This document shows positions 1 through 37,790 of a DNA stretch of 37,790 nucleotides, piece after piece. The notes under the pieces are model-generated. The model did no database searches, had not been told where the DNA came from, and worked only from the letters and a program-made list of their open reading frames with translations. Both the position numbers and the translations under genes were made by a program. Origin of the DNA: Calditrichota bacterium. Lineage in GTDB: Bacteria > Calditrichota > Calditrichia > Calditrichales > Calditrichaceae. Location of the stretch: the NCBI GenBank assembly GCA_024278755.1, contig JAJRSO010000025.1, forward strand, positions 1 through 37,790, in the 5' to 3' direction. Each line of letters starts with the position of its first letter. Within the stretch, counting starts at the first letter, position 1.

Positions 1-1
1 A

Positions 2-343
2 ATTATAAAAGATATGCAGGATATGGAAGGGGATTTGCAAAACAATGCCGTTACCTTTCCCGGAAGAGTCGGATTAAAACCGGCGATCGTACTGGTAAAT
101 ATTTTATTTGGAGTGTTGCTACTGCTTACCCTTATGCCGTATATTTTTTCGGTCTATTCGGTAAGTTATTTGTGGATTGTTATTCCCGGGGTGGATTTGG
201 TTTTGCTTTTTGTAATGGTAAAACTTTGGCTAAATGCCGATTCGTCTGTTTTGGGAAGGCTGAGCGGTCTGTTAAAAATAGACATGTTTATTGGTTTAGC
301 GGCCGTTTGGGTTGGAGCGCATCATGTTACTTTCTTTAATTAA
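2..343 (+). CDS. UbiA-family prenyltransferase, C-terminal fragment (cut by window edge)
   Basis: The reading frame is open to the left edge, so this is the 3' part of a longer gene. The first codons read IIKDMQDMEGD, which matches the second Asp-rich motif (K-D-x-x-D-x-x-G-D) of UbiA prenyltransferases, the motif that binds the prenyl diphosphate through Mg2+. About three hydrophobic segments follow, as expected for the C-terminal half of this polytopic membrane family. Members make quinones, haem O or, in the geranylgeranylglyceryl-phosphate branch, ether lipids. The EGD form of the motif is common in that last branch, but the substrate cannot be set from this fragment. An internal ATG at 14 is not a likely start. 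The 3' end overlaps the region of the maf start, so the two are probably co-transcribed. Confidence 0.75.
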   Translation: MIKDMQDMEGDLQNNAVTFPGRVGLKPAIVLVNILFGVLLLLTLMPYIFSVYSVSYLWIVIPGVDLVLLFVMVKLWLNADSSVLGRLSGLLKIDMFIGLAAVWVGAHHVTFFN

Positions 344-932
344 AAACCTGGATAAACTGGATATTATTCTGGCCTCGGCCTCACCCCGGCGTTTTGAAAT
401 ATTAAAAAATGCCGGCCTTACGTTTCGGGTGTTGACCAGCCCCGTCGAAGAAGATAACACCCTTCCGTTAAGCCCGGCAGAGCTGGCGCTTTATCATGCG
501 ATGATAAAAGGCCGTGATATCGCCGCGCAGCGCCCACAGACATTGGTGATTTCGGCGGATACAATTGTTGTCTGTGACGGAGAAATTATGGGCAAGCCCC
601 TGAACGAGGAAGACGCGTTTAGGATGTTAAGTAAATTGAGTGGAAGAATACACCAGGTGATTACGGGCTTTGGGGTTCGTTTTGAAAAATACAATCGGTC
701 GGTTTATGACACGGTACAGACGGATGTTACCTTTCGTTCGCTTACTGAAGAGGAAATTCTGGCTTATATCGATACGGCAGAACCCTTTGATAAAGCCGGC
801 GCCTATGCGGTTCAGGGACAGGGTAGCCTTTTAATTGAAAAAATAAACGGTTGTTTTTTTAATGTGGTGGGTTTTCCGCTATCCCGTTTTTATGTGGTAT
901 TGAATAAATTTCTGGAAGAGTTTGTCTTTTAA
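324..932 (+). CDS. maf: Maf-family nucleoside triphosphate pyrophosphatase
   Basis: Maf proteins hydrolyse dTTP/UTP or modified nucleotides to the monophosphate and pyrophosphate, a house-cleaning role once linked to septum formation. The protein shows the family signature near the N-terminus (LASASPRR), then SADTIVV with the catalytic Asp, GKP, and a SGRIHQVITG segment. Length is about 202 residues, normal for the family. I chose ATG at 324 over the in-frame TTG at 312 because a GGAG at 314-317 sits at good distance and the extra residues add nothing conserved. The start lies inside the end of the preceding prenyltransferase gene, indicating translational coupling. Which nucleotide is the substrate cannot be read safely. 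Confidence 0.93.
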   Translation: MLLSLIKNLDKLDIILASASPRRFEILKNAGLTFRVLTSPVEEDNTLPLSPAELALYHAMIKGRDIAAQRPQTLVISADTIVVCDGEIMGKPLNEEDAFRMLSKLSGRIHQVITGFGVRFEKYNRSVYDTVQTDVTFRSLTEEEILAYIDTAEPFDKAGAYAVQGQGSLLIEKINGCFFNVVGFPLSRFYVVLNKFLEEFVF

Positions 933-950
933 CAAAATGAAAGGTTTTAT

Positions 951-1325
951 GTGCCGCAGTTCGTAACTATTCTCGCCGTTGACGATGATCCCAACATGCA
1001 CCGTTTAATAAAACTCTATCTCAAACAGGAAAATTTTTTGGTAACGACAGTTTCGTCCGGCCGAATGGCGCTGCATAAACTGGATACGACGGCATTTGAT
1101 ATAATTATATCCGATATTCAGATGCCCCAAATGGACGGTATTGCGCTGGTAAAGGAAATTCGCAACAGAAAAAAATCGATTCCGGTCATTATTATTTCGG
1201 CTTTTGGTACGAACATGCAGGCAAAAAAAGCGCTTGAAGTGGGGGCCAATGTTGTGGTGGAAAAACCGTTTGAACAAGAGCAACTCATCAGGATTATTAA
1301 ACAACAGCTAAACGGAAACGAGTAA
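951..1325 (+). CDS. Stand-alone response-regulator receiver (CheY-like)
   Basis: A single receiver domain of 124 residues with no output domain. The acidic pocket is the run DDD near residue 11, the phospho-acceptor Asp lies in IIISDIQMPQMDG, and the conserved Lys lies in VEKPFE. It should accept a phosphoryl group from a histidine kinase and act by protein contact or as a relay. No kinase is encoded nearby. Start is GTG at 951 with AAAGG about seven bases upstream. The gene lies 18 bases after maf and 4 bases before the next gene, so it belongs to the same transcription unit. Confidence 0.9.
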   Translation: MPQFVTILAVDDDPNMHRLIKLYLKQENFLVTTVSSGRMALHKLDTTAFDIIISDIQMPQMDGIALVKEIRNRKKSIPVIIISAFGTNMQAKKALEVGANVVVEKPFEQEQLIRIIKQQLNGNE

Positions 1326-1329
1326 AATA

Positions 1330-2523
1330 ATGGAACTCCTTTTGGCTGCCGTGGGCTTAACAGCCAGTTTCTTTTTTGCCGGTTCGGAAGCGGCCTTCAC
1401 TGCGTTTAATAAAATTCGGCTGGATATCTGGCGCAAGCAGAAAAAGCGCTTTGTTCATTCGGCGCTGTTTTTTCATGAAAAGCCGGAAGCCTTCTTTTCC
1501 ACTATTTTAATTGGAAATAATTTTGCCCTTACGCTTTATACTACCTTTGCAACGGTCTGGCTGATTCAATGGTTCGGCGAAACTCTGGCCGGCGGTATCC
1601 TGACACTAATCATTCTCTTTATTGGAGAGATATTCCCCAAAACCCTTTTTCGTTCTCTTGCCGATACGGTTATTTTGCGAACTCTTGTCCTGGTGCAGTT
1701 TTTTTATTGGATTTTTAAACCGCTGATTACGGCGTTAAATGTTTTTATAGATTTCTTTTTAAAACTAATCGGCGTAAAACATCAATCCGTAAAAAACTAT
1801 TTTTCACGGGATGAACTGCGGATGCTTTTGCACACAGGTATAAAAAAAAATGCCGAACAGAAATACATTGCCAATGTTCTACAGTTCAAAGAGACAAAAG
1901 TCCGCGAGGCTATGCTTCCCAGAACCGATCTGACAGCTGTTGATAAAACAGCCGGCTGGGATGCTGTTTTTGACGCCTTGATGAGTAGCGGTGAATCTTA
2001 TGTGCTGCTCTATTCCGAATCCATTGACAATATAACCGGCGCCGTATTCGCTTATGAATTATTGCAACCGGAAAGGGATGTGGAAAAGATTTCACGTCCT
2101 TTGCGCTTTGTTCCTGAAAACAAAAGCTGTGCACGGTTATTGCGGGAATTCCAGCAGGAAAAAATAACGCTTGCGGTGGTTGTGGATGAATATGGAGGAA
2201 CCGCGGGTGTGGTTACAATGGATGATTTGGTGGAAGAAGTGTTTGGTGAATCCGGTTTTCCCGGCGGAATACGCGCCTTAAATGATCATACCTGGCTGTT
2301 AGACGCAAAAATCGAAATTGATATGATGGAAGATTTATTGGGCTTTCCGGAGGTGCAAACGGAAGCGGAGACGATAGCCGGACTCATTCTTGAAAAAACA
2401 GGCGCCATTCCTGTTAAAGGTGAGCAAATAGAATTTGATGGTTTTCGTATTGAAATTATGCGCGCTTCGGGTAAACGGATTATTCAAGTGAAGCTGATTC
2501 TGAACTTATCTAAGAGGGAATAA
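1330..2523 (+). CDS. CNNM/CBS/CorC_HlyC-type membrane protein
   Basis: 397 residues with the order typical of the HlyC/CorC (UPF0053) family: an N-terminal DUF21/CNNM membrane domain of about 170 residues beginning with FFFAGSEAAFTA, a CBS pair around residues 190-305 (VREAMLPRTDL opens it; VVDEYGGTAGVVTMDDLVEE closes it), and a C-terminal CorC_HlyC domain. Family members are linked to Mg2+/Co2+ efflux or Na+/Mg2+ exchange. The older name hemolysin is not supported. It follows the receiver gene by 4 bases and is the last gene of this plus-strand unit, ending just before a strong hairpin. Confidence 0.9.
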   Translation: MELLLAAVGLTASFFFAGSEAAFTAFNKIRLDIWRKQKKRFVHSALFFHEKPEAFFSTILIGNNFALTLYTTFATVWLIQWFGETLAGGILTLIILFIGEIFPKTLFRSLADTVILRTLVLVQFFYWIFKPLITALNVFIDFFLKLIGVKHQSVKNYFSRDELRMLLHTGIKKNAEQKYIANVLQFKETKVREAMLPRTDLTAVDKTAGWDAVFDALMSSGESYVLLYSESIDNITGAVFAYELLQPERDVEKISRPLRFVPENKSCARLLREFQQEKITLAVVVDEYGGTAGVVTMDDLVEEVFGESGFPGGIRALNDHTWLLDAKIEIDMMEDLLGFPEVQTEAETIAGLILEKTGAIPVKGEQIEFDGFRIEIMRASGKRIIQVKLILNLSKRE

Positions 2524-2525
2524 AA

Positions 2526-2558
2526 AACCTTCCGAAATGTTTAACGTTTCGGAAGGTT
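2526..2558. terminator. Bidirectional hairpin between convergent genes
   Basis: A perfect 12-bp inverted repeat, AACCTTCCGAAA / TTTCGGAAGGTT, with a 9-base loop, placed between the convergent CorC-like and DUF3078 genes. On the minus strand the stem is followed by a run of T (the A run at 2522-2527), so it is a good intrinsic terminator for the minus-strand gene. On the plus strand the T tract is weaker. Confidence 0.8.
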
Positions 2559-2583
2559 AGGATCGTTTTGTTGTAACGATAAA

Positions 2584-3426
2584 TTACAGCAAACTATAGC
2601 TTAGCCCAACGGCCAGCGTCTGTTTAAGCTGTCGTTTGTATGAAACATCTTTATCATACATCATTTTAAAATTAAAACTTACCGTAATTAAATCGGAAAT
2701 CTTCGAAGAAAACAGATTATCCCAGTTCACATCAACTTCGTCGAGCCCCTTCAGATTAGAAAACATTTCCAGTTTAGATATATATAAAATATTTTTACTG
2801 ACCTGCATCTTTAGATCCGTTACAGATTCCGCGCCAAATTCAACGCGCATCTTTTCACCATCTGCAAAGGTTGCGCTAAACTTATCGGTAACCGTTTCTT
2901 TTAAAGCGGCGCCGAGACGGGTTTTGATAATTTTATTCGGTTGATAGCCAACACCGGCGCTCTGTGTAAAATAGCCGGGATCCATAAAAGATGAAATTTT
3001 TACTTTTCCGGCGTCGCTGTACGCATAGCCGTCGGTAAACTGTGTTAATCCGGTAACGGCTACATACGGATTGACATAGAGATTCATTTTATAGGTAAGG
3101 ACACTTTCCAGTTTAATTTCATCGGCCGCCTTCTTTGCGGAGGCGTCGCCAACCTTAGTTTTTCCATATGATAATTTTGCGGAAGTAGTCCAATTGTATT
3201 TTTCCCGGTCGTTTGCGAATTTCGCATTGATATCCATTTGCCATGACCAGGCGTCTTCACCGCCTCCGGCCCAATTGTCAAACTGATTCTGAGTAAAATT
3301 TAAAATGCCCACAGCTTCGTTTTTCCAGCCGTAAACCGGTTTTTTCTTTTCTTTATCCTGAGCGGAAACACTAAGAGTAAAAGAAAAGATAAGAATAAAT
3401 GTAATAAGTAACTGATTGCGTTTCAT
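2584..3426 (-). CDS. DUF3078 family exported protein
   Basis: 280 residues with an N-terminal signal peptide ending near SVSAQ, followed by a lysine-rich stretch and the features I recognise from DUF3078: a GWKNEAVGILNFTQNQFDNWAGGG segment pattern (Trp/Asn/Gly-rich) and then alternating polar/hydrophobic strands ending in a C-terminal aromatic-poor SYSLL. This looks like an outer-membrane beta-barrel or periplasmic beta-sheet protein found mostly in Bacteroidetes and relatives. Molecular role is unknown. It is expressed alone or with the LEA2-like gene upstream, 45 bases away. Start ATG is preceded by AGGGAGTTCT, a clear ribosome site. Confidence 0.75.
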   Translation of the reverse strand: MKRNQLLITFILIFSFTLSVSAQDKEKKKPVYGWKNEAVGILNFTQNQFDNWAGGGEDAWSWQMDINAKFANDREKYNWTTSAKLSYGKTKVGDASAKKAADEIKLESVLTYKMNLYVNPYVAVTGLTQFTDGYAYSDAGKVKISSFMDPGYFTQSAGVGYQPNKIIKTRLGAALKETVTDKFSATFADGEKMRVEFGAESVTDLKMQVSKNILYISKLEMFSNLKGLDEVDVNWDNLFSSKISDLITVSFNFKMMYDKDVSYKRQLKQTLAVGLSYSLL

Positions 3427-3471
3427 TAGAACTCCCTAACATATTAATTTGATTTTTGTTTTCTTTTATCA

Positions 3472-4356
3472 TTATTTAATTAAATCGATTTTCCCTTTTT
3501 TATCAAAGGGTAGCGAAAAAGTTTTTAGCAGTTTAAAATCACTTGAAAAGTCCGATTTGCCTGTAAGATGATATTCCAGTTTGCTGCCTCCGCTAAGCAT
3601 CTGGTACACAGCGCCGCCCATTTCCAGAAAATTTAGCGTAACCGGAATGCTTACGGTTTGTTTGGCTTTTTTGTTAATCTTAAGCGCTTTGTCGATTTTT
3701 CCCTTTATCCAGTTTTTACCGTTTACTTCCAAATCGTAATTTAAATTACGGGTTACAAAGCTTACGGCATTAGGATTTTTAATATCGAGCATCAATTTTA
3801 AATCTGCGCAGCTGAAACCAATCTTATCCAGTTTGATTTTTTTAAGGCTAATCTCCGGTAACCGCAAATTTGGAAACGAACCTGATTTAGTGACCGGGAT
3901 TTTAATGTCACCGAGAACGGGGAGATTAACGCCAATTTTTAGTTTTAATTGATAGGGAACCGTATCCAAATCGGCAAAGGATTTAACGGCCTTGTGTATT
4001 TCCGAATAGGTAAGAGAAAGCGGAATGCTGATGTTTGCTTTCCCATTAGCCTTAATATCGAGTTTATCTTCTTTTTGTCCTTTAATAAAGGATGCGCCGT
4101 TAATCAGAAAATTATAATCCATACCGCTTAAGTGTACGCCAAGCGGGTTGGGATTTTCAACGGCAATATCAAAAAGGAGATCTGCCTTACTCAGCGACAG
4201 ATCGGTTAGTTTTACATTTTCAACCGACGCTTTTGGTTCTTGTACGTTTACCTGCTTCAGCAACTGCAAGGCTTCCTGACAAGAGACAGAAAAAAAGAGC
4301 GTAAGCAAGAGTACAGTCGCTTTCAACACTGTTTTAATGGTATTTAGTTGTGCCAT
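3472..4356 (-). CDS. LEA type 2 (WHy-like) lipoprotein with two repeats
   Basis: About 294 residues. A hydrophobic signal sequence ends in FSVSC, a lipobox, so this is probably a lipoprotein. Two related halves follow, each with the ...DLLFDIAVENPNPLGV / DLKLMLDIKNPNAVSF type of sequence. The NPN signature after a beta strand is typical of LEA_2/WHy domains, which are thought to protect or bind other macromolecules under stress. No enzyme motif is present. I chose ATG at 4356, since AAGGAAAT lies upstream of it. A TTG further upstream at 4377 would only add a charged leader before the signal peptide. Confidence 0.72.
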   Translation of the reverse strand: MAQLNTIKTVLKATVLLLTLFFSVSCQEALQLLKQVNVQEPKASVENVKLTDLSLSKADLLFDIAVENPNPLGVHLSGMDYNFLINGASFIKGQKEDKLDIKANGKANISIPLSLTYSEIHKAVKSFADLDTVPYQLKLKIGVNLPVLGDIKIPVTKSGSFPNLRLPEISLKKIKLDKIGFSCADLKLMLDIKNPNAVSFVTRNLNYDLEVNGKNWIKGKIDKALKINKKAKQTVSIPVTLNFLEMGGAVYQMLSGGSKLEYHLTGKSDFSSDFKLLKTFSLPFDKKGKIDLIK

Positions 4357-4385
4357 TTTTATTTCCTTTTTTAGCAAACCGAAAA

Positions 4386-4425
4386 TGAATACTCATAATT
4401 GTTTCATTGCAATTATGAGTATTCA
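4386..4425 (-). terminator. Long perfect hairpin after mscL
   Basis: A 16-bp perfect inverted repeat (TGAATACTCATAATTG and its complement) with an 8-base loop between mscL and the LEA2-like lipoprotein. On the minus strand it is followed by TTTTC, a short T tract, so it probably ends or attenuates transcription from mscL into the lipoprotein gene. Confidence 0.6.
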
Positions 4426-4433
4426 TAAAGTCT

Positions 4434-4859
4434 CTACTGCAGCTGAGATGTACAATTCGGGCAACGGGTTGCCTTTATCGGGATCTCTGTTAAACAATGC
4501 GGACATTCTTTGGTTGTCGGTTCGGCTGCCGGTGCGGGTTCTTCTTTTTTCTTCATTTTGTTCATTCCCTTAATTACCATAAAAATGGCAAAAGCGATAA
4601 TGATAAAATCAATTACGGTATTTACAAAAGCACCGTATTTTATAAGTACTGCAGGCGTTTCTCCGACGGCTTCTTTAATTGTAATAGCGAGATTACTAAA
4701 ATCAACTCCGCCCAGTAAAACGCCAATGGGCGGCATTAAGACGTCTTTTACGAATGAACTTATAATTTTACCGAAAGCCCCTCCGATTACAATACCAACT
4801 GCCATATCTACAACGTTTCCGCGCATGGCAAATGCTTTGAATTCTTTCATCATTGACAT
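4434..4859 (-). CDS. mscL: Large-conductance mechanosensitive channel MscL with zinc-ribbon tail
   Basis: 141 residues. The N-terminal part ([21 protein letters not shown]) is the MscL hallmark helix, and two membrane segments follow with the usual short periplasmic loop. Homopentamers of MscL open under extreme membrane tension to release osmolytes. After TM2 there is an acidic/Ala-Pro linker and then a C-terminal CPHC...CPNC pair that should bind zinc. The canonical E. coli protein has a plain amphipathic helix there. The gene lies just downstream of mscS on the same strand, so both osmotic safety valves are together. ATG start with AGGAGAAC just upstream. Confidence 0.95.
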
Positions 4860-4911
4860 GATGTTCTCCTTGTTTTGTGAGTGTAAGTAATTGGTTTATT
4901 CTAAACTAATT

Positions 4912-5727
4912 TTATGACTGATGCAGATGAATATCCTGCTGCGGATAAGGAATAGAAATTTGATTGGCGTCAAAAGCCAATTTCACTTTTTCATACATAT
5001 CAAAATGAAGCCCCCAGTAATCTTCCGCATTTACCCAAGCCCGAACCGTAAAATTAACCGAACTGTCTGCCAGCTCGCCGAGAGCAACAAAAGGTTCCGG
5101 GTCTTTTAGTACACGCGTGTCTTCGGTAAAAAGCTTTGTAAGCACCGATTTTGCTTTGGCGATATCGTCGTCATAACCAATACCAAAAGTAAAATCTACG
5201 CGGCGTCGTGCTTCGGTTGAATAATTAACGATACTGCAATTAGAAACGGGTCCGTTGGGAACGATAATGGTTTTATTATCCGGCGTTTTGAGAATGGTGT
5301 TAAAAATCTGAATTTCATGAACTTTTGCCGTGTAACCCTGTGTTTCAATGACGTCGCCAACTTTAAAGGGTTTGAACAACAAGATTAGAACGCCGCCTGC
5401 AAAATTAGCGAGGCTACCTTGCAGCGCTAAACCAACAGCCAGACCGGCAGCGCCAAGAATGGCAACAAAAGAGGTGGTTGCAATGCCCATCATCGAAGCA
5501 ACGCTGATCAGCAGCAGTACTTTTAAGCCGATTCCGGCAAGGCTTGATAAAAATTTGTGCAGCGAAACTTCGACGTCCGCTTTTTCCATTACTTTATTCA
5601 GCCCTTTTACTATCAGTTTAATGACCCATAGACCAATCAGAAGAACCACAATTGCAAGTAAAAAATCGGGAATCACTTTCCAGGCAAGGTTCACTGCCTG
5701 TTGATAATATTGCTCGAGACTATCCAT
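4912..5727 (-). CDS. mscS: Small-conductance mechanosensitive channel (MscS family)
   Basis: About 271 residues, the size of canonical MscS. Three membrane helices come first, with the pore-lining TM3 rich in Gly/Ala (AILGAAGLAVGLALQGSLAN). A beta domain follows (FKVGDVIETQGYTAKVHEIQ, then DNKTIIVPNGP) and a C-terminal alpha/beta domain. It forms a heptameric channel that vents solutes on hypo-osmotic shock. I prefer ATG at 5727 to the ATG at 5742, because the sequence AAAGGA between them serves as its ribosome site. It lies 52 bases upstream of mscL and is likely co-transcribed with it. Confidence 0.93.
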   Translation of the reverse strand: MDSLEQYYQQAVNLAWKVIPDFLLAIVVLLIGLWVIKLIVKGLNKVMEKADVEVSLHKFLSSLAGIGLKVLLLISVASMMGIATTSFVAILGAAGLAVGLALQGSLANFAGGVLILLFKPFKVGDVIETQGYTAKVHEIQIFNTILKTPDNKTIIVPNGPVSNCSIVNYSTEARRRVDFTFGIGYDDDIAKAKSVLTKLFTEDTRVLKDPEPFVALGELADSSVNFTVRAWVNAEDYWGLHFDMYEKVKLAFDANQISIPYPQQDIHLHQS

Positions 5728-5827
5728 TACGTATCCTTTCATAAGAGAAATTAATTGTTTTTGGATTATTTTATAATTAAGAAATTAAACAAAATAACTT
5801 AACAATCACAGGAATATTCCAAAACGC

Positions 5828-5854
5828 AAAAAAGGCGGCGGAAAGACCGCCGCC
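5828..5854 (-). terminator. Rho-independent terminator of the OmpA/TSP3 gene
   Basis: An 8-bp GC-only stem (GGCGGCGG / CCGCCGCC) with a 5-base loop, followed on the minus strand by six T. It sits 12 bases after the stop of the OmpA-family gene. Confidence 0.9.
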
Positions 5855-5865
5855 ACATAGGTGTA

Positions 5866-7224
5866 CTATTTTACTCTGAAAAATTCGATTCTGCGGTTTT
5901 GGGCCCGGCCGTCACGCGTATCGTTGGGAGCGATGGGGTTTTCCGGTCCAAAGCCGATTGCCGAAATGCGTGCGGCATCGATTCCGTTTTCTACGAGATA
6001 GGCTTTAACGGATTCGGCGCGGCGTTTTGATATTTTCATATTGCCGTTGTAACTGCCAGTATTGTCGGTGTATCCGCGCACTTCCACTTCCAAATCCGGA
6101 TTTTGCGTCATGGTACGTACAACCTTATCCAGAATGGTTTTGGAATTCGGTGTGAGTTTGGCGCTACCGGTGGCGAAATTGACTCCTTCCAGAACAATGG
6201 CCTGGCCTTTTTCTACCGCTATTTCCGGCTTGGTGTCGGGACAGCCGTCGGCGTCTTCGTAGCCGTTCATTGTTTCCGCCTCGTTGGGACATTTATCATC
6301 AACGTCTAAAATACCGTCATTATCGTTATCCGGATCCGGAACGCCGTCTTCGTCCATATAGCCGTCTTTGTCTTCCGCTTCATCGGGCGCTTTGTCGTTA
6401 ACGTCTAAAATACCGTCCTTGTCGTTATCCAAATCGGGCACGCCGTCCGCGTCTTCAAAACCGTCGCGGTCTTCGGGATCGTTGGGCGCTTTATCAATTT
6501 GATCGGGAACGCCGTCCATATCGTTATCCAAATCCGGTGCGCCGTCTTCATCCTGAAAATTATCAAAGTCTTCGGCATGTAGCGGGTCTTTGTCTTTAAC
6601 ATCGGGAATTCCATCGCCATCCGTATCTTTTGCTTTACCAAGATACAGCGAAAGACCGGCGCCGAGCGTCATAAAATTATCATTATTGCCTTCTTTTTTC
6701 AGCCCATACATATTATCAATGCCAGTTAAATGAAGCAGAGCCTCGGCATCAATGGCAAGATAATCGGTTATGAAATACGAAAATCCGAATCCCACAGGGA
6801 TCGCGCTGTTAATTTTTTCAAAAGTATTGAAATCGATGCTTTGTAGCCCGTGTCCGTTTTTCCCTTTGGGATAGATATCAAAGTATTCAAATCCCGCAGT
6901 CAGGTAAGGATTAAGTTTTGACGCCGGAAACGGTTTGAGACGAAGCAGCATTGTATAATTCCAAATGTTAGTCTTAAAAAAATCAGTCCCTTTTTCTGCC
7001 GTTAAATAGCCTTTTCCATAAATAAATCCAATACCCAGATTGTCGGTAAACCAATACTGCAGGTTCACATCATAGTATCCGCCGAAAGGGGAGTCGTCAA
7101 TGTCGCCGTAGTAATTGGATACCCCGCCTTTTACACCGATTCCGAATTTTCCTCCGGTTTCATCGGCGAGCGCCAGGTTCGTAAATAACAGAAATGAAAA
7201 TAAGATAAGTGTTAGCTTTTTCAT
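5866..7224 (-). CDS. OmpA-family outer-membrane protein with thrombospondin type-3 repeats
   Basis: 452 residues. A signal peptide ends near LALA. An N-terminal eight-strand-type barrel follows (about residues 25-190), then a run of Asp-rich calcium-binding TSP3 repeats (DTDGDGIPDVKDKDP, then DLDNDMDGVPDQIDKAP, with several more of about 36 residues each). The C-terminal OmpA domain (about 340-452) carries the peptidoglycan-binding pattern GYTDNTGSYNGNMKISKRRAESVKAYL with RAQNRRIEF at the end. The protein should anchor the outer membrane to peptidoglycan. Three near-identical repeat units make the DNA itself locally repetitive (6290-6600). A strong ribosome site AAGGAGG precedes the ATG, and it is monocistronic with its own terminator. 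Confidence 0.93.
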   Translation of the reverse strand: MKKLTLILFSFLLFTNLALADETGGKFGIGVKGGVSNYYGDIDDSPFGGYYDVNLQYWFTDNLGIGFIYGKGYLTAEKGTDFFKTNIWNYTMLLRLKPFPASKLNPYLTAGFEYFDIYPKGKNGHGLQSIDFNTFEKINSAIPVGFGFSYFITDYLAIDAEALLHLTGIDNMYGLKKEGNNDNFMTLGAGLSLYLGKAKDTDGDGIPDVKDKDPLHAEDFDNFQDEDGAPDLDNDMDGVPDQIDKAPNDPEDRDGFEDADGVPDLDNDKDGILDVNDKAPDEAEDKDGYMDEDGVPDPDNDNDGILDVDDKCPNEAETMNGYEDADGCPDTKPEIAVEKGQAIVLEGVNFATGSAKLTPNSKTILDKVVRTMTQNPDLEVEVRGYTDNTGSYNGNMKISKRRAESVKAYLVENGIDAARISAIGFGPENPIAPNDTRDGRAQNRRIEFFRVK

Positions 7225-7313
7225 AAAGCCTCCTTTTTTGAAGTGTGTTAGGTTGTTGTCATTTTTTTATATATACTTTAAATACAATGCCTATTAGTAT
7301 TTTTAAGCATTCT

Positions 7314-7355
7314 CTGTGGGGCATTTCACACTATTGCGGTGTAAATCCCCCGCAG
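7314..7355. other. Imperfect long hairpin between ompA-like and hypothetical gene
   Basis: CTGTGGGG at 7314-7321 faces CCCCCGCAG at 7347-7355, and inside this TTTcACAC faces GTGTAAA around a short loop. Together they form a nearly continuous stem of about 15 pairs. It lies downstream of the 7453-8088 gene and upstream of the OmpA-family gene on the minus strand. There is no T tract. It could be a 5'-leader structure, an attenuator or a processed terminator. Confidence 0.45.
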
Positions 7356-7452
7356 AAAAATGAGTTTTATACTCCGGCCCTTTTGTCAAAATAGTTAGTT
7401 GACTCCATTTGGGTATCCCGTTGCTTACAGCGGGCGTCCATTTGTATTAATT

Positions 7453-8088
7453 TTAAATGCCGTTGGTTGTCAATTGTAATTGTATCGAATTCAATATCTC
7501 TTCGTCCGTTCTAAAATGAACGGGCATAAATTTTTTCAGAATCAGGTTAGATTTGTTTTCTAAAGATTTTATAATTGTATCTATTTCGGGACTCTGAACC
7601 GTTTTCAACTCTTCTCCAAGATGCAGCGCTAAAATCCGTTCCCAAATACTATCCGAGGCGCTTAAAATTCTGAGTAGCGAAACGGCAATGTACGGTTTTC
7701 GTTTTAAGGCCTGAGCCAGGTTATATCCCGTAAGCCGTGTTATCTGTATGTCAGAAAGGTTGCGCAAATATGGAATAATGGTTTTTAATTCCCTAAAATT
7801 ACCGGGTTTAAAAAAAATCGGTATTAGAAACGTGCTTATCAACTGAATTAAACGATTCTTATTCCGCCACATCTTATTAAATAAGAGTTCCGCAGAGATT
7901 GACTGGCCATAAAAATAAGCGATAAGCTCTTCTTTTACAACAATAAAAGTATTTTTTAATTTAAAGGTGGAATGGGATGCATTAACGAATATTTCCAAAA
8001 TAACGCTAATCACCGCTTCGGTATTGCGATCCCGTTCCAGGGCATCTTTAAATGTTTTACGCAGAATATGTTCATTTGATGAAGTCAT
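7453..8088 (-). CDS. Hypothetical helical protein
   Basis: 211 residues with no motif I recognise. It is predicted mostly alpha-helical by eye, with alternating hydrophobic and basic segments, no signal peptide and no membrane span. The C-terminal half has HEAT-like leucine/isoleucine spacing (ITRLTGYNLAQALKRKPY, then AVSLLRILSASDSIWERIL), but this is too weak to name a fold. Base composition matches neighbours. The ATG lies about 9 bases after an ACAGAG, a poor ribosome site. It stands alone between two large gaps, so nothing in the context suggests a role. Confidence 0.6.
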   Translation of the reverse strand: MTSSNEHILRKTFKDALERDRNTEAVISVILEIFVNASHSTFKLKNTFIVVKEELIAYFYGQSISAELLFNKMWRNKNRLIQLISTFLIPIFFKPGNFRELKTIIPYLRNLSDIQITRLTGYNLAQALKRKPYIAVSLLRILSASDSIWERILALHLGEELKTVQSPEIDTIIKSLENKSNLILKKFMPVHFRTDEEILNSIQLQLTTNGI

Positions 8089-8673
8089 TCGAAACTCTGT
8101 TTAAAAATACAAACGACTATCTGCTTACAAACAATGTGCCAAATAAAAGACAAATCATATCGAACCAGGTGGGTAAGTGCAAATACAAAAAAATAAAAGC
8201 CGCCGATTGCCGTTAAGAAGCGCCGCTTTTAAAACTTAATACTGGCTCTCAGTATTCCTATAATTGTTTTTGATAATTCCAAAAGGATACAACGCAATTA
8301 TTCCGTATCTGTTTTTTAGAGGCGCTGAAAGCGTTTTGCTTTGAACATGTGCGCCTCCCCCTATAAAAACCGTGGATTTCATGCATCTATGCGAATATTT
8401 TTAATGTGCTTTTTAGCGCGGCCCCCTGTGTATTATTTACGAGTCACCAAATCGGAATCAGTTGCTTCTATTATTGGCGGCGCCAGCTTATTAAACGCAC
8501 CGTTCGTGAAAATCGTGTAATTTTGAGGCAATATTTATTTAGTAAATACGCAAGTAGGTTGCTTTATGTGTTGTTTCGATAAATGGTTACAGCGCCGCCG
8601 GTGTGATTTAAGGGTTCTATTTAAACTATTGTTTCGTGTGGGAAGCAAGAAAACAGTGAGTTGTGAAATAAAG
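8089..8673. other. 585-base gap without a convincing gene
   Basis: This gap lies between the upstream side of the hypothetical gene and the end of the sigma-54 activator, both on the minus strand. It holds a probable minus-strand terminator (8187-8230) and a perfect 7-bp hairpin AATACTG-GCTCT-CAGTATT (8238-8256). The rest shows only a 57-codon plus-strand frame from about 8346 with no ribosome site. No tRNA, repeat or riboswitch was recognised. Confidence 0.6.
8187..8230 (-). terminator. Probable terminator of the GTPase/sigma-54 operon
   Basis: On the minus strand AAAAGC pairs with GCTTTT, with an inner CGC/GCG helix. The stem is followed by A and then seven T (8187-8193 on the plus strand are all A). 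It is about 440 bases beyond the stop of the sigma-54 activator, so the operon may have a long 3' region. Confidence 0.45.
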
Positions 8674-10017
8674 TTACAGTTTATACTTTTCGAGACGGTA
8701 GCGCAGAGTATCTCTGGTAAGTCCTAACAATTGTGCGGCACGCGCTTTGTTGCCGTTTGTCTTTGAAAGAGCGGAGAGTAATAGTTTTTGTTCCACTTCT
8801 TCCAGCTTTATTCCGCCGTCCGGCACCGACCATGTTTTGGCATCGGATGTTGTTCCGGATTGAAAAACCAAATCATCTTTTTTGATATATTTTGCATTGT
8901 TAAAAATCATAGCCCGCTCAATGAGGTTACTCAGTTCACGCACATTGCCCGGCCAGGAATATTCCAGCAGCGCTTGCCGGGCGTCTTTTGTAAAGCCCTC
9001 GGCTTTTTTATTAAAGCGCAGATTAAACAGATGCATAAAATGCTCGGCCAGCAACAGTATGTCTTCTTCCAGCGATCTTAGCGGAGGTAGTTCGATTTGA
9101 ACGACATTTAAACGGAATAAGAGATCTTCCCGAAATTTTTTTTCGCTTACTAATTGCTGTAAATTTTTATTTGACGCGGTAATTAAACGAAATTCAACCT
9201 GTTGCTCACGGTTTGAACCCAGTCTCCGGAAACGACGGGATTCGATGATATGTAAAAGTTTGGCCTGCAAGGCCAGCGGAAGTTCGGCTATTTCGTCTAA
9301 AAAAAGCGTACCTTCGTGCGCTTCTTCCAGCAGCCCCTTTTTACTGGCGGCTGCATTGGTAAAGGCGCCTTTTTCGTAGCCGAATAATTCGGATTCCAGC
9401 AGATGTTCCGGAATAGCGGCACAGTTAATTTCGATAAACGGTTTTCGGGCGTTGGACGAAAGCGTGTGGATTTCGCGGGCAATTAAATTTTTGCCGGTTC
9501 CGCTTTCACCGCGGAGCAGAATGTTAATGTTGGGGATTTGCGCGATCTGTACCACCGTCGTTCGTAAGGTTTCGACCTTTTTCGAATGGCCGATTAAAGC
9601 GGAACCTTCGCTGCTTTTTGCGGCAAGTCTGGTTTTTAGTAAACTGATTTCGTTTTCCTTTTGTACAAAACGCTGTTTTAAAATAGCTTCGGAAGTTACC
9701 TCCCATACAAAACAAACAACCTGTGCGGCAGAAGAGGCAAAATGATGCAGGGAAAGATTTAAATAAACAGCGTCCTTTTTTTTACCAGGCCGGTTGATAT
9801 TTTCAATATAAAATGTTTTTTGATGCCCCCGGGCTATTTTCCGGATTATCTCTTCCAGGCCAACCGTTTCGGGAAAACATTCGTTTAGCAGGGAAGAAGG
9901 CTGCCGGCAATATCGCCGGAAGATATTATTGGAAAAAAGTAACGTTCCGTTTTCGTCAAACAGGGCAAGGCCCGTATCCCGTAATTCAAATAAATATCCG
10001 GTTGATTTTGTGATCAT
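8674..10017 (-). CDS. Sigma-54-dependent activator (PAS-like sensor, AAA+, Fis HTH)
   Basis: 447 residues. The N-terminal part (about 1-115) looks like a PAS domain (TGLALFDENGTLLFSNN); there is no receiver. The AAA+ domain (about 140-380) shows Walker A GESGTGKN at 170-177, GTLFLDE (Walker B), FREDLLFRLN and WPGNVREL. A Fis-type helix-turn-helix closes it (KARAAQLLGLTRDTLRYRL). The loop that contacts sigma-54 reads GAFTNA, not the usual GAFTGA. It should bind upstream enhancers and remodel sigma-54 polymerase. The ATG overlaps the stop of the upstream GTPase gene (ATGA), implying translational coupling, so its signal probably concerns the GTPase/OmpA system. Targets are not visible. Confidence 0.92.
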   Translation of the reverse strand: MITKSTGYLFELRDTGLALFDENGTLLFSNNIFRRYCRQPSSLLNECFPETVGLEEIIRKIARGHQKTFYIENINRPGKKKDAVYLNLSLHHFASSAAQVVCFVWEVTSEAILKQRFVQKENEISLLKTRLAAKSSEGSALIGHSKKVETLRTTVVQIAQIPNINILLRGESGTGKNLIAREIHTLSSNARKPFIEINCAAIPEHLLESELFGYEKGAFTNAAASKKGLLEEAHEGTLFLDEIAELPLALQAKLLHIIESRRFRRLGSNREQQVEFRLITASNKNLQQLVSEKKFREDLLFRLNVVQIELPPLRSLEEDILLLAEHFMHLFNLRFNKKAEGFTKDARQALLEYSWPGNVRELSNLIERAMIFNNAKYIKKDDLVFQSGTTSDAKTWSVPDGGIKLEEVEQKLLLSALSKTNGNKARAAQLLGLTRDTLRYRLEKYKL

Positions 10018-10514
10018 AATAATCCGGCCAGAGCGATAAATGATTCTTCTACATTGTTGTTTTCTTTGGCGCTGGTAATAAAATACGGTAATTTATTGTC
10101 TTTTGCCCAGTCCGTATACGTCTTTTGTACGCCTGCGGATACATCAACCAAATCGGATTTAGTCGCGCAGAAAACCAGACTTGCCTCAGGGTTTATCGTT
10201 TTAAAACGGGTGAGAATGGAAGAAAGATGCGTAAGCGAATCGGGACGGGTTAGATCGGCTGTCAGGATGGCCCCCGCGCTACCGGCATAATAATTTTGTA
10301 TGGCCTGCGAAAACTTTTCGTGTCCTTCGATATCCCAGATTAAAAAATCATATTCGGTTTCATTGCTATCCGAAACCCGTTTCCGGGAGATATTTACGCC
10401 GATGGTTGTGAGATAACTTTCTTCGAATGAGTTAAGAACAAAACGGCGGATCAGGCTGGTCTTTCCAACCCCGAAAGAACCCAGCAGGCAGATTTTCTTT
10501 TTAATGACAGCCAT
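10014..10514 (-). CDS. Ras-like small GTPase
   Basis: 166 residues, a bare G domain of Rab/Ras size. P-loop GSFGVGKT at residues 12-19, switch I Thr in YLTTIG, switch II WDIEGHE, G4 as TKSD (118-121) and G5 as SAK (148-150). It resembles eukaryotic-like Ras-superfamily GTPases found in scattered bacteria (the MglA/Rup groups) more than Era/Der-type GTPases. The residue matching Ras Gln61 is His65. I chose ATG at 10514, because GAGGTGA lies at good distance; the GTG at 10520 sits too close to that site. It begins 2 bases after the stop of the OmpA/longin-like gene and ends overlapping the sigma-54 activator, so it is in the centre of a coupled operon. Confidence 0.93.
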   Translation of the reverse strand: MAVIKKKICLLGSFGVGKTSLIRRFVLNSFEESYLTTIGVNISRKRVSDSNETEYDFLIWDIEGHEKFSQAIQNYYAGSAGAILTADLTRPDSLTHLSSILTRFKTINPEASLVFCATKSDLVDVSAGVQKTYTDWAKDNKLPYFITSAKENNNVEESFIALAGLL

Positions 10515-10516
10515 GC

Positions 10517-12088
10517 TCACTTCACCTCAAAAGTTACACACCGTTTTGATGCCAGCCCATCCATAGAGGAGATATCTGTTTCTGTTCCGTAACTGCCGAA
10601 TCCGGTGGTTACAATTTTATCTGCTTGTACTCCGTTTGCAACTAAAAACCGTCTTACGTTTTCGGCTCTCTTTTTAGAGATTTTCATATTTGCATCCGGT
10701 GCTCCTGTAAAATCGCTAAAGCCGTATACGGTGAGCAGAGAAAAATCGGCCTTGGTTAGATGACCGGCCAGTTGTTTTAATAAATCTGAATAGGCCGAAT
10801 CAATAACGGCGCTATTCTTTTTAAAATAAACGGAAATTTTTCTAACGTAGTTTTGTATTGCGGAGTGATAATCAAGATGATCCACAATAACTGTGTTTCC
10901 GGAAACTTGTGCCGCTGCCTTTGCAATGGAAAGTGCGTCCGACTCCGAAGGTACGGATCCTTCAAGAAATATTAAATTGTCATGAAGCACGATCTGAACG
11001 GAATTGAGTTGAGCGGTTAGTTGCGGATAGAATTTTTTAATATACGTTCTAAATTTATGTTCATTAAAACGAACGCTTTCGGTGGATGTGTCGGTCACTG
11101 CAGGCGGTGTGGATTCATTGGGCCATAAGAAATAAACGGCAAAACTTATAAGCGCTAAAAATAATAGATAAACGACATAACGGCCAAAATGAGGGTTCGT
11201 TGTCGGAACAGATGCATCGGTAGTAAATCCCAGCGCTTCGGACATGATACCGGGAGCCTTGGAAAAAGGTGTAACGTCTCCCGAAAAACCACGAAGTTCG
11301 GTTGTAAATTCCTGATGGCATCGATTTTCCAGCAAATGGATATGTTTGTAAAATTCAGGCGGCGCAATGCCGGATATTACAACGGCAAGATAGGCGTACC
11401 GGCCGTCTTCGAGATAAATATGCAGGTCGTCATATTCGATTACATTTAAATCCCGTTCCGTTTCCGTTTCAAAAGCCGATTTCGAAAAAGCGCGGATAGC
11501 GGTGAGCATTCCGCTCAGTAATTCTTCATTCGCCTGGATGCTTTGTGTGTCGGGCTGAAAATGAGCCAGCAGGATTCCCGTTTCTTTGTGGATATAAAAA
11601 ATATCATGAAGTTGAAAAGGTAATGATTCGTTTAGCAGAATCTCTGCGGCGGATAATCCGGAAATTTTTGCCTGAACTTTTTTACGGAACAGACGGAAAC
11701 TCATAGCCTGATCGATTTTTTCATTAACCGTTTTTGCCAGGTTTTTCATGGCTTCGGCCACTGCTTTGCGAATGGTGGATCCGATAACCGGATACAGCGC
11801 ATCGATAATCGTTTCTTTCGCCTCCGAAATTTGCCGCTTAATCGCAGCGCCCATCACCGGGGCCAGGGCATTGGCCATTTCGCTTTTGGAATCACTAATC
11901 TTTTTGCTAAGCAGATCGGCAATAGCCGGCTCGAGGGTAGCAATTAGAGCCTCTTTGTCGCGTAAACTGAGTTTCAGCGTTTCGAGTTCGGCTTCGAGCA
12001 CCTGTATTTTATCCCGGTCTTCAGTAAGCAATATTTCTTTTAAAAGCTGAAACGCCTGGGTATTATCTGCCTGCATAACAGAGGTCAT
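10517..12088 (-). CDS. Coiled-coil / longin-like / TM / OmpA multidomain protein
   Basis: 523 residues. Residues 8-145 are helical and coiled-coil-like and include two related units (ALAPVMGAAIKRQISEA and ALYPVIGSTIRKAVAEA). Residues about 150-270 form an alpha/beta block resembling a longin/roadblock-type domain (DIFYIHKETGILLAHF, then AYLAVVISG). A single membrane span is at 303-322. Beyond it lies a BON-like segment (about 340-405), then an OmpA C-terminal domain (415-523; GFSDFTGAPDANMKISKKRAENVRRFL) expected to bind peptidoglycan. So a cytoplasmic N-terminus that could meet the GTPase is joined to a periplasmic cell-wall anchor. The gene starts 9 bases after the coiled-coil gene and ends just before the GTPase start. 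Longin and BON assignments are inference; TM and OmpA are clear. Confidence 0.82.
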   Translation of the reverse strand: MTSVMQADNTQAFQLLKEILLTEDRDKIQVLEAELETLKLSLRDKEALIATLEPAIADLLSKKISDSKSEMANALAPVMGAAIKRQISEAKETIIDALYPVIGSTIRKAVAEAMKNLAKTVNEKIDQAMSFRLFRKKVQAKISGLSAAEILLNESLPFQLHDIFYIHKETGILLAHFQPDTQSIQANEELLSGMLTAIRAFSKSAFETETERDLNVIEYDDLHIYLEDGRYAYLAVVISGIAPPEFYKHIHLLENRCHQEFTTELRGFSGDVTPFSKAPGIMSEALGFTTDASVPTTNPHFGRYVVYLLFLALISFAVYFLWPNESTPPAVTDTSTESVRFNEHKFRTYIKKFYPQLTAQLNSVQIVLHDNLIFLEGSVPSESDALSIAKAAAQVSGNTVIVDHLDYHSAIQNYVRKISVYFKKNSAVIDSAYSDLLKQLAGHLTKADFSLLTVYGFSDFTGAPDANMKISKKRAENVRRFLVANGVQADKIVTTGFGSYGTETDISSMDGLASKRCVTFEVK

Positions 12089-12097
12089 CCGGTTAGA

Positions 12098-12454
12098 TTA
12101 ATCGGTTTGGTTGTCTTTTAAACGCGTACTTAGTTCACGGAACCAACTGCTTAGTTCTGCCCTGCTTGCAGCCCTGCTTTCCAGGGAGTCTATTTTTCGA
12201 ACCAGGTCGTCACGGATTTCACTTAGCTCTTTTCGCAAACTTTCGGCCGAATCACTGGCTGTTTTTTCTATCTTGCTTTCAAGAGCCGTATTACGTGATT
12301 CCAGTTCTGCCAGCTTTTTGTCCGCTTCGGAAGCGCTGTGTTCCAGATGTGCTATTTTCTTTTCCAGGGTTTTAAAATGCTGCTCGATTTGGTTTATTGT
12401 CTCACCAAAAATCAGTTCGCGTATCTGTCCGATGCTATTGGGATTCTCTGCCAT
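12098..12454 (-). CDS. Small coiled-coil protein, first gene of the GTPase operon
   Basis: 118 residues, almost entirely heptad-like: an N-terminal IGQIRELIFGETINQIEQHF, then long Glu/Lys/Ala-rich coiled coil to the end. No signal peptide or membrane span. The RELIFG stretch at residues 12-17 stands out as a possible docking motif. Its place at the head of a four-gene coupled operon with a coiled-coil/OmpA protein and a Ras-like GTPase suggests a scaffold or adaptor for that complex; this is inference. GGAGAG lies 4 bases upstream of the ATG. The gene diverges from the PLP-enzyme gene across a 184-base intergenic region. Confidence 0.8.
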   Translation of the reverse strand: MAENPNSIGQIRELIFGETINQIEQHFKTLEKKIAHLEHSASEADKKLAELESRNTALESKIEKTASDSAESLRKELSEIRDDLVRKIDSLESRAASRAELSSWFRELSTRLKDNQTD

Positions 12455-12638
12455 ATTTCTCTCCGGGGTTTAAAAAAAATAAATGTAAAAAAAAATGGTG
12501 GTATTTCAAAATAAAATAGATGGTTAGCCGTTATTTCTTTTTGGCTGCGTTAAAATGCTTTTGCTTTAAAACAGGTTTTCTATTGCGCCTAAATTCTGTA
12601 TATTCTGTTTTTTATATAAATTAGTAGGGGAGTACGGT

Positions 12639-14114
12639 ATGTTTAATTGGAACTGGGAAATCGAAAATCAGGAATACCTGCAAAATACAATCAAACGCTG
12701 TAAACGCGAAAATATTTTACTGCCTTCTTTTGAAGAACTAAAAAAGCCGGAAACGATTCATCCGAAAATAATTGAAGCGCTGAAAAAAATCGGCCTTCAA
12801 GAAACACATCCGCTCAATCTATTTCGTATTAACTGGCGCAACGATCCGGACGGAGGAGGGATTGGCGGGATTAATTTTCTGGAAATTCCACGGGAATTAA
12901 CGGGGATCAAAGCGCGGGTAATCGGACTGGTGGGCAAGTTTTTTCCAACCGGCGCTCATAAAGTCGGCGCTACTTACGGATGTCTGGCGCCTGCGCTGGT
13001 GAGCGGACGCTTTAATCCCGAATATCATAAAGCGGTCTGGCCTTCCACCGGAAATTACTGTCGTGGCGGAGTGTTTAATTCCAATTTATTAGACGTACAT
13101 TCCGTGGCTATTCTTCCGGAAGAGATGAGCCAGGAGCGCTTTAACTGGCTGCGTGAACGAACCGACGAGGTATACGCCACACCGGGCTGCGAGAGCAATG
13201 TAAAAGAGATTTACGATAAATGCCACGAGCTGGAAGCCCAAAGCGATGAATATGTGATTTTCAACCAGTTCGATCAGTTTGGCAATTCCATCTGGCATTA
13301 TGAAATTACCGGCTTTACCATTGAAGCGCTGTTTAACCAGCTGCGGACGTCCAAATCCCGTTTAAGCGGTTATGTGAGCGCCACCGGCTCGGCCTGAACC
13401 ATCGCCGCCGGTGACTACCTGCGCACCATCGAACCGCGCGTAAAAGTGCTGGCTTCCGAGGCCCTGCAATGTCCCACGCTTCTGGCCAACGGTTTTGGCG
13501 GGCACCGCATCGAAGGCATCGGCGATAAACACGTGCCCTGGATTCATAATGTAAAAAATACCGATATGGTCAGCGCCATTGATGACGAAGATTCCATGCG
13601 CCTGCTGCGTCTCTTTAACGAAGCGGCCGGACAGGAATATCTGAAAAAACAGGGGATTGATGCGGCGCTAATCGAAAAGCTGCCCTATCTTGGTATTTCA
13701 TCCATTGCCAATCTGCTTTCGGCAATTAAGATGGCCAAATACTACGAAATGAGTGAGAACGACGTCATCTTTACCGTGTTTACCGATTCGGCGGAAATGT
13801 ATTTATCCCGCCTCGAAGAGATGAATACGGCTCGCGGCGCCTATTCGTTGCAGCAGGCGCAGTTGGACGAGCAGGCTTGCCTGAGCGGACAGAAGACCGA
13901 TAACCTGCTGGAACTGACGTATACCGATCGCAAACGGATTCATAATCTAAAATACTTTACCTGGATCGAGCAGCAGGGAAAATCGGTGGATGAACTGAAT
14001 GCCCAGTGGTACGATGAAACTTACTGGAATGAACGATTCTCCATCGTTCCGCAGTGGGATAAAGAAATAAAGGCTTTTAATGAAAAAACCGGCTTAAGCA
14101 GAAAATATTTATAG
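12639..14114 (+). CDS. Fold-type II PLP-dependent enzyme interrupted by an in-frame TGA
   Basis: Read through one TGA (13395-13397, codon 253), this is a 491-residue PLP enzyme of the tryptophan-synthase-beta / cysteine-synthase fold. The likely Schiff-base Lys is K108 in PTGAHKVG, followed by the substrate loop STGNY. The phosphate-binding loop reads SATGSA-stop-TIAAG, where family logic expects Gly (GSAGTI). Both halves stay in one frame and the downstream half has no independent start or ribosome site near 13398, so this is one gene with a stop, not two genes. TGA is a normal stop elsewhere here (stops at 25877, and for the genes ending at 10517 and 10014). GGGGAG lies upstream of the ATG. 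Substrate unknown. Options: nonsense mutation GGA to TGA, sequence error, or recoding such as selenocysteine. Confidence 0.8.
13395..13397 (+). other. In-frame TGA in the PLP phosphate-binding loop
   Basis: The stop falls at codon 253, between GSA and TIAAG. It lies in the loop of a 7-bp inverted repeat (CACCGGC 13382-13388 / GCCGGTG 13407-13413). A weaker 4-bp stem follows (GGTG 13410-13413 / CACC 13424-13427). Neither looks like a standard bacterial SECIS, in which a hairpin directly follows the UGA and presents a G in a small apical loop. Confidence 0.85.
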
Positions 14115-14406
14115 CGGGAAAATATTCTCTTTGCATAGATGAGTCCGCTCTAAAAAGGCATAGCCACCGATTTCCACAGAAAGACACGGATTGTTTTTAT
14201 TGAAATTACATTGAATATATTCGTGTAAATTCGTGGTTTTTATAGTGAATTCATAGATTGCTGTTTTACAGGAACCGCATAATTCGCAAAGTTCATCAGG
14301 AACAGATAAAAACAGAGTTCTCTTCTGTGGTATTCGCTCTTAATAATTTCTCTGCGTTTGCTTCTTTCCTGCAACAATCTGTTTTAAGGACGAAGTTTTA
14401 ATAATT
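14115..14406. repeat. Intergenic gap with degenerate dispersed-repeat sequence
   Basis: Contains words such as TCCACAGAAAGACACGGAT and TTCGTGTAAATTCGTGG, the same style of AT-rich TTCGTG/CACGG repeat seen at 21231-21268, 26009-26060 and 27208-27245. No gene or terminator was recognised. It separates the PLP-enzyme gene from the DUF364 gene. Confidence 0.45.
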
Positions 14407-15129
14407 ATGATACAAAATGCCATCAAACAAGCGCTGTTGGATTCCGTTGATGCAAAAGACATCATTGCCGGAAACGTGTTGGTCGGCGCCAACCTGACCT
14501 TAGTACAGGGAAAGCACTGGGGAATGGCTTCCACCCTCTCCGATCCCGCGGTCTTGGAAAATTTTGTAGAAGAACCGGGCCATCTGGAATCCATGCCGCT
14601 TTCGGAGTTACTGGAAAGATTTAAATCCAAACGGTTGCTGGAATCCTCTCTCGGGATGGCGGCCCTAAATTCCGTCATCGAACCGCCTGTCTCCTGTAAG
14701 CAGCAGGACGCCTACGAAGAGATTGTAAAAAAATCAATCGGTAAAAATGTGGCTGTCATCGGTCATTTCCCGTTTGTAAAACGGCTGCGAAAGCAGGCAA
14801 AAAACTGCTGGGTCTTCGAACGGAGGCTGCAGGACGGCGACCTGCCGTCGGAACAGATGCCCCAGTTTCTGCCGCAGACCGATGTACTGGTGCTGACCGC
14901 GCAAATCATTGCCAATAATTGTTTCCATAAGATTGTGTCCCTCGCGCCGCGGGCCTATAAAATAATGTTGGGCCCTTCCACGCCGCTTAGCCCGGTTTTA
15001 TTTGATTTTGGCATCGATGTGCTGGGCGGCGTCCGTGTAGCCGAGCCGGAACGGGTGCGGCGCTCTATTGCGCAGGGCGCCCATTTTAAACAACTACGCG
15101 GCATCGAAAAAATAACCATGAAACCATAA
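14407..15129 (+). CDS. DUF4213/DUF364 (putative heavy-metal chelation) protein
   Basis: 240 residues. The N-terminal part (IAGNVLVGANLTLVQG) resembles DUF4213 and the C-terminal part (VIGHFPFVKRLRKQ, then MLGPSTPLSPVLFDFGIDVLGG) is DUF364, a Rossmann-like domain suggested to bind metal or a cofactor by structure. No biochemical role is established for the family that I can cite. It follows the interrupted PLP-enzyme gene across a repeat-bearing gap, so a functional tie is possible but the gap argues against tight coupling. ATG at 14407 has only a weak GACGAAG upstream. No signal peptide. Confidence 0.78.
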   Translation: MIQNAIKQALLDSVDAKDIIAGNVLVGANLTLVQGKHWGMASTLSDPAVLENFVEEPGHLESMPLSELLERFKSKRLLESSLGMAALNSVIEPPVSCKQQDAYEEIVKKSIGKNVAVIGHFPFVKRLRKQAKNCWVFERRLQDGDLPSEQMPQFLPQTDVLVLTAQIIANNCFHKIVSLAPRAYKIMLGPSTPLSPVLFDFGIDVLGGVRVAEPERVRRSIAQGAHFKQLRGIEKITMKP

Positions 15130-15199
15130 TCGGAACATAATTCGCGGGATTGATTGTACCATTCGGTCCGGCGAATCGGTTTACGGATTTGACTCTGAT

Positions 15200-16048
15200 A
15201 TGAAAATGCTCATCACCGATTTAGACGGCACGCTCTTAAACGATCGGCAGCAGGTGAGTCCGGCCGATCTGCAAACCCTGCGGGCGCTTAGCAGACAGAA
15301 CGTCCTTCGGGTGATTGCCACCGGGCGTTCCTATTTTTCTTTAAAAAAAGTACTGGCGCCGGATTTTCCGGTGGATTTTGTGATTCTTTCTTCCGGCGCG
15401 GGTATCATGGACTGGAAACGCAAAAGTCTTCTGACTCATTCCGAAATTAAGGCCGGACAGGCCCGTAAAATAGCCTCTTTTTTAATGGAGCAAAAGATCG
15501 ATTTTATGGTTCACGACAAACTACCCGAAAATCACCATTTTTTATTTTTCCATTACAATCAGTTTAATGGCGATTTTAAAACACGGCTCCGTTTATACGA
15601 ACCGTTTGCCAAACCGTTGACCGATGTCACGCAGATTGATAGCGCCAGCCAGTTTGTATTGATTTTTCGCCGGCCAGAAGAATTTACCGATAAAATGCGC
15701 TCGGTTTTAAACGATGTGCATATCATTCGCGCCACCTCTCCGCTGGACAATCAGTCGGTCTGGTTTGAGCTGATGCCCTTTGGCGTTTCCAAACAAAGCG
15801 CCGCGCAGCAATTGGCAGACAGGCATCGTCTCGGTGCTGAAGATGTGCTGGCTTTGGGAAATGATTATAACGATCAGGAATTACTGGATTGGGCCGGCCG
15901 GTCTTTTGTAACGGCCAATGCGGCAGAAGAATTAAAAAAGCGTTATTTGCAAACAGTCGAAAATAATCAAAGTGCACTTAGTAAATGCGTAACGCAATCC
16001 GCTGGATTGCGGATACAAGACACTCAATCCGACAAAATGCTAAAATAA
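15200..16048 (+). CDS. Cof-type HAD hydrolase with repeat-derived C-terminal tail
   Basis: 282 residues. HAD motif I is ITDLDGTLLND with the two catalytic Asp, motif II lies near IATGRSY, the C2-type cap spans the middle, and motif IV is ALGNDYNDQELL. This is the Cof subfamily of sugar-phosphate or nucleotide phosphatases. After roughly residue 256 the protein runs into a short palindromic repeat (15993-16011), and the last about 20 residues (VTQSAGLRIQDTQSD) are encoded by it, so the native C-terminus has probably been replaced or extended. Start ATG lacks a strong ribosome site, and an in-frame ATG two codons later is possible. Confidence 0.87.
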   Translation: MKMLITDLDGTLLNDRQQVSPADLQTLRALSRQNVLRVIATGRSYFSLKKVLAPDFPVDFVILSSGAGIMDWKRKSLLTHSEIKAGQARKIASFLMEQKIDFMVHDKLPENHHFLFFHYNQFNGDFKTRLRLYEPFAKPLTDVTQIDSASQFVLIFRRPEEFTDKMRSVLNDVHIIRATSPLDNQSVWFELMPFGVSKQSAAQQLADRHRLGAEDVLALGNDYNDQELLDWAGRSFVTANAAEELKKRYLQTVENNQSALSKCVTQSAGLRIQDTQSDKMLK

Positions 16049-16071
16049 AATACTCAATCCGCCGGATTGAG
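15993..16071. repeat. Cluster of small REP-like palindromes
   Basis: Two compact hairpins of the same design: CGCAATCC-GCT-GGATTGCG (15993-16011) and CTCAATCC-GCC-GGATTGAG (16053-16071), each followed by a similar GGATA word. A half copy ACTCAATCCG lies between them (16022-16031). The first two overlap the end of the HAD gene and the third lies before the LOG gene. Repeated short palindromes in a gene end are typical of REP/BIME-like elements. Confidence 0.75.
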
Positions 16072-16093
16072 TTACGGATAGTGAAAGGAAAAA

Positions 16094-16666
16094 ATGAGCC
16101 AAACCATCTGTGTATTTTGTTCTTCCAGCGATAAGGTTGACAAAGCCTATTTTACCGCGGCTACTGAATTAGGGACTCGCATCGGCCGGGAAGGCGATTG
16201 CCTGGTGTATGGTGGAACGACCGTTGGATTAATGGGCGCCGTTGCGCGCGCAGCAAAAGAAAACGGGGCAACAATTACCGGGATCATTCCCCGGCGGATT
16301 CATGAAGCGGGTATTGGCTGGCAGGATGCAGGCGAGTACATTGTTACCGCCGAAATGCGCGAACGCAAAGCGCTGCTTTCCGAAAAGGCAGACGCCTTTA
16401 TTGCGCTGCCGGGCGGCTTTGGCACCATGGAAGAAATTTTAGAAGTGATGACCGCCAAACAACTGGGTTATCACCGCAAGCCGATTTTATTTTTAAACAC
16501 AACTAATTTCTACACGCCGCTACTACATCATTTCGAACGCATATATGATCAGCATTTTGCCAAAGAGAGTTACCGCAGTCTCTATTATGTCGCCCGGGAT
16601 GTAAAAGAGGGCTATGAGTACCTAAAACAGTACAAAGCCGAAGCCGGCGAATCGAAATGGTATTAA
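16094..16666 (+). CDS. LOG-family (TIGR00730) nucleotide phosphoribohydrolase
   Basis: 190 residues, usual length for the family. The N-terminus SQTICVFCSSSDKVD and the signature PGGFGTMEE (about residues 102-110) mark a LOG / lysine-decarboxylase-like Rossmann protein. Well-studied members cleave cytokinin-riboside monophosphates or AMP to base plus ribose 5-phosphate; in most bacteria the physiological substrate is uncertain. AAAGGAAAAA precedes the ATG. It is the last gene of the plus-strand run and converges on the metal ABC permease. Confidence 0.92.
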   Translation: MSQTICVFCSSSDKVDKAYFTAATELGTRIGREGDCLVYGGTTVGLMGAVARAAKENGATITGIIPRRIHEAGIGWQDAGEYIVTAEMRERKALLSEKADAFIALPGGFGTMEEILEVMTAKQLGYHRKPILFLNTTNFYTPLLHHFERIYDQHFAKESYRSLYYVARDVKEGYEYLKQYKAEAGESKWY

Positions 16667-16669
16667 AAA

Positions 16670-16698
16670 GGGAAGCAAAAGAGATGGAAGCGCTTCCC
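16670..16698. terminator. Weak hairpin between convergent genes
   Basis: GGGAAGC (16670-16676) pairs with GCTTCCC (16692-16698), and GGAAGCGCTTCC inside it is itself a 12-base palindrome. No good T tract follows on either strand, so the terminator role is tentative. Confidence 0.3.
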
Positions 16699-16739
16699 CA
16701 AGATTACAAAATAATTTAAGGACACGGTCTAAAAAAACG

Positions 16740-18017
16740 TTATTCCCCGTATGTTTTCTGTATCCACCGTTTCATCTTCTTCACCGCTTCGGCATTGGCT
16801 TGATTATTTCCATCCGATATATAGCCAAAACGGTTCTTTGTAATGGATTCTATGACCTGTAAAATTTCCTCGCGGATAAAAGGGAATGTGCTGGATTCCA
16901 GTAAATCGACTAAACGATTAAGGCCGATTTTCGGTTTTTGAGCAGCCATCTTTTTTGCCAGTTCTAATTTATCCATCGCATCATCACTGGCATTATAGGC
17001 GTTAATCAGTTCAGAAAAAGGAATCGCTTGTATGGCGCCCGCTTCTTTTTTAAGGACGGCGTTCGTAGGCGGATCGTCTATGGAAGGGTGTTCATGATGA
17101 TTCGAAAAAGCATTGCCCATAACTCGAAAACCAAGGGCAATAACGGCCGAAATAAGGATACCAAAAATTAGATTACTAACGGCTCTTTTCCGATTTTCAG
17201 ACCGGATGATATACAGAGCAAGGGCAACGGCGAGAAGGGTTAGTCCGTAAAGAGCCACCACTGTGGGGCCGCTGGGAAGATCGGCGATGTAGGAAATGTA
17301 CAAACCGATTACGCTTACAATTAGGCCCATACTCCAGCCAATGGTCAACTGTTTCCATAAAACATCTGTGATCATTATCGAGGTAATGGCCGGAACCACG
17401 AGAAATACAAATACTAGCAGAACGCCGGCAGTTCCTACGGAATGGGTAATGACAATGCCAAAGGAGACATAAAACAGAAAGTCCCAGAATCGTACATTAA
17501 TGCCCCGGCGGTAGGCCTCTCCGGGATTATTAGAGATAAGCAGGAACTTTTCGCGGAAGATATAATGGAAAATCCCCACCCCGCTGTAAACTAAAGCCGC
17601 CTGGCCGATAGTGGACCATTTAACCCAGAGGATGCTTCCGGTTAGTAATTCCTTAATATGTTCGGCGCCGTGTGGCGCTCTGTCGATGACTAAAATAGCC
17701 ACCGCCGCCACCACGGCGTAAACCAGTCCGATAACCGCTTCCTGCGGGATCTTTTCATTGCGAAAACGGGAGAGGGAAAAAATCGCCGCGCCCAAGATGG
17801 CAAATCCCAGAGAAAACCAGTAAGCGCCGGCAGAATCCGGTAGAATGCCAAATAAAAATCCCACGGTTGTGCCCAGCGCGGCCACCTGCGCCAAAGCCAA
17901 ATCAACAAAAATGACCTTGCGCTTGATAACATGGATACCCAAATAGGAGTGGATGCCCACCAGGATCAGGCATTCGAAAAAGGCCGGCGCCATAATATCC
18001 CATATATTTAAATTCAT
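16740..18017 (-). CDS. Zn/Mn-type ABC-3 permease with C-terminal extension
   Basis: 425 residues; the family (ZnuB/MntB/TroC-like) is usually about 260-300. The first about 280 residues carry the membrane helices, with the conserved AGVLLVFVFLVVPAI segment facing the ATPase. After another helix (ISAVIALGFRVMG) comes a His/Asp segment HHEHPSIDDPP and about 110 soluble residues of helical, HEAT-like appearance. The permease should move Zn2+ or Mn2+ together with an ATPase and the binding protein encoded upstream. No ATPase gene is nearby. GAGGTAAAAA precedes the ATG. It is the last gene of the uptake operon. Confidence 0.9.
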   Translation of the reverse strand: MNLNIWDIMAPAFFECLILVGIHSYLGIHVIKRKVIFVDLALAQVAALGTTVGFLFGILPDSAGAYWFSLGFAILGAAIFSLSRFRNEKIPQEAVIGLVYAVVAAVAILVIDRAPHGAEHIKELLTGSILWVKWSTIGQAALVYSGVGIFHYIFREKFLLISNNPGEAYRRGINVRFWDFLFYVSFGIVITHSVGTAGVLLVFVFLVVPAITSIMITDVLWKQLTIGWSMGLIVSVIGLYISYIADLPSGPTVVALYGLTLLAVALALYIIRSENRKRAVSNLIFGILISAVIALGFRVMGNAFSNHHEHPSIDDPPTNAVLKKEAGAIQAIPFSELINAYNASDDAMDKLELAKKMAAQKPKIGLNRLVDLLESSTFPFIREEILQVIESITKNRFGYISDGNNQANAEAVKKMKRWIQKTYGE

Positions 18018-18153
18018 TTTTTACCTCTTTTTACTATCAAGTATCAAGTAGCAAGACAATAGAAGCAAGATGTAAAACGTACAAAGGTGTCCTTTGCCTT
18101 GTCCTGATGCATTGCTTTTAATATCCATGTGCCTACTTTTTCATAATTTCAAA
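18018..18153. repeat. Spacer with low-complexity CAAGTA-type repeat
   Basis: The gap between the binding-protein and permease genes contains ACTATCAAGTATCAAGTAGC-type sequence, the same flavour of short direct repeat found near 27121-27165 (ACTTGGTAAT...TTTGGTAATT) and 25915-25930. No gene signal. Confidence 0.35.
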
Positions 18154-19191
18154 TTATTTCTCCGCTTGATCAAAGGCGTCCCTTAATCCATTTACCCAGG
18201 TATCCACCAACTTAAAGATATCATTTGTCTGGGCATTATCTTCCACGCCCATGGGCACAATAACCGGTATGGCGCCCACTTTGGCACAGATTTCTTTAAC
18301 CTTGGTCGCGCTGAAATAATTAGCCGCCAGCAGAACTTTAACATTCTTCTTTCGCATCTGCTGCACCAGCTCTTCCACATGTTTTGGAGAAGGCGGAATA
18401 CCCGGTTTGTTTTCCACAAAGCCGACGACTTTAAGACCAAACAGTTTTTGGAAGTACACCCAGTTTTTATGGTAGGACACAATTTCCCTGTTTCTGAAGC
18501 GCATGCCTGTTTTAAGCCAGCCGCCTAAATTATCGATGAGTTTTTTACCTTGAAAAGATTTCGTAGAAAGAAAATCAATCAGTTGATTTTTCAGAGCCAG
18601 TTTGGTTAATAATTTTCCGCCCATTAAATCAACCAGTTTCTTGCCGAACAAGTGTTCGTCGAGCCGGTTTGAAAATTTGGTAAGGTTTTGCTCGTAATAT
18701 TGCGCGTTGGCCGGATCGATCTTTTTTAAACCGATGGCAATATTTTGCGCAATATTTTTAAAATTAAGCGCTCCGGTGGTAATGTGCGGATTGCCGTAAA
18801 TATGTAGCCCGCCTTCACTGCGGGAAAGCACCGATGGTTTTTCAAGCAAATCAATGCCGGCGCTGGCGGCCACGTAACCCGGCTGCCCGGAGCGGATTTT
18901 TGGATTTTTGGACATATCCACCAGCGTAGGCGCCCATAGTTCCAGATCGAGTCCGGTGGAGACAAAAAAATCTGCTTTGTTAAGCAGCACCGCGTAGCTC
19001 GGTTTGGGGCGGACAAAATGCGCGTCCTGATTTCCGGGAACGATAAAACTAACCGTCACTTTATCGCCGCCGATGCGCCGGGCGATATCCGCATAGGTAC
19101 TTAACGTTGTGACCACATTCAGTTTATCGGCGGCAATAACCATTTGCAGACCCGCCAGCAGAAGCAGTAAGATATATTTAAAGCGTTTCAT
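18154..19191 (-). CDS. ZnuA-like metal ABC transporter substrate-binding protein
   Basis: About 345 residues with a signal peptide (KRFKYILLLLLAGLQMVIA). Metal-site features of cluster A-I binding proteins are in order: DAHFVRPKPS (canonical DPHxYEPxPS), GLDLELW, GNPHI (canonical DPHxW), YHKNWVYFQKLFGL and NKPGIPPSPKHVEEL. The His ligands are kept, while the Asp before His in the second motif is Asn-Pro. It should capture Zn2+ or Mn2+ in the periplasm and hand it to the permease encoded next. I chose the ATG at 19191 (GGAGA five to six bases upstream). An upstream in-frame ATG at 19224 would place non-signal residues ahead of the signal peptide. Confidence 0.9.
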   Translation of the reverse strand: MKRFKYILLLLLAGLQMVIAADKLNVVTTLSTYADIARRIGGDKVTVSFIVPGNQDAHFVRPKPSYAVLLNKADFFVSTGLDLELWAPTLVDMSKNPKIRSGQPGYVAASAGIDLLEKPSVLSRSEGGLHIYGNPHITTGALNFKNIAQNIAIGLKKIDPANAQYYEQNLTKFSNRLDEHLFGKKLVDLMGGKLLTKLALKNQLIDFLSTKSFQGKKLIDNLGGWLKTGMRFRNREIVSYHKNWVYFQKLFGLKVVGFVENKPGIPPSPKHVEELVQQMRKKNVKVLLAANYFSATKVKEICAKVGAIPVIVPMGVEDNAQTNDIFKLVDTWVNGLRDAFDQAEK

Positions 19192-19256
19192 CATTTCTCC
19201 AATTTTTAAATAACAAATAACCAATTCAAAATTCAGAATTTAAAAGCTAAAATTTT

Positions 19257-20537
19257 TCAATAACGCTCGTGTTTATGCGGCCCTGCCGCCCAGGTCAGCT
19301 GCAAACGAATAATATGATCTGCTTCCGAAAGGGCAGAACCGTTTTTGTAATTGTATTGCAGCCGGAAACGCATCCAGTGGCTTTGCCACCAAGTTACGTA
19401 AGGAACCAGTTGATAAATATTCGCGTCGGAATTATTCATTGTAAAAGGTTGTGTGTAATCGAAACGAATGCCGGCATTCCAGCGCTCATTCAATTTATAA
19501 TCCACGTAAGAATAACCGCCAACAGCTTTTATAGAAGAATCTGCTGCGCTGGCTTCTTTGTTTACATAGTAAAGCTCCGAGCGCCACAGGAAGGAATGGT
19601 AATGTGCCCGGTTCAGCGGTTCCCAAAACAGGGTTAAATCGACGCCGGCAAGGCGGGTGTAGCGATTTGGATCTTTTTGCAGGGAACCGGAATCATCAAA
19701 ACCACGGAAATTATTAAAACCGCTCATTCCGCTCAGGCCTAATTCAAAATAGGTGTTGGCGTTTAAATCGTAGTAGCTTTTTAAATGACCTAAAAGAGCA
19801 GGAAAACGGAACGCTTCTCCGGAAAATAAGTGCCCATTCTGTCCGTTCGTAATTTGTAAAGTCAGCGTATTGGCGTCTGCCCAGAGCGGTGAAATGAACC
19901 AGTCTAAAGAGAGACCTGTTTGATTTAAACCGTCTTCGCCCAGCAGGGTCGTCATAGCGAGCGGAAAATCAAACTGATCCAGTGAATGCGCATGCCAGCG
20001 GTTGATAATTCCGAATTGCTGCCGGAATTTTCCCGCCGTGAGCGACAGGTTGGGCAGCACATTGCTCCAGGTCATATAAGCCTCGCCCAGTTCAATTCCC
20101 TCCGGGTGTATTTCTACGGCGATCTTGGTAAAACTGAACGGATCGAGGGCGCTCTGGAAATGTAAACCCAGCACGCGAAAATAGGCGCCGCTGCGGGATT
20201 CTCTGTTAAAGCCATTTTTATTTGCCACAGCCTGGCTAAACATATCGCCGGTTACGCTTATTTCGGGGTTGATGGCCTGCAGGGAACGTTGCCCGCTTTT
20301 AAACGTTTTTTGAGCATCTTCTTTAATGTTGTCTTCTTTTGCGGCTGTTTCGGCCTGATTTAATAAGCGTTCTAATTCCGATTGTTCGTTTTTTTGTTCA
20401 AGTTTTTCTATTCTGTTTTGTAAGGCCTCGATTTTTTTTGTAAGTGAATCGCTGTTGGCAGTGGTTGTGGTTTGCCCGAGAACAAAGACGACCATAATGA
20501 ACAATGTCAACACCGTTTCGGATATACGAATTCGCAT
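19257..20537 (-). CDS. Outer-membrane porin-like barrel with N-terminal coiled coil
   Basis: About 426 residues with a signal peptide (ETVLTLFIMVVFVLG), then a periplasmic coiled coil (TKKIEALQNRIEKLEQKNEQ) as in trimeric porins, then alternating aromatic/polar strands to the C-terminus (IIRLQLTWAAGPHKHERY). This is the layout of phosphate/anion-type or general porins. It sits between the small His/Cys peptide and the ZnuA-like protein, so it likely lets metal or metal complexes pass the outer membrane; that specificity is inference from the operon only. ATG at 20537 has AGGAAAAC upstream and starts directly at the signal peptide. Confidence 0.75.
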   Translation of the reverse strand: MRIRISETVLTLFIMVVFVLGQTTTTANSDSLTKKIEALQNRIEKLEQKNEQSELERLLNQAETAAKEDNIKEDAQKTFKSGQRSLQAINPEISVTGDMFSQAVANKNGFNRESRSGAYFRVLGLHFQSALDPFSFTKIAVEIHPEGIELGEAYMTWSNVLPNLSLTAGKFRQQFGIINRWHAHSLDQFDFPLAMTTLLGEDGLNQTGLSLDWFISPLWADANTLTLQITNGQNGHLFSGEAFRFPALLGHLKSYYDLNANTYFELGLSGMSGFNNFRGFDDSGSLQKDPNRYTRLAGVDLTLFWEPLNRAHYHSFLWRSELYYVNKEASAADSSIKAVGGYSYVDYKLNERWNAGIRFDYTQPFTMNNSDANIYQLVPYVTWWQSHWMRFRLQYNYKNGSALSEADHIIRLQLTWAAGPHKHERY

Positions 20538-20677
20538 AGTATGTTTTCCTGTTCTTTTATAAATGTTTTTAAAATAAAACACAGCCGTTTTCAGTTTAAC
20601 TGAATTTTGTAAAACGCAGTTTATCTCTTAAAAAGAGAAAAATTTAGCGACGCTGTGTGGATTTGGTTAAAAATATT

Positions 20678-20956
20678 TTAACAGGAAAACGGCGGGGCGC
20701 GGTTCGTTTCGTGAACGGGAACCGTCTGGGGATTTAAAACTGCGGGGCAGAGCGGCAGGTAAGTGCCGGTAAATTCAACAGTGGCAACTTCTGATAAACC
20801 GGCCGGTAGATCTTCACTAAAAATTACCGAAGAAATAATATAAGCCGGACAAGTATCATCACCTGCCTGGGTAAGCGGGTGGTTGTGTTCGTGGCTTAGG
20901 ATCAAAGCCATAAACAGGTATCCGGAAATCAGGCTAAATATCAGAACTTTTTTCAT
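20678..20956 (-). CDS. Small exported His/Cys peptide of the metal-uptake operon
   Basis: 92 residues: a hydrophobic signal segment (FSLISGYLFMALIL) followed by SHEHNHPL, a CPA near residue 37, a second CPA near residue 74, and a C-terminal NRAPPFSC. Small exported peptides with such His clusters and an R-A/G-P-P ending occur near metal transport genes (DUF2946-like), though I cannot prove this one belongs there. It is the first gene of the operon that continues into the porin, binding protein and permease. It may carry metal in the periplasm or be a metal-level reporter. Encoded start ATG is preceded by GCAGAGAATG. Confidence 0.6.
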   Translation of the reverse strand: MKKVLIFSLISGYLFMALILSHEHNHPLTQAGDDTCPAYIISSVIFSEDLPAGLSEVATVEFTGTYLPLCPAVLNPQTVPVHETNRAPPFSC

Positions 20957-20979
20957 TTCATTCTCTGCATCTGCTAAAA

Positions 20980-21001
20980 CGGAAAGGTATCACTCTTTCC
21001 G
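20980..21001. promoter_or_regulatory. Candidate operator or leader hairpin before the metal operon
   Basis: A 7-bp perfect inverted repeat, CGGAAAG / CTTTCCG, with an 8-base spacer lies about 25 bases upstream of the first ATG of the metal operon. A second small palindrome (AACTACAAATAGTT) lies at 21019-21032. Either could be a Zur/Fur-type operator; the sequences do not match a consensus I can quote, so the role is tentative. Confidence 0.35.
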
Positions 21002-21094
21002 ATGTTTTCCAAATATCTAACTACAAATAGTTGGAATAGTTTCGCCCTTTTTTGCATAGCGAGTACAGTGAATGAGCCAATGCAAATCAATGTT

Positions 21095-21300
21095 CAACAA
21101 CGACTTACCAATTTTCAGCTTACTTGCAATGGATAGACATTGGATATTCTTTTGCGATAATTGAATAGTTAATAGTATGTTTTGGTGCGATACCCGGCAT
21201 CCGTTAGAAATAATCAGTACCAATTTTTTTCTTCGCGTATTTCTTCGTGATACTTCGTGAAAAAATTGTAAAAAAAACGGTACGAATCCCAAAAGGCTTC
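21095..21300. repeat. Diverged dispersed repeat, copy A
   Basis: This stretch shares order and words with 25904-26103: CAAC..., TTACCAATT, TACTTGCAA, ATTGG-ATTCT, CTTCGxGTATTTCTTCGTG, TACTTCGTGAAAAA, then CGAATCC and AAAAGCT-like sequence. Frames here (for example a 95-codon one at 21017-21304) are translations of repeat and are not called as genes. It fills most of the 399-base gap between the metal operon and the hydrolase gene. Confidence 0.6.
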
Positions 21301-21355
21301 GCACCGCTGAATCGGTTTATAATTTGCCCGGTCATTTGCAATGAAAATGTGGTTT

Positions 21356-22624
21356 CTATTTAGCGGTAATTATTTTTTGTTTTGTTAATCTATCCGGAGT
21401 TTTCACAGGAACCGGAATGCTAAGCAGTTCTTTGGCAAGTACTTTGGCGACCATTAATTCAAAAGCCTGCAAAACTTCGTCTTTAGTAAAATTGCAGTGG
21501 CCGTACCGTCCCACCGGAATATGATTGAACAAAAACAGATTGCCGTTTTCTGCTATTTTTTGGCGGTAGAGCTGTTCGTGCCAAAAGGGAACGATGGGAT
21601 CGCCGGCAGTGTGCATCGTCACCAGCGGTTCTCGCACCATTCCATTGGTTCCAAATTGAACCGTTGCTTCGGCAATTGCCTGCGGATCGGCCGTAAAACG
21701 TTGAACCCGGGCATTTAATTCTTTGTTATTTCCCAGGCTATGATACACGCCATAGCGATTTTCGTAGGGATTCCCGCCGCACCGTTGGGCTAAATCATTG
21801 GTGGCAAATACATTGTACCACAAAAGGCCCAACACCGTTTGACCAATCGTTTCAATATCATCCGGATCAAACGGCGCTTTTGCCGTGAAAAGCAGGTTAA
21901 GTGTTTTATCGGGATTGGCGCTGATGGCTTCAATTACTTTAGGCTGGTAAACGGAATCCCAGTTATCCATTAATTCCTGCGGAATTTGTATGGCGCTTCC
22001 GGGCATAATCCCCGGGAAGAAATAATCAAATAAAACACGAAAATCACCCATATAATTAATTTGTTTTACGAAGTTTCCAACCGGCCCGCAAACCGCGAGT
22101 CCGCCGCTGTAACAGCGTTTGCTTTCCAGAGAGTTTGCCGTGATTAATCCGCCTTCCGATGCGCCAACAAGGTAGTTGTGTTTGGGGTCGGGAAACATAT
22201 CTTTAAACAGCATCCCCAGTTCAACCAAATCAATTATAGCGTCCTGAACCACCATTCCGTTGGCCCGGTAGCTGGTGGTTGCAAAAGCGTAGCCCATATC
22301 GGTGATTATATCCGGCAGGTAGCTTCCGTCCGGTAAATATAACTGACCTACGGGAATAACAACCGGTTCGGTGGGGGAAACATACCCGTGCGCATACATT
22401 ACCAGATCGCCGTTCCATTGATCAGGCATCTGGATCATGTAAAAACCGCCGGTTTCCATACGTCCCTGAAAAACCTGCGTGGTTGTTTTGGCAAGGGATA
22501 CCCGGGCAGTGGTTTCGATTTTTTTCTGCGGGTCGAGCGGTAAATCCTGAGCGCAGGAAAAGAGTAAAAACAGAGAGAGAAGGATGAACCCTTTTACGGA
22601 TTTCAAAGCGGTTCTGATCGGCAT
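21356..22624 (-). CDS. Alpha/beta-hydrolase lipoprotein
   Basis: 422 residues. The signal peptide ends in a lipobox LLFSC, so a lipoprotein. The hydrolase core shows the HGY oxyanion-type strand, the nucleophile elbow GASEGG (catalytic Ser), the acid in HTAGDPIVP and the His in GRYGHC, all in the right order. Insertions between the elbow and the acid give a larger lid than usual. Similar secreted hydrolases act on esters or peptides; the substrate is unknown. AAAGGAG precedes the ATG at ideal spacing. The gene is monocistronic, divergent from the FAD/Fe-S gene. Confidence 0.85.
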   Translation of the reverse strand: MPIRTALKSVKGFILLSLFLLFSCAQDLPLDPQKKIETTARVSLAKTTTQVFQGRMETGGFYMIQMPDQWNGDLVMYAHGYVSPTEPVVIPVGQLYLPDGSYLPDIITDMGYAFATTSYRANGMVVQDAIIDLVELGMLFKDMFPDPKHNYLVGASEGGLITANSLESKRCYSGGLAVCGPVGNFVKQINYMGDFRVLFDYFFPGIMPGSAIQIPQELMDNWDSVYQPKVIEAISANPDKTLNLLFTAKAPFDPDDIETIGQTVLGLLWYNVFATNDLAQRCGGNPYENRYGVYHSLGNNKELNARVQRFTADPQAIAEATVQFGTNGMVREPLVTMHTAGDPIVPFWHEQLYRQKIAENGNLFLFNHIPVGRYGHCNFTKDEVLQAFELMVAKVLAKELLSIPVPVKTPDRLTKQKIITAK

Positions 22625-23051
22625 GTCGGCTCCTTTCGTAAAAAAATATAACGTGTTAAAACATTTTACATAGGTTATTGCAAAAGGAATTTCTATCCAC
22701 AGAGTCTCCGATAAAAAAAGCTAAAACCTATCCATCAAACTTCAGCGCTATTTATAATCTTCCATCCGTATTATCCGTGGAAGTAGTTTTAACTGTAACC
22801 TCCTGTAGCCAGGCTGTTGCAGTTTCTCTTTTAGCCGCGGAAGAACACAAATTTTCACTGATTAAGATCTGCAATGGTTATTGTTTCGTTTGTTTAAATT
22901 TCTTTCCACAACACCTTCTACTACGGGGAATGAATAACCGATAATAAATGTTCTTTAATCAAATTGCAAGAACTAAATATGAAAGCGATTAATTTTGAAT
23001 TTGAGTTTCTAAAATATAAATTACGCTTTTTGATTTGAAGGACAACTGGCT
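22625..23051. other. 427-base divergent intergenic region with repeat-like sequence
   Basis: Lies between two divergent genes, so it must hold both promoters. The middle contains TATCCACAGAG..., TTATCCGTGGAAG and GAACACAAATTTTCACTGATTA, degenerate words of the dispersed-repeat type. An 88-codon frame (22678-22944) is judged to be repeat translation. No -35/-10 pair could be set with confidence. Confidence 0.4.
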
Positions 23052-25877
23052 ATGCTTAATGGAAAATATTACGAACTTGCCCAAAGGCTAAAAACGGTTA
23101 TTCCCGAGCGCCGTTTAATCCACGATGATCTGCGTCTGCTGGCTTTCGGCACGGACGCCAGCTTTTACCGGCTGCTACCTAAATTGGTCATAAAAGTACA
23201 CAACGAAGATGAAGCGGTTCAGGTGATTACGAACTGCCATCGCTTGCAGCTTCCGCTCACGATTCGCGCCGCGGGAACCAGTCTTTCCGGGCAGTCGCTT
23301 AGCGATTCGGTGCTGATGCTTTTAGTGCCGTCTAAGTGGCGCAGCTATTCACTGAATAAAGATCAAACGGAAATTACCGCGCAGCCGTCTTTAACGGGCG
23401 CTAAAATGAATCAGATACTGTCCCGTTTTAATAAAAAGATCGGGCCGGATCCGGCCTCCATAAAACACGCCAGTATCGGTGGCATCGTGGCTAATAATGC
23501 GGCCGGAATGGCCAGCGGTATTCGCTGGAACAGTTACAACACAATCACCGGACTGCGTCTGGTTCTGCACGACGGAACGGCGCTGGATACGCGGGATGCC
23601 GATAGCCGTAAGGCGTTTAAAGAAACACATAAAGACATGCTTGGGCAAATTCAGAACCTGGCAAAAGAGGTAGGCCGCAAAAAAGAAATGGCCGCGCGCA
23701 TAAAAGAAAAATTCAATATCAAGAATACGACCGGATACAGCGTAAATGCCTTCATTGATTTTAAGGATCCCATCGATATTCTGATGCACTTGTTGGTGGG
23801 CTCCGAGGGGACTCTGGGTTTTATTTCCGAAATCTCCATCCAGGCCATTGATGATCCGCCTAAGCGGGCCGCCGGTTTGATTTTATTATCTAATATTGCA
23901 GACGCCTGCAACGCGATTCCCATTTTACAAACCTGCCAGGTGGCCACGGCCGAGCTGATGGACCGGGCAGCCTTGAAATCGGTGGAAAACGATCCGGCCA
24001 TGCCCGGCTATCTAAAAACACTTAAAGACGATGTGACGGCGCTATTGGTTGAAACACGCGCTGCAAACGATAAAACGCTGCAAAAACAGGTCGCGGAAAT
24101 AAAACGCAAACTGAAAAAGACCGAATTGGTGCATCCGCTGGAATTTACAACAGACGACAAAGAAATAGACGGATTATGGAGCGTACGTCAGGGCTTATTC
24201 CCTTCTGTATCGGCTGCGCGTGAAAAAGGCACGACGGTTATCATCGAAGATATTGCGGTTCCGCAGCAATTTTTGGCCGCTGCGCTGTTAAAATTACAGA
24301 AACTCTTTACAAAATACGATTATAAGGACGCCATCATCTGGGGGCATGCTTTAGACGGCAATGTGCACTTTATCATTACTCAGAATTTTAGCGATCATCG
24401 GGAAACAGAGCGTTACGAAAAATTTATGTCCGAAGTGGTGGGGATGGTACTGGACGAGTTTAACGGTTCTCTTAAAGCGGAACACGGAACAGGCCGGAAT
24501 ATGGCGCCTTTTGTGGAGCGGGAATGGGGCGCTGAAATTTACCGGGTGATGCAGCAGATAAAACAGATTTTGGATCCAGGAGGTTTGTTTAATCCGGGTG
24601 TGTTATTAAACGATGACCCGCAGCTGCATTTAAAATATTTAAAACCGCTGCCTCCGGCGCACGAACTGGTGGATGCCTGCATCGAGTGCGGTTTCTGTGA
24701 AAATAACTGTGTCTCCCGCGAACTGACGCTTTCACCCAGACAGCGCATTGCCGTGTACCGGGAAATCAGCCGGTTGGAACGCAGCGGGGAAGAACAGCAC
24801 CGTCTGGCACAACTGCGCAAGGATTACGATTATTATGGCAATCAAACCTGCGCCACCGACGGGTTGTGCGCCCTGAGCTGTCCGGTGGGTATTGATACGG
24901 GAAAATTGATTAAGGCCTTGCGGCAAGATCAAACCAGCGCGCGCGCCAAACAGATTGCCGGCTGGGTCGGCGATCATATGGATCGGGTTACGGCCTTTAT
25001 GCGTTTTGGTCTGGGTCTTTTACATTTTAAACAGCAGCTCTTTGGCGATAAAGCATTGGGCGGTGTGCTGCATTTTTTTCGAAAAATATCCGGTAACCGT
25101 CTCCCGCAGTGGACGCCCTATATGCCGGGCGCCGGGAAAGCCCTTAGGCCTATTCCGGTAAATGCGGATAATCCGTTAAAGGTCGTGTACTTTTCCACCT
25201 GTATTAATCGTTCTATGGGTGTGTCCAAAGATTATGACGAAAACGTTACGGTAACGGATAAGACAATCGGCTTGTTAAAAAAAGCGGGCTACGAGGTAAT
25301 TATTCCGGATAGCGTAAATAAGCTCTGCTGCGGGATGGCTTTTGCCAGTAAGGGCCTGATTGAAACGGCCGAACGCAAACAAACCGAATTGGAAGAAGTT
25401 TTGTTAGAGGCCAGCGAAAATGGGAAAATTCCGGTGCTCGTGGATATGAGTCCCTGTTTGTACCATATGAAAGAGACTTTGAATGAACGGCTAAAACTGT
25501 ACGAACCCATTGCCTTTGCCCTTGAATATCTGAGTGATCAATTGGAATTTCATCCAACCGATGAACCGGTGGTCATCTTCTCGGTGTGCAGCGCCAAAAA
25601 AATGGGTCTGGAAGCGGACTTTTTAAAACTGGCTAAAATGTGCTCCACCAATGTCATTGTGAACGAGGCCAATTGCTGCGGCTTTGCCGGCGACCGCGGT
25701 TTTACCTATCCGGAGCTGAACGCGGAAGGTTTAAAAGAGATAAAACAGCAGATTCCGGCCGAAGTGAAACACGGCTATTCCACCAGCCGCACCTGCGAAA
25801 TAGGGCTTACAGAGCACAGCGGTATTTCGTATCAGAATATTTTTTATCTATTGGATAAGGTGACCACAAAAAAGTGA
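23052..25877 (+). CDS. FAD-binding / Fe-S glycolate- or D-lactate-type dehydrogenase (GlcD-GlcF-like fusion)
   Basis: 941 residues. The N-terminal part is a VAO-type FAD domain (IRAAGTSLSGQSLSDSVLM and GPDPASIKHASIGGIVANNA) with the cap domain through about residue 520. Two cysteine clusters follow (CIECGFCENNC at about 543 and the CATDGLCALSCPVG cluster at about 606) for Fe-S binding, then two CCG domains (KLCCGMAFASKG, EANCCGFAGDRGF). The whole is the fused FAD plus Fe-S D-lactate/2-hydroxyacid dehydrogenase type that passes electrons to quinone or a membrane partner. Substrate (D-lactate, glycolate or 2-hydroxyglutarate) cannot be fixed. GAAGGA lies about nine bases before the ATG. No neighbour genes help. 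Confidence 0.92.
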   Translation: MLNGKYYELAQRLKTVIPERRLIHDDLRLLAFGTDASFYRLLPKLVIKVHNEDEAVQVITNCHRLQLPLTIRAAGTSLSGQSLSDSVLMLLVPSKWRSYSLNKDQTEITAQPSLTGAKMNQILSRFNKKIGPDPASIKHASIGGIVANNAAGMASGIRWNSYNTITGLRLVLHDGTALDTRDADSRKAFKETHKDMLGQIQNLAKEVGRKKEMAARIKEKFNIKNTTGYSVNAFIDFKDPIDILMHLLVGSEGTLGFISEISIQAIDDPPKRAAGLILLSNIADACNAIPILQTCQVATAELMDRAALKSVENDPAMPGYLKTLKDDVTALLVETRAANDKTLQKQVAEIKRKLKKTELVHPLEFTTDDKEIDGLWSVRQGLFPSVSAAREKGTTVIIEDIAVPQQFLAAALLKLQKLFTKYDYKDAIIWGHALDGNVHFIITQNFSDHRETERYEKFMSEVVGMVLDEFNGSLKAEHGTGRNMAPFVEREWGAEIYRVMQQIKQILDPGGLFNPGVLLNDDPQLHLKYLKPLPPAHELVDACIECGFCENNCVSRELTLSPRQRIAVYREISRLERSGEEQHRLAQLRKDYDYYGNQTCATDGLCALSCPVGIDTGKLIKALRQDQTSARAKQIAGWVGDHMDRVTAFMRFGLGLLHFKQQLFGDKALGGVLHFFRKISGNRLPQWTPYMPGAGKALRPIPVNADNPLKVVYFSTCINRSMGVSKDYDENVTVTDKTIGLLKKAGYEVIIPDSVNKLCCGMAFASKGLIETAERKQTELEEVLLEASENGKIPVLVDMSPCLYHMKETLNERLKLYEPIAFALEYLSDQLEFHPTDEPVVIFSVCSAKKMGLEADFLKLAKMCSTNVIVNEANCCGFAGDRGFTYPELNAEGLKEIKQQIPAEVKHGYSTSRTCEIGLTEHSGISYQNIFYLLDKVTTKK

Positions 25878-25903
25878 GTGGAGGAACTCAATAGTCCATA
25901 TTC

Positions 25904-26103
25904 CAACAGAGAATTACCAATTACCAAGTACTTGCAAAAGATGGGTGTTGGGCATTCTCTGATGATTATCGAATGTTCCTATTCTAATGCAAAATAAAAT
26001 ATATTTTTCTTCGTGTATTTCTTCGTGTATTTCTTCGTGGTACTTAGTGAAAAAGAATTGACGAGAAAAAATAAACACAACGAATCCTTAAAAGCTCCGC
26101 GGC
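25904..26103. repeat. Diverged dispersed repeat, copy B
   Basis: Matches copy A at 21095-21300 in order of words. The core CTTCGTGTATTT is tandemly duplicated here (26009-26034), followed by CTTCGTGGTACTTAGTGAAAAA. The right end runs into the last codons of the radical SAM gene (stop at 26088), whose C-terminal residues may therefore derive from the repeat. Confidence 0.6.
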
Positions 26104-27110
26104 AATACAGTGGATTTTCCATCTTTTCTAAAGGGGTGTCCTTTGCTGTAAAAATCGGGGCGATAGGTTTCGGGGGCGGTCATTTCCTGGATAAAGCCAT
26201 CTTCTAATCCTGCTTTTTTTAGCGCATTTTCTGCGGCAAGATATTCTGTGTAATTTATTTTTCGATTGAGCAGCGGCGTATCTTTTGCCTTGTGATCCGG
26301 ATAGTATTGCGACATCAAACTTACCGCAACATCTTTCCCGAGCGTTTCCGCGATCCATTTTAGTGTTTGTGTTGTGTCCGCCAGATCGTTTGGCAAAACT
26401 AAATGACGAATAAGCAGCCCACGATACGCCAATCCGTTTTCATCCGATTGTAACGAGCCCACCTGCCGGTACATTTCTTTGAGAGCGGCCCGGGCATAAA
26501 TGGAATAGCCCGGAGCACGGGAGTATTTCACGCCGTTGCGGTCGTCGGAATATTTAAAATCCGGCAGATAAATATCTACAATTCCGTCCAGCAATTTCAG
26601 GGAAGAAAGCGCGTCGTAGGCATTGGTGTTGTAAACAACGGGCAAATGCAGACCAAGGGGGATCGCCTCGTAAATAATGCGTACCATTTGCGGAACGAAG
26701 TGGGCAGGAGATACAAAATTAATATTGTGTACACCCATTTCATCCTGCTGGCGCACGATCTCTCTGGCCGCTTCAGAAAAGTCCATTTCGGAAGTCTTAA
26801 AAAAAGCACGTTCCTGGCTAATCTGCCAATTCTGGCAGTAAAGGCAGCGCAGGTTACAGCTGCCGAAAAAAACGGTACCCGAACCGTTGCTTCCGGAGAG
26901 AACCGGCTCCTCCCCGTGATGATCGCAGATGGAAGAAATATAGGGTTTGTATCCGGAAAGACAGAAACCGTGCTTGCCTTCGAGCCGGTTTACCTTGCAA
27001 CTCCGCGGACAAACGGTGCAGGAAGCCAGTTTCTCTTCCAGCGCTTCGAGACGCTTGTTCAGCGTTCCGTCTTCGTACAGTTTTAAATAGGGCGGTTTAT
27101 ATAGAGTCAT
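26088..27110 (-). CDS. PflX-like radical SAM protein (COG1313 type)
   Basis: 340 residues. The radical SAM Cys triad is CNLRCLYCQNW (about 88-98). Upstream lies an extra Cys cluster CTVCPRSCKVN...GFC, which together with the N-terminal EKLAS segment is the layout of the PflX/COG1313 group related to pyruvate-formate-lyase activases. The protein should bind a 4Fe-4S cluster and cleave SAM; target unknown. No glycyl-radical enzyme gene is visible nearby, so an activase role is not supported by context. The C-terminal KSTVLPRSF reads into repeat DNA. Start ATG at 27110 has no strong ribosome site. Confidence 0.87.
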   Translation of the reverse strand: MTLYKPPYLKLYEDGTLNKRLEALEEKLASCTVCPRSCKVNRLEGKHGFCLSGYKPYISSICDHHGEEPVLSGSNGSGTVFFGSCNLRCLYCQNWQISQERAFFKTSEMDFSEAAREIVRQQDEMGVHNINFVSPAHFVPQMVRIIYEAIPLGLHLPVVYNTNAYDALSSLKLLDGIVDIYLPDFKYSDDRNGVKYSRAPGYSIYARAALKEMYRQVGSLQSDENGLAYRGLLIRHLVLPNDLADTTQTLKWIAETLGKDVAVSLMSQYYPDHKAKDTPLLNRKINYTEYLAAENALKKAGLEDGFIQEMTAPETYRPDFYSKGHPFRKDGKSTVLPRSF

Positions 27111-27119
27111 TGCAAAATA

Positions 27120-27245
27120 TCCAAAGTAGGCACTTGGTAATAAAACATTTGGTAATTGAAATTTCGCTGCTGAATATTGATTTTTTCATATTTTCGCTAA
27201 ATCTTTTTCACGAAACACCACGAAGCAAAACAAACGAAGAGAAAA
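27120..27245. repeat. Dispersed repeat, inverted partial copy C
   Basis: Contains TTTTTCACGAAACACCACGAAGC (27207 on) which is the reverse complement of the GCTTCGTGGTGTTTCGTGAAAAA type core of copies A and B, preceded by ACTTGGTAAT / TTTGGTAATTG direct repeats. It is part of the 377-base gap between the radical SAM and acid phosphatase genes, which contains no gene. Confidence 0.5.
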
Positions 27246-27360
27246 ATAGGATTCTCTTGCACAAAAAATTAATGATTATGTTTTAAACTAAGCAATATTT
27301 GTATAACTTGACATTCTAACACACCCCCTGCGAAGATCACTTGCACTACTGGCAGGCCTT

Positions 27361-27390
27361 ATTCCCCTCTCTTTCAAAAGAGAGGGGAAT
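27361..27390. repeat. Perfect 14-bp hairpin
   Basis: ATTCCCCTCTCTTT (27361-27374) and its exact complement (27377-27390) with a two-base centre. It lies downstream of the acid phosphatase gene on the minus strand, but no T tract follows. It resembles a dispersed palindromic element more than a terminator; a terminator or RNA-stability role is possible. Confidence 0.55.
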
Positions 27391-27487
27391 AAAGGGGAGT
27401 CGTTATTTGAAACATTTTATCTATCAACAAGCTGTTTTTACTTAAATTAAACGAACATTTACTGAGCAAAGGATATAATCATTAAAA

Positions 27488-28300
27488 CTATTCCACCAAT
27501 CGGCTGCGTTTTATTTTTAATTTTTCGGACTGCGGTAATTTGTAATTGTAGTCAAATAAGGCGCTTTCCCAATCGCCGTAAGAAGGGTTGGGCAAAATAA
27601 TCCACTTGCTTCCCCAATGAGATTGATAAACCCGTACCAGCGAATCCCGCTTTACCTGCGAAGCGTGCGTGAATCCGCTAAAGCAATCGCCGGCATTGTC
27701 GCCAATCAACAGTAAGATACGGAAACGCTTTGCGATTTCTGCCCGACGCTTGCCTTTATCGGAAGAATCTGTACGTGGCAAAATCGTTTCTATTTCTTTT
27801 TCCAAAGGGAAACCAAGCCGTCTTAAGTTCTTCCGTGTGTCTTCTTTTTGCGCATTGCCTCGGTTGGTTACGTAAAAAATGGTCACTCCTTTTTTACGGG
27901 CGGCGGTACAGAATTTTAACGCGCCCGGAACGATTCCGGCCCGGGCTTCTTTGCACCAGGCGGCAAAGGATTCGGATGTATATGAACGCCCGCTGTTAAT
28001 AAGTTGCGCTTCGTAGGCAGAATTATCCAACACGGTTTCATCCACATCTAAAATTACAGCAGGGGGCAGATTTTGATAGTCACCGTTTTGTTCCGTTGCG
28101 GCCGTCCAGTTTTTATCGGCCAACGCCCGTTCCAAATGGATAGCGGCATTATTGTATATTTGCAGGGTAAGCGCCTTGTATTCCGCCGATTGCTGCATAT
28201 ACAACACGGCGTTCAATAGGGGATTGGTTTCTTCGCTATCCGTTTTTTGACAGGAAAAGAGCGCTAAAAAGACGACTAATAAAAATGTAATTTTTTTCAT
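27488..28300 (-). CDS. Class-C (P4-type) HAD acid phosphatase / 5'-nucleotidase lipoprotein
   Basis: About 270 residues. Signal peptide ends in ALFSC, a lipobox. HAD motif I is VILDVDETVLDNS, the signature of the lipoprotein e(P4)/class C acid phosphatase family; motif II is FYVTNR and motif IV GDNAGD. These outer-membrane lipoproteins dephosphorylate nucleotides (in Haemophilus also NMN) at the cell surface, giving nucleosides for uptake. I chose ATG at 28300 with GAGGAAAAT upstream; the ATG at 28318 puts five residues before the signal peptide without a ribosome site. The methyltransferase gene is 34 bases upstream. Confidence 0.92.
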   Translation of the reverse strand: MKKITFLLVVFLALFSCQKTDSEETNPLLNAVLYMQQSAEYKALTLQIYNNAAIHLERALADKNWTAATEQNGDYQNLPPAVILDVDETVLDNSAYEAQLINSGRSYTSESFAAWCKEARAGIVPGALKFCTAARKKGVTIFYVTNRGNAQKEDTRKNLRRLGFPLEKEIETILPRTDSSDKGKRRAEIAKRFRILLLIGDNAGDCFSGFTHASQVKRDSLVRVYQSHWGSKWIILPNPSYGDWESALFDYNYKLPQSEKLKIKRSRLVE

Positions 28301-28334
28301 ATTTTCCTCATGATTCATTAAAGGTTACTATCTT

Positions 28335-29006
28335 TTAGGCAATTATCTCACAAAATACGGAAGAATTATCAACTTCGAAAACGGTTACTTCATTCTCTAA
28401 ATTTTCGGTTAACTTGTAAAAATCCGTTTCACTAAATGTTGTCGCCCTAAAACCATCTTTACAAACGATTGTTCCGTTCATGGTTTGAGCAAAGTCAATC
28501 TCGCCAATGAGACCCTTTTGTGATTGAATTCGAAACCAGTCTAACCGGGCGTCCCAAATTTTATCGGAATAGCTTGAAAAGAGAATTCTCCCGCCCGGTT
28601 TGGTTACCCGGAGCGCTTCTTTAATCAACTGAACCGGTTCTTCCTTAAATGCCGAAATCCCATTTTGAATGCAAAACACAAGATCAAATGTATGGATCGC
28701 AAATCCGAGGTTCGCGGCGTTCATCTGAGCCAGATTAAACGTTTCTTCCTTTAGATATTTTGTTTGCGCATATTGCAAATTTGCAAAGGAAATATCAATG
28801 CCAAAGATATTTTTTGTTTGTAAAGACAGGCGGTTAAAAACTCGTCCGTATCCGCAGCCAAGGTCTAAAACAAAATCATCCTGCTGTAGTCTATGTAACA
28901 CCGTGTCTGTTTCGGCCGTCTGATATTGTTTAATGCGTTCCGGAGCTATTATATAACAGCGCTGTAAACGCTTAGCCGATAGTTTTTGTGTGTAATAATT
29001 TGACAT
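28335..29006 (-). CDS. Class I SAM-dependent methyltransferase
   Basis: 223 residues with motif I VLDLGCGYGR (about residues 47-56), the acidic end of strand 2 in IFGIDIS, motif around FDLVFCIQNG, and the KPGGRILFSS block of class I (type 11/25) methyltransferases. The small-molecule or protein substrate is unknown. It overlaps neither neighbour, but sits 49 bases after the YkgJ-type gene and 34 before the acid phosphatase, all on the minus strand, so the three may share a transcript. Confidence 0.87.
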   Translation of the reverse strand: MSNYYTQKLSAKRLQRCYIIAPERIKQYQTAETDTVLHRLQQDDFVLDLGCGYGRVFNRLSLQTKNIFGIDISFANLQYAQTKYLKEETFNLAQMNAANLGFAIHTFDLVFCIQNGISAFKEEPVQLIKEALRVTKPGGRILFSSYSDKIWDARLDWFRIQSQKGLIGEIDFAQTMNGTIVCKDGFRATTFSETDFYKLTENLENEVTVFEVDNSSVFCEIIA

Positions 29007-29055
29007 CGATCCGCGATCCGGACAAAATTAAAAAATTGGTCTGCCACAGGTCTGT

Positions 29056-29481
29056 TCAGCGCTCGGAATCCAGATCCTTTCCTTTCAAAATGGCCGCTAT
29101 TTCTTCCGTAGAAAAAAGACGGCCTTTGCCGATTCCGGGGCACATCTGTTTGGTCAGCGCCCAGCGTTCGTTTGTTTTCATATTTTCCGGCCAGAACGGA
29201 TAGGTGCGGCACTGTTTGGGACGTACGGGATAAACGGTACATTTCCCGTCTTCAAGAAAAATACAATTTTCCTCCGGGCCGTCCACCAGGGCCAGTTTCT
29301 CATCGATCCAGCGCACAAACCAGTTAAGAAATAAATCTTCACCGGTCTCCATAAAACGAGCAATGGCCGCGGCTTCATCTTCGGTTAAATAGACATAACC
29401 ACCGGAAAGCCGACAGCAATTGCTGCAACCGTTTATGCATTCGAATCGTATTTTCAGTTGTTCTGTCTTTATGATTTTCAT
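29056..29481 (-). CDS. YkgJ-family cysteine-cluster protein
   Basis: About 141 residues. The Cys pattern FECINGCSNCCRLSGG near the N-terminus and CIFLEDGKCTVYPVRPKQC in the middle match the YkgJ/CxxCxxCC family, thought to bind Zn or Fe-S. The family has no agreed function. I prefer ATG at 29481 (KIIKTEQLKIRFEC) because homologous patterns begin shortly before the first Cys; the ATG at 29523 adds a hydrophobic leader without a ribosome site. It is the first gene of a minus-strand trio and diverges from the gluzincin-like gene. Confidence 0.83.
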   Translation of the reverse strand: MKIIKTEQLKIRFECINGCSNCCRLSGGYVYLTEDEAAAIARFMETGEDLFLNWFVRWIDEKLALVDGPEENCIFLEDGKCTVYPVRPKQCRTYPFWPENMKTNERWALTKQMCPGIGKGRLFSTEEIAAILKGKDLDSER

Positions 29482-29611
29482 AATCAAAGATACTGGGAAA
29501 ATGGTATAAGACGCAATATGCACAGCGATTCGGCAGCCTAAAAAAACATTTTTATGAATCGCCGTTACCGTTTAACTTATACAAAGTACAATAAACCAAT
29601 CCGGGTTCGAT

Positions 29612-30562
29612 TTGTTAAAACTACCTAAAACCATTATATTCGCTGCCTTTATAGTCGTTACCGTTTGTTCTTTGAAAAACGTTGCCGCTTCACACCTGCA
29701 AAGCATGAACGGAAGATATGATTTTGTATTCGATCCCTCCGATAGCCTTTTGGTTTATAAACTAACCGATCGGATGAAACCGGCGCTTAAACGGCTGGGG
29801 GATTTTTTCGGGAGGGAGTCGGGCAGTGTCATTACTATTTTTATAACACAATCCGAGGCTGATTACCGCAGGCGTACCCACAATGCCTTGCCCGAATGGA
29901 GTCAGGCGGCCGCCTTTCCCGGACAGCGTATTATTGTCTTACGTCTTGCCAGTGCCGAAGAGATTGCATCGGCGCCGCAAACGCTGACGCACGAACTGGT
30001 ACATATTCATATTGCCGAAAAAGTGCTATCGGGACGCATGCCGGTTTGGCTGAATGAAGGGCTGGCGCAGTATCTGAGTGAAAAAAAACTAAATATTAAT
30101 GATAAAGTGCTGTTGGCCAATGCTCTTGCTTTAAAAAAAATACCGCCTCTTTCCGCGCTTGATTCGCTGTTGTCTTTTGGTCCGCAAAAGGCGAAACTGG
30201 CCTATGTTCAGGCGCTTTCGGCGGTCTCCTATTTTGTGAATGCGAACAGCGAAAAACAGTTAAGCGAACTGATTACGGCGCTGGCCCTGCATCACTCCAT
30301 AAACGATGCCTTTAAGGCGGTCAGCGGACTGGATTTTATTGATTTTGAAATTAACTGGTATGAAGATATTCAGAGTAAATATCGCTTTTTAGTGGTTTTA
30401 AATCTCGATAATTTTTTATGGTTAAGCATGGGGCTTTTGGCGCTCGTAGCTATTTTTGCGGTGCGCCGCCGTAACCGAAAAAAAGTGGAAGGCTGGGAAA
30501 ATGACGAGATGCAAATGGACGCATTGGATACGTTTGATGAACACTTCCCGTCCGATTCGTAA
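29612..30562 (+). CDS. Membrane-anchored gluzincin-like metalloprotease
   Basis: 316 residues. A signal/anchor segment (TIIFAAFIVVTVCSL) at the N-terminus, then an exported domain with HELVHIHIAE (zinc site HExxH) and the third ligand in WLNEGLAQYLSE, the peptidase MA-like arrangement. A C-terminal membrane helix (FLWLSMGLLALVAIFAV) followed by Arg/Lys and an acidic tail anchors it with the protease domain outside. Substrate unknown. The only sensible start is TTG at 29612, with no ribosome site, so the start is less certain. It runs toward the arginine decarboxylase gene 36 bases downstream. Confidence 0.8.
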   Translation: MLKLPKTIIFAAFIVVTVCSLKNVAASHLQSMNGRYDFVFDPSDSLLVYKLTDRMKPALKRLGDFFGRESGSVITIFITQSEADYRRRTHNALPEWSQAAAFPGQRIIVLRLASAEEIASAPQTLTHELVHIHIAEKVLSGRMPVWLNEGLAQYLSEKKLNINDKVLLANALALKKIPPLSALDSLLSFGPQKAKLAYVQALSAVSYFVNANSEKQLSELITALALHHSINDAFKAVSGLDFIDFEINWYEDIQSKYRFLVVLNLDNFLWLSMGLLALVAIFAVRRRNRKKVEGWENDEMQMDALDTFDEHFPSDS

Positions 30563-30598
30563 AAGCCATAAATTTGAACAATAACAGGAAATAGTAAA

Positions 30599-31144
30599 AT
30601 GTATGTACCAAAAAAGATTTTTCTTACCCACGGGGCGGGAATTCATAAAGAAAAATTAACCAGCTTCGAAATGGCCCTGCGTAACGCCGGTATCGGTCCG
30701 TTTAACCTTGTGGCTGTGTCCAGTATTTATCCGGCTGGTTGTGAACTGGTAAGCCGGGAAGAAGGACTGAAAAAACTGACGCCGGGACAGATTGTGCATG
30801 CAGTGTACAGCCGAAACGAAACCAATGAAGCCGGACGAATGATTACGGCCTCTGTCGGTTTGGCCATCCCCAAAGATACCCGCGCTTACGGTTATTTGAG
30901 CGAGCATCACGGTTACTGCGAAACGCAGACCCAGTCCGGCGACTATGCCGAAGACCTGGCGGCCGAAATGCTGGCCACTATTTTGGGGGTGGAATTTGAT
31001 CCCGATCTCAGCTGGGACGAAAAACGAAATCTATGGAAAATTTCCAATAAAATCGTACACTCCCAAAATGTAACACAATCCGCTGTTGGGCAGAGTGGAA
31101 AACTCTGGACGACGGTAGTGGCAGCCGCTATTTTATTGCCGTAG
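30599..31144 (+). CDS. pdaD: Pyruvoyl-dependent arginine decarboxylase (PdaD type)
   Basis: 181 residues. The self-cleavage site is the Ser-Ser of VAVSSIYP (residues 41-42): cleavage there makes the beta and alpha chains and converts the second Ser to the pyruvoyl group. The flanks ([28 protein letters not shown]-like EMLATILG) match the archaeal-type PvlArgDC. The enzyme turns arginine into agmatine and CO2. AGGAAA lies nine bases before the ATG. Agmatinase is encoded 48 bases downstream, so the pair makes putrescine by the agmatine route. Confidence 0.95.
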
Positions 31145-31192
31145 TTTTTCTGCCTGTCACAAGAGGGTAATCATAAAAACCAAAAGTGAAAA

Positions 31193-32038
31193 ATGGATTT
31201 TTTAGGGATCGAAGAAAAATACAGTGCCTATAAAAATGCGCAAACGGTTATTTTACCATTGCCTTACGAGCAGACCACCAGCTATATGCCCGGCGCCGCA
31301 AACGGGCCGCAGGCCATTATTGATGCTTCGGCCTATGTGGAATTATATGATGAAGAGCTGGACGGGGAAGTCTATCGAAGCGGTGTGCATACGCTGCCGC
31401 CGCTTATGTTTTCCGGAGAGCCCGAAACCGATTTTAAAAAAATTACTGCGCACTGCTTGCAACTACTTGACGATAATAAATTTATCGTCAGTCTTGGAGG
31501 CGAACATTCGCTTTCCTTTCCGCTGGTTCGCGCGTTTAATGAACACCTTGGGGGATTGTCTGTTTTACAGCTCGACGCCCACTCCGATCTGCGCGCGTCG
31601 TACGAGGGTTCCATCTATTCCCACGCGTCGGTTATGCGCCGTATTTTTGAGATAAACCGGAATATTGTACAAATCGGAATTCGTTCGCAATGCAAGGAGG
31701 AAGCGGATTTTATCCGGCAACATAAAATACACACTTTTTTTGCGCATCAGATGCAGCAGAAGGGATTTCCTCCGGCGGCAATAGACATCCTTTCGGAAAA
31801 TGTGTATTTAACCATTGACGTCGATTTTTTTGATCCGTCCATTATGCCGGCAACGGGAACACCGGAACCGGGCGGCTTTTTATGGAATGAAACGCTTGCT
31901 TTTTTAAAAGAGGTCTTTAAAACTAAAAATGTGGTCGGAATGGATGTGGTGGAACTGAGTCCGCAACCGGGCCTGGTGCATCCGGATTTCCTCGCGGCAA
32001 AACTGATTTATAAATTACTGGCCTATAAGTTCTTATAA
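31193..32038 (+). CDS. speB: Agmatinase
   Basis: 281 residues of the ureohydrolase family. Mn2+-binding motifs are visible in order: GGEHSLSF, LDAHSDLR, SHASVMRR and TIDVDFFDPSIMPATGTPEPGG. The enzyme hydrolyses agmatine to putrescine and urea. Placement right after pdaD makes agmatinase a better call than arginase or guanidinobutyrase. Start is the ATG at 31193 (the upstream AAAGTGAAAA is a weak site). Its TAA is directly followed by the ATG of the CtpA-type protease, so the three genes form a unit. Confidence 0.93.
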   Translation: MDFLGIEEKYSAYKNAQTVILPLPYEQTTSYMPGAANGPQAIIDASAYVELYDEELDGEVYRSGVHTLPPLMFSGEPETDFKKITAHCLQLLDDNKFIVSLGGEHSLSFPLVRAFNEHLGGLSVLQLDAHSDLRASYEGSIYSHASVMRRIFEINRNIVQIGIRSQCKEEADFIRQHKIHTFFAHQMQQKGFPPAAIDILSENVYLTIDVDFFDPSIMPATGTPEPGGFLWNETLAFLKEVFKTKNVVGMDVVELSPQPGLVHPDFLAAKLIYKLLAYKFL

Positions 32039-33652
32039 ATGGAAAATAAAATGAACCAAAAAAATAATCGATTCCTTTTTATTGCGGTTGCGGCAACCAT
32101 ACTAGCCATATTTGCGGCACGTACCGATTTTGGCTTTTTGGATTTTAACCCTCAGGATGCTCAAAAAAAAGCGGGTATCGCCAAGCTAAACCAGGTGCTC
32201 AATGTTGTTAATAAGTACTATGTGGATTCGCTGAACTGGCAGGATGTTTCCACCGGGGCTATCGAAGGTTTGCTGAAAACTCTGGACCCGCATTCGGTCT
32301 ATTTTGACCCCGTGGCGGTGGAACAGAATGAAGAACAGTTTAGCGGCCATTACTATGGAATCGGCATTCAGTTTGATGTGCTGGATGGCTACATAACGGT
32401 GATTTCTGTAATTTCCGGGTCGCCTTCCGAGGCGGCAGGATTACTGGGCGGCGATAAAATTACACGTATAAACGGAACCTCGGCACATAATATTTCGGTT
32501 GCGGAGGTGCCCAAAAAATTAAAGGGACCGCAAGGTTCGGAAGTACAGGTTACGATTAAACGAGAGGGGCTTAAACCGTTTGAAGTGACGCTAATCCGGG
32601 ATGAAATCCCCATTTTCACTATTAATACCTATTTTAAAGCGGATACGCATACCGGTTATATCTGGCCGGGACGTTTTGCCAGTACCACGGCCGACGAATT
32701 TGAAGAAGCGCTGCAGGATTTGGAAAAACAGGGCATCGATCGCCTGATTATAGATTTACGCGGAAATGGCGGCGGGTATTTACGGCAGGCGGTTAAACTG
32801 GCAGGAATGTTTATTGCCGGACATAAAAAAGTGGTTTATACAAAAGGCCGTTTGTCCCGTTTTGACGAGACCTTTTATACGGATGATTTCGGGCGGTCTC
32901 CCGAACGGGATTATCCGCTCATCGTATTAATTGACCACAGCTCCGCCAGCGCCTCAGAAATTGTGTCCGGCGCTTTTCAGGATTATGACCGGGCGCTGAT
33001 TGTCGGAGAACGCAGCTTTGGCAAAGGGCTGGTTCAAAATGAATTTGAACTGGACGATAATTCACGTATCCGAATTACGGTCTCAAAATATTATACCCCC
33101 AGCGGCCGATTAATCCAGCGTCCCTATAAAGGTAAAAATATCGAAGAGTATTATCTCGAAGGCGTCAGCGATTCAATAAAAACGGATACGTCTGAGGTTA
33201 AGCCTTTGTTCTTTACCAGCGCCGGGCGCAAGGTTTATGGCGGCGGCGGGATTACGCCGGATGTAGAGGTTGCTTTTGAAACCTATTCTAAAGCGCGGGC
33301 AATGACGGCCCGCTTTAACGCCAAACGCATCTTTTTCGAAACGGCTGCCGCTTTTGTTAACGGTCATCCCGGCTGGAAGATGTCATTTAAAAAGTTTAAA
33401 ACCAGTTTTCATGTAAGCCGTTCATTGTTAAACACGTTAAGACAAACGGCGAAGAAGAAGGGTGTGAAATTTAAAGCAATCGATTTTCATAAAGATGAAT
33501 TATATATTAAAAACCGTTTAAAAGCAGAGATTGCACGCAATATATGGGGCGCGGCCCGCTTTTATGAAATTCTGCTTGAGTATGATAATCAATTTCAAAA
33601 AGCGCTTGATTTATTCCCGGAAATAGATGCTTTCCTGCATGTGCAAAGGTAA
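32039..33652 (+). CDS. C-terminal processing (S41/CtpA) serine protease
   Basis: 537 residues, N-terminal membrane anchor (FLFIAVAATILAIFAA), then a PDZ domain (about 85-190, YGIGIQFDVLDGYITVISV) and the S41 core. The nucleophile Ser lies in DHSSASASEIVSG and the Lys general base in GERSFGKGLVQ, the Ser/Lys dyad of tail-specific proteases. The C-terminal about 130 residues are helical and unassigned. It should process or degrade exported proteins in the periplasm. ATG at 32039 abuts the agmatinase stop. Confidence 0.92.
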   Translation: MENKMNQKNNRFLFIAVAATILAIFAARTDFGFLDFNPQDAQKKAGIAKLNQVLNVVNKYYVDSLNWQDVSTGAIEGLLKTLDPHSVYFDPVAVEQNEEQFSGHYYGIGIQFDVLDGYITVISVISGSPSEAAGLLGGDKITRINGTSAHNISVAEVPKKLKGPQGSEVQVTIKREGLKPFEVTLIRDEIPIFTINTYFKADTHTGYIWPGRFASTTADEFEEALQDLEKQGIDRLIIDLRGNGGGYLRQAVKLAGMFIAGHKKVVYTKGRLSRFDETFYTDDFGRSPERDYPLIVLIDHSSASASEIVSGAFQDYDRALIVGERSFGKGLVQNEFELDDNSRIRITVSKYYTPSGRLIQRPYKGKNIEEYYLEGVSDSIKTDTSEVKPLFFTSAGRKVYGGGGITPDVEVAFETYSKARAMTARFNAKRIFFETAAAFVNGHPGWKMSFKKFKTSFHVSRSLLNTLRQTAKKKGVKFKAIDFHKDELYIKNRLKAEIARNIWGAARFYEILLEYDNQFQKALDLFPEIDAFLHVQR

Positions 33653-33659
33653 AAATAAA

Positions 33660-33688
33660 TTGACTTTCTTAGGATAAAACAGTAAACT
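33660..33688 (+). promoter_or_regulatory. Candidate sigma-70-type promoter of the Ton cluster
   Basis: TTGACT (33660-33665), 17-base spacer, TAAACT (33683-33688): five of six and four of six matches to the -35 and -10 consensus, at ideal spacing. It lies just upstream of the ExbB start, whose own ribosome site is AAAGGAG. Confidence 0.45.
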
Positions 33689-33756
33689 TTCGCCTGAAAT
33701 CTTAAAATTCTGACTCAGGAAATAATACATAATTCACAAGCAAAGGAGTTTGTAGT

Positions 33757-34368
33757 ATGGTAGAAATGTTCAATAATGGCGGCGGTTTCATGTGGCCTAT
33801 TCTCATCCTTTTTATTATTGGGCTTACTTTTTCATTGGAAAGAGTATACACACTGACACGTGCATCTGTAAATACCAGAAAATTTTTAGCGCGTCTTCAT
33901 AATGCGTTAAAAGAAGGCGGTATCGAAGCGGCTGCGGCGGAATGTGAAAATACACCTGGTCCGGTGGCTTCCATTTTACATGCCGGTTTAGCGCGTTCCG
34001 GTAAAGGTCTGGATGCAGTGGAAAAAGCAATATCCAATGCAGGTTCAATCGAAATGGCCTTTTTAGAAAGAGGTATGCTGGTGTTGACAACGGTTATCGT
34101 TTTGGCTCCGATGCTTGGTTTTACCGGAACAGTTGCCGGTATGGTTGATGCGTTTGACGCTATCAAAAAAGCAAATGATATTTCTCCCGCGGTTGTTGCC
34201 GGCGGTATTTCCAAAGCCTTGTTAACGACTCTGTTCGGTTTGGTTGTGGCTATGACTATTCAGCTCTTTTTTAACTACTTTACCTCGCGTATCGACAAAT
34301 TAATCATCGATATGGAAGAGAGTTCCGTAGAGTTAATGGACGCCTTAGTTGAATTGCAGGAAAAATAA
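33757..34368 (+). CDS. ExbB/TolQ/MotA-family proton-channel protein
   Basis: 203 residues with three hydrophobic segments: one near the N-terminus (FMWPILILFIIGLTFS), a pair near residues 110-185 with the conserved APMLGFTGTVAGMVDAF of the ExbB/TolQ channel. ExbB pentamers with ExbD harvest the proton gradient to power TonB. AAAGGAG precedes the ATG. First gene of an ExbB-ExbD-ExbD-TonB operon. Confidence 0.95.
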   Translation: MVEMFNNGGGFMWPILILFIIGLTFSLERVYTLTRASVNTRKFLARLHNALKEGGIEAAAAECENTPGPVASILHAGLARSGKGLDAVEKAISNAGSIEMAFLERGMLVLTTVIVLAPMLGFTGTVAGMVDAFDAIKKANDISPAVVAGGISKALLTTLFGLVVAMTIQLFFNYFTSRIDKLIIDMEESSVELMDALVELQEK

Positions 34369-34393
34369 CCGGGTACCGGAAAGAGGTTAGTAT

Positions 34394-34801
34394 ATGTTAC
34401 TTGGCAAAAAGAAAGACAGAGACGTTGAGATTCCATCTGCTTCGTTGTCCGATATTGTCTTTTTACTGTTAATATTCTTTTTGGTAACCACGTCTATTGA
34501 TACGGAGAAAGGGCTGGACCTTGTGCTTCCTCCTCCCAATAGCGATACGATTGAAATTAATAAAAAGAATATTACCAACTTATTAATCAACGCTGCCGGT
34601 CAGGCTTTGCTGGATGGAGAAGTGGTTGAAATCAGAGATATCTCCAGGATTATCAGAGATAAAATCCGTGAGAATGAGCTGCTTATTGTTTCGGTAAAGA
34701 CAGACAAAGAAACGCAGTACGATGTATATGTTCATGTATTGGATCAATTGAAAAAGGCCGAGGCTAAGCGTATTTCGCTGGCCGAGCCTGATGAGGAATA
34801 A
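34394..34801 (+). CDS. ExbD/TolR-family protein, copy 1
   Basis: 135 residues. One membrane helix near the N-terminus with the essential Asp in SLSDIVFLLLIFFLV, followed by the periplasmic domain. ExbD sits in the pore of the ExbB pentamer. Lies 25 bases after the ExbB gene and 14 before the second ExbD gene. The two ExbD copies differ clearly in sequence, so they are not a recent duplicate. Confidence 0.94.
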   Translation: MLLGKKKDRDVEIPSASLSDIVFLLLIFFLVTTSIDTEKGLDLVLPPPNSDTIEINKKNITNLLINAAGQALLDGEVVEIRDISRIIRDKIRENELLIVSVKTDKETQYDVYVHVLDQLKKAEAKRISLAEPDEE

Positions 34802-34815
34802 CCGGAGGCCGCTGA

Positions 34816-35238
34816 ATGGAATTTAAGAAAAAAAGTAAAGTAAATGTGGCTATCCCTACTGCATCAATGCCGGATATTATTTTTATGCTGCTCATCTTTT
34901 TTATGGTGGCAACGGTAATTCGTCAGTATTCCGGACTAAATGTAAAATTACCGGATGCTGTAAAAATTCAAAAGATTGCCGGCTCAAAGCGGCATGTTGT
35001 TACCATTTGGGCAGATAAAAACAAAGAGGTTGTCTGTGATGATGTTCGGGTTAAGAATATTTCTGACCTAAGAAATATTGTCTACCAGAAACTCATACTG
35101 GATCCACAAATACAAATTGCTTTAAAAATAGACAAGAACGGGAAGATGGATTTTGTGAATAAAATCCATTCGGAACTGCGGAAAGGGAATGCTTTAAAAA
35201 TCCACTATTTTGCAGTGCCGGGAGGTGATTTCGAATGA
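34816..35238 (+). CDS. ExbD/TolR-family protein, copy 2
   Basis: 140 residues, same layout as the preceding gene: membrane helix with Asp in SMPDIIFMLLIFFMVATV and a periplasmic domain. Two ExbD paralogues in one Ton cluster are common in Bacteroidetes-like bacteria and may form a heterodimer. GGAGGCC precedes the ATG. Its stop overlaps the TonB start (ATGA). Confidence 0.94.
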   Translation: MEFKKKSKVNVAIPTASMPDIIFMLLIFFMVATVIRQYSGLNVKLPDAVKIQKIAGSKRHVVTIWADKNKEVVCDDVRVKNISDLRNIVYQKLILDPQIQIALKIDKNGKMDFVNKIHSELRKGNALKIHYFAVPGGDFE

Positions 35239-35864
35239 AAGCATTAAAAACCAATCCCGAAGTTGATTTACGTTTAAAATATAAAAAGGTACTGGAGGCC
35301 AGCTCTTCAATTGCATTGTTGATTTTAATTGTCGGTTTCTTTTCCTTTAAGACGTTTGATACGAGTTTAACGCTTCCGGACAAACCGGATATTACCATCG
35401 AGACCATTGAAATTCCGCCGACCCAACAACTTCAAAAACCACCGGCGCCGTCTCGCCCTTCCATTCCCATCGAATCGGAAGATGATGATATTCTGGACGA
35501 TGTAACCATCGAAGAGACGGAAGTGGAATTTGAACCGTTAGATGAGCTTCCTCCTCCTCCTCCCCCTGAAGAGGATGAAGTATTTGAGTTCTTCGCTGTT
35601 TCCGAAAAACCGGTTATTACGCATAAAGAAACGCCGGTCTATCCGGACTTGGCTCGTAAAGCCGGTATCGAAGGTACGGTTGTTGTAACCGTAACCATCG
35701 GTAAAACAGGTAAAGTGGAAAATGCGCGTATCTTTAAATCCTTACCGATGTTGGACGAAGCGGCATTGATGGCGGCAAAGAAGTGTGTTTTTAAACCGGC
35801 TAAACAGCGCGATAAGTTCGTTAAGGTTAAGATGAACATACCGTTCAAGTTTAAACTTAAATAA
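35235..35864 (+). CDS. tonB: TonB-family energy transducer
   Basis: 209 residues: one N-terminal membrane helix (SIALLILIVGFFSF), a Pro/Glu-rich periplasmic spacer (PPPPPPEEDEVF and KPPAPSRPS) to cross the periplasm, and the C-terminal TonB domain beginning TPVYPDLARKAGIEGTVVV. It passes energy from ExbB/ExbD to TonB-dependent outer-membrane receptors; none is encoded in this window. GGAGGTGATT precedes the ATG, inside the end of the second ExbD gene. Confidence 0.95.
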   Translation: MKALKTNPEVDLRLKYKKVLEASSSIALLILIVGFFSFKTFDTSLTLPDKPDITIETIEIPPTQQLQKPPAPSRPSIPIESEDDDILDDVTIEETEVEFEPLDELPPPPPPEEDEVFEFFAVSEKPVITHKETPVYPDLARKAGIEGTVVVTVTIGKTGKVENARIFKSLPMLDEAALMAAKKCVFKPAKQRDKFVKVKMNIPFKFKLK

Positions 35865-35868
35865 TTAT

Positions 35869-35894
35869 AAGGGCGGCATTAGTCGCCCTTTTTT
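35869..35894 (+). terminator. Intrinsic terminator after tonB, touching the next start codon
   Basis: AAGGGCG / CGCCCTT stem with an 8-base loop and a tract of six T. The last T is directly followed by the ATG of the lipid-kinase gene (35895), so transcription that stops here would not carry that gene. Confidence 0.85.
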
Positions 35895-36785
35895 ATGCCC
35901 ATGCCTGTATATTCCTACTGGTTTATAATCAACCCCGTTTCCGGACGAAAAAAGGATATCAAACGGCTCACATCTCTTATTGATACGCTTTTTCATGATA
36001 AAAAATATCAAATAAAATTTACCGAATATCCGGGACATGCAACGGAATTGGCTGCTCAGGCGGCAAAGCTTCGTATCGATATTGTTGTTTTTGCCGGAGG
36101 AGACGGAACGCTAAATGAAACCGCTTCGGGAATTGTGCATACCGATACGGCGCTTGGTATTATTCCCCGGGGGTCCGGAAACGGATTTGCCCGCTCTCTG
36201 GGAATTCCCCTGAAGAGCAAACAAGCATTAGAACTCCTTTTAACTCCGAAAATTATTAGTATAGACGCCGGCCGAATTAATAACGGTTATTTTTTTGGCG
36301 TATCCGGCGTAGGATTTGATGCGGTTGTGGGGAATGCCTTTCAACACTTTGGAAGTCGCGGTCCGCTGCCCTATTTTTATATTGGGCTACGGGAATTTTT
36401 AAAATATAAATTCCCTGAAATGCTTATTGAAACGGAAGAAAAGACCGTAAAAGTGAATCCGTTAGCTGTTACAATTGCCAATACCAGTCAATATGGTAAC
36501 GGAGCAGAAATTGCGCCTGACGCTGATTTTGCCGACGGACTGCTGGATATCTGTATCATAAAAAGGTTTTCATTTATAAAAGGGCTTGTGGGTTTACGCG
36601 CCTTATTCAACGGCAGGATTGTCGAAAATGAGTTTTACCAAACTTTTAGGAGCGCCCGTATTCGCATAATTAATAAAGGCCCCGGGGGATTATTCCATGT
36701 GGATGGCGAACCGAAAACCGGTGGGGAAGAGCTGGATATTTCGGTTTTGTCAAAAGCCCTTAGGGTTGTGGGGAATAGGCATTAG
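35895..36785 (+). CDS. Diacylglycerol-kinase-family lipid kinase (YegS/DgkB type)
   Basis: 296 residues, usual for the family. INPVSGRKK at the N-terminus, the nucleotide-binding GGDGTLNETASG (about 76-87) and PRGSGNGFARSLGIP mark the DAGK catalytic domain; a sandwich C-terminal domain follows, ending GGLFHVDGEP. Members phosphorylate diacylglycerol, sphingoid bases or related lipids with ATP; the substrate is not set. The ATG at 35895 (or 35901) directly follows a terminator T tract and has no ribosome site, so the mRNA start is unclear and could be leaderless. Confidence 0.88.
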   Translation: MPMPVYSYWFIINPVSGRKKDIKRLTSLIDTLFHDKKYQIKFTEYPGHATELAAQAAKLRIDIVVFAGGDGTLNETASGIVHTDTALGIIPRGSGNGFARSLGIPLKSKQALELLLTPKIISIDAGRINNGYFFGVSGVGFDAVVGNAFQHFGSRGPLPYFYIGLREFLKYKFPEMLIETEEKTVKVNPLAVTIANTSQYGNGAEIAPDADFADGLLDICIIKRFSFIKGLVGLRALFNGRIVENEFYQTFRSARIRIINKGPGGLFHVDGEPKTGGEELDISVLSKALRVVGNRH

Positions 36786-36832
36786 GCCAATTGGAGGCGA
36801 AAAAAATATAAATTTTTAGTAAAGGGAAAGAT

Positions 36833-37273
36833 ATGATCTATTTTGAAACGGAACTGAAAGCACGTACCTACGAATGCGATATGTACGGTCATGTAAATAA
36901 CGCCGCGTTTTTGAATTATTGTGAATTCGCCCGCGTGGAGTTTTTAGGAGAACTTGGTTACAGTTTACAGGGCCTTCAGAAAGCCGGCTTTGTTTTACCA
37001 ATTATAAAAATTGAAATTGAATATAAAATTCCAGTATTTGCCGGGGATAATCTTATTGTTTCTGTGGAATGGGTAAGGCGGGGTAAAAGCTCTGCCGTAT
37101 TCGCTCAAAAAATTATAAAGAAAGATGAAAATAAAACAGCCGCCAATGTAACGATTACCTGGGTGACAACAAACCTGGACGGAAAACCAATTGCGTTACC
37201 GGAAGCTTTACTGAACCATGTTCAGGAGCGTTTTAACGAACTTCCGCCAAAAGCACATCACCCTAAATTCTAA
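36833..37273 (+). CDS. 4HBT-family acyl-CoA thioesterase (YbgC-like)
   Basis: 146 residues. The hot-dog thioesterase signature YECDMYGHVNNAAFLNYCEFAR, with the catalytic Asp and the GHVNN loop, is clear near the N-terminus; the remainder is the hot-dog beta-sheet. It hydrolyses acyl-CoA thioesters; chain length unknown. GGGAAAGAT is directly before the ATG. It follows the lipid-kinase gene by 47 bases and both may serve lipid metabolism. Confidence 0.88.
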   Translation: MIYFETELKARTYECDMYGHVNNAAFLNYCEFARVEFLGELGYSLQGLQKAGFVLPIIKIEIEYKIPVFAGDNLIVSVEWVRRGKSSAVFAQKIIKKDENKTAANVTITWVTTNLDGKPIALPEALLNHVQERFNELPPKAHHPKF

Positions 37274-37754
37274 AGTACAAATAACAAAAATCAAAAAACA
37301 ATAACTAAAATCTCAAACAAAAATCACCTTGTAGATGCCTGTTTCAATTTTAGAATTTGGCGCTTGTATTTTGGTGATTCCTAAATTTCTCTTTAGGAAA
37401 TTGAGTATATTTAAATCCCAATAGTTTTTACTAATGGTTATGTTATTTTAGTCCTGTTCACAGGACTCTGGTTTCGTATTTTCTTTACTTTTAAGAATGT
37501 TTCTCGTCAGTCGGTCGTAAAAACATTTTAAGAATGAACGCATTATGTTTATTTATACCTTTGTTATTTTTGACGGAATTATTCTATTGCTGTTTTTAAC
37601 CCTTCTGAGTATATAGATACCGTAATTTGAGACATGGCACACAACAATCTGGGCGTTATCTTAAAGTTAGTTGAAATTTAGAAGAAAAGGTTCCTCCCCA
37701 AGAACCAAAAAATTGGTTAAATTCATTTAGCCAAAACAAAAATAGGAGGAACCG
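37274..37754. other. 481-base AT-rich gap before an edge gene
   Basis: No gene was recognised. It includes a perfect small hairpin GTCCTG-TTCA-CAGGAC (37451-37466) and, at 37620-37688, sequence that could be the left end of an insertion element. The boundary cannot be set because the other end lies outside the window. Confidence 0.45.
37689..37753 (+). promoter_or_regulatory. Hairpin enclosing the ribosome site of the edge gene
   Basis: GGTTCCTCC (37689-37697) is exactly complementary to GGAGGAACC (37745-37753), which contains the AGGAGG ribosome site of the following ATG. An inner hairpin AACCAA-AAAA-TTGGTT (37703-37718) lies in the loop. Folding would hide the ribosome site, as seen for some transposases that are silenced on read-through transcripts. 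Confidence 0.6.
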
Positions 37755-37790
37755 ATGGCAGCAAAGATAAAGTCAAGTTCAATCAACCGC
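37755..37790 (+). CDS. Start of an unidentified gene (cut by window edge), possibly a transposase
   Basis: Only twelve codons are in the window, beginning MAAKIKSSSINR, with AGGAGGAACCG as ribosome site. The basic N-terminus and the masked ribosome site fit a transposase, but the protein cannot be identified from this much. Confidence 0.4.
   Translation, partial: MAAKIKSSSINR

Follow-up and report, generated by a model that had tools for sequence, protein, structure and literature searches.

The single in-frame TGA that interrupts a PLP-enzyme gene in this draft genome is best explained as an uncorrected G>T/C>A base error of the assembly rather than as a feature of the living organism, and we hold this reading with good confidence. 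It is almost certainly neither a real recoding feature nor a new selenoprotein. The gene lies on the plus strand at 12639..14114 of the window, the whole stretch of 37,790 nucleotides that was analysed, and encodes a fold-type II PLP enzyme (PF00291, cysteine-synthase-like) of 491 codons plus stop in which the TGA is codon 253. The frame runs from an M at 12639 through 252 codons to the TGA at 13395..13397 and then through 238 sense codons to a TAG at 14112; both these coordinates and the solitary in-frame TGA, as given in the original prediction, are borne out by sequence and translation. The read-through product is a single protein that aligns with its relatives over the whole length, and its PALP domain (PF00291, residues 103-331; score 40.4 against a cut-off of 35) spans the stop. 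Membership of the cysK family (TIGR01139) is not supported, the score of 94 bits falling below the curated cut-off of 350.95. In the alignment with solved cysteine synthases, whose loop reads GTGGT, the TGA takes the place of the second Gly; this is the PLP-phosphate loop, which reads GSA-TGA-TIAAG here. The gene is present in a single copy with one lesion, and the possibility that it is a paralogue or a degraded duplicate was ruled out on the grounds that the genome holds only this copy. Its neighbours on the minus strand, at 8674-12454 of the window, encode a sigma-54 activator, a Ras-like small GTPase and an OmpA-domain protein, and the first three genes overlap by a few bases in an operon-like manner.

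The comparison with relatives indicates what has been lost at this codon. Every relative covering codon 253 carries GGN, and Gly is found in 108 of the 108 aligned sequences, which were drawn from 80 related loci of public genomes and from matches in related whole genomes, some genomes being in both sets. Neither Cys nor TGA occurs at the codon in any of these 108 relatives, so that the search for the same TGA in related genomes, proposed beforehand, came back empty, while the expectation of a Gly at this site was upheld. In the same-genus genome the protein shares 93% amino acid identity and has GGA at codon 253, as does the next relative, whose protein is 81% identical. Of all alignment columns in the gene with at least 95% conservation, codon 253 is also the only one that the window does not match. 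Relative to the same-genus gene, changed codons divide into synonymous and nonsynonymous as 88:16 before the TGA and 63:16 after it. With constraint equally strong on either side of the TGA and no other such break in the gene, the stop must be either very recent or not real. An old pseudogene was rejected for the same even constraint and because all other conserved residues are kept.

Whether the organism itself may read UGA as selenocysteine (Sec) is a reasonable question. The genome encodes SelA (C77, 427 bits), SelB (C77, 339 bits), tRNA-Sec (C53, 68 bits) and two SelD proteins, so the complete selA, selB, selC and selD set is present. One SelD gene (C53) itself contains a single in-frame TGA (L090:1531, CAGU), in the context LVSCAG-TGA-ASKINPELL. 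The other SelD match (C44, L089) lies within a 743-codon open frame and is perhaps a fusion. Downstream of the SelD TGA we found a hairpin, AUCCGG[AGUUA]CUGGAU, with its loop 19 nt from the UGA and a G at the second loop position; it fits the published bSECIS geometry (PMC13188914), although its energy of -5.2 kcal/mol misses the -7.5 cut-off of that paper. Because the sel genes are present and the SelD TGA is followed by a SECIS-like hairpin, UGA is probably decodable as Sec in this organism. Formate dehydrogenase was considered as a second control and set aside, the two matches in the genome having no in-frame stop and scores below the family cut-off. Nothing on Sec in Calditrichaeota came out of a search of the literature.

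Insertion of Sec at the PLP-enzyme UGA by this machinery is nevertheless very improbable, and every criterion other than the presence of the machinery disfavours it. Homologues with Cys are known for almost every selenoprotein, and most of the rare families have a Cys origin (PMC13188914, PMC1794560), whereas the relatives here have Gly throughout, at a small phosphate-loop residue with no redox role. A TGA seen in a single sequence is a candidate only, given that sequencing error is possible (PMC1088965), and the requirement formulated in the same work, that the TGA be kept in at least one other sequence, finds no support in any of the 108 relatives (0/108). The region in which a bacterial SECIS would be expected (13398..13469, plus strand) holds no stem in which 4 or more contiguous pairs close a loop of 3-9 nt, 16-37 nt away from the UGA, whereas the SelD control does show the geometry. 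The folding energy of the 60 nt downstream of the TGA (-17.0) ranks 16th among 109 homologues, every one placed above it having Gly, and synonymous shuffling gives as stable a fold in 18% of cases. A 7-bp inverted repeat (CACCGGC/GCCGGTG, 13382..13413, plus strand) does frame the codon as had been noticed, with the UGA in its 18-nt loop, but as a recoding signal it carries no weight: its geometry is not that of a SECIS, and comparable repeats number 150 in the window, or about 5.9 per 1476 bases, so that the 3 found in the PLP-enzyme gene are at chance level. Sec at this site was therefore rejected on the homologue residue, the SECIS test and the lack of conservation of the TGA. The original prediction had leaned the same way, and on this point it is reinforced by the Gly in all relatives, the missing SECIS and other premature stops of G:C>T:A type in the assembly. 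It had also held that Gly in all relatives together with an absence of selenocysteine genes would dispose of Sec; the former was found, but the search for selA, selB, selC and selD that it recommended, a sound idea, recovered all four, and because they are present, missing sel genes are unusable as an argument against Sec. It might still be imagined that Sec or another residue enters at the PLP-phosphate-loop Gly through an unrecognised type of bacterial SECIS in this one species, a scenario to which we give hardly any credence; were Sec to prove true, the exchange of a Gly for Sec would be out of the ordinary.

The other in-gene stops of the assembly are more informative. A scan based on codon bias, looking for stops flanked on either side by coding sequence, was run over 1.23 Mb (about 1.19 Mb of other stretches plus the window, about 31% of the assembly); its 36 hits were sorted by eye and the rate obtained is approximate. 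The majority mark the normal boundary between two genes, a start codon lying only a few codons away, and 12 are in-gene stops: 6 TAA, 5 TAG and the PLP-gene TGA. Homologues for the others were taken from the same genus and family and the aligned codon was read; names ending in '-like' given below for interrupted proteins reflect the look of the sequence rather than a search. A CNNM/CorC protein (L149:6140-7429, minus strand), identified by its domains, has a TAA at 6445 where six relatives have Glu (GAA or GAG), and the cysteinyl-tRNA synthetase gene cysS (G000:C25:70194-71630, L236) has a TAA at L203:10626 where three relatives have Glu, encoded by GAA. The further TAA and TAG stops (L137:8987, L148:15126, L170:1453, L171:226, L175:7735, L179:1249, L182:2822, L204:11579 and L133:4168) fall at Glu or Ser where homologues exist. 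Homologues have Glu at the stop of a small-GTPase-like (MglA-like) protein (four homologues), of a protein with the motif MREEEKLARDVYL (three), of a histidine-kinase-like protein (the three closest matches), of a GspE/PilB-like ATPase (two, with Val in one distant homologue) and of a chemotaxis-receptor-like protein (two distant homologues); they have Glu or Ser in a TPR-like protein and Ser or variable residues at two further stops, and for the L133 stop no homologue covers the site. The residue lost at the 11 sites with homologues is thus Glu at 8, Ser at 2 and Gly at 1, some assignments, namely the two Ser sites and the chemotaxis-like site, resting on one or few homologues. A G:C>T:A change can account for all 11, with G>T at the Glu and Gly codons and C>A at the Ser codons if these were ancestrally TCG, and at none of them is C>T or G>A at CAA, CAG, CGA or TGG needed. 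The PLP gene therefore shares this class with 10 other, unrelated conserved sites; the probability of 11 of 11 falling in one class is 2e-6 under equal rates per class, a post hoc and rough figure. The assembly has no full-length cysteinyl-tRNA synthetase gene besides the interrupted cysS, which is otherwise intact, and it is difficult to see how a cell could live with a TAA in this gene. As an aside, the interrupted cysS is a marker of base errors in this draft genome. When 0.8 Mb of a complete relative, assembled as a single contig, was scanned in the same way, no clear in-gene stop emerged; the hits were nearly all junctions, apart from a few in short, low-scoring frames.

These observations would fit a simple course of events, in which GGA became TGA by a G>T substitution in a Gly codon of an otherwise intact, conserved gene, in an assembly whose scattered in-gene stops can all be put down to G:C>T:A, the type of change that oxidised guanine is expected to cause; the PLP-enzyme gene would then be one among those strikes. 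Oxidation ex vivo is a documented source of G>T sequencing artefacts (PMC12390751), and we infer that the origin was technical (oxidative damage or low coverage) rather than in vivo. The runner-up is a genuine and very recent nonsense mutation or strain polymorphism, which would make the gene a very young pseudogene or place the stop in only part of the population; nonsense mutation and sequence error had both been put forward from the start, and both still stand. A real mutation is consistent with a single-copy gene carrying one lesion, and the equal constraint on the two halves, seen in comparison with the same-genus gene, means that any lesion must be very recent. It would, however, require numerous other nonsense lesions just as young and all of a single transversion class, among them the one in the only full-length CysRS, and we regard it as unlikely. 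A MutY-deficient mutator was ruled out by a mutY that is present and uninterrupted, a check confined to that gene. Part of the pattern could also come from real mutations if the population was mixed.

Another possibility is that the TGA is passed by some other programmed readthrough, by bypass or by a change of code, which would account for a downstream constraint equal to that upstream. However, TAA and TAG interrupt other genes as TGA interrupts this one, the sites concerned being Glu, Ser and Gly, and with all three stops found at differing residues no single decoding rule fits; a code change was discarded for this reason. Moreover, TAA, TAG and TGA all serve as ordinary terminators between adjacent genes, in agreement with the earlier view that TGA is a true stop in the neighbours and a code change unlikely, and no Rfam element was found in the window. 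We consider readthrough of this kind highly improbable, and an assembly base error remains the preferred explanation.

A word of caution follows for selenoprotein searches: a Sec system and G>T assembly errors together yield convincing false selenoproteins, and before UGA recoding is invoked, a check should be made for genes broken by TAA and TAG through this class of change. The PLP gene resembles a bacterial selenoprotein gene such as the SelD gene of this genome (L090) in having a TGA in frame and a full Sec system in the genome, but SelD has CAG-TGA-A at the active-site position followed by a hairpin, while in the PLP gene a hairpin of this kind is missing and no homologue has Cys. With cysteine synthase (O-acetylserine sulfhydrylase; TIGR01139, PF00291) the enzyme shares the fold-type II PLP domain and a loop that aligns to GTGGT, although at 491 aa it is longer and extends beyond the domain at both its N- and C-terminal ends. 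The guanine-oxidation sequencing artefact (G>T/C>A) is usually diagnosed by read-strand asymmetry, whereas the likeness seen here is drawn from the assembled sequence alone: nonsense changes that, at sites with homologues, are all compatible with G:C>T:A and are scattered in conserved genes.
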